Position numbers and translations under genes: made by a program. From positions 186,001 to 250,000 of the forward strand of contig NZ_JAESWC010000009.1 of NCBI RefSeq assembly GCF_016765585.1: 64,000 nucleotides of DNA. Direction: 5' to 3'. This DNA comes from Clostridium rhizosphaerae. Its GTDB lineage: Bacteria; Bacillota; Clostridia; Clostridiales; Clostridiaceae. The notes beneath the pieces were generated by a model that ran no database searches, was not told the DNA's origin, and saw only the letters and a program-made list of their open reading frames with translations. How positions within the stretch are numbered: the stretch's first letter is position 1; each line of letters starts with the position of its first letter. This document shows, piece after piece, positions 1 through 64,000 of the stretch.

Positions 1-1
1 C

Positions 2-649
2 GGTCTCGGTATAGGAGATATAAGGGAGGAGGTTAGAAAGCTTACTTCACTGCCCGTTGTTGTTATAACAACACATGCTCACTGGGACCATATAGGCGGA
101 CATGCTTTGTTTGATGATATTCTTATTCATGAAGCTGATGAAGCCTGGCTTGTAAATGGACTTCCTCTACCAATAGATATTATAAAAAGCAATGTTATAA
201 GGGAACCCTTCACAAGAGAACTTCCTGAAGGTTTCAGCATCGATAATTATAAGGTTTATAGGGGAAAGCCCTCAATGAGTTTGAAGGATATGGATACTAT
301 AGATATAGGCTTAAGAAAAATAACTGTTCTACATACTCCGGGGCATTCCCCGGGACATATATGCCTTTTGGAAGAGGATAGAGGATATTTATACAGCGGT
401 GATTTAATATACGAGGGAATTTTATATGCAAATTATCCAAGTACAAGCCCTGTGGATTTTAAGGCTTCTGTAGATAGGGTAAGCAAATTAGACAATATAA
501 AGAGAATATTACCGGCACACAACTCATTGAATATTGATGTTGAAATCATAGAAGAAATGAGAAAAGCCTTTATTTCAATAGAATCTAATGGGTTACTAAG
601 ACAGGTTGGGGGAACTTTTGAATTTGATAATTTTGCAATAAGGCTGTGA
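2..649 (+). CDS. Metallo-beta-lactamase-fold hydrolase, 5'-truncated
   Basis: The frame is open from the first bases and ends at TGA 647-649, so the true start lies upstream of the window. About 215 codons are visible. The zinc ligands of the family can be read: HAHWDH at nt 74-91, HTPGHSPGH near nt 332, the bridging aspartate in SGDLIYEG, and the last histidine in LPAHN. This is the layout of small soluble glyoxalase II-like hydrolases. The substrate cannot be told from sequence. An internal TTG at 107 opens a shorter frame, but it falls after the first zinc motif and cannot be the real start. Confidence 0.85.
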   Translation, partial: GLGIGDIREEVRKLTSLPVVVITTHAHWDHIGGHALFDDILIHEADEAWLVNGLPLPIDIIKSNVIREPFTRELPEGFSIDNYKVYRGKPSMSLKDMDTIDIGLRKITVLHTPGHSPGHICLLEEDRGYLYSGDLIYEGILYANYPSTSPVDFKASVDRVSKLDNIKRILPAHNSLNIDVEIIEEMRKAFISIESNGLLRQVGGTFEFDNFAIRL

Positions 650-674
650 TGGCTGATTGGGGATAGAGGCATTT

Positions 675-2348
675 ATGAGAATAATAAAATTTATTTTGGA
701 AATTATAGTGGAATTTTTGATAATTCTTACTGCATTTTTAATTTCAATTTTTCTGAATTTCAAGGGGAGTATTATTTTTAGTGCAGCAATGCTATTAGCC
801 TGTATTTTTATGCTTGTCATAGGTATAAGGGGGATTGCAAAGAATAGAAAGAGAAACAGCGGAGCTTTAAAGAAGTTTTACAATCTTTGTATTACTGCAG
901 TAATACTTGTAGCTTGCATCTCTTTCGTTGAGAGTAAAAACTTTAAGATACTAAATGATAATAAAAGTTCCTCAGTATATAACGTTGTAAGAGAAAGTAT
1001 GAATTCAAAAAAAGAAACGGAAGCTTATAACAAGCTTTTTAAAACCGTAAAACATAACAATGCTGAAATATATTATAAGGAAGACATAGAGCCTGCACTG
1101 GACCTGGTATACTTTTACTTGGATAAAGCAGAAACACGAACTTCAAGCATATTTAAAAATGTTGAAAATGTTCCCATTACTATAAAGTTTGACTATGACA
1201 AAGATGTATTTAAATCTATTAATAAGGATTCATCAGACTATGCAGGACTGTATAATTATAATAACAAGACAATAAATATTTTTGTTGAAAATTGCTATAG
1301 TGACATTTTAGCTTTTAATTTAAAGAATGGAAACTTTAAGCATTATTTGCTGCATGAGTATTCTCATTATAAATTTGGGCAATTTCTAGATAAAAATAAA
1401 ATTGAAAGAGATTCTATTCCGGACTGGTTTAATGAAGGTATTGCTGAGTATATGGCATTTGGTGGTGAGCGTGGAAATGAGCCTACTAGTATTGTTGAGT
1501 TTAGCAAGCTTAAGGATATAAAAGACTGGAATAAATATAATAATGAAAAATATACGGTATATGAGCAGGCGCATTATGCAGTGAATAGACTCATAGCTCT
1601 TAAAGGAGAAAATGCAATCAGTCAGATAATATTAAAGACCAAGGAAAGCAATTTTGAAACTGCTTTTAAGGAAGCATCAGGAGTAAGCCTTGAAGAATAC
1701 CAAAAGCAGCTTCAGGAAGACATGAATAATAAATGGAAGCAGTACAATAAGCTTATCAAGCCAATAACTCTAAAAGATGAGGATGATAATATAAGAGTAA
1801 AGGGTTTGCTGGCTTACGCTGATAAGAATACCAATAATATAGATCCTTTATTGGACGCAGAAACCATATATAGTGGAATGAATCGATTTGATAAAGCAAA
1901 AGAAGTATGTAAGTTGGCCGTTGAGAGAAATCCTAATCATAGTCTGGCTTGGGCAAGGCTTGGAGATAATTATGTAGAACTGCTGGATTTTAAAGCTGCT
2001 CAGGAGGCTTATGAAAAAGCCATTAGCGTAGATAAAGAAAACTCGGCTAAGTATATATCCTTATCACAAGGATTATTAGCTGTCGATATAAACAAAGCAG
2101 CTGAAACTGCAGATAAGGCTCTTAAATTTGATAAGTCAAGCTTTACAGCTAAGGAGGTTCAGTATATAAAAAATCTTAAGGTAGCTGCAGACAAAGGCAA
2201 TCCATACCCGGCAGCTTTGAGCATAATAAAAAATGATTATATAAACTCAAATACACTAAAGAAAGCTTTTATTAATAAGCTTATTAAAGATTTTCCCAGC
2301 GTAAAAAATGCTTCGAGAAGCGAGCTGGAGAAGATTATAGAAAAATAA
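675..2348 (+). CDS. Membrane-anchored gluzincin (peptidase MA-like) with TPR repeats
   Basis: About 557 residues. ATG 675 is chosen because AGAGG lies just upstream; the TTG at 657 has no ribosome binding site. The N-terminus has two or three hydrophobic segments (to about residue 90). An extracytoplasmic zinc-protease domain follows, with HEYSH (H227, E228, H231) and a downstream glutamate in NEGIAEY (about E258), the gluzincin pattern. The C-terminal third holds TPR-type helices (LAWARLGDNYVELLDF and following). The protein probably cleaves or binds a cell-surface protein; the substrate is unknown. It starts 25 nt after the preceding gene and is followed at 18 nt by an acetyltransferase gene, so the three may be co-transcribed. 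Confidence 0.75.
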   Translation: MRIIKFILEIIVEFLIILTAFLISIFLNFKGSIIFSAAMLLACIFMLVIGIRGIAKNRKRNSGALKKFYNLCITAVILVACISFVESKNFKILNDNKSSSVYNVVRESMNSKKETEAYNKLFKTVKHNNAEIYYKEDIEPALDLVYFYLDKAETRTSSIFKNVENVPITIKFDYDKDVFKSINKDSSDYAGLYNYNNKTINIFVENCYSDILAFNLKNGNFKHYLLHEYSHYKFGQFLDKNKIERDSIPDWFNEGIAEYMAFGGERGNEPTSIVEFSKLKDIKDWNKYNNEKYTVYEQAHYAVNRLIALKGENAISQIILKTKESNFETAFKEASGVSLEEYQKQLQEDMNNKWKQYNKLIKPITLKDEDDNIRVKGLLAYADKNTNNIDPLLDAETIYSGMNRFDKAKEVCKLAVERNPNHSLAWARLGDNYVELLDFKAAQEAYEKAISVDKENSAKYISLSQGLLAVDINKAAETADKALKFDKSSFTAKEVQYIKNLKVAADKGNPYPAALSIIKNDYINSNTLKKAFINKLIKDFPSVKNASRSELEKIIEK

Positions 2349-2366
2349 ATTATATGGGGGTATAGC

Positions 2367-3251
2367 ATGGATAATATTAAATCAAATAAATTCCTAGTTC
2401 TAAAAGAGTATTTAAATGAAAAAGATTATGAGGATGCTAAGCAGCTAGAGGCTGTATGTTCTGAGAAGGATAATGTAAATGTGAAGCTGGAGCTTGATTT
2501 TAGAATGCACTTTAACAGGAAAGAAAGAGAAGTAATCGATAATATTAATGAATTTTTATACTATATAGATAATGTTTTGGTAGGTTATATAAGCATATCA
2601 AGCTTTGGAGGTAATATAGCTGAAGTGACGGGGCTTGTTCATCCTGAGCATAGAAGAAAAGGTATATTTAAAAAGCTTTATAGTTTAGCACTTGATGAGT
2701 GCAATAAGAGAAACTTCAGCAAGATACTTCTTTTAACTGATGATAAATCAGCTTCAGGAAAGGGATTTATTAAATCAACCGGAGCAGAATACGACTTTTC
2801 TGAACACGGAATGAAGCTTAAAGAAATACCGGATATTGAAAGCAATAAGATTATTGCCTTAAGAAAAACATTAAATTCTGATGCAGAAGAAATAGCAAGG
2901 CAAAATACCATTTTCTTTGGAGACAGCAGAAGTGAGCTTATATGCCCAGAGGAAGAAGAAAAAAATGGCATGACAACTTATTTAGTTGAGCAGGAAGGAA
3001 AGGTTGTTGGAAAACTTAAAATAGAGATAAATGAAACTTCTGCCTTTATAAGCGGAGTAGGTATTCTGCCTGAGTATAGAAGCAGGGGTTATGGAAAGGA
3101 AGCCTTAAAAGAGGCTCTTATAAAAATCAAAGAAAAAGGTATTAATGAGGCGGCTTTAGATGTGGCAGCAGGAAATAAAAATGCTCTCAAACTATATAAG
3201 AGCTGCGGTTTTGAAGAAGAGGATGTAATGAATTATTATGAAGTAAAATAG
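2367..3251 (+). CDS. GNAT acetyltransferase with two GNAT domains
   Basis: 294 residues, ATG start after a GGGGG ribosome binding site. Two GNAT folds lie in tandem. The first has the acetyl-CoA loop EHRRKGIFKKLY at about residues 92-103. The second has EYRSRGYGKEALKEA at about 230-244, followed by the typical NKNALKLYKSCGFEEE end. The second domain has the complete Q/RxxGxG/A-type pyrophosphate loop and is probably the catalytic one; the first may be degenerate. The acceptor cannot be predicted. A similar double-GNAT protein is encoded at 14304-15161 on the other strand. A strong promoter for thyA begins just after this gene. Confidence 0.8.
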   Translation: MDNIKSNKFLVLKEYLNEKDYEDAKQLEAVCSEKDNVNVKLELDFRMHFNRKEREVIDNINEFLYYIDNVLVGYISISSFGGNIAEVTGLVHPEHRRKGIFKKLYSLALDECNKRNFSKILLLTDDKSASGKGFIKSTGAEYDFSEHGMKLKEIPDIESNKIIALRKTLNSDAEEIARQNTIFFGDSRSELICPEEEEKNGMTTYLVEQEGKVVGKLKIEINETSAFISGVGILPEYRSRGYGKEALKEALIKIKEKGINEAALDVAAGNKNALKLYKSCGFEEEDVMNYYEVK

Positions 3252-3263
3252 GAAGCTCTTTAC

Positions 3264-3292
3264 TTGTCAGAATCAGGCCACTCCTTTATAAT
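3264..3292 (+). promoter_or_regulatory. Sigma-A promoter of thyA
   Basis: TTGTCA (3264-3269), 17-nt spacer, TATAAT (3287-3292). Transcription should start near 3299, which gives a leader of about 110 nt that contains the whole structured repeat at 3315-3402. Confidence 0.75.
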
Positions 3293-3314
3293 TATTTTAG
3301 TACGACAAAGGAAT

Positions 3315-3402
3315 GGAGGTTGAAGTCCTAAATGGACTTCAACGGGTAATCTGCGAGCGGAAGCGAGTACTCTAGATTACCCAGTGTTTCGAGTGAAAGG
3401 AG
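3315..3402 (+). repeat. Structured leader repeat, single copy upstream of thyA
   Basis: Same element as the 74-bp tandem array at 49685-50136. Order: GGAGG (3315-3319). Hairpin 1: TTGAAGTCC / GGACTTCAA with loop TAAAT (3320-3342). Hairpin 2: GGGTAATCT / AGATTACCC (3344-3382), enclosing the conserved core GCGAGCG..AGCGAGT. Hairpin 3: TTTC-gagt-GAAA (3387-3398), which runs into the Shine-Dalgarno sequence GAAAGGAG (3395-3402) of thyA. Relative to the array copies, stems 1 and 2 differ by paired compensatory changes. The element lies in the mRNA leader. I do not recognise it as a named RNA family. Confidence 0.8.
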
Positions 3403-3410
3403 AAATTAAC

Positions 3411-3902
3411 ATGAGCACTGCAGACAAACAATATTTACAGCTGGTTAAGGATATATTAGAAAACGGCTATTATGAAACAGGAAACAGAACAGGAATACCA
3501 ACCTATAAGCTTCCTCATAGAATGTTTCAATTTAATTTAGAGAAGGAATTTCCTATACTTACAACAAAGTTTGTAGCTTTTAAAACTGCGGTTAAAGAAC
3601 TTTTGTGGATATACAAAGATCAATCCAATGATGTAAAGAAGCTTCAGGAGCAGAATGTACATATATGGGATGAGTGGATGAAGGAAGATGGAACTATAGG
3701 AACAGCTTACGGCTGGGTAGTTAAAGAATATAATCAAATTGATAATTTAATTGAAGGTCTTAAAAATGATCCTCAGGGCAGAAGACATATTATGAGCCTT
3801 TGGCAGATTCCTCACCTTAATGGCGGAACTCTTCACCCTTGTGCTTTTATGACAATGTGGGATGTAACTGATGGAAGATTGAACTGCATGCTTGTACAGC
3901 GT
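3411..3902 (+). CDS. thyA: Thymidylate synthase, exon 1
   Basis: Codons 1-164 of thymidylate synthase, which makes dTMP from dUMP with methylene-tetrahydrofolate. ATG 3411 has GAAAGGAG eight bases upstream; an earlier in-frame start at 3384 lies inside the leader repeat and is rejected. Family motifs include [17 protein letters not shown], and the nucleophile in [10 protein letters not shown] (C144). The exon ends with ..LVQR (R164), equivalent to the phosphate-binding Arg166 of E. coli, and is followed at once by an intron TAA stop. Joined to exon 2 (5073-5375) the protein is 264 residues, the same length as E. coli ThyA. An unspliced message would give a dead 164-residue fragment. Confidence 0.92.
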
Positions 3903-5072
3903 TAAAACTGAGCGCCCTTATGCAGTAATGCATATTGAATAACCTTGCTAAACAGGGAAACTCTTATTTTTTATAAGACAATCCTGTGCTAAATTTCTAT
4001 ATAAATATATAAATACATAATCTCTTTGAAAATGTATTAACCTATAATATATTTTTTAAAGGGATGATAATATGACGGGTTTGTATATTATTAAAAATAC
4101 AATAAATGATATGTTTTATGTAGGACATTCGGTAGACATAGAAAGACGGTTTAGAGCACATAAATCATATTTAATAAGGAATATACATCATTGCGTGTAT
4201 CTTCAGAGAGTATGGAATAAGTATGGTGAAGAAAACTTTGAATTTATTATATTAAAGGAATGTTCATTAGAAGAAAGTATTAAATTGGAACAGTATTATA
4301 TAGATAATTTTAAGAAAAGTATTTATAATACTGGAGACTTAGCAGCTTCTGGAGGAGATTTAATAAGCAATAACCCTAATATTGATAATATAAGGAAGAA
4401 AAAGAAACAAGATGCCATAAAATATTATAGTAGGCTAACTGATGAAGAAAAGAAAGAAAAGTATGGACGTAAAGGTGATAAAAATCCTATGTACGGAAAA
4501 CATCACACTGATGAAGTAAGAAAACTATTGAGTGAGAAAGCTAAGAGACCTAATCCGAACAAAGGCAAGAAAATTGAAGAGATTATAGGCTATGATAAAG
4601 CAAAAGAGGTTAAAAAAATCTTGTCTGAAAAAGCGTCTCAAAAAATAGGGGAGAAAAATCCTTTTTACGGTAAAACTCATAGTAATAGAATTAAGGAGAA
4701 GCTAAGAGAGAGAATGCTAGGAAGTAGACCAACAAATATAAGACCGGTAAGTATAGAAGGAATTATATATGAAAGTGTTACAGATGCTTCTCGAAGGTTA
4801 GATGTTTGCCTAGCTACTATAATATATAGAATAAAGTCTTCCAGCGAACAATATAAAAGTTATGGGTATTTAGATATTTAGATAGAATAAAAGCTTAACG
4901 ACTATCGAAACCGCGTTTATGAACGTAAGGGAGTAGAGTACACTGCAAGCTATTGGTAGTGGAAAAGCAAGGCTTCCCTGAAAGGGAAGGTGATATAGTC
5001 TGAACTCTATAGTGATATAGAGCTGTTCTTAAAGAACGAATAAGATTTAGCGAATCTTATTGAACATTAATG
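3903..5072 (+). mobile_element. Group I intron (IA2-like) in thyA
   Basis: 1170-nt self-splicing intron. Splice sites are fixed by pairings visible in the sequence. P1: exon GCGT (3899-3902) with internal guide GCGC (3912-3915), giving the required U-G pair at the splice site. P10: intron CTGA (3908-3911) with exon 2 TCAG (5073-5076). Terminal omega-G at 5072. The core has a P4-like pair, ACAGG near 3952 with CCTGT near 3982, in a context like the phage T4 td intron as I remember it (CTAAAC..GGGAA..GACAATCC.GTGCTAAAT). P7 is GACTA (4900-4904) with TAGTC (4996-5000). P9-type hairpins follow, including CTCTAT/ATAGAG and TAAGATT/AATCTTA. It carries an endonuclease gene. Confidence 0.93.
4072..4881 (+). 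CDS. GIY-YIG intron homing endonuclease, I-BmoI-like
   Basis: 269 residues, ATG 4072 preceded by AAAGGG. The N-terminal GIY-YIG nuclease has GLY (3-5), YVG (16-18), arginines 25/26/28 and the metal-binding glutamate E73 (KLEQYYIDNF). A linker carries two or more NUMOD3 motifs (GDKNPMYGKHH, GEKNPFYGKTH). The C-terminus (about 220-269) is a NUMOD1/helix-turn-helix DNA-binding part (SVTDASRRLDVCLATI). This layout and length match I-BmoI (266 residues) from the Bacillus mojavensis thyA intron. It would cut intronless thyA and drive intron homing. The frame is intact, so it is probably active. A weak promoter-like TTGAAA..ATATTT lies before it at about 4025-4053. Confidence 0.92.
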   Translation: MTGLYIIKNTINDMFYVGHSVDIERRFRAHKSYLIRNIHHCVYLQRVWNKYGEENFEFIILKECSLEESIKLEQYYIDNFKKSIYNTGDLAASGGDLISNNPNIDNIRKKKKQDAIKYYSRLTDEEKKEKYGRKGDKNPMYGKHHTDEVRKLLSEKAKRPNPNKGKKIEEIIGYDKAKEVKKILSEKASQKIGEKNPFYGKTHSNRIKEKLRERMLGSRPTNIRPVSIEGIIYESVTDASRRLDVCLATIIYRIKSSSEQYKSYGYLDI

Positions 5073-5375
5073 TCAGGTGATGTTGGTTTAGGAATTCCAT
5101 TTAATATGGCCCAATATGCAGTATTAGTTTACCTTATAGCTCAAGTAACAGGACTAAAACCGGGACTATTTACTCATGTTATTAATAATGCTCATATTTA
5201 TGAAAATCAAGTAGATGGCATGAAGCTTCAGCTTACAAGGGAAAATGAAGCTTATGAAGCTCCAAAGCTTTGGATTAATCCAGAGATTAAGAATTTTTAT
5301 GACTTTACTATAGAGGACATTAAACTTATTGATTACAAGCATCATCCGTCAATAAAAATGGAGGTGGCTGTTTAA
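5073..5375 (+). CDS. thyA: Thymidylate synthase, exon 2
   Basis: Codons 165-264 plus stop, beginning [11 protein letters not shown], the continuation of the QRS.D..LG.PFN signature that binds dUMP. Later conserved parts are [12 protein letters not shown] and the C-terminal closing residues MEVAV. The frame joins exactly after removal of 3903-5072. The apparent ATG at 5070 is intron sequence (ATG then TCA), so any separate protein starting there is an artefact. The TAA stop overlaps the ATG of folA (TAATG), so translation of the two dTMP-cycle enzymes is probably coupled. Confidence 0.92.
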
Positions 5376-5872
5376 TGCTTAGTTTTGTAGTTGCTATTGC
5401 AAACAATAATGTTATAGGAAAAGACAAAAGTCTTGCCTGGGGACATCTTCCAAGCGATATGAAAAAGTTTAAGGAGATAACTCTTTCAGGCAGCAAAACA
5501 ATGATAATGGGAAGAAAGACCTTTGAATCTCTGCCTAATATTCTTCCGGGAAGAAAGCATATAATACTTACCAAAAACGAGAGTTATGAAGCTCAGGATG
5601 AGGATGTAGAAGTAATCCATACCATGGATGAAATTATGAAATATGTAAATTCTGAAGAGGAATACTTTGTTATAGGTGGAGGACAGATTTTCAATCTTCT
5701 GTTCCCTTATACAGAAAAAATGTATATAACAGAAATTCATGAGGATTTTAAAGGTGATACCTTCTTTCCGGCCTACGATAAGTCAGAGTGGAAGGTAAAG
5801 GCTGAAAAAGAAGGTGTAGTTGATGAAAAAAATAAATACAAACATACCTTTTTGATTTTAGAGAGAATTTAA
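5375..5872 (+). CDS. folA: Dihydrofolate reductase
   Basis: 165 residues, normal length for bacterial DHFR. It regenerates tetrahydrofolate used up by ThyA, and the one-base overlap with thyA (TAATG) fits coupled expression. Its ribosome binding site GGAGG lies inside the last thyA codons (5361-5365). Signatures: VVAIANNNVIG at the N-terminus, W..LPSDMKKFKEIT with the active-site Asp, GRKTFESLP and PGRKHIILT for NADPH, and VIGGGQIF. A small hairpin GAAAATCC/GGATTTTC (5896-5916) and a terminator at 5938-5975 follow. Confidence 0.95.
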   Translation: MLSFVVAIANNNVIGKDKSLAWGHLPSDMKKFKEITLSGSKTMIMGRKTFESLPNILPGRKHIILTKNESYEAQDEDVEVIHTMDEIMKYVNSEEEYFVIGGGQIFNLLFPYTEKMYITEIHEDFKGDTFFPAYDKSEWKVKAEKEGVVDEKNKYKHTFLILERI

Positions 5873-5937
5873 AAAATAATTAAGGATTAATGAATGAAAA
5901 TCCTCTTTGGATTTTCTGAAATACTGTAATTATAGCA

Positions 5938-5975
5938 GAAGAAGCTAGGATGTTATTTCTTAGCTTCTTTTTATT
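5938..5975 (+). terminator. Intrinsic terminator after thyA-folA
   Basis: Stem AGAAGCTA / TAGCTTCT (5940-5947 with 5961-5968), 13-nt loop, then a T-rich run (TTTTTATTT). Confidence 0.75.
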
Positions 5976-6257
5976 TATATATCTTTTATTTATTTGTGCT
6001 GCTCGGGTGTCGCATTAAAATAAGAGCTTTGTCATATCTAATGCGACATAATTACTCAAATAGCAGGGCATGCATAGGGTGTGGATATGGCATAGATACG
6101 GTATGTATAGGGTATAATCAGCCAGCGCCCAGTTATTTATATGTAAAGAAAATACAAAAAAGCATGGTGGCATACCTGGCAGGTCGAGTGTATTAGTTGT
6201 ATCTTTATACAGAACTGCAGACAAGGGTTAGCAAAAACCTTGCTGTTTTTTTTATCC
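5976..6257 (+). other. Gene-free stretch; probable small RNA ending in a strong terminator
   Basis: No convincing protein gene: the only frame (5996-6196) lacks a ribosome binding site and any recognisable composition. It holds a perfect 10-bp stem TGTCGCATTA / TAATGCGACA (6008-6017 with 6039-6048). A stretch of imperfect GCATAGGGT / GTATAGGGT repeats follows at about 6070-6118. It ends in a strong rho-independent terminator (CAG.CAAGG / CCTTG.CTG, 6218-6245, then eight T). A terminator with no gene before it suggests a non-coding RNA of about 250 nt. I see no 6S, SRP, tmRNA or RNase P signature and no clear promoter. Confidence 0.4.
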
Positions 6258-6262
6258 TTTTA

Positions 6263-6291
6263 TTGACATTTAAAATATGAAGTGCTAATGT
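6263..6291 (+). promoter_or_regulatory. Promoter of the TetR-flavodoxin operon
   Basis: TTGACA (6263-6268), 17-nt spacer, TAATGT (6286-6291). Just downstream, ATTGAAC (6295-6301) and GTTCAAT (6322-6328) form an inverted repeat between promoter and start codon, a likely operator for the TetR protein encoded next. Confidence 0.65.
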
Positions 6292-6347
6292 TAAATTGAA
6301 CAGTGTTAAATAATAAAACGGCGTTCAATGAAACGAGGGATAACAAA

Positions 6348-6977
6348 ATGACTATTGAAAAAAGAAGAGAACGAGAAAAAGAAGAAATGAAGGAACTTAT
6401 CCTTTCAGCGGCTAGCGACATTATAGCTATAGAGGGGTTTGACAAGTTATCAATTAGGAAGATAGCTAAAAAAATTGAATACTCTCCAGCTATTATTTAT
6501 CATTATTTTAATGATAAGGAAGAAATATTAAACAACGTAATGCAAAGAGGCTATAAGAAAATAATATCAGCTGTATCTTCTACAGAGATGAAAAATACTT
6601 CACCTGAAGAAAGGCTGGTAGAAATGACTAGAAATTATATAGAAGCGGCATTAAATATGCCAGATGAATTTATGGCAGCTCAGTTAAATAAATCAAATGA
6701 AGCTTTAAAGCATACTTCCTGGCTATTTAAGGGAGCCTCAAAAGAAAAGCTGGCTTTATCTGAACTATGCCAATGCTTGCAAGATATATATAAAGATAAA
6801 GAGGCAGATGAAAATACAATTGAATTAACCGCTCAGATGATTGCAGTATCAACATTAGGCCTTATTATGAAGCTCACTGTAGAAAGAAACCTCGTTGAAG
6901 AACAAAGACAAAGGTTAATTGACTTTTATTCAAAAGAAATAGTATTAAGAATAGCTAATGGTAATAAAATTAAGTAG
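6348..6977 (+). CDS. TetR-family transcriptional regulator
   Basis: 209 residues from ATG 6348, which has GAGGG upstream; a GTG at 6303 would place the start inside the probable operator. The N-terminal helix-turn-helix is typical: ILSAASDIIAIEGFDKLS followed by IRKIAKKIEYSPAIIYHYF. The variable C-terminal ligand-binding part is all helical. It leads a probable operon with a flavodoxin and two membrane proteins and is likely an autorepressor responding to an unknown small molecule or stress. Confidence 0.88.
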   Translation: MTIEKRREREKEEMKELILSAASDIIAIEGFDKLSIRKIAKKIEYSPAIIYHYFNDKEEILNNVMQRGYKKIISAVSSTEMKNTSPEERLVEMTRNYIEAALNMPDEFMAAQLNKSNEALKHTSWLFKGASKEKLALSELCQCLQDIYKDKEADENTIELTAQMIAVSTLGLIMKLTVERNLVEEQRQRLIDFYSKEIVLRIANGNKIK

Positions 6978-7039
6978 GTAGAAGAGGCAATTCGGAGTCA
7001 TTAGGAAATGTGTTAAATAATTAAAATGGGGGTAATTAA

Positions 7040-7519
7040 ATGAATACTTTGATAGTTTATACAAGCAAATATGGATGTACGGAGAAATGCGCAGAGCTTT
7101 TGACTAAGGAGCTTAATGATAAAGTAGACATAATAAATTTAAAGAATGCAGGGGATATTGATATTTCAAAATATGACAAGGTTATTATTGGCGGATCAAT
7201 TTATATTGGTAGAATACAAAAGGAAGTTACAGAATTTTGCTCAAAGAATTTAGATAAGTTAAAAGAAAAAGGAATTGGATTATTTATTTGTGGAATGCAA
7301 GAAGGTGAGGCAATAAATACTGAATTAAATCAGAACTTTCCTTCAGAGCTTTTAAATATTGCAGCAGCAAAGGAATATTTAGGTGGGGAATTTATATTTG
7401 ATAAAATGAACTTTATGGAAAAGCTGATAGTAAAAGTGGTATCAAAGGCATCCTCCAATAAATCAAATATATTAAAGGATAATATTCATAAGTTTGCTCA
7501 GGAAATGAATGCTATTTAG
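7040..7519 (+). CDS. Flavodoxin-domain protein
   Basis: 159 residues with AATGGGGGT upstream of ATG 7040. The FMN-phosphate loop is at the N-terminus (TLIVYTSKYGCTEKCAELL), and GGSIYIGRIQKEVTEFC is the second flavin-contact strand and loop. This resembles the flavodoxin-like HemG/YhaS group rather than a classic short-chain electron carrier. It probably acts as an FMN reductase or electron-transfer partner. Its position between a TetR regulator and two membrane proteins suggests a stress-responsive redox function. Confidence 0.8.
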   Translation: MNTLIVYTSKYGCTEKCAELLTKELNDKVDIINLKNAGDIDISKYDKVIIGGSIYIGRIQKEVTEFCSKNLDKLKEKGIGLFICGMQEGEAINTELNQNFPSELLNIAAAKEYLGGEFIFDKMNFMEKLIVKVVSKASSNKSNILKDNIHKFAQEMNAI

Positions 7520-7537
7520 TTGGTGGAGGGGTTATAA

Positions 7538-8410
7538 ATGAAGTATAAAAGAACAATTAGCCTACTCATAGGATGTATTATCATATTGTCAGTATTTGCA
7601 TCGCTGGTTGGAATTTTCTCTAATGCTGGTTCAGGGGTTAGACAAATTGAATCATTTAGAGGTGAAACAATTAAAATTTATGGGAAAGGTTTATATAGTA
7701 ATGATTCTGTAGCAGTAGCAGCACAGGGCATAGCACAAGATATAATAACGGTAGCGTTAGGTATTCCTCTAATAATTGTATCACTATATCGGGCACTAAA
7801 GGATTCTTTGAGAGGTAGATTGCTGCTTACAGGAACATTAGGTTATTTCTTATACACCTATATTTCTTATGTTTTTTTATGGATGTACAATCCAATGTTT
7901 ATAGTGTATGTAATGCTGATATCAGCAAGCTTCTTTGCATTTACCTTATTAATGATGTCCTTTGATATAAAAAATTTAAGTTCTTTATTTAATAAAAAGC
8001 TACCAGTAAAATTTCTGGGTGGCTTTCAAATATTCTTTGCTGCAGCGTTATGGTTACTTTGGATGGGTAAGATAATACCTACAATAACAAATGGGGCTGT
8101 ACCTGTGGGTTTAGAGCATTATACAACCCTTGTTATCCAAGGATTAGACCTAGGATTTATAGTACCTATAGCACTATTATCTGGTGTGCTATTAATTAAA
8201 AGAAAGCCCTTTGGCTACCTTCTTTCTTCAGTAATAATTATGAAAGGCTTTACTATGGGAGCAGCACTGACAGCTATGATAATAAGCCAATATATTGCAG
8301 GTGTTTCAATGGGTATTATAGAGATAATTATGTTTCCTATGTTTAGCTTGGTTATATTCTATTGCATGATATTGCTGCTAAAAAATATCAATGGTAAAGG
8401 ATACGCCTAA
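7538..8410 (+). CDS. Polytopic membrane protein, paralogue of the next gene
   Basis: 290 residues with about seven or eight predicted membrane helices. I do not recognise the family. After the first helix an outside loop carries GETIKIYGKGLYSNDS, closely matched by GDTVKIYGDGLYAHDS in the next protein. The shared pattern G-(E/D)-T-(I/V)-K-I-Y-G-x-G-L-Y-x-x-D-S is therefore the conserved signature. GGAGGGG precedes ATG 7538, 18 nt after the flavodoxin stop, so the gene belongs to the TetR operon. No transporter or enzyme motif is visible. Confidence 0.75.
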   Translation: MKYKRTISLLIGCIIILSVFASLVGIFSNAGSGVRQIESFRGETIKIYGKGLYSNDSVAVAAQGIAQDIITVALGIPLIIVSLYRALKDSLRGRLLLTGTLGYFLYTYISYVFLWMYNPMFIVYVMLISASFFAFTLLMMSFDIKNLSSLFNKKLPVKFLGGFQIFFAAALWLLWMGKIIPTITNGAVPVGLEHYTTLVIQGLDLGFIVPIALLSGVLLIKRKPFGYLLSSVIIMKGFTMGAALTAMIISQYIAGVSMGIIEIIMFPMFSLVIFYCMILLLKNINGKGYA

Positions 8411-8436
8411 ATAATAACAAATAATGGGGGATATTT

Positions 8437-9324
8437 ATGAGTAAAAACAGAGACAAGAGTTTGCATTTAGTAACTCTATTAATTATTATCTTTAGCATTA
8501 TAACATCATCCATGGGCATCTTATATAAAACAGGAGGAAAAACATATGATTTTGTGAACCAATATGGTGATACAGTAAAAATATATGGGGATGGATTATA
8601 CGCACATGATTCGTATTTTATGGCACCTATCTTTCGAGGAACAGATTTTACAATTTTATTTATTGCTATCCCAATTTTAATTACTGCACTAGTATTGGAT
8701 ATAAAAAGAAAAGGGTTAAAGAACCGTATATTTTTAATCTCAATTATTTCCCTATTTACTTATTATTCTATGGGCACTGCCTTTGGAGTAACTTATAATG
8801 TATTACACTTGATATATATTGCACTTTTTTCCTCCAGCCTTTTTGGGTTAATTATTGCAATCAGCACTATAGACAAAGAGCAAATTGAAAATAGCATGGG
8901 AGATAAATTGCCACTTAAAGGTATATATGTATTTTTACTGCTAACGGGCATTTCACTTATTGTGGCATGGCTTCCAGACATCCTTAAGTCTTTAGCACTA
9001 GGACGCTCTTTAGAACTAATTGAAATCTACACAACGCAAATAACCTATGTTCTAGATATGGGCATAATTGCTCCAACCGCTTTAATTTGTATATATGAGT
9101 TAAAGAAGCGAAGCAGAATAGGGTATATTCTTCTAGCGTTGCTGCTTACAATATGTACTGTTGTTGGGGTAATGCTTCCTATTCAAACGGTATTTCAGCT
9201 AAAAGCAGAAATCCCTCTTCCTATTGCTGCTGCTGTAACAAAGATAGCAACCTTTGTTGTTTTAGCATTCTTTGCATTATATTTTAATATAAAATTTTAT
9301 AGAAATATAAAGAGTTCTTATTAA
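8437..9324 (+). CDS. Polytopic membrane protein, paralogue of the preceding gene
   Basis: 295 residues, about eight membrane helices, ribosome binding site ATGGGGG before ATG 8437. It shares the external-loop signature GDTVKIYGDGLYAHDS and overall topology with the 290-residue protein just upstream, pointing to an old tandem duplication. Identity elsewhere is low, so the two may form a heterodimer or have separate roles. It is the last gene of the TetR-flavodoxin group. The 120 bases that follow hold only a weak palindrome (CTTAAATTTAAG type). Confidence 0.72.
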   Translation: MSKNRDKSLHLVTLLIIIFSIITSSMGILYKTGGKTYDFVNQYGDTVKIYGDGLYAHDSYFMAPIFRGTDFTILFIAIPILITALVLDIKRKGLKNRIFLISIISLFTYYSMGTAFGVTYNVLHLIYIALFSSSLFGLIIAISTIDKEQIENSMGDKLPLKGIYVFLLLTGISLIVAWLPDILKSLALGRSLELIEIYTTQITYVLDMGIIAPTALICIYELKKRSRIGYILLALLLTICTVVGVMLPIQTVFQLKAEIPLPIAAAVTKIATFVVLAFFALYFNIKFYRNIKSSY

Positions 9325-9445
9325 ATGTATCATAAGGTGAGATATAGTGAGAAAAAATTTGTGGTTGTATATAGCTTATCTGTAAGAACTTACAACGAAA
9401 AATATTCTATTGCTATATTTTTAAAGAACCTTAAATTTAAGAATT

Positions 9446-10258
9446 TTACTCCTCAATGAATTTTGCTAACTCCTCATTAAACTTATCCATCTGATCATAG
9501 AAGGATGCATGGCCACTATAATTGAAGGGTAAGAGCCTTGATTTTTTAATAATTTTATTCTGTGCTTCGCCTAGTTCAAATGGAACAACATTATCATGAA
9601 TTCCATGAATAATTAAGGTTGGTACATTTATAGCTTCAAGATCGGAAAAGAGAACTTCATTTAGCCAAGTATTTGCGATTGCTGCAGTTGACCATCCGGC
9701 TGCCTGTAAGCCTAATTGGAAGAACCAATCTGACAAGGCTTCAGTTGTATGCTTATAGAAGAATATATCTCCAAAACCCTAGAGCATTTTAGGTCGGTCT
9801 GCATATGTTCCCTCGATCAATTGTAGAACCGACTCTTTATCTAATCCATAAGGGAAATTGGGACGCCTAATCAGACTTGGAGCAGCTGCAGCTATTAGAA
9901 CAAGCTTTGATACTCCGTGAGCTTTATGTCTGCCCATATATCTTGCGGCTATAGCGCCTCCAGTTGAATGCCCTGCAAGCGTAATATCGCACAATCCTAA
10001 TGCATCAATCACATTCCTAACATCATCTGACAGAGTATTATAATCATATCCTGTCCATGGTTTATCTGAATTGCCAAATCCTCTTGTATCTATACCTATA
10101 CATCTATAACCTAGTTTGGGGAGCTTGTTAAATTGATATTCAAACAATTTATGACTGCCAGGCCAACCGTATATAAAAAGTATTGTATTTTTTTCTTCTG
10201 GATTTAGATCCTCTACATAGATTTTTACATTTGTAGGGGGTTTAATATAATATTCCAC
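9446..10258 (-). pseudogene. Alpha/beta hydrolase interrupted by an in-frame TAG
   Basis: Read on the minus strand from GTG 10258 (AGAGG upstream), the frame encodes an alpha/beta hydrolase of about 270 residues. TAG at 9779-9781 stops it after codon 159. The same frame continues without shift to 9446. The first part has the oxyanion segment and the nucleophile elbow AGHSTGG. The part after the stop has the acid in HGIHDNVVP and the catalytic histidine in YSGHASF. The triad is thus divided by one nonsense codon, most simply a CAG to TAG change. It is either a recent pseudogene or a sequencing error. Confidence 0.8.
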
Positions 10259-10372
10259 AGGTAACCTCTAATAATTATTATGTATACCATTATATTATTC
10301 ACTTTCACAAAGACAGCATATGATATAATGGTAAAGACTCTCAAAAATAAAACTCATAAAGTTGAACATCAT

Positions 10373-10415
10373 ACAGCCGGAAGCTAAGAATTTTCTTAAA
10401 CCTCCGGCTGTTTTT
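10373..10415. terminator. Hairpin between gerC and the broken hydrolase
   Basis: ACAGCCGGA / TCCGGCTGT (10373-10381 with 10403-10411), followed on the plus strand by TTTTT. On the minus strand, the direction of gerC, there is no U-run, so its efficiency for the ger operon is uncertain. Confidence 0.5.
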
Positions 10416-11535
10416 AGTTAGACCTTAAAATACCTGTATGAACTAATTCAATATGTGGGTTAACTTCAAATTTTATATTAGGATAAATATCAGTAAGCCA
10501 ATCATTTGTCGGCATATAGTTTTTATCATTTGCCCAGTAGAGCATTTGCAGCTGAAGAGGGTCAACCTTATTTTCTTTAAGTTTATCTAGAAGTGCTGTG
10601 ATTTGCTTTTTTAAAGCGACTTCAAATTTTGGAGCCAGCACTGAAGCATTTCCAGAAAAGTTATCAAGCTCTTCTAATGTAGCATTTATCTTAGGAGTTA
10701 TGGTGCATAATATGTCTCCCTCGCTTGTTTTCTTTATTTTTATCTTTGAACTTCCTTTGTTTATGCTTATAGATATAGGAGGACCTTTTTCTTCGAGTTT
10801 GATAGTCAGGGAGCCAAGGCGTATTTTGTCAGTGAGCAAATTAAGAGTTTCTGTTTCATTTTCATTTAGCACAAGTGCCAATTTACCCTTTGAGATAATA
10901 GCTGTTTTGTTCATTGCAAGCTTATCTTCCTTTGTCTCTATTATAGAGCAGGAAGGAGAGCAGCCTGGGGTTATTGTATCACTATATATTTGAAAAAGTC
11001 TTTTTTTATAAGAATAAGGAGATTCTGAGCCTTGCCCAAATTTCAGAAATAAACTATTGCCAGGAATTCGTTCCTCTTTAGGGGTTGCTGTAAGTACTGC
11101 TTTGGCTGACGGAACGCCTAAGGATACCCAGGCTATATCTTGGAAGTCACGTCTTCGAGTAAAAAAGTCAAGATTATAATCAATGTTATGTGTCTTAGCA
11201 TACTGTTCTCCGAATACGATAAGCTTCATTTGACTAAAGTCTGGTTCAAATGAAGTTTCACTTTTTATTTCTCTAAGTATATTTGATAAAGAATCTCCTG
11301 ACAGAGTATACATATCAGACATTCCTTTTTCATTGCTGCTTCCTCCGCTGCTCTCTCCCCCGCTGGTAGGCATAGCCGCTTTAAGAGATACTCGCATAAG
11401 CTCTGAATTGGAAGGATCTAAATCGATTCCTATGGCCAGTATAAACACTCTATGATCTATGTCTTTAAAATCGCAGCCTGTAAGGGAGCACAAAATTAGT
11501 ATATTAATTAAAACTAAGCTTAAAGATTTTTTCAT
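10414..11535 (-). CDS. Spore germination lipoprotein, GerC (Ger(x)C) family
   Basis: 373 residues. The signal peptide ends in the lipobox LTGC (lipidated C21). The family hallmarks HRVFILAIGIDLD near the N-terminus and the closing DWLTDIYPNIKFEVNPHIELVHTG are present. GerC is the lipoprotein subunit of the germinant receptor in the inner spore membrane. It is the third gene of a gerA-gerB-gerC operon; its ATG overlaps the gerB stop by four bases, so translation is coupled. The family is well known, but the germinant recognised cannot be predicted. Confidence 0.92.
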   Translation of the reverse strand: MKKSLSLVLINILILCSLTGCDFKDIDHRVFILAIGIDLDPSNSELMRVSLKAAMPTSGGESSGGSSNEKGMSDMYTLSGDSLSNILREIKSETSFEPDFSQMKLIVFGEQYAKTHNIDYNLDFFTRRRDFQDIAWVSLGVPSAKAVLTATPKEERIPGNSLFLKFGQGSESPYSYKKRLFQIYSDTITPGCSPSCSIIETKEDKLAMNKTAIISKGKLALVLNENETETLNLLTDKIRLGSLTIKLEEKGPPISISINKGSSKIKIKKTSEGDILCTITPKINATLEELDNFSGNASVLAPKFEVALKKQITALLDKLKENKVDPLQLQMLYWANDKNYMPTNDWLTDIYPNIKFEVNPHIELVHTGILRSN

Positions 11536-12605
11536 GCATTTTTGCCTTCTTTCAGTTTAGTTAAAATAAAAAGCAGAGTTGTTAAAAACAAATGATATAG
11601 TAAAGCCCAGATAATACAGGAGCTTCCAAGCCTAAGCATAGTTTCTGTATCTCTTAATAAGTAGGATACTATTATATAGGCTGCACCAAGTATATTTACT
11701 GCCAAGAAACTGATTTTCTTATTTTTTATATAGCTTTTCATTAATGTCCAAGATACATATCCAAAAAGAATAAAGTCGCTTGCTGAAAGCAGAAAAAATA
11801 ATGGAAGCAGTATGTATAAGGCCCGCTCAATAAAAAATAAGTCTACAGAAATTGAATCTGCTGTGGTAACAGCAGTGAGCTGAGATTTTTGAAGCATATA
11901 AGGACCTAAGACACCAACAGGAATATATAAAGCAAATAAGGCAACTGGCAGTCCTATAAAAATATATACTAAACAGGTTTTCTTCCAATTTATTTTTTTG
12001 AATTCAGGATTAAATACAGACAGATGTGAAATCCCTGAAAAAAAGAAGCCTGCTGCCGCCAGTGTTTCAAAATTAGGAAGCTTAATTGAATGAATGACTG
12101 CTGTTTTTATATAATACAGATGAATTCCTTTAATGCTTAACAAAACATAAAGTATAGACCAAATTATAATAAAAAGCGAAATAAAAGCAATAAAATTAAG
12201 AAAACTTCTATTGTCATTTAATAAATTTATATAGGGCAGAAAAAGGAAGGTTATGGCTAAAAACCAAGCTGGTGTAGAGGGAAGCATAAATTTCATAACA
12301 ATTTCAATTAAGCCTCTAAACATAAAGAAGCTTACAAGAACCGTAAATAGTATAGTAAAAAATGAAAAAAAGCCTCCTAGGTATTTGCCCATTAATATTT
12401 TATTTATATCTAATATATTGCTGCTTTTGTAAGTATTGTAAACATATATAGTCGTATAGGCGTTTATGCAGGAAATTATTAATGCTAAAAAGATTGCTAC
12501 AAAGGAGCCATCAAATAAGTTTCTATTTAGTTCATAAGGAGCGTAAAGAATAAAGTGGGACAGTATAGTTGTAAATAAAAGCAGGTAATAGTATCTATAC
12601 TTCAT
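11532..12605 (-). CDS. Spore germination protein, GerB family
   Basis: 357 residues with about ten membrane helices, belonging to the amino-acid/polyamine/organocation transporter superfamily as GerAB proteins do. In these receptors this subunit holds the germinant-binding pocket. N-terminal YYYLLLFTTILSHFILYAPYEL and GFFFSGISHLSVFNPEFKK fit the family. It overlaps gerA by 11 bases and gerC by four, giving one tightly coupled transcript. Expression in the developing spore by a sigma-G promoter is expected from the family; I could not assign one with confidence. Confidence 0.9.
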   Translation of the reverse strand: MKYRYYYLLLFTTILSHFILYAPYELNRNLFDGSFVAIFLALIISCINAYTTIYVYNTYKSSNILDINKILMGKYLGGFFSFFTILFTVLVSFFMFRGLIEIVMKFMLPSTPAWFLAITFLFLPYINLLNDNRSFLNFIAFISLFIIIWSILYVLLSIKGIHLYYIKTAVIHSIKLPNFETLAAAGFFFSGISHLSVFNPEFKKINWKKTCLVYIFIGLPVALFALYIPVGVLGPYMLQKSQLTAVTTADSISVDLFFIERALYILLPLFFLLSASDFILFGYVSWTLMKSYIKNKKISFLAVNILGAAYIIVSYLLRDTETMLRLGSSCIIWALLYHLFLTTLLFILTKLKEGKNA

Positions 12606-13953
12606 CTGAATGCCCCTTTCTAAAGAAGGACTTAAAACCTTTAATACTGATGTTTTCTACTGGATTAAAATAAGGAACATTAAATGTTTTGATAGAAAAC
12701 ATATAGCAGGTTAAACAATAAAGTCCTAAGTATATACCATAAACTCCGGTAAAAGACACTAAAAACAGCAACCCATATTTTGCAACTCTTACGGATAGAT
12801 TCATTGATATTGCAGGTATCATAAAGTTTGATATAGCAACAGTCGAAACTATTATAATCATTATGTTGCTTACTAAATGAGCTTGTATTGCAGCCTGACC
12901 AAGTATAAGGCCTCCTACTGTTGTTGCAGTTTGACCTATTGACTTTGGAAGTCTTATGCTGGCCTCTACTAGAAATTCCATAAGCAGCAGCATTATGAAA
13001 ACTTCTATAAAGGATGGATATGGCACACCGCTTCTGCTCGAAGATATAGAAAGAGATAACTGTATTCTCAGTATTTCAGGATTATAAGATACAATTGCTA
13101 CATAGGCAGAAGGCAGCATAATAGATAGTATTAGTGCAAGGTATCTTAAAATCATTAAAAAAAGTGCAGGTATAGGCAATAGATATTCATCATCAACAGT
13201 TTTCATAAAGTCATGAAATTGTACAGGAATTATAAGTGCTGTTGCAGTGCCGTCTAAAAATAATATTATTTTCCCTTTAGTAAGATAATCAGTAACCCTG
13301 TCAGGTCTTTGAGTTACAAGCATGCGAGGGATCAAAAGCTGATTTTTCCATAAAAGCTGCTGAAGGCCATTTAAGGCTTGAACTGCCGGAACATTGATAT
13401 TGTTTAATCTGTCTGTTACTTCTTTTAGTAAGTTTTCATCAACATAATTAGAATCATATAGGAGAGCAACAGTATTGTGAGTCACTGTCCCAACTGTAAA
13501 ATTTTTGACTACTAAAGTAGGCTGGCGATAGTATTGAGCTACCAAATTTACGTTCGTTAAAGAAGCTTCGTTGAAGCCTTCCATACCTCCCTCAAAGGAA
13601 ACCTCTCTTTCAACTTCAGGAACGCCTCGGCTTTCTGTTTTTTCAGCTCCAGTAATTTTAAAAAGCTGATTTTTATATATGGATATTATATCCCCTTTTA
13701 TTAGGCCTATTTTAATGCTTTCTATAGTCTCATTTAAAGTAATTTTATTAGCTAAGGATTTAAAATAAGAATCAAAATCTATATTCTTATCAAAATATAC
13801 CTTTTGAAGGTCTCTTGTAATAAAGTCTGTATCAACCAAGGTGCTAATATAGTACAGCTTAAGTTCATTTCCTAAGCTTAATACTTTTCCATTTGCCTTA
13901 GTTCTTATAAAATCTTCTATAATGCTTTGTAATATTAAAATATTATTTTCCAT
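12595..13953 (-). CDS. Spore germination protein, GerA family
   Basis: About 452 residues. The third ATG of the frame (13953) is preferred because CAGGTG lies nine bases before it; the starts at 13962 and 13965 overlap that site. The soluble N-terminal half contains HNTVALLYDSNYVDENLLKE and PRMLVTQRPDRVTDYLTKG. The second half has about five or six membrane helices with RLPKSIGQTATTVGGLILGQ, the most conserved GerAA stretch. It forms the oligomeric channel core of the germinant receptor. It is the first gene of the minus-strand operon. Confidence 0.92.
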   Translation of the reverse strand: MENNILILQSIIEDFIRTKANGKVLSLGNELKLYYISTLVDTDFITRDLQKVYFDKNIDFDSYFKSLANKITLNETIESIKIGLIKGDIISIYKNQLFKITGAEKTESRGVPEVEREVSFEGGMEGFNEASLTNVNLVAQYYRQPTLVVKNFTVGTVTHNTVALLYDSNYVDENLLKEVTDRLNNINVPAVQALNGLQQLLWKNQLLIPRMLVTQRPDRVTDYLTKGKIILFLDGTATALIIPVQFHDFMKTVDDEYLLPIPALFLMILRYLALILSIMLPSAYVAIVSYNPEILRIQLSLSISSSRSGVPYPSFIEVFIMLLLMEFLVEASIRLPKSIGQTATTVGGLILGQAAIQAHLVSNIMIIIVSTVAISNFMIPAISMNLSVRVAKYGLLFLVSFTGVYGIYLGLYCLTCYMFSIKTFNVPYFNPVENISIKGFKSFFRKGHSDEV

Positions 13954-13965
13954 AGAGTTCATCAC

Positions 13966-14303
13966 CTGATCAACATAGTTATATTAAGTATTTGTTGTTT
14001 TGTATAAATTTACTCATAGAAAGATTTCATGAAAAGAAGATATCGCGATAGAAAATCTTGCTGTACAATTTATTTATTGTTATTCGAGAGCCTTTTGATA
14101 CTTCAAACCATCTATCCTATGTACGGAGTTTATAGATTTGGAATTAAAAATTAGTAATACAGTCAATTCCAATATAGAAGTGGTTAATTTCAAGAATTTA
14201 AGCAAAGATTTCTTTTAAACTTGGCGAATCAGGCAATAAAAATTAATTTAAAATAATTTTAAAGCCCACTATTGTTTTGCAACTAATAGTGGGCTTTTTA
14301 TCA
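13966..14303. other. Intergenic region upstream of gerA
   Basis: 338 bases with no gene on either strand. It must contain the gerA operon promoter, reading leftwards. A TGAGTA / AATACT pair about 18 nt apart on the minus strand is only a weak sigma-G-like match. The right end is a bidirectional terminator (14261-14297). Confidence 0.45.
14261..14300. terminator. Bidirectional intrinsic terminator
   Basis: AAAGCCCACTATT / AATAGTGGGCTTT (14261-14273 with 14285-14297), 11-nt loop, with T-rich runs on both outer sides. It ends the TetR-GNAT operon on the minus strand. Confidence 0.85.
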
Positions 14304-15161
14304 TTAAAGTGTATAGTACATTTCATACTGGCTTATGTTGTCTCTTGTAAAGCCTTTGTGATTTACATAGCCTTGGAGAGAGGCGTTGTTTGGAAAGCTG
14401 ATGCTTAGCTTTTCAAGCTTTAAATGAGAAACACCGGTTAATATTAAATTTGTTCCTATGCCTTTGTTTCTAAACTCAGGACTTATCCATATAAAGCTTA
14501 TTTTAGAAGATTTGTTTAGGCTGACAGCACCTATTAATATGTTGTTTTTGTAGGCTCCAAAGCTTAACTGACCTTCAGATTTTTTAAGATAGTCTAAATC
14601 ATTTTGCCAGTTTATATGAGTATCCTTAAGATTTTCAAAGGCTTTATCTAATTCTTCAAAGGTTATTTCTTTAATAATAATGTCCTGATTTTCTTTAAAG
14701 GACAGCTTATTTAAATCAGTTAGGGAATAGTAGCTTAAATCATAGATTTTTTCGTAGCCGTTCTTTTTATAGAAGTTAATTGCTCTGTCATTTCCAACTA
14801 TAACCTCTAAAAATAGCTGCCTGCACCCAGCTTTGCTTGCAGCTGCCTTATGAAGATCATGAAGATTTTTACTTATGCCTTTTCCTCTGTAATCAGGATG
14901 TACCGCCAAGGTTCCGCATCTTATGGTTTTAATGCCTTCATAAGTTTTGATGGCACCTAATATTACCCCTACAGCCTTATCTTCATCTAAAGCTATAAAG
15001 GAGGTTTCTAAATTATTTCCTTCCACACCAAAAAACCTTTTAAAAAAGATATCTTCAGGTATTTCCATTTTTATTATATAGTCTGAAAATCCGATTTTAA
15101 ATGCTTCGTAAATGAGACTTTTATCAACTTCTGAACAATTTTTATAAGTTATCATTTTCAT
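14304..15161 (-). CDS. GNAT acetyltransferase with two GNAT domains
   Basis: 285 residues. The first GNAT domain has AVHPDYRGKGISKNLHDLH at about residues 92-110, with the typical NDRAINFYKKNGYEK end. The second, more divergent domain has WISPEFRNKGIGTNLILTG. The substrate is unknown. It starts eight bases after the stop of a TetR gene, so the two form a small operon, and the acetyltransferase may be a detoxifying enzyme under that repressor. It resembles the tandem-GNAT protein at 2367-3251 in layout. Confidence 0.82.
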   Translation of the reverse strand: MKMITYKNCSEVDKSLIYEAFKIGFSDYIIKMEIPEDIFFKRFFGVEGNNLETSFIALDEDKAVGVILGAIKTYEGIKTIRCGTLAVHPDYRGKGISKNLHDLHKAAASKAGCRQLFLEVIVGNDRAINFYKKNGYEKIYDLSYYSLTDLNKLSFKENQDIIIKEITFEELDKAFENLKDTHINWQNDLDYLKKSEGQLSFGAYKNNILIGAVSLNKSSKISFIWISPEFRNKGIGTNLILTGVSHLKLEKLSISFPNNASLQGYVNHKGFTRDNISQYEMYYTL

Positions 15162-15169
15162 TCCCCCAT

Positions 15170-15769
15170 CTATAATGATTTTAAAATAATATCTATATAG
15201 TTTTTTATGATGCTATCATTGACTGGTATATCCATAACGCTATTGAAAAATCCCATGCCATCCATACTTGACAGGATTATATATACCATTGAACTAATGT
15301 CTAAATCCTTTTTAAATTCACCATTTTCTACCCCGGATTGCAGTATATCTGAAAGGTCCATTTTGAAAAGCTCATATCTTTCTTTTGCTTTATCTGAGGT
15401 ATCTTTGTTTTTTGAAAGTACAGACCAAAACTCAAAAGTAAACCTTGCATTAAGCTTATTTTCTTCTTTAAGCTGGCCATAAAGTGTCCACTCAATATAT
15501 TTAATTAATTTTTCCTTATTAGACATATTATCAGTAAAGCTTTGAACAAGCTTATGCCTTTGAGCAAAGCGATCCTCTGCAATGGCGAAAAATATTTCTT
15601 CTTTGCTTTTAAAATAATTGTAGATGCCTCCCTTGCTTATGCCGGAAGCCTCAACAATGTCATCCATAGAGGTTTCGGTGAAACCTTTTTTGGAGAATAA
15701 TTTCATAGCATGATCTATTATTATATTTCTTCGCAGGCTTTTTGCTTCATCAGAAATTTTAGGTGCCAT
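15170..15769 (-). CDS. TetR-family repressor
   Basis: 199 residues from ATG 15769, which has GGAGG five bases upstream; a TTG at 15781 overlaps that site and is not used. The N-terminal helix-turn-helix is canonical (AMKLFSKKGFTETSMDDIVE, then ASGISKGGIYNYFKSKEEI). The C-terminal domain resembles the YfiR/AcrR-like set. An inverted repeat overlaps the leader (15787-15806), so it very likely represses its own operon with the downstream GNAT gene. Confidence 0.9.
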   Translation of the reverse strand: MAPKISDEAKSLRRNIIIDHAMKLFSKKGFTETSMDDIVEASGISKGGIYNYFKSKEEIFFAIAEDRFAQRHKLVQSFTDNMSNKEKLIKYIEWTLYGQLKEENKLNARFTFEFWSVLSKNKDTSDKAKERYELFKMDLSDILQSGVENGEFKKDLDISSMVYIILSSMDGMGFFNSVMDIPVNDSIIKNYIDIILKSL

Positions 15770-15786
15770 AGCAGCCTCCAATTAAT

Positions 15787-15806
15787 AAAACCGACTAAAC
15801 GGTTTT
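15787..15806. promoter_or_regulatory. Operator for the TetR repressor
   Basis: Perfect inverted repeat AAAACCG-N6-CGGTTTT, just upstream of the TetR ribosome binding site. The form ACCG-N6-CGGT is typical of TetR/AcrR operators. Confidence 0.7.
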
Positions 15807-15989
15807 TATTTTATAATAGCATATAATATTCAAGCTTTTCAAGTATACGATTTCATTGAAAAACTTTTACTGATGTTTTAACGTATATAGAACTATAGGT
15901 AATTAACTATAAACACCTAGGAAATAATAAAAATTGTGTGGTAATTTCCAATAGGTTACTATATAATTTTTGTATAACGAGGTGATTAT

Positions 15990-17141
15990 GTGAGAAATAA
16001 TAGATCAAAAAAATTGAAAGCTAAAAAAACAAAAATAATAGTTTTTAGTTCTTTAATTACTTTATGTCTATTGGTGGCAGGATTTTTTGCGGGCTATAAG
16101 CTAAAAAGCAATAAGCTTCAGGCTCAGAAAAATAATGATAATAAGGCTGTGGAGGCAGTAAAGCCTGCCGCAGAAGTTAAACCTGAGGTTTCAGAAAAAC
16201 CAGCGGCAGCTTCTGCAGAACTTGTAATAACAAGCGTTGGCGACTGCACTATAGGGCATGATGATAAATTTGCCTTTGCGCAAAGTCTTCCTGATGTTTT
16301 AGGAAAGAATAATAATGATTTAGGCTATTTCTTTAAAAATGTAGCTGATATATTTAAGGCTGATGATATAACTACAGCAAATTTAGAAACTACTTTTACA
16401 ACGGCAAATAAAAAGGCCGAGAAGGAATTTACTTTTAAAGCGCCGCCTGAGTATGCAAAGGCTTTTGTGCTTGGAAATATTGAAGGTGTAAATGTATCAA
16501 ACAACCATATTTATGATTATTTGCAGCAGGGCTTTAATGATACGCTTCAATCCTTAAAGACAGCCAACGTAAATTATTTTGGAGAAGGCAACAAGTGGAT
16601 AACCGAGGCTAAAGGCATAAAGGTAGGTTATCTAGGCTATAGAGGCTTCAGCTATGACAACGCTTTTCTTAAAAAACTTCAAGGTGATATTGAAGGCTTA
16701 AAAAAGGAAGCTGATTTTGTTGTAGTTAACTTCCACTGGGGTGAGGAAGGAAAGTATAGTCCAAACGCCACTCAAAAGTATTTAGCGCATTTTTCAATCG
16801 ATAAAGGTGCTGATCTTATTGTAGGACATCATCCTCATGTAATTCAAGGACTTGAGACTTATAAAGGCAAGACCATAGCCTACAGCATGGGAAACTTTGC
16901 TTTTGGAGGAAATAAAAACCCATCAGACAAGGATACCTTTATTCTTCAGCTTAAGCTCAATTTTACAGATAAAAAGCCTGATAAATATGCAGTTCGTGTT
17001 ATACCTTGCAGCATATCTTCTGTAGATTATGTTAATAACTATAGTCCAAAGCCTTTAAGCGGAACAAAAAAAGATGCAATGCTTCAAAAATTAAATAAAC
17101 TTTCCCCGGATCTAGGCTATTCTATTAAGGATCAGTTTTAA
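15990..17141 (+). CDS. CapA-family (PGA synthesis-like) metallophosphoesterase-fold protein
   Basis: 383 residues from GTG 15990 with GAGGTG upstream. The N-terminal basic segment and membrane helix (about 15-37) anchor an extracytoplasmic domain, joined by an Ala/Lys/Pro-rich linker. CapA signatures: TSVGDCTIGHD, TTANLETTF, VSNNHIYDY, VNFHWGEE, VGHHPHVIQG and YSMGNFAFG. CapA-like proteins act in poly-gamma-glutamate capsule export or other envelope work. No capB/capC genes are nearby, so a capsule role is not shown. The downstream LCP, two-component and deacetylase genes point to the cell envelope. Confidence 0.88.
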   Translation: MRNNRSKKLKAKKTKIIVFSSLITLCLLVAGFFAGYKLKSNKLQAQKNNDNKAVEAVKPAAEVKPEVSEKPAAASAELVITSVGDCTIGHDDKFAFAQSLPDVLGKNNNDLGYFFKNVADIFKADDITTANLETTFTTANKKAEKEFTFKAPPEYAKAFVLGNIEGVNVSNNHIYDYLQQGFNDTLQSLKTANVNYFGEGNKWITEAKGIKVGYLGYRGFSYDNAFLKKLQGDIEGLKKEADFVVVNFHWGEEGKYSPNATQKYLAHFSIDKGADLIVGHHPHVIQGLETYKGKTIAYSMGNFAFGGNKNPSDKDTFILQLKLNFTDKKPDKYAVRVIPCSISSVDYVNNYSPKPLSGTKKDAMLQKLNKLSPDLGYSIKDQF

Positions 17142-17563
17142 GAATAAAATATATACAATGCAATAAAGTTCTTGCATTAATGGTGTCGCAGATTATCTAG
17201 TCTTCAAGGATTTTTGGGACACAATTAATGTATAAGAACTTTTGCATTGTATAAAAAAATCGCTTCAAAAGAGCGATATTTTTATGCTGCTATGTTTAAA
17301 AAATAAATAGCTGGCAATACTTTTAAATGACCTCAATATTATAATCCATAAATTACGTAGTGAGCAGTTGGTCTATCCCCCTAGCCGGCTGCTCTTCTAT
17401 TTTATATAAAAATTGGAAATATTTAAACTTTTACTTCAACTTTTTCGTAATAGTAGTATAATATATAGATAAACGATACGTGAACAGTTGAAGTTATTTA
17501 ACTAATATGATAATTTGGACTAGCAGGTTTTTACTTTTAATATTTATGGGGATGGTGCGGGAT
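17142..17563. other. Gene-free stretch with a long palindrome and two terminators
   Basis: Contains the 100-bp palindrome at 17152-17253, a terminator ATCGCT / AGCGAT (17259-17264 with 17272-17277, then ATTTTT) that probably ends the CapA transcript, and a second hairpin GAGCAG / CTGCTC (17362-17367 with 17389-17394, then T-rich). The promoter of the following LCP gene should lie near TATAAT at about 17457. Confidence 0.6.
17152..17253. repeat. Long inverted repeat, MITE-like
   Basis: Arms of 34 nt (17154-17187 and 17218-17251) pair almost throughout: TACAATGCA..AGTTCTT..GTGTC against GACAC..AAGAACT..TGCATTGTA, with a 30-nt loop. A near-identical solitary arm lies at 41329-41360, so the arm is dispersed. 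The outer ends read TATACAATG / CATTGTATA. Confidence 0.7.
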
Positions 17564-18835
17564 ATGTGGAAACTTAAGGATTTTTCCTTTAAAAAGCTCT
17601 CAAAGAAAAATAAGATAATAACAATTAGTGTATCTGCTGCAGTTATAGTAGTTGGTTCAATAGCTGGGGCTTATTTGTATGCAAGAAACTCTTATAATAA
17701 TATTTTAGCAACGGAAGCACAAAAGCCGCCTGCTGAAGATACGTATACTCCAGAAACACCTGTTCAGGAAGAAATACAGGATGTTGATTATGGTCTTGAA
17801 TCAGACATAGTTAATATTCTTTTGGTCGGGGTTGATACTAGAGGAGAATTTGATGATTCAAGAACGGATTCAATGATAATCGCAACAGTTGATCCTAAGA
17901 ATAAAAAGGTTAAGCTTACTTCACTTATGAGAGATATGTATGTTGAAATTCCAGGAAGAGGCTATCAGAAAATTAATTCAGCCTTTGAGCTTGGAGGAAT
18001 AGAACTTCTTAAAAAGACTATAAAATATAATTTTGGAATTTCCTTAGATAAATATGTAGCAATTGATTTTAAAGGTTTTCAGGAACTTATTGATACTCTA
18101 GATGGCGTAGAGCTTGAAGTAAAGGATTATGAAGTTAAAGAAATCAATAAATATATTGAAGATGTAAATGGTGACAGTTCCACACTGCTTCAAGGACCAG
18201 GAGTTCAGAAGCTTAATGGACAGCAAGCCTTATCCTACAGCAGGATAAGGAAAGTAGGAAACAATGACTTTGAAAGAACAGAAAGACAAAGAAGGGTTCT
18301 TTCGCTTCTTCTTTCAAAGATTAAGGAAACAAAGGTTACAAGTTATCCTAAGCTTTATTCAACAATATCACCATATTTGAAAACAAACATAGAGTTTGAA
18401 CCTATGCTTAAATTGGTTTATACAGTATACAAGCTTGATAACTTTACCCCTGAGACTACCAGAATACCAGTAGATAATCATTTTAAAGACATGAAAATAA
18501 ATGGAGCAGCGGTTTTGGTTCCAGACTTAAACTATAACGCTAAAGAGATTTTTAAATTTATTTATGGTACAGTGCCAGGAAAGCTGTCAGTGCCTAATAA
18601 CAGCAAGGTATATAATGCAGACATAATAGAGGCTGAAAAGAAAAAGGAAACCACAACCCCGGCTTCTACAACGCCGCAAACACAAACTCAGCCGCCGGCA
18701 TCGGAACAAAAGCCAGCTGAAACGCCGGTAAAGACGCCACCGCCAGCACAAAATCCAGCTGAAACGCCAGTACAGGCGCCTCCGCCGGCAAATCAAAATC
18801 CAGTACAGCCTCCTTTAACACCACCACCTAGCTAA
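17564..18835 (+). CDS. LytR-CpsA-Psr (LCP) family protein with Pro-rich tail
   Basis: About 423 residues if ATG 17564 (MWKLKDF) is used; upstream ATGs at 17507 and 17552 have no better ribosome binding site, so the start is uncertain. One membrane helix (about 20-40) is followed by the LCP domain: ILLVGVDTRGEFDDSRTDSM, LMRDMYVEIPGRGYQKINSA, QALSYSRIRKVGNNDFERTE. These enzymes attach secondary polymers to peptidoglycan, with the conserved Arg/Asp residues gripping the polyprenyl-phosphate donor. The last 70 residues are Pro/Thr/Gln/Ala-rich with a repeated (K/N)PAETPV block, probably a wall-spanning tail. A second LCP protein is at 46509-47597. Confidence 0.9.
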   Translation: MWKLKDFSFKKLSKKNKIITISVSAAVIVVGSIAGAYLYARNSYNNILATEAQKPPAEDTYTPETPVQEEIQDVDYGLESDIVNILLVGVDTRGEFDDSRTDSMIIATVDPKNKKVKLTSLMRDMYVEIPGRGYQKINSAFELGGIELLKKTIKYNFGISLDKYVAIDFKGFQELIDTLDGVELEVKDYEVKEINKYIEDVNGDSSTLLQGPGVQKLNGQQALSYSRIRKVGNNDFERTERQRRVLSLLLSKIKETKVTSYPKLYSTISPYLKTNIEFEPMLKLVYTVYKLDNFTPETTRIPVDNHFKDMKINGAAVLVPDLNYNAKEIFKFIYGTVPGKLSVPNNSKVYNADIIEAEKKKETTTPASTTPQTQTQPPASEQKPAETPVKTPPPAQNPAETPVQAPPPANQNPVQPPLTPPPS

Positions 18836-18863
18836 CCTAAAAAATATAATATTTTGTATAAAT

Positions 18864-18910
18864 AAAAACACACCGAAATTTCAAATTAAAATGAATTTCG
18901 GTGTGTTTTT
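18864..18910. terminator. Bidirectional terminator between LCP and response regulator genes
   Basis: CACACCGAAATT / AATTTCGGTGTG (18869-18880 with 18894-18905), flanked by A5 on the left and T-rich sequence on the right. It serves the converging genes on both strands. Confidence 0.88.
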
Positions 18911-19596
18911 TAATGCTTTTTCCATCTGTAGCCTACTCCCCAGACTGTTTCTATATACTCAGGCTTTGAGGGTACAGCTTCTATTTTTTCTCTTAATCTT
19001 CTAATATTTACATCAACTATTTTTGTATCTCCAAAATATTCATAGCCCCAAACTATGTTTAATAGCTCATCCCTCGTAAAGGCTTTGCTTTCATTCTCCA
19101 TAAAGGTTTTTAAAAGCATAAATTCCTTTGGAGTAAGATCAATTTCTTTATCTTCCTTATAAGCATTCATAGAAAAGCTGTCTATTTTTATTTGACCTGA
19201 GGTTAATATATTAGTAATCTCTGCCTTAGGCGCTCCTATACGTCTAAGCAGTGACTTGACCCTAGCTATAAGCTCAAGCGGATTAAAAGGTTTAACCATA
19301 TAATCATCCGCTCCAAATTCAAGCCCCATTATCTTATCCATATCCTGACCTTTAGCAGTGAGCATTATAATTCCTATGTTAGGCAAATAGCTTCTAAGAA
19401 TTTCGCAGGTCTTAAAGCCGTCAATTCCAGGCAGCATCAAATCAAGTATGACAACTTGAGGGTCTTCCTTTTGAGCCGTTTTTATACCCTCTTCCCCAGA
19501 AGGTGCTTCAAAAACCTTAAAGTTGTTTCTTTCAAAATTTATCTTAACAAATTTTCTTATTGATTCTTCATCTTCTATTATTAGTACCTTGTACAT
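18910..19596 (-). CDS. OmpR/PhoB-family response regulator
   Basis: 228 residues from ATG 19596 (AGAGGTGG upstream). Receiver domain with acidic pair E8/D9, phospho-acceptor D52 in VVILDLMLPGIDG, and the lysine in VKPFNPLELIARV. The C-terminal winged helix ends in GVGYRWKKH. It is transcribed away from a histidine kinase gene whose start lies 160 bases to the right; the two are almost certainly partners. The kinase operon also holds an unknown anchored protein, so envelope-stress control is plausible but not shown. Confidence 0.92.
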   Translation of the reverse strand: MYKVLIIEDEESIRKFVKINFERNNFKVFEAPSGEEGIKTAQKEDPQVVILDLMLPGIDGFKTCEILRSYLPNIGIIMLTAKGQDMDKIMGLEFGADDYMVKPFNPLELIARVKSLLRRIGAPKAEITNILTSGQIKIDSFSMNAYKEDKEIDLTPKEFMLLKTFMENESKAFTRDELLNIVWGYEYFGDTKIVDVNIRRLREKIEAVPSKPEYIETVWGVGYRWKKH

Positions 19597-19757
19597 CAAA
19601 ATCCACCTCTTTTCAAAACCAGGTATAGATTAAGTTTATCATCCTATATTATTAAAATGGTTACAATTTAATTACAAGTAAGTTTTGCTGATATATAGAG
19701 TTTATTTTTAATGATATAATTATAAATCATGAAAAGTAAAGATAGAAGGTGATTTTT

Positions 19758-21161
19758 TTGAAGAGTATAACTCAAAGATTAGTATTAAGCTATTTTATAG
19801 TAATACTTATAACTGTAAGCGTTTTAGAAGTTTTCTTGATTTCTGCCTTAGACAAGTATTACAACAATAATATGAAGGAGCTTGTTGGAAATCAAATTAA
19901 AGCTTCAGCAGACTTTTATAATAATTATTTTTCATCTTCTAGTCTTGAAAAGAATATTGAAGATAATGCAGATATATTTTGGAAAAATACAAATGCAGAA
20001 GTTCAAATAATTAATAAGGATAAAAAGATGCTTTTAGATTCTGTTGGTAATTTTACAGAGGATAAGGTTGAGGCTGAGGATGTGGAAAAAGCCTTAGAAG
20101 GAAAGCTAAGCAGCACTACGGCCAAGGATAAAGCGACAGGGGAAAGGATAATGTATATGTCCTATCCTCTGATGTCTTCAGGGAAAATTGAAGGTGTACT
20201 AAGATTTGTAACCTCTCTTTCAGAGGTAGATGAAATTACTAAAAGAATAACTTACATATTTGCGTCTTTAGGACTTGTGGTAATAGTAATATCCAGTTTG
20301 ATAAGCATAAAAATTTCCAACTCTATTGTAAAACCTATTAAAGAAGTCACTAATATGGCTAAAAGAATTGCAGAAGGCAAGTTCAATGAAAGGCTGAGCA
20401 TACATAGAAAGGACGAGATAGGAACTCTTTCAATGGCTTTTAACTCCATGACAGAGGAAATATTAAAAAATGATAAGCTTAAAAATGAGTTTATAGCTTC
20501 TGTTTCTCATGAGCTTAGAACTCCTCTTACCTCTATCAAGGGATGGGCATCAACACTTAAGACAGGGCAATTGGACAATAAAAGCGAGATAATAGATGGC
20601 CTCAATATTATAGAAAAAGAAAGCGACAGGCTTACTTTAATGGTTGAGGAGCTTCTTGATTTTTCAAGATTTATTTCGGGAAAGGTATCCTTAAAGAAGG
20701 ATTATATAGATATTAGAAATAATCTTTTATATTTAGAAAAACAGTTTACGCCAAGGGCAAATCGTCAAAATATTAATTTTACAGTAAGGCTTCAGGAAAA
20801 TATGAGTCTAATATTTGCTGATGAAAATAGAGTTAATCAGGTTATTATAAATATCTTAGACAACGCTTTTAAATTTACTCCTGCAGATGGGAACGTAGAG
20901 ATGACATGTGCTGAGGAAGAAGATAGTATAGTGATAAGAGTTTCAGATACAGGACTGGGTATTCCTAAGGAGGAACTTCCTCATGTGATGGAAAAGTTTT
21001 TTAAAGGAAAGAGCAGTATGTCTAAAAACGGTCTTGGATTATCTATAAGCAGGGAGATAATGGAACTTCATGGCGGGACAATAAGTATTCAAAGTACATA
21101 TGGAGAAGGTACAACAGTAACTATAAAATTTCCTGTAAATAAAGAAGGTGAAAAGGCTTGA
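19758..21161 (+). CDS. Membrane sensor histidine kinase
   Basis: About 467 residues from TTG 19758, which AAGGTG precedes at six bases; a GTG at 19749 overlaps that site. Order: membrane helix 1 (about 8-30), an extracytoplasmic sensor of about 130 residues, helix 2 (about 165-187), HAMP, and HisKA with the phospho-accepting H251 in SVSHELRTPLTSIKGW. The HATPase domain follows with N-box DNAFKFTPADG and G-boxes DTGLGIPKEE and KNGLGLSISREI. It is divergent from its likely partner regulator at 18910-19596. The stop overlaps the TTG start of the next gene. Confidence 0.92.
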   Translation: MKSITQRLVLSYFIVILITVSVLEVFLISALDKYYNNNMKELVGNQIKASADFYNNYFSSSSLEKNIEDNADIFWKNTNAEVQIINKDKKMLLDSVGNFTEDKVEAEDVEKALEGKLSSTTAKDKATGERIMYMSYPLMSSGKIEGVLRFVTSLSEVDEITKRITYIFASLGLVVIVISSLISIKISNSIVKPIKEVTNMAKRIAEGKFNERLSIHRKDEIGTLSMAFNSMTEEILKNDKLKNEFIASVSHELRTPLTSIKGWASTLKTGQLDNKSEIIDGLNIIEKESDRLTLMVEELLDFSRFISGKVSLKKDYIDIRNNLLYLEKQFTPRANRQNINFTVRLQENMSLIFADENRVNQVIINILDNAFKFTPADGNVEMTCAEEEDSIVIRVSDTGLGIPKEELPHVMEKFFKGKSSMSKNGLGLSISREIMELHGGTISIQSTYGEGTTVTIKFPVNKEGEKA

Positions 21162-22504
21162 AAAGGATATATTTAGTTCTTTTTAGTGTAATTTTAATAG
21201 TTATATATTTATTGTACAGCAGTTTGGATTTGTCCTTAAATGCAGAGATAACACCAAGAAAGTTAGTAAAATCTCCTATAGAAGGCGATTGGGTAGTAAA
21301 TAAAACCGTTGCTTTTGGAGATAAAAGTTTAGGTGACAAGGATAAAAATGAATGGCTTAATAAGCCTGCAAGCTTTAATAATAAAACTGCTGTTTTTGAT
21401 GATAAGCTATGTGATTCTCCAAACTATAAGGTGAAGCTTGTTAATGCATACAATTACTTTTGGGATAATTTTAAGATAAACCCTAAAACCTTAGGGCTTA
21501 AGGAGGAGAAGGTAGAAGTTATAACGATAAGTTCTAAGGATAAGTACTATGACGAGTATGTTAGAATAAATGAAAATTCTATAGTAAAACAAAACGAAGA
21601 TACCCTTTTGTTCTTTAAAAAAAGTGACAGCAGCAAAACTTCCGATGCTAAAAATAAAGAAAATTTTATTGATTATAAGAGTATTGCTTCCGCAAAGGAA
21701 AAAGAAACAAAGGATAAGTCAGGAGTATTGCTGGGTTTAAGAGATGCAAAAGGAACTTATAGAACAGTTTGGATAAGCTATATTAATAAAAGTTTTATGC
21801 CTGTAACTGAGGTTAATAATATACTTCTTCCAAGGATGGACGGGTTTTGGCAGCTTGGAGTTGATAATAATTTATGGGCATATCCAATGAAAAAAGACAT
21901 AAATAAGGACAATTATAAGAATATAAAAGATTTTAAGGAAGATAATAGTGCAGTAATAAATTTTGTGGGAAGTGATTATATTTCTATTGAAACAAGTGAC
22001 AAAAAGCTTCAGGTACTTCCTATAGATAATCTAAAAAGCACTCCATTGAAGTTTGCAGCGGCTTTTGGGCAAGGGCTGCCAAATTCTATTCTTAATGAGG
22101 ATAGCAGTGGAAAGGATACAGCAAATTTTAATGAAAGTAACTGGGGAGTTTTTAGAAGAGCAGGCAGATGGATTTTTAGGTCGAGAAAAAATACAGATGA
22201 AAAGAGCTATAAAGACTTTGATATGAGCTATTCAATCACAAAGAGCATGATTAGATATGATGAATTATATCCTTCTTTTAGTGAAATAAAAGAAAAGGAA
22301 TCAGAGGCAGTTGATGCATTTTCATCTCCTAACAGAGATTTTGATGTTATAATCACAAACACTGATATACTAGTAGTTCCAATAAAGAATGGGAAGCTTG
22401 GCGAAGTACAAAACAGGATTACGCTTAAAAAAGGTGAAGCACCTGTAATGGCTCATTGGGCCACAGGAAGCTACGTTGACGATTGGACCAAAATAGCAAG
22501 ATAG
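21158..22504 (+). CDS. Unknown membrane-anchored extracytoplasmic protein
   Basis: 448 residues from TTG 21158, overlapping the kinase stop (TTGA), with GAAGGTG upstream, so it is translationally coupled to the kinase. One hydrophobic segment (about 4-22) acts as signal or anchor; the rest is soluble, rich in Lys, Asp and Asn, with scattered Trp (DGFWQLGVDNNLWAYP, WIFRSRKNTDE, MAHWATGSYVDDWTK). I do not recognise a domain. The coupling suggests it senses a signal for, or modulates, the kinase. No catalytic motif is visible. Confidence 0.7.
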   Translation: MKRIYLVLFSVILIVIYLLYSSLDLSLNAEITPRKLVKSPIEGDWVVNKTVAFGDKSLGDKDKNEWLNKPASFNNKTAVFDDKLCDSPNYKVKLVNAYNYFWDNFKINPKTLGLKEEKVEVITISSKDKYYDEYVRINENSIVKQNEDTLLFFKKSDSSKTSDAKNKENFIDYKSIASAKEKETKDKSGVLLGLRDAKGTYRTVWISYINKSFMPVTEVNNILLPRMDGFWQLGVDNNLWAYPMKKDINKDNYKNIKDFKEDNSAVINFVGSDYISIETSDKKLQVLPIDNLKSTPLKFAAAFGQGLPNSILNEDSSGKDTANFNESNWGVFRRAGRWIFRSRKNTDEKSYKDFDMSYSITKSMIRYDELYPSFSEIKEKESEAVDAFSSPNRDFDVIITNTDILVVPIKNGKLGEVQNRITLKKGEAPVMAHWATGSYVDDWTKIAR

Positions 22505-22613
22505 AAATTTGTAATCACTTTGTAATAATTTGATAATTTATTTGAAACCTCTCCCTAATTATTACGTTATATACTTTAATTAGACAATTAAGTGGAGATG
22601 GGAGAGGATTTTG

Positions 22614-23531
22614 ATGAAATCAAGAAAAAAACGTAGAATAGGCTTTAAGGTATTAATGATAATGCTGGCAATAGTCATTTCAGCTGCAATGTTATATCTT
22701 AAGCTTGATATAGCTAGAGCAACAGCAAAGGTTGATAATATACAACAATATGACAATAGTGTACAAGCTTCAGCGAAAAGTAATGCTGATAAGAATATAG
22801 AGGATAAAAAGGATGTACAGCCTGAAGAAAAAACTAAGCAAGAAGTACCAGTAAAGCAGGTAGAGACTAATGAGACAAAAAATATAGTAGTTACTTCTGC
22901 AAAAAATAATGATACAAGTAAAACAACTTCTTCAGCAAATAACAGCAACAAGGGAGCTAAGATAGCATATTTAACCTTTGATGATGGTCCATCTTATAAA
23001 GTAACTCCAGCTGTATTAGATATCTTAAAGAAGGAAAATATTAAAGCAACCTTCTTCGTTGTTGGACAAACAGTAAAAGCAAACCCAGAGCTTTTAAAAA
23101 GAGAAAAAGCAGAAGGTCATACTATTGGAAACCATACTTATTCTCATAATTATAAGTATCTTTACAGCAGTACGAATAACTTTTTAGAAGACTTAAAGAA
23201 AAATGATTCTATAATAAAATCTGTAATCGGTGATTACAACGATAAGCTAATAAGGTTTCCAGGAGGCTCTTTTGGTAAACAAGCTTATCAAAAGGCTGCA
23301 GAAGAAGCAGGCTATACTTATATAGACTGGAACTGTTTAAGCGGTGACGCTGAGTCAAAGAAAAAGTCAGTAGAGCAGCTAATACAAGGAGTTAAAAGTA
23401 CAGCAAGAGGACAGCATCAATTAACCATACTTATGCATGATGCCGCTGGAAAGGAAACAACCGCAGAGGCTCTGCCAAAGATCATTGAGTATTTAAAGGG
23501 ACAAGGGTATAAATTTGAAGTTTTAAAGTAA
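22614..23531 (+). CDS. Polysaccharide deacetylase (NodB domain), PdaA/PgdA-like
   Basis: 305 residues from ATG 22614 (GGGAGAGG upstream). N-terminal membrane helix (about 8-28), a Lys/Glu/Thr-rich linker to residue 115, then the NodB domain. Motif 1 is YLTFDDGPSYKVTP with the catalytic base and metal Asp, motif 2 is GNHTYSHNY with the metal histidines, motif 3 is RFPGGSFG, and the closing motif is ILMHDAAGKETTAEALP. These zinc enzymes remove acetyl groups from N-acetylglucosamine or N-acetylmuramic acid in peptidoglycan, giving lysozyme resistance or cortex processing. Which substrate applies cannot be fixed here. Confidence 0.92.
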   Translation: MKSRKKRRIGFKVLMIMLAIVISAAMLYLKLDIARATAKVDNIQQYDNSVQASAKSNADKNIEDKKDVQPEEKTKQEVPVKQVETNETKNIVVTSAKNNDTSKTTSSANNSNKGAKIAYLTFDDGPSYKVTPAVLDILKKENIKATFFVVGQTVKANPELLKREKAEGHTIGNHTYSHNYKYLYSSTNNFLEDLKKNDSIIKSVIGDYNDKLIRFPGGSFGKQAYQKAAEEAGYTYIDWNCLSGDAESKKKSVEQLIQGVKSTARGQHQLTILMHDAAGKETTAEALPKIIEYLKGQGYKFEVLK

Positions 23532-23535
23532 AAGG

Positions 23536-23626
23536 GGTGCTGCAAACAGCTTAAGTCGGACGCGTGCTATGTTTCAACGGATTCAAGTAACACGCTGGAT
23601 TTAGCTGTTTTGCAGCACCGTTTTAT
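23536..23626 (+). terminator. Very long palindromic terminator after the deacetylase
   Basis: GGTGCTGCAAA.CAGCT pairs with AGCTGTTTTGCAGCACC (23536-23550 against 23603-23619). The pairing continues imperfectly inward (GACGCGTGCTATG against AAGTAACACGCTGG) to a short loop, then TTTTATTTTAT. Arms of about 35 nt are far longer than a usual terminator and richer in G+C than the surroundings. Confidence 0.75.
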
Positions 23627-23897
23627 TTTATGAAGCATTTAAAATACAAAAATTTGATTGCATGGTATTATAGGATTATCATTAAATAATCTATGACATG
23701 GTTTAATCCACATATATAAAACCTTCCTCTACTAAAGCCTTATAATCTTTTGTACTAATAAGATATCTTTTTTATATTCACTAAGTTTCATTTCAGCTTG
23801 TATAAATATATAAATACACAAATATGTAAATATATAAGTATATAAATATTTATATATTTTTGTCTACAATCTGTCCATAGGACATTAACTTAATGCC
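23627..23897. other. AT-rich gap, with one possible 24-codon minus-strand ORF
   Basis: Mostly AT-rich low-complexity DNA, with near-palindromic ATATAAATATTTATATAT at about 23838-23857 and a stem CCATAGG / CCTATGG (from 23873) at the end of the XRE gene. On the minus strand a 24-codon frame (23639-23713, ATG preceded by GAGGAAGG at eight bases) is the only sign of a gene. It has no signal-peptide character. Confidence 0.35.
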
Positions 23898-25208
23898 CTA
23901 TGGTTTTATGTTTTTATAATCACTTATAAAAATATTATAGGTCTTATTATTTTCATGCATCTTCATATAATATAAACTTTTATCTAAATCTTCCTGACTG
24001 CTATTAATTTGATACAAATCTTTATACACTATGCTTAGATCAAGATAAAAATTTCTGCTTAACAAATAATTTTTACATCTATTGAGATAATTATCAGCAG
24101 TAGTGTAACTGCCTTGTAGAAACTTAACATGTCCAACTATAAGATAATAATCCATTTTACTTTTCCTTCTTAGTTCATTAAACTTTATTTCAGATAAAAG
24201 TTCTGATAATTTATTGAATTCTCCTATGTTAAAAAGGATTATCAAATGCTGTATGGAAAAAACATTAATTAATTCTTTATCATAATGATACATAGCTTTT
24301 ATCTCAGAAATTAGATATAAAGCTTCTTCAAAGCGTGATAATAGACGAAGGCAATTGATATAATTTAAATAACATTCACCTGCATCAAGACTCTTTCCGC
24401 TGTATTCAAAAAAAGTAATAGCTAGTTTTATATGATGAAGAGCTTTTTCAAAATTGAGGGTGTAAAAGTAGGCTATATTTAGTGACAAATGAATGCTTGC
24501 CAATATAGATATATAGGCTAAATCATCTATATTATCAATGAAATTCTCTAGTGTTTTAATTACTTTATTATATTCTTTTTTATGGCAGCAAATTGAGCCT
24601 ATATTATTGATTATAATATAAAACATTTTACTTTCCACTAAGTTATTTTCTCTTAGAAATAGCTGAGCTGTATATAAATATTTAAGAGCCTTTTCATAAT
24701 TTGAATTTTTCATCATAACAAAACATAGCTTATTTAGGGCAAAGGCATAGTTAATTGCATATTTTTGCTTATCAGTTTCGGAAAACTTGCTATATAACTT
24801 TATATATTTAGTTAGATTAGTAACCGTATCATTATATAGCTGTATATTAAAATAAGACATACCGACATAAAAGTTTTTATTAATATCACATGGATTACTG
24901 GATTCTGCAATTTCAATTATGTCAAAGTATTTTTTTTCGATATATAAATTTTCTAATGCTGTACATTTATCAGATGAAACAGTAGAGTTTTGATTGTGAT
25001 CAGAGGCTGTATAATTCTGAAAAAAATATTCAATAGGTATACCTAATTTATGAGAGATATGTTCAAGCTGAGGAATTGAAGGCAGCATTTTATTATTTTC
25101 TATTTTACTTAAAATAGTTCTATTTAAAATATTGCAGCACAGCTCATCCTGTCGAATATTTTTTTCTTTTCTTAAGGATTTAACTTTGTATCCTATGCAG
25201 CTTATCAA
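23898..25208 (-). CDS. XRE-family regulator with TPR domain (RNPP-like)
   Basis: 436 residues from TTG 25208, preceded by AAAGGGG; an ATG at 25247 lacks a ribosome binding site. N-terminal Cro/C1 helix-turn-helix (KVKSLRKEKNIRQDELCCNI, NRTILSKIENNKMLPSIPQL, ISHKLGIPIEYFF). The remaining 350 residues are TPR-like helix pairs (YNDTVTNLTKYIKLYSKF, YEKALKYLYTAQLFLRE, FEKALHHIKLAITFFEYSG). This is the layout of peptide-pheromone receptors of the Rap/NprR/PlcR/PrgX type. It is divergent from a membrane-anchored protease gene, a common target type for such regulators. No clear pheromone gene is seen. Confidence 0.85.
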   Translation of the reverse strand: MISCIGYKVKSLRKEKNIRQDELCCNILNRTILSKIENNKMLPSIPQLEHISHKLGIPIEYFFQNYTASDHNQNSTVSSDKCTALENLYIEKKYFDIIEIAESSNPCDINKNFYVGMSYFNIQLYNDTVTNLTKYIKLYSKFSETDKQKYAINYAFALNKLCFVMMKNSNYEKALKYLYTAQLFLRENNLVESKMFYIIINNIGSICCHKKEYNKVIKTLENFIDNIDDLAYISILASIHLSLNIAYFYTLNFEKALHHIKLAITFFEYSGKSLDAGECYLNYINCLRLLSRFEEALYLISEIKAMYHYDKELINVFSIQHLIILFNIGEFNKLSELLSEIKFNELRRKSKMDYYLIVGHVKFLQGSYTTADNYLNRCKNYLLSRNFYLDLSIVYKDLYQINSSQEDLDKSLYYMKMHENNKTYNIFISDYKNIKP

Positions 25209-25354
25209 GGTATAACCCCTTTCACAAAATGTAATTTTAAAGAACATTCTTAGAATATGGATGAAATTACAGCAAAAATGTAATTAAGCTTGTCTTATTT
25301 TTAAATAAAGTTAAAGTAAATGAAATATTCTAAATTTAAGATAATTATAGAAGT

Positions 25355-25383
25355 TTTACACTTGTTTGTAAATATTATACACT
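25355..25383 (+). promoter_or_regulatory. Promoter and possible operator of the protease gene
   Basis: TTTACA (25355-25360), 17-nt spacer, TACACT (25378-25383). The -35 box is half of an inverted repeat TTTACA-N6-TGTAAA (25355-25372), a candidate binding site for the divergently encoded XRE regulator. Confidence 0.5.
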
Positions 25384-25418
25384 AAGTATAGCAAATACGA
25401 TACAAAGGAGAAGATAAC

Positions 25419-26681
25419 ATGAAAAGATACAGGTATATATTATTAATTAATATAGTAGTAATCTTATTATGCGGGGGCTACTTAATCAAAGACAAGCTTC
25501 TAAATAATAAGTTGACTGAGGAAAAGCCAGTTGCAAACAAACCAGTTGAATCAAACCTAGATAAAATGTACGAACTGCCAGCCTTTTATGAAGATTTTCC
25601 AAGCCCGGAAAAGTTGAGGTTAATTCAGGTTGATTTGCGCAGAAAAGACTTATCTGAACTAGACTTAAAGGGAAGAAGTAAAGACCTTTTCAATGCATAT
25701 TTTGACAGCACAACAAAATGGCCATCAAAGGATAAAATGCCTGAGGACTTTACCCCTGAAAAGGTATTAGAATTAGGAAAAGATCCTGGTCTTGGTATTA
25801 GTAAACTGCATAAGGAAGGAATAACAGGAAAAAACATAGGAATAGCTATATTAGATTCACCATTAAAAAATAAACATGTCGATTATAATGAGAGAATAAA
25901 ACATTATGAAGAGATGTTCAATCCTATAGATGATAATCTTGAACATGGTCCGGCTGTAACTTCCATAGCTGCGGGAAAGAGTGTTGGTGTAGCATCAGAA
26001 GCTGACATATATTATTTTGCAGATGATAATGATTATACTGATAAAAATGGAAATACGAGAAACGATTTCGAAAAGGTAGCAAAGGTAATTGATAGAGTTA
26101 TAGAAATCAATAAAACCTTGCCTGAAGATAAAAAAATAAGGGTTATATCCATGTCTGAAGGATGTGGACCAGAAGATAAGGGGTATAAGGAATTTAAAGA
26201 TGCTGTTTCAAGAGCAGGTAAGGAAGGCATATTTGCAATATCGTCAATATTAGAAGATACTCATGGATTTAAATTTAGTGGATTAGGAAGATTCCCGGCA
26301 GATGATAATAATAATGTTTCTTCATTTGTCAATGGGAAGTTTTATCAAAATAAGTTATCAAAATTTACGTCCGAAGAATTTTTAAAATCAGTCAAAGATT
26401 ACTTATACTTTCCAATGGACTCTAGAGCAGTAGCTGGTCCCAATAGTGATAATGAGTATATATTTTATAGATTTGGAGCCTACAGCTGGGTAGTACCATA
26501 CATCTCAGGGTTATATGCACTTTCCTGTGAAGTAAATCCAAAGGTTACACCGGAACTATTTTGGAAAACCGCTTTAGAAACAAGCAAGGAAACAAAGTTT
26601 GATTATAAATCTAAAACTTATGAAATTAAGCATGTAGTAAGTCCAGTGGACTTGATAGAAAAACTTAGGGCATTAAAGTAA
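25419..26681 (+). CDS. Membrane-anchored S8 (subtilisin-like) serine protease
   Basis: 420 residues, AAAGGAG before ATG 25419. One N-terminal hydrophobic segment (about 6-24) is a signal anchor. After a 110-residue pro-like region comes the subtilase domain. The Asp is in IAILDSPL (D146), the His in EHGPAVTSIAAG (H176) and the Ser in YSWVVPYISGLYAL (S356). The serine box departs from the usual GTSMAAP (AYSWVVP), and the oxyanion Asn is not evident, so the enzyme is divergent and may be specialised. No cell-wall sorting signal is seen. It is probably controlled by the divergent XRE-TPR regulator. Confidence 0.82.
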   Translation: MKRYRYILLINIVVILLCGGYLIKDKLLNNKLTEEKPVANKPVESNLDKMYELPAFYEDFPSPEKLRLIQVDLRRKDLSELDLKGRSKDLFNAYFDSTTKWPSKDKMPEDFTPEKVLELGKDPGLGISKLHKEGITGKNIGIAILDSPLKNKHVDYNERIKHYEEMFNPIDDNLEHGPAVTSIAAGKSVGVASEADIYYFADDNDYTDKNGNTRNDFEKVAKVIDRVIEINKTLPEDKKIRVISMSEGCGPEDKGYKEFKDAVSRAGKEGIFAISSILEDTHGFKFSGLGRFPADDNNNVSSFVNGKFYQNKLSKFTSEEFLKSVKDYLYFPMDSRAVAGPNSDNEYIFYRFGAYSWVVPYISGLYALSCEVNPKVTPELFWKTALETSKETKFDYKSKTYEIKHVVSPVDLIEKLRALK

Positions 26682-26700
26682 ATATGCCCTAAGTTTTTAT
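26661..26700 (+). terminator. Terminator overlapping the protease stop codon
   Basis: AAACTTAGGGCAT / ATGCCCTAAGTTT (26661-26673 with 26684-26696), then a T-rich run. The stem's left arm is the last coding codons; the TAA stop is in the loop. Confidence 0.85.
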
Positions 26701-26729
26701 TGTATATTTTTATGAGTAATATATTATTA

Positions 26730-26780
26730 TTGACTCCTATTACAATATAAGGTAACATATAATTAAGGCTTACAAATGTA
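26730..26780 (+). promoter_or_regulatory. Promoter and BlaI-type operator
   Basis: TTGACT (26730-26735), 17-nt spacer, TAACAT (26753-26758). The operator TACAAATGTA (26771-26780) fits the BlaI/MecI consensus TACAnnTGTA and covers the expected transcription start, 34 bases before the blaI-like ATG. Confidence 0.75.
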
Positions 26781-26813
26781 ATCTATATTGAATTCGCAGG
26801 AGGTAAAGAAATT

Positions 26814-27182
26814 ATGGATTCTTTAAAAATATCAGATTCTGAATGGGAAATAATGAAGGTTATTTGGCAAAATCCTAACTGCACTGCAGGGGAGGTAATA
26901 GATGCTTTAAAGGATAAGAAGGAATGGCAGCCTAAGACTGTCAAGACTTTAATAAGAAGGCTTGTAGATAAGAAGGCTTTAGGCTACGAGCAGTATAAAA
27001 GGGAATATAAATATTATCCTTTGGTAGAAGAGGGAGATTGTGTTAAAGAAGAAAGCAAATCTTTTTTACAAAGAGTTTACAGAGGCTCTTTAAAAAATAT
27101 GCTGCTTAATTTTATTGAGGATGAAAGTCTTACTAAAGAAGACATAGAAGAATTAACTCGTATTCTTGAAGAAAGGAAGTAG
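26814..27182 (+). CDS. BlaI/MecI-family repressor
   Basis: 122 residues with CAGGAGG before ATG 26814. Winged-helix start SDSEWEIMKVIWQNPNCTAG and the recognition region WQPKTVKTLIRRLVDKKALG; the C-terminal helices give dimerisation and hold the cleavage site used in this family. A consensus operator lies in its own promoter, so it represses itself and the eight-gene transcript behind it. The partner membrane protease gene begins six bases downstream. No beta-lactamase or PBP gene is in the operon. Confidence 0.92.
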   Translation: MDSLKISDSEWEIMKVIWQNPNCTAGEVIDALKDKKEWQPKTVKTLIRRLVDKKALGYEQYKREYKYYPLVEEGDCVKEESKSFLQRVYRGSLKNMLLNFIEDESLTKEDIEELTRILEERK

Positions 27183-27187
27183 AGGAT

Positions 27188-28687
27188 ATGAATTTGGGGG
27201 AATTAATTCTTTACAGCTTTTTTAATGTTATGCTTTCGGTGTCTTTAAAAGCAAGTGTTATTGGGGTTTTTATTCTTGTACTGAGATCTATTCTAAAGGA
27301 TAAAATGTCATTAAAGTTTAAGTATGCTCTTTGGCTTGTTCTAATACTTCGGCTGCTGCTTCCTATAACACCTCAGAGCAAATTCAGCATATATAATTTT
27401 ACTCAATTCACTAATCAATACACTCATTTATATTCAGCTCAAAATACTAGTCTAGATATACCTACTAGTTCTAAAGATAATTCTAATATGAATATGACAG
27501 CTCAGAATAACACTTATATAACAGAAGCTCTCTCAAATAGTTATAATAATTCATCAGGAAAACATATTTTAAATTTAATGCCAATGCTGTGGCTAATAGG
27601 TATTATTGGAGGCCTTTTATTTGGAGGACTACTTTATATAAAATTTCTGTACAGTATTAAAAAATGTCCTAAAGTCAACAATCGTAAAATTTTAAACCTA
27701 TTTGAGGAATGTAAAGAGCTTATGGATATACATAAGAAAGTAATGCTTGTACAGACGGATACTATAGCAACACCTGCTTTAACAGGTTATATGAGGCCAA
27801 AAATATTGGTGCCTAGTTCTATGATGGAAGACTGTAACATTACTCACATGAAATATGCATTATTGCATGAGTTAGCTCATGTGAAACGAAAAGATATACT
27901 TATTAACAACGTCTCTTACTTTTTGTCAATTGTATACTGGATGAATCCTTTGCTTTGGTTCTGTTTTAATAAGATGAGAGATGATAGAGAGCTTTGCTGC
28001 GATTCTTTAGCGCTTTCGTATTTATCTGATGAAGAAGTTAAAAGCTATGGAAGAGCAATAATTAAGATGGCTGAAGTTTCTTCAAAGACAGCATGGATCC
28101 CAGCATCAGGCTTTACAAGCAATAAATATAAAATTACTAGAAGAATAGAAAATATAAAGCTTTATGATAGATATTCCTATAGATTATCAATTCTTTCAGT
28201 TTCAGCAATTTTAATTTTAAGCTTTGTTTCCTTAACCAATTCTAAAGCAGAGACTATTGGAAGCTATTTAAAAGGCAATAGTAATGCTGCATTAATAAAG
28301 TATACAGATAATACTAATATTCCTTTTGTTAATGATGAAGAGGCCTTAGGAAAATGGAAGTCTATAGATTTTGTATATGATATAGATAATTTTAGTACAA
28401 AATATGTGAATTATGAGGGAAATCTGTTTTTAAAAAGTATAGTTCTTCTTCCGGACGGAAAGATGCCTCAAATGAATACAGAAGACAGTAAAGTCAATGA
28501 AGAAAAAACAGCAAACTGGATGAAATGGTCAAAAGGATATGTAATAAATAATATAAGTAAAACAGCAAGCAAGTATATTATAAAAGAAATTGATGGTACT
28601 AAATATATGTTCCTTGAATGGAAAAATGGGGATTATACAATTAGAGGTGTGAAGCCATTTTATTATGTGTTTAAAAAGGTGTTTTAG
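27188..28687 (+). CDS. BlaR1/MecR1-type M56 membrane metalloprotease sensor
   Basis: 499 residues. Membrane helices near the N-terminus and at about 135-160, then the cytoplasmic M56 protease domain with HELAH (H227-H231) and the distal glutamate region DDRELCCDSLAL, and a last helix near 335-355. BlaR1 proper ends in a penicillin-binding sensor. Here the outside segment (about 355-499) has no SxxK/SxN/KTG set and instead reads as a lipocalin- or DUF-like beta domain (EALGKWKSIDFVYDIDNF). The signal is therefore probably not a beta-lactam. It should inactivate the BlaI-like repressor when triggered, switching on the ABC genes downstream. Confidence 0.87.
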   Translation: MNLGELILYSFFNVMLSVSLKASVIGVFILVLRSILKDKMSLKFKYALWLVLILRLLLPITPQSKFSIYNFTQFTNQYTHLYSAQNTSLDIPTSSKDNSNMNMTAQNNTYITEALSNSYNNSSGKHILNLMPMLWLIGIIGGLLFGGLLYIKFLYSIKKCPKVNNRKILNLFEECKELMDIHKKVMLVQTDTIATPALTGYMRPKILVPSSMMEDCNITHMKYALLHELAHVKRKDILINNVSYFLSIVYWMNPLLWFCFNKMRDDRELCCDSLALSYLSDEEVKSYGRAIIKMAEVSSKTAWIPASGFTSNKYKITRRIENIKLYDRYSYRLSILSVSAILILSFVSLTNSKAETIGSYLKGNSNAALIKYTDNTNIPFVNDEEALGKWKSIDFVYDIDNFSTKYVNYEGNLFLKSIVLLPDGKMPQMNTEDSKVNEEKTANWMKWSKGYVINNISKTASKYIIKEIDGTKYMFLEWKNGDYTIRGVKPFYYVFKKVF

Positions 28688-28699
28688 GGGTGGGAATTT

Positions 28700-29626
28700 A
28701 TGAATAATGTTTTAGAACTTAATGATGTGCATAAATCCTTTGGAAAGATAGAGATAATTAAAGGAATAAGCTTTGAAGTAAAAGAGGGGGAAGTATATGG
28801 TTTTCTTGGACCAAATGGGTCAGGAAAAACTACCACAATAAGAATGATTGTGGGACTTATTAAGCCAAACAGTGGAAATATACGGATTAATGGATACGAT
28901 GTGCAAAAACAGTTTGTAAAGGCAGTTAGTTCAGTAGGATGTATTGTTGAAAATCCGGATATGTATTTGGATTTTACGGGAAGAGAAAATTTAAATATTT
29001 TTGCAAAGCTCTATGGAAATGTAGATAGTAAAAGAATAGATGAAGTCGTAGAAATTATAGGATTAAAAGATAGGATAGATGATAAGGTGAAAAAATATTC
29101 CCTTGGAATGAAGCAGAGATTAGGTTTAGGTCAAGCGCTGCTTCCTAAGCCTAAATTATTAATATTGGATGAGCCAACTAATGGATTGGATCCTTTAGGA
29201 ATTATTGATTTTAGAAATATAGTTAAGAATTTAGCCAAGGAATGTAATACTGCTGTCTTTGTATCATCTCATATTCTTTCAGAGATTGAACAGTTATGCG
29301 ATAAAGTTGCTTTTATAGATAATGGACTTATAAAATCTATAGAAAAGATAAATGGATTGAGCTCAAATAGCACAGAAAAAATTATACTTAAAATTCATGA
29401 AATTGAGAAAGCAAAGCAGCTTTTAGGAGAAGTTAGCTTTGTAAAAAAAGTTGAGGAAAAGGAAGGAAGCTTAATTATAACTGCAGATAAAGATTGCTAC
29501 TCTATGCTTATTACTATTCTAAGTGCAAAAGGAATACAGATATTAGACATTAATAGGATTCATCAGAATCTTGAAGATAGATTTATGGAGATATCTGGAG
29601 GAGGTAAGCACAGTGAATTTGTTTAA
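28700..29626 (+). CDS. ABC transporter ATP-binding protein (BcrA-like), cassette 1
   Basis: 308 residues. Walker A GPNGSGKTTTIRMI (about 37-50), signature YSLGMKQRLGLGQ, Walker B LLILDEPTNGLD, switch His in SSHILSE. This is the DRA/BcrA type that exports or removes peptide antibiotics such as bacitracin or lantibiotics. It begins 12 bases after the M56 sensor gene, so is in the BlaI operon. The permease gene overlaps its 3' end by 14 bases. The paralogue at 32092-33003 is very similar through the core. Confidence 0.93.
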   Translation: MNNVLELNDVHKSFGKIEIIKGISFEVKEGEVYGFLGPNGSGKTTTIRMIVGLIKPNSGNIRINGYDVQKQFVKAVSSVGCIVENPDMYLDFTGRENLNIFAKLYGNVDSKRIDEVVEIIGLKDRIDDKVKKYSLGMKQRLGLGQALLPKPKLLILDEPTNGLDPLGIIDFRNIVKNLAKECNTAVFVSSHILSEIEQLCDKVAFIDNGLIKSIEKINGLSSNSTEKIILKIHEIEKAKQLLGEVSFVKKVEEKEGSLIITADKDCYSMLITILSAKGIQILDINRIHQNLEDRFMEISGGGKHSEFV

Positions 29627-30788
29627 GGTAGAATTTTATAAGCTTATAAAAAGCAAGAAATATATCTTGTTTTGTTTAGCTTTAATAATGCTTATACTTG
29701 CTCAAATATATATTATTTATAGAAATGCCCAGAATGAAACACCTGATATAAAGCTTAAATATAACGAGAAATTGCTTGTAGACTATAGAGCAAAAGTTAA
29801 GGATGAGGAATTATCTAAAGATATTATAAAGGATTATGAAAATAAAATTAAAAAGATTGAGCAGGAAAATAAAGAACTTATAGAAGAAAAGAATAATCCA
29901 AACTACAATTGGATTGAAAAATTGAAGAAGAAGAATGAAGTCCTTGAAAATGAAAGAAAAAATGCGGAAATATCGTTGAGATTAAACGAAGCAGAAGACA
30001 TTAATTCGCAGATTATGGTTAATAACTATTTAATCAATAATAATATAATGCCACATAAATCATACGAAATAAGTGCATATAACAATATGGGCAGCGTTAT
30101 AAGCTTTGTTAATATTATATTTCTTCCTCTATTAATCGTCATATTAACTTATGACTTAGTTAGTGGAGAAATACAGTTTTCTACAATAAAGCTTCTGGCA
30201 ACTAAGCCTGTTAAGAGAAGTCATATTATACTGGCTAAGTTTTTTAGTTCATTTATTGTAACAGTTGTAACTGTTTTAACTTTTGAGCTTCTGGGGTTTT
30301 TAGTTATTGCAGTTTTCTTTAAAACAGGAAGTCCTGTATATCCAATTTCTGCAGGAACTAAGTATACCATTGATAGCTTGGGAAAAGTAAGTGCAGCAGT
30401 AAATAGCTCTTCCTTAATATACGCATACAGCTATCTTGTCAGATTAGCATTGCTTCAAGTTTTATTTATCTTTTCATCAGTAAGCTTTACTCTAGTTATT
30501 TCAACTCTATTTGTGAACAATACAATAAGTTTAATGGTCAGTTCAGTTGTTATGCTGTTTTTGAACATAATTACTTCTATTTTACCTCAAGCCTTTCTTT
30601 CTAAAATTTATCCTTACCTGTTTACTACTTATGTGGATGGAGCAGGAGTAGTAAGAAGAAGTATTAATATAAGTTTAGGAACTGTTAATATAGGCTTCAC
30701 TACCGGTTTATTTAGCACATTAATATGGGGAATTTTGTTTATTAGCCTGGCCTGCCGTAACTTTATTAAAAAAGATATTACAGCATAG
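29613..30788 (+). CDS. ABC-2 type permease, cassette 1, first
   Basis: 391 residues from GTG 29613 with GGAGGT upstream; the longer frame from 29571 would start inside the ATPase gene without a ribosome binding site. One N-terminal membrane helix, then a Lys/Glu-rich, coiled-coil-like segment outside the membrane (about 45-140), then five more helices from about 170. LVSGEIQFSTIKLLATKPV is the conserved cytoplasmic motif of these permeases. It pairs with the preceding ATPase and the next permease. The four permeases in this region share the same plan and arose by duplication. Confidence 0.87.
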   Translation: MNLFKVEFYKLIKSKKYILFCLALIMLILAQIYIIYRNAQNETPDIKLKYNEKLLVDYRAKVKDEELSKDIIKDYENKIKKIEQENKELIEEKNNPNYNWIEKLKKKNEVLENERKNAEISLRLNEAEDINSQIMVNNYLINNNIMPHKSYEISAYNNMGSVISFVNIIFLPLLIVILTYDLVSGEIQFSTIKLLATKPVKRSHIILAKFFSSFIVTVVTVLTFELLGFLVIAVFFKTGSPVYPISAGTKYTIDSLGKVSAAVNSSSLIYAYSYLVRLALLQVLFIFSSVSFTLVISTLFVNNTISLMVSSVVMLFLNIITSILPQAFLSKIYPYLFTTYVDGAGVVRRSINISLGTVNIGFTTGLFSTLIWGILFISLACRNFIKKDITA

Positions 30789-30798
30789 GGGGATTAAG

Positions 30799-32031
30799 AT
30801 GTTTAACATTATACAGATAGAATTATGGAAATTTGTTAGAAGAAAAAAATTCATTATATCCCTTGCATTATTAATGGTAGTATGTGTTTTTTGTATACTT
30901 TCTACAATAGTAGCGGCACCAAAGACCAGAGGAATAACAAATGAAATTAAAAGAACAAAGGATTATATTAATATCCTAGAGGAGCAAGGTAATCTTCAAA
31001 AGGATAAGGGAGCATCTGAAGCAGTAAATAAAGGCTACAGTAAAATAATAAATGATCAAAAGGAAAAACTTATACAGTTGGAAAAGCTGGCAGATGAAAA
31101 TGTGCCTTGGCAGGAAAGAGTAAAACAGGATATAAGCTATTCAAAGCAATACTTGGAGAAGAACTGGAATCTGCCTCCTGTAGCCCAATACCAGGAACGT
31201 ATAAATATAATGAAAAAGCAGTATTACTTAGATAACAATATACCCTACGACTATAACGAGAGTATAAAAAGCTTTAATGATATGCCGGACGAAATGAGGA
31301 TATTTGGACTTCTTGGTCTTTTAATTATAGCAGGGATAATGGTCGTTGACATAGTATCAGGAGAGAACAAGCCCGCCACAATAAAATTGCTGCTTACAAA
31401 GCCTATAGAGAGAAGAAAAGTCATACTGTCTAAATTTATAGTAAGCTTTTTTGTGGTTAATGGAGTCATTTTATTATTTGAGCTTATAACTTTTGTTGCA
31501 ATAGGAGGTATATTTGGCTTTGGAAACTCCTCTGTTCCTGCAGTCGCCGGAACAAAATATGCAGCTGTTTCCCCTGAATACGCAAATGAGCTGAAAAGTA
31601 TAGTTATTCCAAACTTAAGCAGCACTTTTTTAATATCTTCAGGCAATCTTATTGTAAAAATACTGGTTATTCAGATTTTAGATGTTACTGCAAGCATAGC
31701 CTTTTGCTTTCTTTGTTCTACAGTAATTGAAAATAGCAATATATCAACTGGAGTAGCAGTATTCTTTATGGGATTTACTCATGCTCTTGTTTTACTAAAA
31801 CATAATGGATTTATGTATCGTGTTCAGCCGCCGACTATCATTGATAAAATTTCTGCCTTTATATTTACTACTTATTATGATGGTCAGGCTGTTGTCAACG
31901 GAGATATAAATATGAAATTAGGACTTGATTTTATAAGTTACAGATATGTACTAGTAATTCTTATAGTCTGGATAGTTTTGTGTTATGGTATAAGTCATTT
32001 AGTATTTGTTAGAAAAGATATAACTTCATAA
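30799..32031 (+). CDS. ABC-2 type permease, cassette 1, second
   Basis: 410 residues. Same architecture as its neighbour: helix 1 (about 18-40), external helical segment with EEQGNLQKDKGASEAV and following, then five helices beginning at IFGLLGLLIIAGIMVVDIVSG. The motif IVSGENKPATIKLLLTKPIE matches the other permeases. With 29613-30788 it probably forms a heterodimeric channel driven by the ATPase at 28700-29626. Confidence 0.87.
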   Translation: MFNIIQIELWKFVRRKKFIISLALLMVVCVFCILSTIVAAPKTRGITNEIKRTKDYINILEEQGNLQKDKGASEAVNKGYSKIINDQKEKLIQLEKLADENVPWQERVKQDISYSKQYLEKNWNLPPVAQYQERINIMKKQYYLDNNIPYDYNESIKSFNDMPDEMRIFGLLGLLIIAGIMVVDIVSGENKPATIKLLLTKPIERRKVILSKFIVSFFVVNGVILLFELITFVAIGGIFGFGNSSVPAVAGTKYAAVSPEYANELKSIVIPNLSSTFLISSGNLIVKILVIQILDVTASIAFCFLCSTVIENSNISTGVAVFFMGFTHALVLLKHNGFMYRVQPPTIIDKISAFIFTTYYDGQAVVNGDINMKLGLDFISYRYVLVILIVWIVLCYGISHLVFVRKDITS

Positions 32032-32039
32032 GGTATAGT

Positions 32040-32068
32040 TTGAATAACAGAATTTATTAAAATACATT
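32040..32068 (+). promoter_or_regulatory. Possible internal promoter of ABC cassette 2
   Basis: TTGAAT (32040-32045), 17-nt spacer, TACATT (32063-32068), in the only sizeable gap (60 bases) of the operon. It could uncouple cassette 2 from BlaI control. Confidence 0.45.
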
Positions 32069-32091
32069 TTAGATAGGGGGTTGGGGATTTA

Positions 32092-33003
32092 ATGAATATT
32101 GTTCTGGAAGTTAACAATGTATATAAAAGCTTAAGCAGAAGAGAGATTATTAAAGGAATATCCTTCGATGTAAAAGAGGGAGAAATATTTGGATTTTTGG
32201 GGGCTAACGGGGCTGGAAAAACTACTACTATAAGAATGCTTGTTGGGCTTATTAAGCCTGATAAAGGAAACATAAGAATTATGGGCTATGATATCCAAAA
32301 GAATTTGGTAAAAGCCTTAAAGCAGGTTGGCTCTATAGTAGAATATCCGGATATGTATAATGACTTAACAGGAAGGGAAAATTTGATTATTTTTTCAAGG
32401 ATGTACGGCAATGTAAGCAAGGAAAGAATAGAAGAGATTATCGAGCTTATAGGTTTAAAGGACAGAATAGATGACAAGGTTAAAAAGTATTCCTTAGGAA
32501 TGAAGCAGAGATTAGGTCTTGGTCAGGCACTGCTTCCTAATCCGAAGCTTCTTATACTGGACGAACCAACAAATGGTTTTGATCCTCTTGGAATTATTGA
32601 GTTTAGAAATATAATAAAGAACTTGGCAAGAGAAAATAATACAGCAATTTTTATATCCTCACACATCTTAGCTGAAATTGAACAGGTTTGCGACAGGGTT
32701 GCTTTTATAGATAAGGGGATTATTAAATCTATCGAGTACACTAATAAACTTAAAAATAATGAAGAATATGACAAAGTGGAGCTTATAGTAAAAGAGCAAG
32801 CCAAGGGAGCAGAGCTTTTAGGCAAATTAGAGTATGTAAAAACAATTGATATACTTGATAATAAAATTTTATTAAGTATAGAGAAGGAAGCCTTCTCTAA
32901 GCTTATATTTGATTTGGGCAAAAATAATATTGAAGTTGAAAGCATCAATAAGCTTCATCAGAATCTTGAGGGAAGATTTATGCAAATTGTAGAGGAAGGT
33001 TAA
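32092..33003 (+). CDS. ABC transporter ATP-binding protein (BcrA-like), cassette 2
   Basis: 303 residues. Walker A GANGAGKTTTIRML, signature YSLGMKQRLGLGQ, Walker B LLILDEPTNGFD, switch His in SSHILAE. It closely resembles the cassette 1 ATPase (IDDKVKKYSLGMKQRLGLGQ shared), diverging mainly in the last 80 residues, which contact the permeases. Its two permeases follow directly. Confidence 0.93.
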   Translation: MNIVLEVNNVYKSLSRREIIKGISFDVKEGEIFGFLGANGAGKTTTIRMLVGLIKPDKGNIRIMGYDIQKNLVKALKQVGSIVEYPDMYNDLTGRENLIIFSRMYGNVSKERIEEIIELIGLKDRIDDKVKKYSLGMKQRLGLGQALLPNPKLLILDEPTNGFDPLGIIEFRNIIKNLARENNTAIFISSHILAEIEQVCDRVAFIDKGIIKSIEYTNKLKNNEEYDKVELIVKEQAKGAELLGKLEYVKTIDILDNKILLSIEKEAFSKLIFDLGKNNIEVESINKLHQNLEGRFMQIVEEG

Positions 33004-33020
33004 ACAAGGGGGGGATTGAA

Positions 33021-34205
33021 TTGTGGAGGCTAATAAGAAATGAAGCATTAAAACTTATAAAAAGTAAAAAGTTTATTATACTTTGTTTTGTACTTATAGC
33101 AGTTTTTATATATGCAAACATTTCTGTTATAAAGGATATAGAAAGTTTAAATCCAGAAATTAAAAGAGTTAGGAACAGCGAAATGATAACTAAGCTGTCA
33201 AGACAACTTGAAACAGATAAGAAGCTTTCTAAAGAAGATAAGCTAAATGTTGAAAATCAGATAAAAAAACTAACTGAAGAAAATATTGCTTTAACTGAAG
33301 AAATGATGGCCTCAGTTAAGGATTGGAGAAAAAATACAGAAAAGAAAATCCAGACATTAAAAGAGCAAAAGAAGGATATAGATGCTTTGACTAACAATAG
33401 TGTAATGGAAAATCTAAATGCTCAAATAATGAAACTTCAATATTATTTAGATAATGATATGGCACCTGAAAAGGATTATAAAATTTATAGCTTTTCAGCT
33501 ATGTTAAAGATTATGGAAACAATAAGTACTTTGCTTATTCCTGTGTTTATAGTTTTCTTAAGTGCTGATGTTATTTCAGGAGAGTACAGCAATTCTACAA
33601 TAAAAGTTCTTTTAAGCAAGCCCGTATCAAGAAAGAAAATAGTTATTTCTAAATATCTTACCCATTGTCTGATAATAATCTCAATAATAGTTTTAGCAGA
33701 AACAGCTAATTTTTTGTTCTTAGGTTTGAAGTTTGAGTTTGGTAAAATTAAAAATCCTGTTGTAGCAGGAACTCAGTATGTTTATAATTCAAATAAAAAT
33801 ATGTGTGAAGCTCTATTAAACAGCTCTTATCTATGGTCATCAGGAAAAGCACTAGTGAGTTCTGCAGGGCTTCAATTATTATTTATTGCAGCACTAGTTG
33901 CTCTTGTTTTATTGATCTCTATTATTGTTACAAATAATGTTTCATCCTTGATAATAAGCTTTGTATTAATTGTAATAGTAAGCTTAGGAACGTTTTTAAT
34001 CCCTGAACAAGCCTTTAGAAATATATATCCTTTGTTATTGACTACTTACTCTAATGCACCAATATTAATAACAGGTCAGATAGTTAATATAGTCAATAAT
34101 CCCATTGTGAACATGAAAATGGGGATTATTGCGATGGGGATATATATGCTGTTTAGTCTATTGCTGTCTATGATTATATTCAGCAAAAAAGATGTTTTGA
34201 TTTAA
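33021..34205 (+). CDS. ABC-2 type permease, cassette 2, first
   Basis: 394 residues from TTG 33021, with an AGGGGGGG ribosome binding site upstream. Helix 1 (about 16-34) is followed by a long external helical, coiled-coil-like segment (NVENQIKKLTEENIALTEEM). The membrane domain begins near residue 170 with the motif VISGEYSNSTIKVLLSKPVS. It is paired with the ATPase 17 bases upstream and the permease 15 bases downstream. Confidence 0.87.
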   Translation: MWRLIRNEALKLIKSKKFIILCFVLIAVFIYANISVIKDIESLNPEIKRVRNSEMITKLSRQLETDKKLSKEDKLNVENQIKKLTEENIALTEEMMASVKDWRKNTEKKIQTLKEQKKDIDALTNNSVMENLNAQIMKLQYYLDNDMAPEKDYKIYSFSAMLKIMETISTLLIPVFIVFLSADVISGEYSNSTIKVLLSKPVSRKKIVISKYLTHCLIIISIIVLAETANFLFLGLKFEFGKIKNPVVAGTQYVYNSNKNMCEALLNSSYLWSSGKALVSSAGLQLLFIAALVALVLLISIIVTNNVSSLIISFVLIVIVSLGTFLIPEQAFRNIYPLLLTTYSNAPILITGQIVNIVNNPIVNMKMGIIAMGIYMLFSLLLSMIIFSKKDVLI

Positions 34206-34220
34206 TAAGGAGGGGCTGGC

Positions 34221-35459
34221 ATGTGGGGATTAATAAGAAATGAATTTAAAAAAATGATAAGCAAGAAGAGATTTACTGTAGTATTTTTTGCACTTACAGC
34301 TGTTACGGTTTTCTTGGTTTTCATGATGTATCCTAATTATAAGAGGCTGCTTACTATAGACGGACAAGAAGCAGAAATAAATAGGCAGCTAGAAACGCTT
34401 AATCAAAGAAAACTTTATGCATTTTCAGTTGATGAGACTGGGCAGATGGATAAACAGTTAAATGTTCAAATTGCAAGCTTAAATGATAAACTTGATAAAT
34501 TAGAAGAGCTTAAGAATACTGATAAACCATGGAAGGATAAGCTTAGAAAAAATATAGAAGATTTAAAGAAAGAAGAAAACTCTTATGAAAGTGTAAAACT
34601 TTTTACTCAAGCAGAAAAAGTAAATAAAGAGATATTGGTGAAAGAATATTATCTGAGTAATAATATTGAGTATAATTTTAATGGTGAATGTACTGCTTTT
34701 GGTTTGTTTTATTTTTATTTTGAGGCAAGTGAAAGATTATTTTTGATACTGATCTTATGTTTAGTACTTTCAGATAATGTGTCTAAAGAAAATAGTGATT
34801 CAACTATAAAAATGCTTTTAACTAAGCCGGTTTCAAGAGGAAAGATTATTCTTTCTAAGTTTTTAGCTAGCTTTATAGCAGCTAACGGAATGGTTATGCT
34901 GATACAGCTCTTAGGTTTTATAGCCATAGGGGTAGTCTTTGGTTTTGGAAATCCGTCAACACCAATAGCTATAGGAACAAAGTATGAAGTTTCAAGTCCT
35001 TTAGTTTTTAAAATTACAGGTCAGTATTTAAATTCAACTTTAAATAGCAGCTATATTCTGCCGATGTGGAAGGCTATGCTTTTATGGTTTGGACTTCAAG
35101 CATTATTAATACTGGCATTAACAGCCTTTTGCTTATTTGTTTCAACCTTGTTTAAATCAAATGTAATTTCTACCGGTGCAGCTTTTATTTACTGTACAAT
35201 TTTATTTAGTATTTCCATACATGTTTCAGAGCTTCCTTTGAGAAAAGGATTTTTGACCCCAAGTTTCTCTATGAAAATTTTATCCTATATTTTTAACAGT
35301 TATTTTGATGTTGTTAAGCTTACTGATGGAAGCATGTCATTTGATTTACTAAATACGAACATAAATACTTTGTTATTTATTGCAGTTTCACTTTCTTGGA
35401 CAGCTGCCTGTTATTTGTTGGCGCATATTATTTTTAATAAAAGGGATGTGCTGGAATAG
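34221..35459 (+). CDS. ABC-2 type permease, cassette 2, second
   Basis: 412 residues, AAGGAGG before ATG 34221. Same plan as the other three: helix 1 near 20-40, external coiled-coil-like segment (LNVQIASLNDKLDKLEELKN), membrane domain from about 170 with SKENSDSTIKMLLTKPVSRG. Its motif begins NVSKENSD where the others have (V/D)SGE. It is the last gene of the BlaI-controlled group and is followed by a strong terminator. Confidence 0.87.
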   Translation: MWGLIRNEFKKMISKKRFTVVFFALTAVTVFLVFMMYPNYKRLLTIDGQEAEINRQLETLNQRKLYAFSVDETGQMDKQLNVQIASLNDKLDKLEELKNTDKPWKDKLRKNIEDLKKEENSYESVKLFTQAEKVNKEILVKEYYLSNNIEYNFNGECTAFGLFYFYFEASERLFLILILCLVLSDNVSKENSDSTIKMLLTKPVSRGKIILSKFLASFIAANGMVMLIQLLGFIAIGVVFGFGNPSTPIAIGTKYEVSSPLVFKITGQYLNSTLNSSYILPMWKAMLLWFGLQALLILALTAFCLFVSTLFKSNVISTGAAFIYCTILFSISIHVSELPLRKGFLTPSFSMKILSYIFNSYFDVVKLTDGSMSFDLLNTNINTLLFIAVSLSWTAACYLLAHIIFNKRDVLE

Positions 35460-35475
35460 AATAGTTAAATAGACG

Positions 35476-35520
35476 ATCCTATTAAGGGAGTTATTAACCT
35501 TAATAGGATTTTTTTATTTT
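35476..35520 (+). terminator. Terminator of the BlaI-ABC operon
   Basis: ATCCTATTAAGG / CCTTAATAGGAT (35476-35487 with 35498-35509), 10-nt loop, then a run of T. Confidence 0.92.
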
Positions 35521-35643
35521 ACTGCAAAAGTTGCTTAAGTAAAAATATTAATAAAAATATATAAAATTTTAGTAAAAATATATTGAAAATATAAATAAAA
35601 TTTAGTAAAATTAAAATAAAGATAATAATTAGAAAATTCGATA

Positions 35644-35672
35644 TTGTCATAAAATATGATTTTATATAGATT
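35644..35672 (+). promoter_or_regulatory. Probable promoter of the EamA-lacZ locus
   Basis: TTGTCA (35644-35649), 17-nt spacer, TAGATT (35667-35672), 45 bases before the EamA ATG. The spacer contains ATAAAAT-atg-ATTTTAT, a small dyad. Confidence 0.45.
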
Positions 35673-35716
35673 TCAAAATAAATCTGCTATTTGAAACTAT
35701 GTAGAAAGAGAAGATT

Positions 35717-39699
<3,983 letters not shown>

Positions 39700-39764
39700 T
39701 TTATAAAAAATGTTACAGGAAAAACCTGTTCATTAAAATAAATAATTTTAAAGGGGGACTATTT

Positions 39765-41330
39765 ATGAAAAGCAAGAGTTTATTAACACTTGTACTTGCA
39801 AGCTTACTATCAATTATGACTTTAACAGGCTGCAACAAGACTAAAACAACTGAAGCTCCCAAGGATACAGACATAAATACCAATGAAAAAATAAATGTGA
39901 AGTATTGGGTTCCTTTTACTCCGAACCAATACATTAAAAGCTTGAATGAAAGCTTGATGTATCAGGAGCTTGAAAAAAAGACAAACGTGCATGTGGTATT
40001 TGACCATCCAGCTGAAGGTCAGGAAACAGAGCAGTTTAATCTTCTTGTAAATTCCAAGGATCTGCCGGATGTTATACAAACTTATGCAGGAGAGTATAAG
40101 GGTGGAGTAGATAAGGCTATAAAGGATGGAGTTTATTTAAGACTTAATGAATTAATAGATAAATACGCTCCAAACTTTAAAAAACTGCTTCAAGAGGACC
40201 CAGAGCTTGCTCGTCAGGTAACTACTGATGAAGGAAATATTTATGCTTTTCCTGTAATAGGAGAAGACAAGAATGAACCAGCCTGGTGGGGACCTGTTAT
40301 TCGTAAGGACTGGCTTAACGATTTAGGTTTAAAAGATCCTGAAAGTATAGATGATTGGTACAATGTTTTAAAACAGTTTAAGGAAAAGAAAAATGCTCAG
40401 GCACCTCTTATGCTTGGGAAAAAAGGCATAGACTCTTATGGAACTTTGATAAGTGCTTTTAATATTGGCCCTGGTTTTTATAAAAACGGAAACACAGTGA
40501 AATATGGGCCAATTGAGCCTGAATTTAAGGATTATCTTGCAACAATGAATAAATGGTACAATGAGGGCTTAATAGATAAGGATTTTGCAACTCGTGATAA
40601 GAAGAGCAGAGAAGCTGTAATAACTTCAGGAAAAACTGGTGCCTTCATTACAGAATATGCTTTAGTTGACCAATACTCTGCAGCTATTAAGGGCACTGAT
40701 GCCAAGGCGGAATTTGCGCCTACAGTGCAGCCTGCTTTAAAGAATGGGGATAAGGTTCATTACAGGGTAGTTAATAACAGAAATGGAGGATATGAGGCCG
40801 TAATAACTTCTTCCTGCAAAAACCCTGAAAGACTTGTAAAATGGTTTGATTACGCATACGGTAAAGAGGGTTATATGCTTTTTAACTATGGTATAGAAGG
40901 CACAAGCTACACTATGGTGGATGGCAAGCCTAAATTTACAGATATTATGACCAAAAATCCAGATGGACTTGATTTCTGGACAGTGTGCAACAAGTATAAG
41001 CTTGAAGTTGGTCCATATTTAAGAGACTATAAGGCTGTACCAGACTTTACAAAGTTTGATAAGGATGCAATGGATAAATGGACTAAGGCAGAGGCTGATT
41101 ATGTACTTCCTCAAGTAAATATGACTGCTGAAGAGAGCGACAACTATTCAGCAATTATGGGAGATATAGATACCTACAGAGATGAAATGGTATTAAAGTT
41201 TATAACAGGCAAGGAGCCTTTAAGTAAGTTTGACAGCTATGTAACTCAGCTTAAGAAAATGCGTATTGATGAAGCTATAAAGACTTATCAAGCTGCACTT
41301 GAAAGATATAACAATAGAAAAATAAAGTAA
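39765..41330 (+). CDS. Extracellular solute-binding lipoprotein (LplA-like)
   Basis: 521 residues, AAAGGGGG before ATG 39765. Signal peptide with lipobox LTGC (lipidated C23), then a family 1 binding-protein fold (VKYWVPFTPNQYIKSLNESL, VDKAIKDGVYLRLNELIDKY, GAFITEYALVDQYSAA). The long LplA-type proteins bind oligosaccharides. It works with the two permeases downstream. A 13-bp stem sits in the gap that follows, a usual device for keeping binding-protein mRNA more abundant than permease mRNA. Confidence 0.9.
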   Translation: MKSKSLLTLVLASLLSIMTLTGCNKTKTTEAPKDTDINTNEKINVKYWVPFTPNQYIKSLNESLMYQELEKKTNVHVVFDHPAEGQETEQFNLLVNSKDLPDVIQTYAGEYKGGVDKAIKDGVYLRLNELIDKYAPNFKKLLQEDPELARQVTTDEGNIYAFPVIGEDKNEPAWWGPVIRKDWLNDLGLKDPESIDDWYNVLKQFKEKKNAQAPLMLGKKGIDSYGTLISAFNIGPGFYKNGNTVKYGPIEPEFKDYLATMNKWYNEGLIDKDFATRDKKSREAVITSGKTGAFITEYALVDQYSAAIKGTDAKAEFAPTVQPALKNGDKVHYRVVNNRNGGYEAVITSSCKNPERLVKWFDYAYGKEGYMLFNYGIEGTSYTMVDGKPKFTDIMTKNPDGLDFWTVCNKYKLEVGPYLRDYKAVPDFTKFDKDAMDKWTKAEADYVLPQVNMTAEESDNYSAIMGDIDTYRDEMVLKFITGKEPLSKFDSYVTQLKKMRIDEAIKTYQAALERYNNRKIK

Positions 41331-41360
41331 TTAATGTAAGAACTTTATTGCATTATATAT
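41329..41360 (+). repeat. Solitary arm of the 17.2-kb palindromic element
   Basis: From the stop codon of the binding-protein gene, AATTAATGTAAGAACT..TTGCATTATATA matches the arms at 17154-17187 (reverse complement) and 17218-17251 with only a few differences. The partner arm is absent here. Confidence 0.65.
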
Positions 41361-41393
41361 AGGTTCTGAGGAAGTTTTTTCTCAGAACCTATA
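41358..41393 (+). promoter_or_regulatory. Intercistronic hairpin between binding protein and permeases
   Basis: TATAGGTTCTGAG / CTCAGAACCTATA (41358-41370 with 41381-41393), a perfect 13-bp stem with loop GAAGTTTTTT. No T-run follows, so it is more likely an mRNA-stabilising or attenuating structure than a full terminator. Confidence 0.6.
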
Positions 41394-41426
41394 ACTAAAA
41401 GCCTATAAAATAAGGGGGGCTCAAAG

Positions 41427-42383
41427 ATGGCAGAACTGCAGGCCAACATAAATAATAATCCTGCACCAAAAAGCAGTCTATGGAAGAAAATAAAAAAGGA
41501 TTTTAAGATAAATAAGTATGTATATTTAATGGCTGTCCCTATGATTGTATTTTTCATACTGTTCAGCTATATTCCAATGTATGGAGTAATAATAGCTTTT
41601 AAAAACTTTAGTCCCAAGCTTGGTATTTTGGGAAGTCCATGGGTAGGCCTTAAGTATTTTGAAAACTTTTTTCACAGCATGTATTTTGCAAGAACAGTTA
41701 AAAATACAGCTCTTTTAAGTTTTTATTCTCTTTTGTGGGGTTTTCCTGCAGCAGTTATACTTGCACTTTTATTAAATGAAATTAGAAGAGAGAAATTTAA
41801 ACGTGCAGTTCAAACTGTTACCTATCTTCCTCACTTTATTTCCTTAGTTGTTATTTGCGGTATGATTGTAGACTTTACTTCTACAGATGGTTTAATTAAT
41901 TCGATACTAGCAGGTTTTGGAATTGAGCCTGTAAACTTGCTTACGAAGCCTGAATGGTTCAGAACCATTTATATAAGTTCAGGGGTATGGCAGAGCATTG
42001 GCTGGGACAGCATAATTTATCTTGCAGCACTTTCCGGCATTGATCCTACTTTGTATGAAGCAGCGACAGTGGATGGCGCTGGGAGATGGAAGCAGCTTAT
42101 TAATGTAACCCTGCCAGGTATAGCGCCTACTATAGTAATTATGCTCATACTAAATATAGGCGGCTTAATGAGTGTAGGCTCAGAAAAGATTATTCTTTTA
42201 TACAACCCTATGACCTGGGAAACTTCGGACGTTATTTCAAGCTATGTTTACAGAAAAGGACTTATTGGTTCAGATTACAGCTTTAGTACAGCTGTAGGGC
42301 TTTTGGAATCGGCTATAGGCTTTACACTACTTATGGCTGCTAACAAGTTCAGTAAAAAGATATCTGAAACTAGCTTATGGTGA
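41427..42383 (+). CDS. ABC sugar permease, LplB-like
   Basis: 318 residues, six membrane helices, AGGGGGG ribosome binding site. The cytoplasmic EAA loop reads YEAATVDGAGRWKQLINVTL, the coupling site for the ATPase. It is the first of two permeases of a carbohydrate uptake (CUT1) system. No ATPase gene is present in the locus; such systems commonly share an MsmX-type ATPase encoded elsewhere. Confidence 0.92.
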   Translation: MAELQANINNNPAPKSSLWKKIKKDFKINKYVYLMAVPMIVFFILFSYIPMYGVIIAFKNFSPKLGILGSPWVGLKYFENFFHSMYFARTVKNTALLSFYSLLWGFPAAVILALLLNEIRREKFKRAVQTVTYLPHFISLVVICGMIVDFTSTDGLINSILAGFGIEPVNLLTKPEWFRTIYISSGVWQSIGWDSIIYLAALSGIDPTLYEAATVDGAGRWKQLINVTLPGIAPTIVIMLILNIGGLMSVGSEKIILLYNPMTWETSDVISSYVYRKGLIGSDYSFSTAVGLLESAIGFTLLMAANKFSKKISETSLW

Positions 42384-42392
42384 GGTGATAGT

Positions 42393-43286
42393 ATGTTGAA
42401 AAAATTAAGCAGAGGAGAACGTGCCTTTGATATATTTAACACTATATTTTTAGTAGTTTTCATGATTGTTTGTATATATCCATTATTATATGTCTTGTTT
42501 GCATCATTGAGCGATCCTTATAAATTGATGCAGCACAGAGGCCTTTTGTTAAAGCCTCTTGGGCTTACCTTAAATGGATATGCGCTTGTATTTAAAAACC
42601 CAAGCATAATGACAGGTTTTTTAAATACTTTATTTTATGTTGTAGTTGGAACAGGTTTAAATTTGCTTCTAACCTGTATGTCTGCCTATGTACTTTCTAG
42701 GAAAAACCTACTATTAGGAAAGCCTTTAATGCTTATGGTTACTATTACAATGTTTTTTAGCGGTGGGTTAATTCCTTTTTACCTTCAGGTGCAAAGACTT
42801 GGACTTATAGATTCAAGATGGGCAATAATACTTCCTTCGGCCTTATCTGTTTGGAATCTTATTGTAATGAGGACAGCCTTTAAAAGCATACCTGAAAGTC
42901 TTATAGAATCTGCTAAGATTGATGGAGCAAATGATTTTACTATTCTGTTTAGAATAATAATACCTGTTTCGAAGGCAACCTTAGCTGTAATAGCTTTATT
43001 TTGCGCTGTAGGCATGTGGAATTCATGGTTTAATGCTATGATTTTCTTAAGAGACAGAAGCAAATATCCTCTTCAGCTTATACTTAGGGAAATCTTAATA
43101 TCAAATGATACAAGAGAAATGATGAATCTTCCAAAGGGTTCTGCTCAATTTATAAAGGCTGATGCGTATAAGACCTTAATCAAATACAGCACTGTTATTG
43201 TTTCAACTATTCCTATATTATGCGTATATCCCTTCCTGCAAAAGTATTTTGTTAAGGGAGTTATGATAGGTTCAATAAAAGAATAG
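42393..43286 (+). CDS. ABC sugar permease, MalG/YtcP-like
   Basis: 297 residues, six membrane helices. The EAA loop is IESAKIDGANDFTILFRIII. ATG 42393 lies nine bases after the stop of the first permease. The C-terminal ..YFVKGVMIGSIKE is typical of YtcP-type partners of LplB. It completes the membrane part of the importer. Confidence 0.92.
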   Translation: MLKKLSRGERAFDIFNTIFLVVFMIVCIYPLLYVLFASLSDPYKLMQHRGLLLKPLGLTLNGYALVFKNPSIMTGFLNTLFYVVVGTGLNLLLTCMSAYVLSRKNLLLGKPLMLMVTITMFFSGGLIPFYLQVQRLGLIDSRWAIILPSALSVWNLIVMRTAFKSIPESLIESAKIDGANDFTILFRIIIPVSKATLAVIALFCAVGMWNSWFNAMIFLRDRSKYPLQLILREILISNDTREMMNLPKGSAQFIKADAYKTLIKYSTVIVSTIPILCVYPFLQKYFVKGVMIGSIKE

Positions 43287-43303
43287 AGAAAAGAGGATAT
43301 ACT

Positions 43304-45400
43304 ATGAAGCTGTTAAGACGAATTGCGATGATGCTAGCTTCCTGCTTTGTGATTACAGGCAGTATGTCAGGCTGTAAGAGCAGCGCTTCTAAGGGGGATG
43401 AGGAAATGAGATATGAATATAAAAATATTATTGACGTAGCAGGAGTTCCTTCAAAGGTAGAACCTGATGACAACTATGAAATAAATCCTTTTTCTGATAT
43501 GGGTGCTTGGCAGGCGTATCACCTACCCTCTAAAAAGGATAAGGAGTACTACGGCGGCTTTACAGGCCCCTTATATATAGCTGAGGAATACGGAAAATGG
43601 CTCAGCAAGTCCTTTAATCTTATTAGGATATATAATGCAGCAGATGAAAGGGAAATTAAACTTTCGGACTGCAAAAATATAGATATTGCATACTATCCAG
43701 GTATTCTTGTTCAAAGCTATGATATGGATAATTTTAAGCTGACTTTAGAATTAAGGTTTGTTACAAACAGGACAGCTTTAATTACAACAATAATTAAAAA
43801 TAATTCTAAAAAGGACTTAAGCTTAAAGCTTAATTGGAAAGGAGAGCTTTTAAAAAGCGATACAGCAAGACTTGATTCCTTTGTTAAGGGAGTTACAGCT
43901 AAGCTTAACAACCCTAAAGAAGCAGAATATGAAATAAGATATCCCTTTGAAGTGAGTACTAAGATAACGGAAAAAAGCTATGTCATATCTTTAAAGGACC
44001 CAGTAGTTATCAAACCTAACAAGGAATATGTGTTAAATACAACTAATTCCTATACTTTTACAAAGGAAGAGAGAAGCAGCGAAGATAAAAAGCTTGGAGA
44101 TATCTTAAAAAATACTTCCACATATATTAAGGAAAATAGTGATAGATGGAATAATTATCTTAAGGCAGCATTAAAGGAAGGAAAAGAAAAATATAATGTT
44201 GCTGCTGTAAAGGCTGTGGAAACCCTTATAACCAATTGGAGAAGTCCTGCAGGAGCTATAAAAAAAGATGGTATTATTCCTTCCATGTCTTATGTATGGT
44301 TTAACGGGATGTGGGCATGGGATTCATGGAAGCATGCGGCAGCAGCTACAAGCTTTGCACCGGAGCTTGCTAAAAATAATATAAAAGCAATGTTTGACTA
44401 TCAAAGACAAGACGGAATGATTGTTGATGCTATATTTTACAATAAGGACGGAGACAACTGGAATGAGAGAAATTCAAAGCCGCCTCTTGCAGCTTGGGCT
44501 GTTTGGAGGGTTTATGAAGAAACTAAGGATGATAAGTTTTTAGAGGAAATGTATCCTAAGCTTATAAGCTATCACAACTGGTGGTACAGCTGCAGGGATA
44601 ATGATAAAAACGGTATTGCAGAGTATGGTGGTACTATAGATTCTAAAAATAACAGCCCTGAAGAAATTTTAAAGGCTGCTGCATGGGAAAGCGGCATGGA
44701 TAATGCAGTGAGATTTGATAAGGATTACGGTATAAGCATTCTCGAAAATAAGGATGAGGAAGGAAAGGCTTTAGGGTACTCCATAAGCCAGGAATCCGTT
44801 GACTTAAATTCTTATCTTTTTGCAGAGAAAAAGCTTTTATCTAAAATAGCTGCTATTCTTAATAAGCAAGAAGACAGCAGCAAATATGAAAAGGAAGCAG
44901 AGTATGTAAAGAAATTTATTCAGAAGAATATGTTTGACAGTGAAAAAGGCCTTTTCTTTGATATTGATATTAAAACTAAAAAGCCATTAACAAACAGAGG
45001 TATGGGACCTGAAGGATTAATTCCTCTGTGGGCTGGAGCTACTTCTAAGGAGCAGGCTGAAGCAGTTAAAAACAACGTAATGGATTTAGCTAAATTTAAT
45101 AGTAAGGTTCCTATTCCCACAGCTTCAAAGGATAATGAGAGATATAATCCTGTGAAATATTGGAGAGGCCCTGTTTGGCTTGATCAGGCATATTTTGCAA
45201 TTGAAGGCTTAAAGCTTTATGGTTATGAAAGAGAAGCAGAAGAGCTTTCTAAAAAAATATTAGACAATGCTGAAGGGGTTAATGAAAAAGGCAAGACTAT
45301 TAGAGAAAATTATAATCCTGAAAGTGGAGAAGGACTTCACTGCACCAATTTCAGCTGGTCTGCAGGAATGGTTTATTTGCTTTATAAAGAGTATATTTAA
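43304..45400 (+). CDS. GH63/YgjK-like glycoside hydrolase, lipoprotein
   Basis: 698 residues with a signal peptide and lipobox MSGC (C24), so it is anchored outside the membrane. N-terminal beta-sandwich (to about 270) followed by an (alpha/alpha)6 barrel: NGMWAWDSWKHAAAA, DYQRQDGMIVDAIFYN, AWESGMDNAVRFD (candidate general acid Asp), YWRGPVWLDQAYFAIEGL, and SGEGLHCTNFSWSAG (candidate base Glu). This is the plan of E. coli YgjK and of mannosylglycerate hydrolases. It probably trims an oligosaccharide at the cell surface before uptake. Exact linkage is unknown. Confidence 0.83.
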   Translation: MKLLRRIAMMLASCFVITGSMSGCKSSASKGDEEMRYEYKNIIDVAGVPSKVEPDDNYEINPFSDMGAWQAYHLPSKKDKEYYGGFTGPLYIAEEYGKWLSKSFNLIRIYNAADEREIKLSDCKNIDIAYYPGILVQSYDMDNFKLTLELRFVTNRTALITTIIKNNSKKDLSLKLNWKGELLKSDTARLDSFVKGVTAKLNNPKEAEYEIRYPFEVSTKITEKSYVISLKDPVVIKPNKEYVLNTTNSYTFTKEERSSEDKKLGDILKNTSTYIKENSDRWNNYLKAALKEGKEKYNVAAVKAVETLITNWRSPAGAIKKDGIIPSMSYVWFNGMWAWDSWKHAAAATSFAPELAKNNIKAMFDYQRQDGMIVDAIFYNKDGDNWNERNSKPPLAAWAVWRVYEETKDDKFLEEMYPKLISYHNWWYSCRDNDKNGIAEYGGTIDSKNNSPEEILKAAAWESGMDNAVRFDKDYGISILENKDEEGKALGYSISQESVDLNSYLFAEKKLLSKIAAILNKQEDSSKYEKEAEYVKKFIQKNMFDSEKGLFFDIDIKTKKPLTNRGMGPEGLIPLWAGATSKEQAEAVKNNVMDLAKFNSKVPIPTASKDNERYNPVKYWRGPVWLDQAYFAIEGLKLYGYEREAEELSKKILDNAEGVNEKGKTIRENYNPESGEGLHCTNFSWSAGMVYLLYKEYI

Positions 45401-45405
45401 GTAAA

Positions 45406-45434
45406 TTGTATATTAAAAATCAATGTGTTATGAT
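45406..45434 (+). promoter_or_regulatory. Promoter of the LacI-family gene
   Basis: TTGTAT (45406-45411), 17-nt spacer, TATGAT (45429-45434), starting six bases after the glycosidase stop. The regulator can thus be made independently of the operon it follows. Confidence 0.6.
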
Positions 45435-45479
45435 TACAAATAAGGAATAAGTTTCATGGAAGGCGGGGAGAAGTCCTAA

Positions 45480-46508
<1,029 letters not shown>

Positions 46509-46510
<2 letters not shown>

Positions 46511-47597
46511 AAAACAGAGGAGCTTTAGCCTCAGGTTTGATATTTCTATAAATAAAGTTATTAATTTGATTTACCGTTGTTCTGTTGTCAGGTTTTAAAG
46601 TTAAATACCAAATGCCTCTGATAACCTCACCTTTGCAGTAGCCGTCTAAAGGGAATCTTTCCTGTTCAACAGCTCTAAGGTTTTGTGTAAGTACAGAGCT
46701 TCCAAGCTTTATAATTTCACTCTTTGTAAGACTTGTTTCTATCATAGGAAATATTTCTGAAGCTAAAGAAGTATATTTTAATAATCCAGTACTTTGAATT
46801 TTTTTAAACAGTTCATTTAATACTATTCTCTGTCTTGAGGTTCTTTCAAAATCACCGTGGCCTACGCTTCTGATTCGGCAGTAGGCAACGGCTTGAATGC
46901 CTTTTAAATTTTGAATTCCAGCCTCTTTTACAAGATGAGGCCTTTTGTTTTGAAGGTCTGCAGCTTCTTTTATTCTGTAATTTAACTCCTTTACTTCATA
47001 GTCTTTGACTTCTACAGCAACTCCTCCAAGTACATCAATTACCTTTTCAAGATTGAAGAAATCAACTGCGGCATAATCTCTTATATTAAGGTTAAAATTT
47101 TCATTAAGAGTTCTGATTGCAAGCTGAGGGCCGCCATAGGCATAGGCATCTCCGATTTTTCCGCGGCCATGGCCGTAAATTTTAACATAGGTATCTCTCA
47201 TAACAGAAGAAAGCTTAATTTTATTATTTTTAAAATCTAACGTAACTATAATTATTGAATCTGAATGAGGTGCATCATATTTTGCTCTTCCAACGTCTGT
47301 ACCATATAGTGCTATATTTATTATATCGCTCCTATTTTCAGGCAAAGGAAGCTGTTCTGCCTCAGTCTTTGGTGAAGGGATAGTTTCTAAACTAGATGGA
47401 GTAAACTGAAAATCATCCTGGCTCGGAGAAGGTTCGGTCCTAATTCCAAGGTCTTCATCTGTTTTTGAAATCCTTACATTTTTTATTTTATTAAGCTGAG
47501 AATAAGCGTATATGCTGGCTGTGGTTGCAGAAGCTATAAATAGTATAATAAATATGTATAAAAACTTTTTAAAAGTTTTAGTATGTTTTCTTTCCAT
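46509..47597 (-). CDS. LytR-CpsA-Psr (LCP) family protein
   Basis: 362 residues from ATG 47597 with AAGGGGG upstream. Basic N-terminus and one membrane helix (about 10-31), then a Ser/Pro-rich spacer and the LCP domain: IALYGTDVGRAKYDAPHSDS, VMRDTYVKIYGHGRGKIGDA, AVAYCRIRSVGHGDFERTSR. It is thought to transfer wall polymers from undecaprenyl-phosphate to peptidoglycan. It is the shorter paralogue of the LCP protein at 17564-18835, without its Pro-rich tail. Confidence 0.92.
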
Positions 47598-47882
47598 CTT
47601 ATACCCCCTTATATTTATAAAAATTATTAGCGGATATTGTTTTTCTATTATTTATATTTCCCGCTTCAAGGATACAAAATGCCGGGGGTTGTTGGATGCA
47701 GTGGAACAAAATTCTATATAAAAATATAAAGTGAATTTTGTAAATCTTTTTATTTGTGATATTATTTATAGTAATGATATTTTGGAAAAATATATAAATA
47801 TGAAAATATATAAATATTTATATATTTTTTATTTAAACTCAATTTGATTAGTATAAACAATTTAAAGCATAGGAGGAATCTC

Positions 47883-49373
47883 ATGGACAGCATACAGAAG
47901 CTAATAGATACAAAAGAAAAGTCTAACCAAGGCGGAGGAGAGCAGAAGATAGAAGCTCAACATAATCTAAATAAGCTTACGGCAAGAGAAAGAGTAGAAA
48001 CTGTTATTGACAAAGGCTCCTTCATTGAAGTCGGTTCCTTAGAAGGGAAAAACGGCGGCGGCGTTATAACTGGCTATGGAACTGTAAATGGAAGATTAAC
48101 ATACGTATTTAGTCAGGATTATACTTCCAGTGGAGGAAGTATTAACTTAATAAACAGCAATAAGATATGCAGGATAATGGATATGGCTTTAAAGATGGGA
48201 GCGCCTATTATCGAAATTTATGATTCTGTAGGAGCAGATATATCTGAGGGAGTTGAAGTCTTAGGAGCCTATGGAAAGATAATTAGGAAAAATGCTGAAC
48301 TTTCAGGTGCCGTACCTCAAATAGCAGTTATAGCCGGAGCCTGTACTGGAACAGCAGCTATAAGTGCAGCAATGAGTGACTTTACCATAATGGTTGAACA
48401 CAGCGGGGAGCTTTACATAAATTCTCCAGATAAAATTGCTGAAGTGGAAGAGAATTACGTTAATATTAACATGTATGGAGATGCTGTAAGCGGAAGTAAG
48501 AATGGAACAGCTCAGCTTACTGCAAAGGATGATAAAGAGGCCCTAGAGGTTGCTAGAAGACTCATTGATTATCTGCCTTCAAATACTTTAGAACTTTCTT
48601 TAAATACTAATGCTGATGAATTAAGTGTTCCAGAAAGTGCTTTAGATGAGATATCAAAAGAAAAAAATTATGATATATATGAAATTTTAAATTATATAGG
48701 CGATAAAGACAGCCTAATAGAAATAAACGGAAATCATATGAAAGAAGTCTTAACAGGGCTTATGAAGCTGAATGGTATTACTATTGGAGTTATGGCTACA
48801 GATAAAATTGAAAATAATGAAGGCATATGCATTAAGGCTGTAGATAAGCTTACAAGGTTTGCAAAGCTTTGTAGTTCTTATAATCTTCCAATATTAAGTA
48901 TAGTAGACACAAAAGGCTTTAGAATTGCTTTAGATGAAGAAAGAAACGGCTTGGCGTTATCAGCTTCAAAACTTTTGTTTACACTTTCTGAAGCAAAGGT
49001 ACCAAAGGTTTCTTTAATAATAGGAGATGCCTTTGGAAGTGCATATATAACCTTAGCCAGTAAGGAAGCTGCTTTTGATATTACATACGCTTGGCCTAGT
49101 GCAAGAATTTCAATAGGAGAGCCTGAAGCTGTAATTAAGAGTATATATAAGGAAGAAATTTTAAGTTCAGATAAACCGAAGGATAAGGAGAAAGAAATAA
49201 TCGAAAAATACGGTGATGAATTTACGAATCCATATTTAGCTGCAGAAAAGGGTATTATAGACGATATAATCCTGCCTTCCGAATCAAGAATAAGATTATT
49301 TGCTGTAATTGATATGCTTCAAAGTAAAAGAGTGATAAGCTATCCTAAAAAGCATGGAAGTATTTTTATATAG
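47883..49373 (+). CDS. Biotin-dependent carboxyltransferase (methylmalonyl-CoA decarboxylase alpha-like)
   Basis: 496 residues from ATG 47883 with a perfect AGGAGG. Two crotonase-fold halves of the acyl-CoA carboxyltransferase family: KLTARERVETVIDKGSFIE, then IAVIAGACTGTAAISAAMSD and FGSAYITLASKEAAFDITYA. It moves carboxyl groups between an acyl-CoA and biotin. With the gamma and biotin-carrier genes that follow it forms a set like the sodium-pumping methylmalonyl-CoA or glutaconyl-CoA decarboxylases. The large membrane beta subunit that would pump sodium is not encoded here. A carboxylase role is also possible. Confidence 0.85.
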   Translation: MDSIQKLIDTKEKSNQGGGEQKIEAQHNLNKLTARERVETVIDKGSFIEVGSLEGKNGGGVITGYGTVNGRLTYVFSQDYTSSGGSINLINSNKICRIMDMALKMGAPIIEIYDSVGADISEGVEVLGAYGKIIRKNAELSGAVPQIAVIAGACTGTAAISAAMSDFTIMVEHSGELYINSPDKIAEVEENYVNINMYGDAVSGSKNGTAQLTAKDDKEALEVARRLIDYLPSNTLELSLNTNADELSVPESALDEISKEKNYDIYEILNYIGDKDSLIEINGNHMKEVLTGLMKLNGITIGVMATDKIENNEGICIKAVDKLTRFAKLCSSYNLPILSIVDTKGFRIALDEERNGLALSASKLLFTLSEAKVPKVSLIIGDAFGSAYITLASKEAAFDITYAWPSARISIGEPEAVIKSIYKEEILSSDKPKDKEKEIIEKYGDEFTNPYLAAEKGIIDDIILPSESRIRLFAVIDMLQSKRVISYPKKHGSIFI

Positions 49374-49390
49374 GGAGGTTGAAGGTAATA

Positions 49391-49696
49391 ATGGTTAGTT
49401 TTTTTAGCAGTTCAACTGGTATAGCTGTTTTAGCAATTGCAGCATTTGTGGTTATTTACTTTTTAGGACCGAATCGTAAAGAAACTGATATTAGTGACAA
49501 TGTAAATGATGAACAGATAGCGGTATCAAAAATAAGCACAGTACGTGAAGAAGAAAACAGACAGGAAGATTTAGAGGTTGTTGCGGTTGTTATGGGAGCT
49601 TTATCCGCTTATCTAGATACACCTGTATCAAAGCTTAGAATAAAGAGTATAAAAAGAGTTGAACAAAACGTTCCTGTATGGAGGTCAAAGCCCTAA
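49391..49696 (+). CDS. Decarboxylase gamma-type small membrane subunit (OadG-like)
   Basis: About 101 residues from ATG 49391, with GAAGGT just before it. One N-terminal membrane helix (about 8-25), a charged middle, then VVAVVMGALSAYLDTPVSKLRIK, typical of OadG/MmdD-like subunits that tether the complex. The last codons (..WRSKP and TAA) lie in the first copy of the 74-bp tandem repeat. The repeat therefore supplies the C-terminal residues and the stop codon, so the original C-terminus may have been replaced. Confidence 0.8.
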   Translation: MVSFFSSSTGIAVLAIAAFVVIYFLGPNRKETDISDNVNDEQIAVSKISTVREEENRQEDLEVVAVVMGALSAYLDTPVSKLRIKSIKRVEQNVPVWRSKP

Positions 49697-50136
49697 ATGG
49701 GCTTTGACGGGCAGATTGCGAGCGAGAGCGAGTGATCTAAGCTGCCCAGTGGGCGGAGCCAAAGCCCTAAATGGGCTTTGACGGGCAGATTGCGAGCGAG
49801 AGCGAGTGATCTAAGCTGCCCAGTGGGCGGAGCCAAAGCCCTAAATGGGCTTTGACGGGCAGATTGCGAGCGAGAGCGAGTGATCTAAGCTGCCCAGTGG
49901 GCGGAGCCAAAGCCCTAAATGGGCTTTGACGGGCAGATTGCGAGCGAGAGCGAGTGATCTAAGCTGCCCAGTGGGCGGAGCCAAAGCCCTAAATGGGCTT
50001 TGACGGGCAGATTGCGAGCGAGAACGAGTGATCTAAGCTGCCCAGTGGGCGGAGCCAAAGCCCTAAATGGGCTTTGACGAGCAGATTGCGAGCGAGAGCG
50101 AGTGATTTAGACTGCCCAGTGTTCGAGAGAAAGGAG
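49685..50136 (+). repeat. Six tandem copies of a 74-bp structured repeat
   Basis: Units begin at AAAGCCC at 49687, 49761, 49835, 49909, 49983 and 50057 (period exactly 74). Units 1-4 are identical over the repeat, unit 5 differs by one base (GAGAACGAG), unit 6 by several. Each contains hairpin 1 TCAAAGCCC / GGGCTTTGA (loop TAAAT; later units start with C for T), hairpin 2 GGGCAG / CTGCCC around GCGAGCGAGAGCGAGT, and in units 1-5 a small GGC-gga-GCC hairpin. Unit 6 instead ends GTTCgagaGAAAGGAG, the ribosome binding site of the biotin-carrier gene. The period is not a multiple of three and no protein is encoded. The 453-base gap holds nothing else. Confidence 0.95.
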
Positions 50137-50149
50137 AAGAGAAATTAAA

Positions 50150-50545
50150 ATGAAGAAATATTATGTAACTGTTAATGGAAATAGATATGAGGTTGAGGTT
50201 GAAGAGGTAATGGGGAATTTTGAGCCAGTACAGCCGCAGATAACAGAGTCTAAAGCTTTAAAGACAGAAGTTAAGCAGCAAGAAATCAAAAAAGAAACAC
50301 CTAAAGCAGCGCCTAAGGCAGTACCAGAAGGGGGCACAAAAATAAATGCTCCAATGCCAGGTACAATAGTTGGAGTTAATATAAAAGAAGGAGACAAAAT
50401 TAACAAGGGAGATTTATTATTTGTTCTTGAAGCCATGAAAATGGAAAATGAAATTGTTTCACCAGTTGATGGAACAGTTGTAAGTGTTCAAGTTTCAAAA
50501 GGGCAGAGTGTTAATACCGAGGATTTAATGGCAGTTATAGAATAG
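50150..50545 (+). CDS. Biotin carboxyl carrier protein
   Basis: 131 residues from ATG 50150, AAAGGAG 13 bases upstream. N-terminal beta segment (KYYVTVNGNRYEVEVEEV), Ala/Pro/Lys-rich hinge (about 40-65), then the biotinyl domain with the modified lysine K97 in LEAMKMENEI. It carries the carboxyl group for the carboxyltransferase encoded at 47883. The long repeat array separates it from the gamma gene, so its translation may be governed by that RNA structure. Confidence 0.92.
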   Translation: MKKYYVTVNGNRYEVEVEEVMGNFEPVQPQITESKALKTEVKQQEIKKETPKAAPKAVPEGGTKINAPMPGTIVGVNIKEGDKINKGDLLFVLEAMKMENEIVSPVDGTVVSVQVSKGQSVNTEDLMAVIE

Positions 50546-50558
50546 AAATATTTTTCTC

Positions 50559-50586
50559 TTGACAAATTGTTGCCAGGGTTTAAAAT
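50559..50586 (+). promoter_or_regulatory. Promoter of coaX-dus
   Basis: TTGACA (50559-50564), 16-nt spacer, TAAAAT (50581-50586), beginning 14 bases after the biotin-carrier stop. Confidence 0.65.
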
Positions 50587-50614
50587 TAAAGGCGTGAAAA
50601 AAGAGGTGTTAGAT

Positions 50615-51403
50615 ATGATTTTAGTTTTAGATGTTGGAAATACAAATATTGTTCTTGGTGTTTATGAAGGAAAGAATCTAATAGCAGACTGGAGACTGGC
50701 GACAGATCATAAAAGAACTGCGGATGAGTACGGTGTTCAGGTTATGCAGCTTTTTACTCAGAAAAAGCTTGAGCTTGATAAGGTTGAGGGTGTAATAGTT
50801 TCATCAGTAGTGCCTAACATTATGTATACAGTAGAACATATGGTGAGAAAATACTTTAATCAGACTCCCCTTGTAGTAGGCCCTGGCATAAAAACAGGTA
50901 TAAATATCAAGTATGATAATCCAAAAGAAGTTGGAGCTGACAGAATAGTTAATGCTGTAGCTGCACATGAAACTTATAATAGAGCTCTAATAATCATAGA
51001 TTTTGGTACAGCAACTACTTTTTGCGCTGTAACTAAAAATGGAGATTATTTAGGAGGGACAATTTGCCCAGGTATAAAAATATCGGCAGAGGCATTATTT
51101 GAAAAAGCAGCAAAGCTTCCTAGAGTTGAACTTGTCAAAACTCCGGGAGTTATTTGTAAAAATACTGTTACAAGCATGCAGGCCGGAATATTATATGGCT
51201 ATACAGGTTCTGTTGATTATATAGTAGAAAAGATGAAAAAAGAAATGCAGGACTATGGAGAGAGCGAGCCGCTTGTTATTGCTACAGGAGGACTTGCAAC
51301 TTTAATAAGCAAGGATTCAAAGCATATTGATAAGGTTGTTCCTTATTTAACTTTGGAGGGACTAAGAATTATTTATGATAAGAATAAAGAACAGGTGAGT
51401 TAA
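50615..51403 (+). CDS. coaX: Type III pantothenate kinase
   Basis: 262 residues from ATG 50615 with AAGAGGT upstream; the longer frame from 50567 would start inside the promoter. ASKHA-fold motifs: phosphate loop [54 protein letters not shown]. It catalyses the first step of coenzyme A synthesis. Its stop overlaps the ATG of the dihydrouridine synthase gene by one base (TAATG). Confidence 0.95.
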
Positions 51404-52365
51404 TGAAGATCGGAAATCTTGAATTTAATAATAATGTGTTTCTGGCACCTATGGCAGGAGTTACAGATATAGCCTTTAGGGGGCTCTGCGTTGAGATGGG
51501 CTGCGGTCTTTCATATACTGAAATGGTTAGTGCCAAGGGACTTTATTATAAAAGCGATAACACAGAACAAATGCTAAGGGTTTCAGAAGAAGAAAAGCCT
51601 GTGGCAGTGCAGATTTTTGGAAATGATCCTTATATAATGGCTAAGGCCTGTGATTATTTTAATGATAATGATGACATATGTTTAATTGATATAAACATGG
51701 GGTGTCCAGTACCTAAGGTTGTAAAAAATGGTGAAGGCTCTGCACTTATGAGAAATCCTAAGCTTGCAGCTGAAATTGTCAGAGAAGTTAAAAAAGCTTC
51801 AAAAAAGCCCGTTACTGTAAAATTCAGGAAGGGTTTTAATGACAGAGAAATAAACGCTGTAGATTTTGCAAAGGAAATGGAACAAGCAGGAGCATGTGCT
51901 GTTGCTGTTCATGGAAGAACCCGAGAGCAGATGTATGAAGGGAAGGCAGATTGGGATATAATAAGACAAGTAAAAGAAAGTGTAAGTATTCCTGTTATAG
52001 GAAATGGTGATATTTTTTCTGCAGAGGCTGCTGTGCTGATTAGTAATTACACAAAGTGTGACGGCATTATGATAGCAAGAGGCGCTCAAGGGAATCCATG
52101 GATTTTTAGAGAAGTAACTCAGGCTTTGAGAGGGGAAGAAGTCACTTACCCTTCAGATCTTGAAAAAATAGATTTGGGTATAAGACACTTGAGCTTAGCG
52201 GTACGATATCATGGAGAACTTAAAGCAGTAAGAGAAATGAGAAAGCACATTGGCTGGTATATAAAAGGAATGAAAAATTGTACAGATATTAAAAATGAAG
52301 TTAATGCTGAAAAAACTGCACAAGGTGTAAAAGATATATTAAATAGATATAGAAATATACTGTAA
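51403..52365 (+). CDS. dusB: tRNA-dihydrouridine synthase (DusB-like)
   Basis: 320 residues. TIM-barrel FMN enzyme that reduces uridines in the tRNA D-loop. Signatures: [16 protein letters not shown] at the N-terminus, the active-site cysteine in [37 protein letters not shown], and [15 protein letters not shown] for FMN. It overlaps coaX by one base, an arrangement common in clostridia. Confidence 0.93.
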
Positions 52366-52420
52366 TTTTTAAAATATGTATGAATATAATAGCATTGTAA
52401 ATAATTATTAGAGGTTCATA

Positions 52421-53236
52421 ATGAAGCCTGTTATATATGTAAGTACCGACTTAAACAAGGCATATTATGATGACAGCTTTCTTGGTAGGATTAAGGATAG
52501 GTTTAGAATAAGGTTAAAAGGAGAGAGTTTTATAAAAGAGCTTGATTTAACTGTTGCTCATGTAAAACTCCCTCCTAATTTTAATAATAAAGCTTACCTT
52601 GGCAATATGGAGAAAGCTAAGAGTTTCATAAGGAAGCAAAGTGTGGAGCTTGCTCCAAAAACAGCTAGAAATTTGGATTTTAATATTTTAAATGAATTCC
52701 AAAGAAAACTTTTCGCTTATGGAGTAGTTAACAGTGTAAAAATACTCCTTAGAATAAGTCAAAAAAGTATTAAAACTTCCTGTATTGTTATTTATGATGC
52801 CGCAGACAAAGAACTTTATAATATAGTCTGCGAGCTTGCCAAGGAATGCAAATATTTTATACTGGTTTCAAAGGACATAAAAAGAACAAGAACCTTAAGT
52901 GACTACATAATAGCCAATTATGGCATATCCCCTGTTGTAACAGCTGATTATGATTATGCTGTAAGAGAAGCAGATTTTATAATAAGCTCAATGGAAATTG
53001 AAGCTAAGATACCAGTATGGTACATAAATAATTTGTTTATTCCAGATAATACATCCACAGTAATAAATGACGTAAGCTTTGCTGTGCCATGGGATATAAA
53101 TAATCTGGAATTTGGCTGTGAAGTGTTGGGAGCTATTTTAAATCAGATGCAGGAGAGAGATGTAGAGAAAGCACTTAGGTATAATGGAATTTATTTAGAT
53201 AAGGTTAAGTTTAATGAAAAAGTTATAGAAATGTAG
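52421..53236 (+). CDS. Conserved hypothetical protein between dus and greA
   Basis: 271 residues from ATG 52421, AGAGG upstream. It looks cytoplasmic, with no membrane segment. Alternating strand/helix segments (KTSCIVIYDAADKELYNIVC, KYFILVSKDIKRTRTLSDYI, EADFIISSMEIEAKIPVWYI) suggest a Rossmann-like fold. There is no complete nucleotide-binding glycine loop and I do not recognise the family. Its position next to tRNA-modification and transcription genes hints at a housekeeping role only. Confidence 0.7.
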   Translation: MKPVIYVSTDLNKAYYDDSFLGRIKDRFRIRLKGESFIKELDLTVAHVKLPPNFNNKAYLGNMEKAKSFIRKQSVELAPKTARNLDFNILNEFQRKLFAYGVVNSVKILLRISQKSIKTSCIVIYDAADKELYNIVCELAKECKYFILVSKDIKRTRTLSDYIIANYGISPVVTADYDYAVREADFIISSMEIEAKIPVWYINNLFIPDNTSTVINDVSFAVPWDINNLEFGCEVLGAILNQMQERDVEKALRYNGIYLDKVKFNEKVIEM

Positions 53237-53255
53237 AAGGCAAAATTGCTAGTTG

Positions 53256-53284
53256 TTGACATTATGAAAATGCTGTTTTATAAT
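53256..53284 (+). promoter_or_regulatory. Consensus sigma-A promoter of greA-lysS
   Basis: TTGACA (53256-53261), 17-nt spacer, TATAAT (53279-53284): both boxes match the consensus perfectly. Confidence 0.88.
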
Positions 53285-53368
53285 ATGTACTTAATGAATT
53301 AGCTTGTTTAGCTTACATGAATTATTGGGTAAGGGAATTATGATTATATTTTAGAAGGGGAGAAAGAA

Positions 53369-53851
53369 ATGAGTGATTCAAAAAAGTTTTTAATGACATA
53401 TGAAGGTGTAAAAAAGTTAGAGGAAGAATTAGAATATCTTAAAACAATAAAAAGAGTTGATATAAAAGAAAAAATAAAGGTTGCACGTTCTTTTGGGGAC
53501 TTAAGCGAAAATGCTGAGTATGATGAAGCTAAAAATGAACAAGCTTTTGTTGAAGGTAGGATTGCTCAGCTTGAAAATATGCTTAAAAATGCAACTGTAG
53601 TTGATGAGTCTGAAATTCCTAGAGATAAGGTTAGCGTAGGTTCTATTGTTAAGGTTAAGGATTTTGAATTTGATGAAGAAATGGAGCTTTCTATTGTTGG
53701 TTCTGCAGAAGCTGATCCTATGGAAAATAAAATTTCTAATGAATCACCAGTTGGAAATGCGCTTATAGGAAAAAAGGTAGGGGATGTAGTAGAAGTTCCA
53801 GTACCAGATGGAGTAAATAAGTACGAAATACTTGGAATAAGAACAGCTTAA
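53369..53851 (+). CDS. greA: Transcription elongation factor GreA
   Basis: 160 residues, usual length. N-terminal antiparallel coiled coil ([39 protein letters not shown]) with the acidic tip that enters the RNA polymerase secondary channel, and the C-terminal FKBP-like domain ([20 protein letters not shown]). It rescues backtracked polymerase by stimulating RNA cleavage. It is followed at 24 bases by lysS in one transcript. Confidence 0.95.
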
Positions 53852-53875
53852 ACAAACGAAGTGGAGGAAAGATAA

Positions 53876-55387
53876 ATGGCTAATGATGAATTAAATGTTC
53901 AGCAGCAGGAAGCTAAGTATAATGAGCAGGTAACGCTTAGAAGACAAAAGCTTGCTGATCTTCAAGCACAGGGGAAGGATCCATTTGATGTTTATAAGGT
54001 TAATAGAACTCATACATCACAGGAAGTTAAAGATAACTTTGAAAGTTTAGAAAACCAAACTGTTACTGTTGCAGGAAGACTTATGTCTAAGAGAGTACAG
54101 GGTAAGGCTGGCTTTTCACACATTCAAGACAGATTCGGAAGACTTCAAATGTATATAAAGATTGATGATGTTGGAGAAGAAAAGCTAAAGGAATTTAAAA
54201 CTTTAGATTTAGGAGACTGGATTAGTGTAACAGGTTTTGTATTCAAAACTAAAACAGAAGAAATTTCAGTACATATTAAGGATTTCCAGTTAATATCCAA
54301 GTCATTGAAGCCGCTTCCAGATAAGTGGCATGGTCTTAAAGACCCAGACCTTAGATATAGACAAAGAGAAGTTGATCTTATAATGAATGAAAATGTAAGA
54401 GAGACTTTTATTAAGAGAACTCAAATTATTAGATATGTAAGAGAGTTTTTAGACAATAGAGGATATCTTGAGGCTGAAACTCCAATACTTTCACCTATTG
54501 CTGGCGGAGCAGCTGCTAGACCATTTACTACTCATCATAACGCTCTTGATATAGATATGTATCTTAGAATAGCTACAGAGCTATATTTAAAGAGACTTAT
54601 CGTAGGCGGCTTTGAAAAAGTTTATGATATGGGCAAGAACTTTAGAAATGAAGGTATAGATATAAGACATAATCCAGAGTTTACTATGATAGAATTATAC
54701 GAAGCTTATGCTGACTACAATGATATGATGGAACTTATGGAAAACCTTGTAGCTTACGTTTGTCAAAAGGTTAACGGAACTACAAAGATAACTTACCAAG
54801 ATACAGAGATAGATTTAACTCCACCATGGAGAAGATTATCAATGGTGGATGCAGTTAAAGAATATGCCGACATAGACTTTACTACAATTAAAACTGATGA
54901 AGAAGCTCAGGCTATTGCTAAAGAAAAGCATCTTGAGTTTAAGAAAGAAATTAAGGACTGCACAAAGGCAGATGTATTAAATGGATTGTTTGAAGAATAT
55001 GCAGAACATCATTTAATTCAACCTACTTTCTTAATTGATTATCCAGTTGAGATTTCACCTCTTACTAAGAAAAAGAGAGGAAACGCAGACTTTACTGAAA
55101 GGTTTGAAGGATTCATCTTTGGAAGAGAAGTATGTAATGCTTATTCAGAGCTTAATGATCCAATAGTTCAAAGAGATAGATTTGAGCAGCAGGCTAAGGA
55201 AAGAGAGCTTGGAGACGATGAAGCTTATATGATAGATGAGGAATTTATGAGTGCTCTTGAAACAGGGATGCCTCCAACAGGCGGACTTGGAATAGGCATA
55301 GACAGAATAGTAATGTTCTTAACAGATGCTATTTCTATAAGAGACGTATTATTATTCCCAACAATGAAACCAATAGATAATAAATAA
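53876..55387 (+). CDS. lysS: Lysyl-tRNA synthetase, class II
   Basis: 503 residues. N-terminal OB-fold anticodon-binding domain ([20 protein letters not shown]), then the class II core: motif 2 [20 protein letters not shown] and motif 3 [15 protein letters not shown]. The lysine-specific [15 protein letters not shown] is present. No T-box leader is seen; the gene is read from the greA promoter and ends in a clear terminator. Confidence 0.96.
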
Positions 55388-55404
55388 TTAATAATTAATA
55401 ATCG

Positions 55405-55441
55405 ATAAAGCGGTTGGCTTAGGCTGACCGCTTTATTTTTT
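55405..55441 (+). terminator. Terminator after lysS
   Basis: ATAAAGCGGT / ACCGCTTTAT (55405-55414 with 55427-55436), followed by TTTTT. Confidence 0.9.
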
Positions 55442-55556
55442 AAAACTCATGATTCGAGTTACTTCGACAAGCATAGTGTAGTAAAATGAATTTTGCATGT
55501 ATACTCTTACTGGTATGTGGAATAAAGTTACAATAAATGAGATTATTGGAGGAGAA

Positions 55557-57293
55557 ATGAATAATACAATTAAGTCATCAACAATACCTTACTTCAAACG
55601 ATTAAAAACGAAGATAACCGTATTATTTTTTATTATATCATTAATTATGATTAGTCTGCTTTCAAGTGCTTTGTATTTAATAAACTATAATATAACGACT
55701 AAAGGTCTTGTTCAAAGAGCTTCAGATATTTCAAAAAATACACTTGGATATATTGATGTTAAAGAGTTTCAGAAGCTAAAAATAAAAGAAGATGAACAAA
55801 AAGATTCCTATAAAAAGATGAGAGAAAGTCTTAGCGCTATTAGGGAGTTCAGTGGTGCAAAATATGTTTTTACAATGAGGAGAAATGAGGATGGAAAGTT
55901 CTCTTATGTTGTTGATGGATCTAAGGAAGAAGGTATGTCTCATATTGGAGATATAGAAGATATCAATAACAGATATGAAACTGCTTGGAATGGGAATATA
56001 TATACTGATAAGAAAATAAGGGATGAGGGAAAGTGGGGAATACTTATAAGCTCCTACTATCCTATAAAAGAAAATGACAAGGTGATAGGTTTTGTTGGTA
56101 TAGATTATGATGCAGAAGACACATATCTAGCTTTACATAAGTTTAGACTTACAGCTATACTTATATCTCTTGGAATAAGTTTAATTATAGCATTTTGCGG
56201 ATATCTTGTTGCAAGTTACGTCTCTAAACCAATAATAGAGATAGCCGGTATTGCAGAAAGTGTTGCTTCAAATGACTTGAATGTACGAAAGTTGAAAATA
56301 AGAGATAATGATGAACTGGGAACTTTATCTAAGTCATTTAACCTAATGATTGATAATATTAGAAAAATGATTAATAAAATGCAACGGACATCAGATGAAT
56401 TAGTACAAGCCTCGAAAATTATAGGACTTTCAACTCAAGAAATCGCATCTTCTAGTGAAGGAATTACAAGTCAAGTTCAACAGATTGCAGCAGGAGGCAC
56501 TGTACAGGCTGACGAGGCATCTAAAAGCTACGATTTAGTAAGTAATTTATCAACTAAAATTGAAGATATGAATGAAAGATTGGATATTACGTCTAATAAT
56601 ACAACAAATATGCAGGATGCAAATAGGCAAGGAACAATTGCTATTAGTAGTCTTGAAAATAATTTTGATAGGTATCTAGGAACAGCTCTAGAAGTAGCTT
56701 CAAAGGTAGAAGAACTTCACTTATCTTCAAAATCAATAGTTAGTATTTTAACAACAATTAATTCAATCGCTGAGCAGACTAATCTTCTAGCTTTAAATGC
56801 TGCCATCGAAGCTGCCAGAGCAGGAGAGCATGGAAAAGGCTTTGCAGTTGTATCAGAAGAAATAAGAAAATTAGCAGAGCAGGCAGCATTTTCTACTAAG
56901 GAAATTCAAGGTATAGTGGACAAAATTTCAAAGGATGTTTTAAATATAAGCAACCTTACTGTTGAATCTAAGGATTTGATATTTTATGTAAAGGATGCAA
57001 TAGATAAATCAAAGGAGTCATTAACTAATATAGAAGTATCAGCGACAGATACAGTAAATGAGATAAATAACCTGGACAATGATATAAAATACATTGAGAC
57101 CTTAAAAGAAAGAGTTTTAAAGTCTGTTCAAGATATGGCTGCTATTGCACAGGAGTCTGCTGCTGGAACTGAGGAAATCAGTGCTTCTTCGGAAGAACAG
57201 TCGGCATCAATAGAAGAGGTTCTATCTTCTATTGATAGCTTAAATGAAATGATAGAAGAATTAAACGATATGATTAAAGAATATAAGTTATAA
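55557..57293 (+). CDS. Methyl-accepting chemotaxis protein
   Basis: 578 residues from ATG 55557, which GGAGGAG precedes; an ATG at 55497 has no ribosome binding site. Helix 1 (about 15-38), an external Cache-like sensor (about 40-195), helix 2 (about 200-222), HAMP, then the cytoplasmic signalling hairpin with the near-invariant tip [20 protein letters not shown] and [18 protein letters not shown]. It passes ligand signals to CheA/CheW. The ligand is unknown. It stands alone between terminators. Confidence 0.93.
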
Positions 57294-57382
57294 ACAAAAG
57301 CTCTATAATAAGTAACTCTTTTATTATATAAACATACTATATAGAAGGACAAGCAAAGTTGTTTATAAGGAGGCAGTTATAT

Positions 57383-57706
57383 ATGAGCTATGGTTTTGGA
57401 TTTGTTGAGAATGTTCAAGATAACTTAGGACAAACTGTTAGTATATTCACTACAAGTGGTGGACAATCTGGTTCAGGTTTTACTGGAGTTTTAGCTAATG
57501 CAAATAATGATTTTGTAAGATTAGTTAATCAAATAGGTCAGGGACCAGGATGTGCTCTTGGAAATTGTTGTGACAGTTTTGGCGGGCATGATGGATATAA
57601 TGAGGCAGGAATGAATTGCGGTAGAAATATGTTAGGAACAGTGGTTGATATTCCATATAACAGGATGGCAGCCTTTGTCCATAATGCTGTAGGTTCACAC
57701 TGGTAA
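57383..57706 (+). CDS. Small conserved protein with Sm-like N-terminus and Cys-rich middle
   Basis: 107 residues from ATG 57383, AAGGAGG at nine bases. The first half (LGQTVSIFTTSGGQSGSGFT, then GVLANANNDFVRLVN) has the beta pattern of an Sm-like barrel, as in some spore-associated small proteins. A Gly/Cys segment (GPGCALGNCCDSFGGHD, NEAGMNCG) follows, then TVVDIPYNRMAAFVHNAV. I do not know its function; a spore-coat or surface role is a guess. A single-gene unit with its own terminator. Confidence 0.7.
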   Translation: MSYGFGFVENVQDNLGQTVSIFTTSGGQSGSGFTGVLANANNDFVRLVNQIGQGPGCALGNCCDSFGGHDGYNEAGMNCGRNMLGTVVDIPYNRMAAFVHNAVGSHW

Positions 57707-57710
57707 AAAT

Positions 57711-57750
57711 AAAAACTTCCTCTGAGACTAAACAGAGGAAGTTTTTTATT
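57711..57750 (+). terminator. Terminator after the small Cys-containing gene
   Basis: AAAAACTTCCTCTG / CAGAGGAAGTTTTT (57711-57724 with 57733-57746), with the T-run continuing. Confidence 0.92.
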
Positions 57751-57823
57751 CTCAATAATGTTGTAAAACTATCCGCTGTAGAAGTCAAATGAAAATTATT
57801 TTCAATTATTTTATTATAGATAC

Positions 57824-57881
57824 TTGACAAAAGTAATTATAATGATGTATTATAGTTACATAAGATAACTAAGTAACTATA
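57824..57881 (+). promoter_or_regulatory. Promoter and operator of the azoreductase-dioxygenase operon
   Basis: TTGACA (57824-57829), 18-nt spacer, TATTAT (57848-57853). Overlapping the -10 box and the start point is a perfect inverted repeat TATAGTTAC-N13-GTAACTATA (57851-57859 with 57873-57881). Such sites are typical of HxlR/MarR-type redox repressors of azoreductase genes; the regulator is not encoded nearby. Confidence 0.65.
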
Positions 57882-57984
57882 AGTTATGATATGTGATGTA
57901 TAAAAACTATTTAAATTACTATTACTATAAATGTACAAGTGCTTAGTTGAAAAAATAGAAAAGAGCATAAAGGAGAAGATAAAA

Positions 57985-58620
57985 ATGTCAAAAATACTAT
58001 ATATTACTGCAAACCCAAAAGCTAAGGAGCAATCTTTCAGCTTAACTCTAGGAGAGGCTTTTTTAAACACTTATAAGGAATTAAATCCTAATGATGAAAT
58101 TGTTAATGTAGATGTATATGATATGGAAGTTCCACTTATAGATGAAGTTGTTTTTAGTGCCTGGGGTAAATTTGGTCAAGGACTTTCCTTTGGTGAATTA
58201 ACCTCAGAAGAACAGCACAAGGTATCAGTTATGAACGAAATATTAGAGCAGTTCTTATCTGCTGATAAATATGTTTTGGTTACACCTCTTTGGAACTTTT
58301 CTGTTCCTCCAATGATGAAGGCTTATATTGATAATATATGTATTGCAGGCAAAACCTTCAAGTATACAGAAAATGGTCCAGTGGGATTATTAGGAGGTAA
58401 AAAGGCTGTTCATATTCAGGCAAGAGGAGGAATATATTCTGAAGGTCCCGCAGCTGCTGTTGAAATGGGAGATAAATATATAAATGCCGTTTTAAATTTT
58501 ATAGGCATTACTGATAAAGAATCTGTAATAGTTGAAGGAATGGCCGCAGCTCCAGATAAGTCAGAGAATATAAAGAATGATGGAATAGCAAGAGCTAAGG
58601 AAGCGGCTAAGAGATTTTAG
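57985..58620 (+). CDS. azoR: FMN-dependent NADH-azoreductase-like protein
   Basis: 211 residues from ATG 57985 with AAAGGAG upstream. Flavodoxin-like fold: [20 protein letters not shown] at the N-terminus, [18 protein letters not shown] and [20 protein letters not shown] as in AzoR, and [11 protein letters not shown] near the flavin ring. These enzymes reduce quinones and azo compounds by two electrons and protect against electrophile stress. It is co-transcribed with a LigB-type dioxygenase 13 bases downstream. The leader carries a likely redox operator. Confidence 0.9.
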
Positions 58621-58633
58621 GGGAGATGAGAAT

Positions 58634-59401
58634 ATGGTACCTTCAATATTTGTTTGTCACGGAGGACCAACTCTTGCAATAGAGGATAATCAATACACAA
58701 GCTTTTTAAAAAACTTGGGCAAGAGTATTAAACCAAAGGCAATAGTCATTTTTACAGCACATTTTGAAGAAGAAATTACTACTATATCTTCTGTAGAAGG
58801 CACTTATGATATGATTTATGATTTTTATGGTTTTCCTAAAGAGCTTTATTCAATGAAGTATCCTGCAAATGGATCACCAGAATTAGCTTCAAAACTTCAA
58901 GGAATGCTTAAAAATTATAATATAGAAAGTAAGTTTGATACTAAGAGAGGCTTAGATCATGGTGCTTGGGTTATCCTTCACCTGATGTATCCTGAGGCTG
59001 ATATTCCAGTTGTACAGATTTCTGTAAATCCATATCTTTCAATGGAAAGGCAGTACGAAATAGGAGAAGCAATTAATAAGCTTAAAGAGGAAGATATCCT
59101 TGTTATAGGAAGCGGCTCTACAGTTCACAATTTGAGAACTATAAACTGGGAGGCTGTAAGGCCTGAAAAATGGGCTGAGGAGTTTGACAATTGGCTTATT
59201 GATAAAATAGAGAAAAATGATTTAGAGTTATTATTTAAATATAGGGAACTTGCACCAAACGCAGAGAGGGCTGTTCCAAGAGAAGAGCATTTGGTTCCTC
59301 TATTTATAGCTATGGGAAGTGGACAGGAAGGTAAACTGCCAAAGCTTCTTCATAAAAGCTATGAATTTGGTACTTTAAGTTATATTTGTTTTGAGTTTTA
59401 G
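58634..59401 (+). CDS. Class III extradiol dioxygenase-like protein (LigB/DODA, YgiD type)
   Basis: 255 residues, GGGGAG before ATG 58634. Histidines expected at the metal site occur in FVCHGGPTLAIED, IFTAHFEEE, RGLDHGAWVIL and GSGSTVHNLR. The family opens catechol-type rings, as in 4,5-DOPA dioxygenase. Pairing with an azoreductase suggests a shared role in handling quinones and catechols, similar to azoreductase/dioxygenase pairs under HxlR/MarR control in other Firmicutes. The natural substrate is not known. Confidence 0.85.
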   Translation: MVPSIFVCHGGPTLAIEDNQYTSFLKNLGKSIKPKAIVIFTAHFEEEITTISSVEGTYDMIYDFYGFPKELYSMKYPANGSPELASKLQGMLKNYNIESKFDTKRGLDHGAWVILHLMYPEADIPVVQISVNPYLSMERQYEIGEAINKLKEEDILVIGSGSTVHNLRTINWEAVRPEKWAEEFDNWLIDKIEKNDLELLFKYRELAPNAERAVPREEHLVPLFIAMGSGQEGKLPKLLHKSYEFGTLSYICFEF

Positions 59402-59409
59402 CAATTAAT

Positions 59410-59440
59410 AAAAGCAGCTAGTGTGATACTGGCTGCTTTT
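59410..59440. terminator. Bidirectional terminator
   Basis: AAAAGCAGC / GCTGCTTTT (59410-59418 with 59432-59440), with inner pairs AGT / ACT; it separates converging transcripts. Confidence 0.8.
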
Positions 59441-59459
59441 GTTAATGTTAAAAATAAAG

Positions 59460-61235
59460 TTATACTTTTATTAGAGGCAAGTTAACATTTATTGTTGTTC
59501 CAACTCCGGTTTTGCTATTTATAGTTACTCCATATTCAAGGCCGTAAAGCATTTTAATTCTATCATCAACATTTCTGATGCCTATTCCGGTAAAGTGTTC
59601 GCCTTTTGATGGAATGGAGGAATAAAGTTCTGATATTTGTTTTTCCTCCATTCCTGTTCCGTTATCAATAATTTCACAGAATAAACTATTGTTTTTTTCG
59701 GAAATAAAAACATGGATTCGACCATCATTGCCATCGGTAAATGCATGAAAGAAAGCATTTTCTATAAAGGGCTGAAGAATGAGTTTTGGCAGCTTATACT
59801 TAATGCACTGCGGCATTACATGAAAACTTGTTTTAATATTATCACCATATCTCATTTCATTAATAAAAACATAATGTTTAAGATTATCAATTTCCTGTTC
59901 AACAGTTATGGTTTCACTTGTGTTACTAATAGTATTTTGTAGCAATGAAATAAAAGCATCTATTGTTTCACTTGTATTCTCCTTATCTCCTTTAAAAACA
60001 AGAAATTTAATTGAGGCTAAGGTATTATAAATGAAATGTGGATTAATCTGCATTTGAAGAGCTGCTAATTCTGCTTGACGCTGCTTTTTTTGAGCTATAA
60101 GAAGCTTTTCTACATATTCGTTAATATCATCTAGCATAATATTATAAGATTTACTCAGCTGTTCTATTTCATAACCACCCTGAAGGTCTATATGATTTTT
60201 GAAGTTTCCTTCTGCTACCTTTGACATTTGCTTTACCAATATTCTTAGAGGTTTAGTAGTTTTTCTGGTAATAAAAAATAAAACAATAACAGAAATTAAG
60301 ATTATAAGAGCGCATATAACAGTAATTTCATTGATATTATACATATCGTCCAAAGCTGTTTTTGTATCAACGCGGTTAATTAAGTAAAGATTATAAATAG
60401 GCATATAACGAGACATTACAGTATAATCACTGTTATTTGATTTTATATTTATATATTTAACTGTTTCATTATCTATCGTTTTAGCCGCATCAAGCAGGCT
60501 GGCATCTTTCTTGCCTATTAAACCCTTATTATTTGAGGAAACAATAGTACCATCATAGGACATTAGAAAAATATCGTTGCCTTTTGTGGGAAAGTTAGAA
60601 TAAAACTTACTAAATACATTTTCATTTATTAGTATATACAGTATTCCAAACTGCTCATTTGTATTTTTGTCCTGCAATACCTTTGTAGCTATAATAACGT
60701 TATTATTTTCTGTTGAACTTGTAAAGCCTGAACTTCTGTATTGATATAAAAGTCTGTCAGGATTTTCTAAAGCATATCTTGTTATTTTGTCGTTTCTTAT
60801 ATCATCTTTAGATGAAGTTATTAAAGCTGAACTTCTTGTATAGGTATAGTTATTGGTTCCTAAAACTACAAAATCAATGTTTACAGGGTCTAAAACTGCA
60901 TCAAGAGGTTTTAGATGCTGTTTCATATTATATATTGTTGTTGCTTGCTCTATAGTGCTTCCAGAGTTATTAGTAAGAAACCTTCTAAATGCCCAACTAT
61001 TATTAACAGTATTCATTACAGTAATAAGCTTGTCATTTAAATCAGCAGAACTATCCTGTATTTGTCTTAGAATTTTATTGTTTGTTATTGTAAAATTACC
61101 AATAAAAAGCTTTCGTGATATATTCATTACAGAAAAAGCAGTAATGGCAGAAATAGCTATGCTGCTGATAAGGATAATCAAGGTTAATTTGAAAAATAAA
61201 CTTAGAGATTTAAATCTGTTAATTAATTTATTCAT
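59460..61235 (-). CDS. Sensor histidine kinase, YesM/LytS type
   Basis: 591 residues. Helix 1 (about 15-37), a large external sensor of Cache type (about 38-300), helix 2 (about 305-327), HAMP, then the His_kinase domain with QMQINPHFIYNTLASIKFLV (phospho-accepting His after NP). The ATPase domain has DNGTGMEEKQIS and GIGIRNVDDRIKMLYG. Kinases of this type pair with AraC-type regulators and sense sugars, often through a binding protein. Its start overlaps the partner regulator gene by eight bases, and a sugar-binding lipoprotein is divergently encoded just beyond. Confidence 0.92.
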   Translation of the reverse strand: MNKLINRFKSLSLFFKLTLIILISSIAISAITAFSVMNISRKLFIGNFTITNNKILRQIQDSSADLNDKLITVMNTVNNSWAFRRFLTNNSGSTIEQATTIYNMKQHLKPLDAVLDPVNIDFVVLGTNNYTYTRSSALITSSKDDIRNDKITRYALENPDRLLYQYRSSGFTSSTENNNVIIATKVLQDKNTNEQFGILYILINENVFSKFYSNFPTKGNDIFLMSYDGTIVSSNNKGLIGKKDASLLDAAKTIDNETVKYINIKSNNSDYTVMSRYMPIYNLYLINRVDTKTALDDMYNINEITVICALIILISVIVLFFITRKTTKPLRILVKQMSKVAEGNFKNHIDLQGGYEIEQLSKSYNIMLDDINEYVEKLLIAQKKQRQAELAALQMQINPHFIYNTLASIKFLVFKGDKENTSETIDAFISLLQNTISNTSETITVEQEIDNLKHYVFINEMRYGDNIKTSFHVMPQCIKYKLPKLILQPFIENAFFHAFTDGNDGRIHVFISEKNNSLFCEIIDNGTGMEEKQISELYSSIPSKGEHFTGIGIRNVDDRIKMLYGLEYGVTINSKTGVGTTINVNLPLIKV

Positions 61236-62793
61236 AAGTGCCTCTTTTATTGCTTATAATATTTTTTCTGAATTTACTTGGAGTTACTTTTGTAAATTTC
61301 TTAAATACCTTGCAAAAGTAACTGTGATCTGAATAACCCACAAGATAACTTACTTCAGAAACAGGGATATCCTCATTTTTTAAAAGTTCAAGTGCCTTTT
61401 CAACACGAACCTTGTTAAGATAATCACTAAAACCTTCAGTTATGTGAGAACTAAAATAAGAAGAAAGGTAATAGTAATTAAAATGAAATTTATCTGCAAT
61501 ATCTTTTAGTGACAGCTGTTCATTATAATGACTTGAAATATATTGAGTAATTTTACTTATTATTTCATCGTTAATTGGAAGCTCTTTGCTATTTAAGGCT
61601 TCTGTTATATCTTCTTTAATCTTTTCAAGTAAATTTAAAAGTTCATCAGCATATTTTGAATCATCGATTTTTTGAAAATACTCTATTTTTGAACGGCTAA
61701 TTTCTTCTATATCAAAGTTAAGTTCGTCTAAGATATTTAATATGTTGTAAAATGCATTTTGAAATAGAGTCTTTAATTCAAACTCTTCTGCGCTGCATTG
61801 AGTTATGCAATTCTCAATGTATTGTTTCAAGTAATTTAGAGCTGAAGCTATATTTAATGAATAGAGCATTTCAGAATAATACTTGAAATCGAATTTTTGC
61901 TTATACCTTTTATTAGAAAGTTTATGCTGCATTATGAGAACTTCATTCTTTAAGAAAAATTTATAGTCTAATAGTAATTTAAAATTATAATAAATATCTT
62001 TAAGATTAGTTAAGAAAGTAAAGATGCTGCTTACAGCAAAATATATATCTGGGAAGTCGTGGATAAGGGCTGCAAGCATATTATCTAAGCACTTTAAAAT
62101 TTGAGAATAATCTTTATTATTAAAGTTAATTAAAATTACAAAGAAATCTTTTGTTGTATCTAGTTCATAAAAAGTAAAGTTATTTAAGGCGAGTTTTATT
62201 CTCTTTAAAAGTAAATGCTTTAACCTTGAAATATTTTCGGAATCTTTACCACATATTTTTTTAATATCTGTGCCTAGAAGCAGAAAGCTATCACAAGGGA
62301 AAGCTTCGGAAACCTCAGAGGGTGTAAGGCTGTATGCAAATCCAGAAACGAGTTTATTTAACTCGTTTACAATATTAGGCTTAATTCCATTTGTTGAAAT
62401 AGTTAGGTTTGGAATATTTAAGGCTATATTTTTCAGAAGCATAAGCATCTCATCAGGATTAAGCTTTGGCTTTAGTATATAATCGTTTACGCCAAGTTTA
62501 AAGGTTCCTTTTACATAGTTAAAGTCACTATAGCCGCTTAGAATTACTATTTGTATTTGCGGATAATTTTCTTTAACAAACTTTACAAGCTCTAGTCCAT
62601 CCATAACCGGCATAACTATATCAGAAAGAATTATATGAGGCGTAAGAGTCTCAATTAAGCCTAAGGCTTCTTTTCCATTAGAAGCTTCTCCAACTATGGT
62701 AAAGCCCTCTTTTTCCCAATCTACAAGGTGCTTTATTCCTTGTCTTAGCAGATACTCATCATCTACTATTAAAATTTTGCACAAGTTGTCCAA
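61228..62793 (-). CDS. AraC-type response regulator, YesN-like
   Basis: 521 residues from TTG 62793 (AAAGGAT upstream). Receiver domain at the N-terminus (KILIVDDEYLLRQGIKHLVD, IILSDIVMPVMDGLELV with the phospho-Asp, YILKPK), a long helical middle region (about 150-400), and two AraC helix-turn-helix motifs at the end (LSLKDIADKFHFNYYYLSSY and VSEVSYLVGYSDHSYFCKVF). It probably activates the divergent binding-protein operon at 63133 in response to the kinase. First gene of its operon. Confidence 0.92.
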   Translation of the reverse strand: MDNLCKILIVDDEYLLRQGIKHLVDWEKEGFTIVGEASNGKEALGLIETLTPHIILSDIVMPVMDGLELVKFVKENYPQIQIVILSGYSDFNYVKGTFKLGVNDYILKPKLNPDEMLMLLKNIALNIPNLTISTNGIKPNIVNELNKLVSGFAYSLTPSEVSEAFPCDSFLLLGTDIKKICGKDSENISRLKHLLLKRIKLALNNFTFYELDTTKDFFVILINFNNKDYSQILKCLDNMLAALIHDFPDIYFAVSSIFTFLTNLKDIYYNFKLLLDYKFFLKNEVLIMQHKLSNKRYKQKFDFKYYSEMLYSLNIASALNYLKQYIENCITQCSAEEFELKTLFQNAFYNILNILDELNFDIEEISRSKIEYFQKIDDSKYADELLNLLEKIKEDITEALNSKELPINDEIISKITQYISSHYNEQLSLKDIADKFHFNYYYLSSYFSSHITEGFSDYLNKVRVEKALELLKNEDIPVSEVSYLVGYSDHSYFCKVFKKFTKVTPSKFRKNIISNKRGTYE

Positions 62794-63132
62794 TAATATC
62801 AGATCCTTTTAGATTAATAGTTTATAATTAAAGTTGACATTAAATTTTGTATGATTAAACAAATAATAGTTATGATTATTATAATAATTATAAATTAAAG
62901 CTTAATAATATGCAATTATAGCAAAAACTATAACATAAATGAAAAGGTATACAAAAATATTTCTATAATCTTAAAAAAGTACAAATTTATAAAACGACAT
63001 TACAAAAACTATATTAAAATTAAACAAATTGATATAAATATATTCTTATAAAATTTTTAAAATATTAGCTACAATATATTTAGAAACAATGTAAAGCGTT
63101 TCAAAAAAGATTTTTAGAGGGGGAAAATAAAA
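62794..63132. other. Divergent control region between YesN-like and binding-protein genes
   Basis: 339 very AT-rich bases with no gene. It must hold both divergent promoters and the YesN binding sites. A cre-like TGTAAAGCGTTTCA (about 63091-63104) lies in the leader of the binding-protein gene and may mediate carbon catabolite control. A strong ribosome binding site (GAGGGGG) follows at about 63117. Confidence 0.5.
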
Positions 63133-64000
63133 ATGAACTCAAAAAAAATAATGGCGCTTGCGCTAACTGCAGTTATGACTTTAGGACTCGCAGCTTGCGG
63201 AAAAACCACAGCTGATAATACCAAGGCTCCTGCAGATGGAGGAAAAAAGAAACTAGTAATTTGGGCATGGGACGGATCTTTTAATATAGTTGCTGCTAAT
63301 GAGGCAAAAGCAATATATCAAAAAGAAAATAAAGATGTGGATGTAGAAGTAGTAGAAATGGCACAAAATGATATAGTACAAAAGTTAAATACTAACCTAA
63401 GTGCAAATTCTACAGAAGGGTTGCCTAATATAGTTTTAGTAGAAGATTATAGAGCACAAAACTTTTTAAATTCATATCCTGATGCTTTTAAGGATATTTC
63501 AGGTAAAGTAAATAATTCAGACTTTATGGATTATAAAATTAAGCCTAACAGCCTAAGTGGAAAATTATATGGACTTCCTTTTGACAGCGGAGTAACAGCT
63601 TTATTTTATAGAACCGATTTAATTGAGCAGGCTGGCTACAAGAAAGAGGATATGAACAATTTAACATGGGACAAATTTATTGAGATTGGTAAAGCAGTTA
63701 AAGCTAAGACTGGAAAGCAAATGCTTACACTAGACCCAAGTGATTTAGGTCTTATAAGAGTTATGCTTCAATCAGCTGGAAAGTGGTATGTTAAAGATGA
63801 TGGAAAAACTGTAGATCTTGCTGATAACCAGGCACTTAAAGAGTCTATAAAGACTTGGAAGGCTCTTATGGATTCTGGTATTGTAAAGCCGATTACAGGA
63901 TGGGATAACTTTGTTGGAGCATTCCAAAAGGGTGATGTTGCATCTGTTCCTACAGGCTGCTGGATTTCAAGTTCTGTTATGAAAGCACAAGATCAAAGTG
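63133..64000 (+). CDS. Sugar-binding lipoprotein of an ABC importer, 3'-truncated
   Basis: The frame is open from ATG 63133 to the window edge (289 codons visible). Signal peptide with lipobox LAAC (lipidated C22), a Lys/Ala/Asp linker, then the family 1 solute-binding fold (KLVIWAWDGSFNIVAANEAK, LPNIVLVEDYRAQNFLNSYP, GLPFDSGVTALFYRTDLIEQ). It delivers a sugar to a CUT1-type importer whose other genes should follow outside the window. Control by the divergent YesM/YesN pair and possibly by a cre-like site is likely. Confidence 0.92.
   Translation, partial: MNSKKIMALALTAVMTLGLAACGKTTADNTKAPADGGKKKLVIWAWDGSFNIVAANEAKAIYQKENKDVDVEVVEMAQNDIVQKLNTNLSANSTEGLPNIVLVEDYRAQNFLNSYPDAFKDISGKVNNSDFMDYKIKPNSLSGKLYGLPFDSGVTALFYRTDLIEQAGYKKEDMNNLTWDKFIEIGKAVKAKTGKQMLTLDPSDLGLIRVMLQSAGKWYVKDDGKTVDLADNQALKESIKTWKALMDSGIVKPITGWDNFVGAFQKGDVASVPTGCWISSSVMKAQDQS

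Follow-up and report, generated by a model that had tools for sequence, protein, structure and literature searches.

The window, by which we mean the whole 64-kb stretch of Clostridium rhizosphaerae DNA analysed here, contains a thyA gene preceded by a structured repeat of 84 nt and, further on, an array of related units before a biotin-carrier-type gene. thyA, its intron gene, DHFR and the neighbouring genes of the window were identified with Pfam. The parts of the two loci are listed below; the ends of the thyA copy (3319..3402) were set by analogy with the empty sites of relatives.

3315..3318, forward strand: GGAG, left half of the interrupted Shine-Dalgarno (SD) sequence, the target kept in the flank (placed by the empty-site rule and the left flanks)
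3319..3402, forward strand: probable mobile element before thyA, 84 nt, GTTGAAG...AAAGGAG (covariance-model match 3318-3402, 108.9 bits)
3319..3343, forward strand: stem P1, 10 bp, loop UAAAU at 3329-3333 (97.2% of cells paired; double changes in 9 of 10 pairs, alignment A2)
3344..3382, forward strand: stem P2, 3344-3352 with 3374-3382, enclosing P3 (97.4% paired; double changes in 8 of 9 pairs)
3353-3358 with 3363-3368, forward strand: stem P3, tandem G.A inside (96.9% paired; double changes in 4 of 4 pairs)
3369-3373, forward strand: bulge inside P2, 3' of P3
3387..3398, forward strand: possible mini-hairpin TTTC-GAGT-GAAA before the new SD, without covariation support
3396..3402, forward strand: AAAGGAG, with which the element ends, in the SD place of thyA, 8 nt from the ATG
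3411..3905, forward strand: thyA exon 1, start at 3411 (Pfam Thymidylat_synt, profile positions 1-168 of 266)
45470..45483, forward strand: GAAGTCCTAAATGG, exact match to the left half of the element, possible remnant
49684..50136, forward strand: about six 74-nt units in an array, left flank GGAG at 49680-49683
start at 50150, forward strand: biotin-carrier-type gene, preceded by the last array unit, which ends in an SD-type AAAGGAG

The thyA gene is itself split at 3903-5070 by an intervening sequence, likely a group I intron (a weak Rfam match lies at 3952-4017, E 0.039), which encodes a GIY-YIG endonuclease (4072-4881) whose DNA-binding domain is of the I-TevI type, and which we take to resemble the td intron of T4. 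The in-frame stop that closes the open reading frame of exon 1, at 3903-3905, lies just within the intervening sequence; exon 2 follows at about 5070-5375 and then DHFR. In the same-genus genome G002, thyA is uninterrupted. Elsewhere in the window, a LacI-family gene starts at the ATG of GAAGTCCTAAATGG, which may be a remnant that has become a start site, and two 300-nt stretches (28692-28991 and 32084-32383), 73% alike, are likely duplicated genes.

The leader sequence at 3315-3402 is as a previous sequence-only reading had described it, with stem 1 formed by TTGAAGTCC/GGACTTCAA around the loop TAAAT and stem 2 by GGGTAA/TTACCC, the latter proving longer than noted there, with 9 bp (GGGTAATCT/AGATTACCC). 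The array at 49684-50136 has the architecture of the thyA copy, with the paired differences which that reading had named. The 121-nt thyA leader folds at -39.8 kcal/mol (z -4.78), and none of 200 shuffled sequences folds as low. Two alignments were used for the analysis of covariation. The first (A1) is an unfitted MAFFT alignment of 33 of the 48 units read, picked by us for diversity; the covariance model (R1) was built from 33 of these 48. The second (A2) comprises 134 matches, forming 130 distinct rows, from 100 sources; it is fitted to the model and leans towards the model structure. In the 130 distinct copies of A2, all from the C. rhizosphaerae genome, 97.2% of the pair cells are canonical, double changes are found in 21 of the 23 pairs, and changes on both sides of a pair occupy 488 cells, where shuffles give 132 and slid controls 20-47, the kinship of the copies being ignored. 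The same helices are recovered in A1, with 107 both-sided cells against 27.6 in shuffles. The paired substitutions with conserved loops reported by the sequence-only reading are therefore borne out, and the pattern which it had named beforehand as speaking against a selected structure, namely non-paired substitutions as frequent as paired ones, is absent in the 130 copies. Since G.U cells outnumber A.C cells in these copies (91 against 35), the mRNA-sense strand is the folding one. Two details of the structure had to be revised. The core GCGAGCG..AGCGAGT, previously thought to be unpaired, forms P3, in which four covarying pairs flank a tandem G.A, present in 116 of the 130 distinct copies. 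The third mini-hairpin, TTTC-GAGT-GAAA, is unsupported, because it shows no double change in 33 copies (82.4% of cells paired) and does not appear in the thyA leader's minimum-energy fold. Taken alone, covariation in a leader RNA does not prove gene regulation, and the fold may be retained as much for mobility as for an effect on the mRNA.

The copy before thyA had also been regarded as a single one beside one array, which is wrong: a blast search of the C. rhizosphaerae genome with the thyA leader returned 64 matches, and the covariance-model search, in which 150 candidates were scored, at least 154. The position of the copies was counted at 105 places of this genome, from 100 sources. The start codon of an open reading frame lies 3-14 nt past the last match in 93 of them and at most 39 nt past it in 98; in five of these 98 the first-picked start was 16-39 nt off, and each of the five has a further unit or half unit followed by an SD and a start codon. 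Among the remaining seven places, five (L019, L026, L029, L257 and L281) continue into another unit, behind which a long open reading frame starts, one (L284) has an SD and an ATG with a short frame behind, and one, L261(-), gave no gene start downstream. A gene start is reached on the element's own strand at 103 of the 105 places, a figure which gives the orientation too, since the search covered only the downstream side on that strand. Two matches at L230 which repeat those of L255 had been dropped before the counts (134 to 132), and L071 and a few others, among them C1:208426, C1:441089, C22:350007, C25:140289 and C27:99417, were left out of the place counts. A pattern search of these sources finds 172-175 units, more than the 134 matches, because the model search suppresses tandem units that overlap by one base.

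On the left side, the flank of 101 first units is GAG in 87 and AAG in 6 (together 93/101, for backgrounds of 1.6% and 3.1%, respectively), and the full GGAG is found in 76; on the right side, the final bases of the element, (AA)AGGAG, occupy the place of the SD. In the named genomes, 36 of the 40 distinct pattern matches passed an automatic test for an SD and a start. The four that failed are L157, L166, L172 (C. oryzae) and L175 (5S rRNA spacer); in L157 and L166 the SD and the ATG are visible by eye.

The copies are also found within and behind one another. Tandem units join at the SD-like end, and an exact-pattern search for one subfamily returned 15 copies, ten of which show simple nesting: each lies inside a complete outer element, invariably behind the GAG of its P3 loop. 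Around these nested copies the two halves of the outer P2 are still complementary (computed for five of the ten, the rest by eye). One of the other subfamily copies lies in a more complex nest (L298), three keep only the 3' half of the outer element (L290, L294 and L296), and one is a plain tandem unit (L297). The nested junctions appear, in our reading by eye, to be short of one loop base. In Clostridium sp. OS1-26, a nested composite of at least 161 nt matches 12 other places at 90-98% identity, which speaks for a recent spread.

The comparison of filled and empty alleles gives the point of entry. The exact insertion points are known from OS1-26 (G148, identical to that strain over 1151 bases), whose congeners supply uninterrupted sites; the relatives of C. 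rhizosphaerae are too distant for a base-by-base placing at mnmG and thyA. The gene names murG, mnmG, recR, dapA, asparaginase-like and PIN/PhoH-like are our presumptive assignments from the starts of the proteins. Before the asparaginase-like gene, OS1-26 reads TTTTAAGGAG, element, GAATTTTTCATG, for TTTTAAGGAG followed directly by GAGTCTTTCGTG in the empty site of G150; G149 is empty too. Before the PIN/PhoH-like gene, it reads GGAAGAGGGGAG, element, GAATGATTTTG, for GGAAGAGGGGAG and GAATGGTTTTG in the empty site of G146; G149, G007, G145 and G147 are likewise empty, and G150 carries a decayed copy at the identical point. The murG site is filled in OS1-26 and empty in all six other congeners. 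In C. rhizosphaerae, the site before mnmG is filled, for empty sites in G001, G002 and G003, and the thyA site is empty in G002, whose exon-1 part of thyA is 93% identical. From these alleles it follows that the entry point is GGAG|G (GAG in murG), and that the distance from SD to start is unchanged or nearly so. The right copy is always AAGGAG, whatever the left flank, and GAG or GGAG stands on both sides at the three resolved sites.

Beyond C. rhizosphaerae the distribution is patchy. The element is carried by 31 of the 206 genomes of the family (E up to 1e-6) and by 16 of 58 mixed relatives (E up to 0.01), C. rhizosphaerae being included in both counts; the carriers among the matches listed are C. 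magnum, C. carboxidivorans, C. thailandense, C. caldaquaticum, C. lacusfryxellense, C. drakei, C. oryzae, sp. OS1-26 and several MAGs. No match was found by blastn in the plasmid or phage collections, nor by exact pattern in viral contigs. The spacers between 16S and 23S genes, and the stretches before 5S genes, hold more distant relatives of the element, which have the sense orientation at all eight loci checked with Rfam. These two-hairpin relatives occupy 16S-23S spacers at L083, L084, L088 and L089 and precede 5S at L081, L086, L087 and L099; those of the 5S type come after a 5S-like fragment, and L096, L098 and L101, outside the Rfam-scanned set, resemble the rRNA-spacer elements. In C. 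oryzae (G034; L103-L111) there are at least 12 matches of equal score, embedded in a longer repeat of which roughly 280 alignment columns are conserved; the ten that were read have the left flank CGTT and are without the SD-type end. As a longer autonomous version of the element, this repeat was considered and set aside. In G001 (L114, L115, L120 and L121) a long inverted repeat, itself recurrent, carries the element in its loop, where it follows GGAG or CGAG.

The explanation that we propose, and that we hold to be very probable, is that of a non-autonomous mobile element of about 84 nt inserting directly 3' of the SD sequence GGAG, the thyA copy being one such insertion. The sense-strand fold, the start after GGAG, the SD-like end, the tandem and nested copies and the presence or absence among related species are established, as far as sequence comparison goes. 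The element would owe its movement to an enzyme acting in trans, which takes it as a folded single strand and cuts after RAG, and the tandem arrays would arise by reinsertion into the element's own SD. The effect on the host gene would be close to neutral, because, as we propose, the element pairs within its own fold and supplies a substitute for the SD; the difference in predicted SD accessibility between two end classes, given below, speaks against this.

A cis-regulatory RNA (riboswitch, thermometer or protein-binding leader) which hides or frees the SD, and which has spread since the regulation is useful, would also account for the strong covariation, the conserved UAAAU loop, the sense-strand folding and the location at the SD, and the SD is predicted to be less accessible in the TCCGA end class (0.44, n=47) than in the TTTCGARTGAAA class (0.61, n=21). 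Against this stands the predicted SD accessibility of the 93 element leaders as a whole, whose median of 0.47 equals that of the 16 leaders of the window without the element (0.48, p 0.89), so that the hiding of the SD was rejected as the function. The downstream genes are functionally unrelated: in a random draw of 20 of the 91 downstream proteins, ABC_tran occurs in three, the others belong to different families and two are without a match; no common function was found among these 20 genes, and a regulon was rejected on this ground. Orthologues do without the element, copies are nested in one another, and Rfam 15 returned no match in the 64-kb window at the gathering threshold and, with E up to 10, nothing overlapping the element or the array. 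We therefore regard cis-regulation as unlikely. The regulation of thyA by its leader, implied by the sequence-only reading, is contradicted by the unrelated downstream genes, by the absence of the element before thyA of G002 and by the insertion sites within SDs, resolved to the base in relatives; its interpretation is supported in part, the thyA copy being very probably one insertion of a mobile element and no thyA-specific regulator. A nearly neutral passenger is the simplest reading, the structure of which may be kept for moving, for harmlessness in the mRNA, or for both.

The nature of the mover raises two other possibilities. A REP-type palindrome, with a REP-associated tyrosine transposase (TnpA_REP/RAYT) as its mover, is suggested by a hairpin with a conserved foot tetranucleotide (GGAG in 76/101), an internal mismatch, many copies and tandem groups, as REP sequences are portrayed in part of PMC8266576. 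The foot is nevertheless GRAG, and TAG and TGG endings do not occur among the 101 left flanks. The model had no match in 19 Y1-type regions from 13 genomes, which include one of the two Y1 matches of C. rhizosphaerae, the only match in that scan being in an rRNA region (L148); another repeat, GGGACGGTTAAC, adjoins three of the four RAYT genes whose flanks were examined, and Y1/RAYT transposases were rejected as the mover on these two grounds. Nor does the copy number follow the Y1 counts, G044 having 25 Y1 and no copy, and G007 six copies and no Y1_Tnp match. The REP reading is, in our opinion, quite unlikely. As to the repeat GGGACGGTTAAC itself, it flanks RAYT genes of about 303-307 aa in L129, L130 and L136, with its complement too in L130 and L136. 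The other possibility is a movement or removal at the RNA level, by reverse splicing into the SD of an mRNA or by an excision that restores the SD. The sense orientation in the mRNA leaders and in the eight rRNA-spacer copies checked, together with the RNA-like covariation, is in its favour, and an exact removal would recreate the empty allele; but Rfam gives no ribozyme match, and 84 nt is, to our knowledge, shorter than any self-splicing intron, so that we give this reading hardly any weight. It is likewise very unlikely that the element enters the SD of mRNA-sense single strands, possibly through the ribosomal recognition of GGAG, and can be removed exactly from transcripts with restoration of the SD.

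For the proposed mobile element, the mover would most likely be of the HUH single-strand kind, a step that we advance tentatively. The left target motif, the matching 3' motif, the lack of terminal inverted repeats and the strand-specific fold give it the likeness of IS200/IS605-type single-strand elements (PMC6006769, PMC8266576). The assignment is held at this level because the Y1 regions are free of copies, the RAYT genes go with another repeat, the copy number and the Y1 counts disagree, one loop base appears to be lost at nested junctions, and because of the C. oryzae copies. Such a loss of a loop base would be unlike the known chemistry of IS200/IS605.

Several known systems share features with the element. 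In the portions of PMC6006769 that bear on them, the ends of IS200/IS605 elements are described with a target motif that stays on the left, a similar element end, hairpins and no terminal inverted repeats; the retained 5' target motif, the matching 3' motif and the hairpins are all found here. Unlike these insertion sequences, the element is without a gene and no transposase was found, and of the guide stretch which the family has 5' of each hairpin none was found, there being none 5' of P1 because P1 begins directly at the left end. REP/BIME sequences and their TnpA_REP, to judge from sections of PMC8266576 and PMC6006769, are similar in the small size, the many copies, the hairpin with a foot tetranucleotide, the tandem groups and the single-strand recognition, with a foot of GT[AG]G for GRAG here; the present element differs in having two hairpins, one with a tandem G.A, in sitting in SDs and ending in one, and in not lying beside the Y1/RAYT genes examined. 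With MITEs, as outlined in part of PMC10969869, it has in common that it is short, non-coding, dispersed and non-autonomous, but terminal inverted repeats of the MITE type are absent in the thyA copy (GTTGAAGTCCTA against CTCCTTTCACTC), and apart from the GGAG that the element carries there appears to be no duplicated target. The TAACTGA repeats of Beggiatoaceae, according to passages of PMC4679880, also lie just upstream of the start codons of functionally unrelated genes and are patchy; they are heptamers, and their hosts seldom have canonical ribosome-binding sites, while the present element brings the SD with it. IStrons and group I introns are, in the relevant part of PMC4227781, likewise structured mobile elements in Clostridia which limit the harm to the host gene; at 84 nt, the element differs from them in that no catalytic core was found, and Rfam gave no Intron_gpI match over it with E up to 10.

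A small non-autonomous repeat is a known kind of element. In the literature searched, which held few subscription journals, we found no description of SD targeting with a self-supplied SD or of a loop-to-loop nesting, which is weak evidence that these are new. If the movement at the RNA level were true, the element would be the smallest intron-like mobile element, and the first one aimed at ribosome-binding sites. In the preferred reading of a non-autonomous mobile element, it gives a clear search target, an enzyme with RAG specificity, and it could serve as a naturally occurring modular 5' leader. In the C. rhizosphaerae genome at least 103 gene leaders are due to it, and a mobile element that lands in the SD, and whose own SD end limits the damage, would represent a novel strategy for persisting in a densely packed genome.
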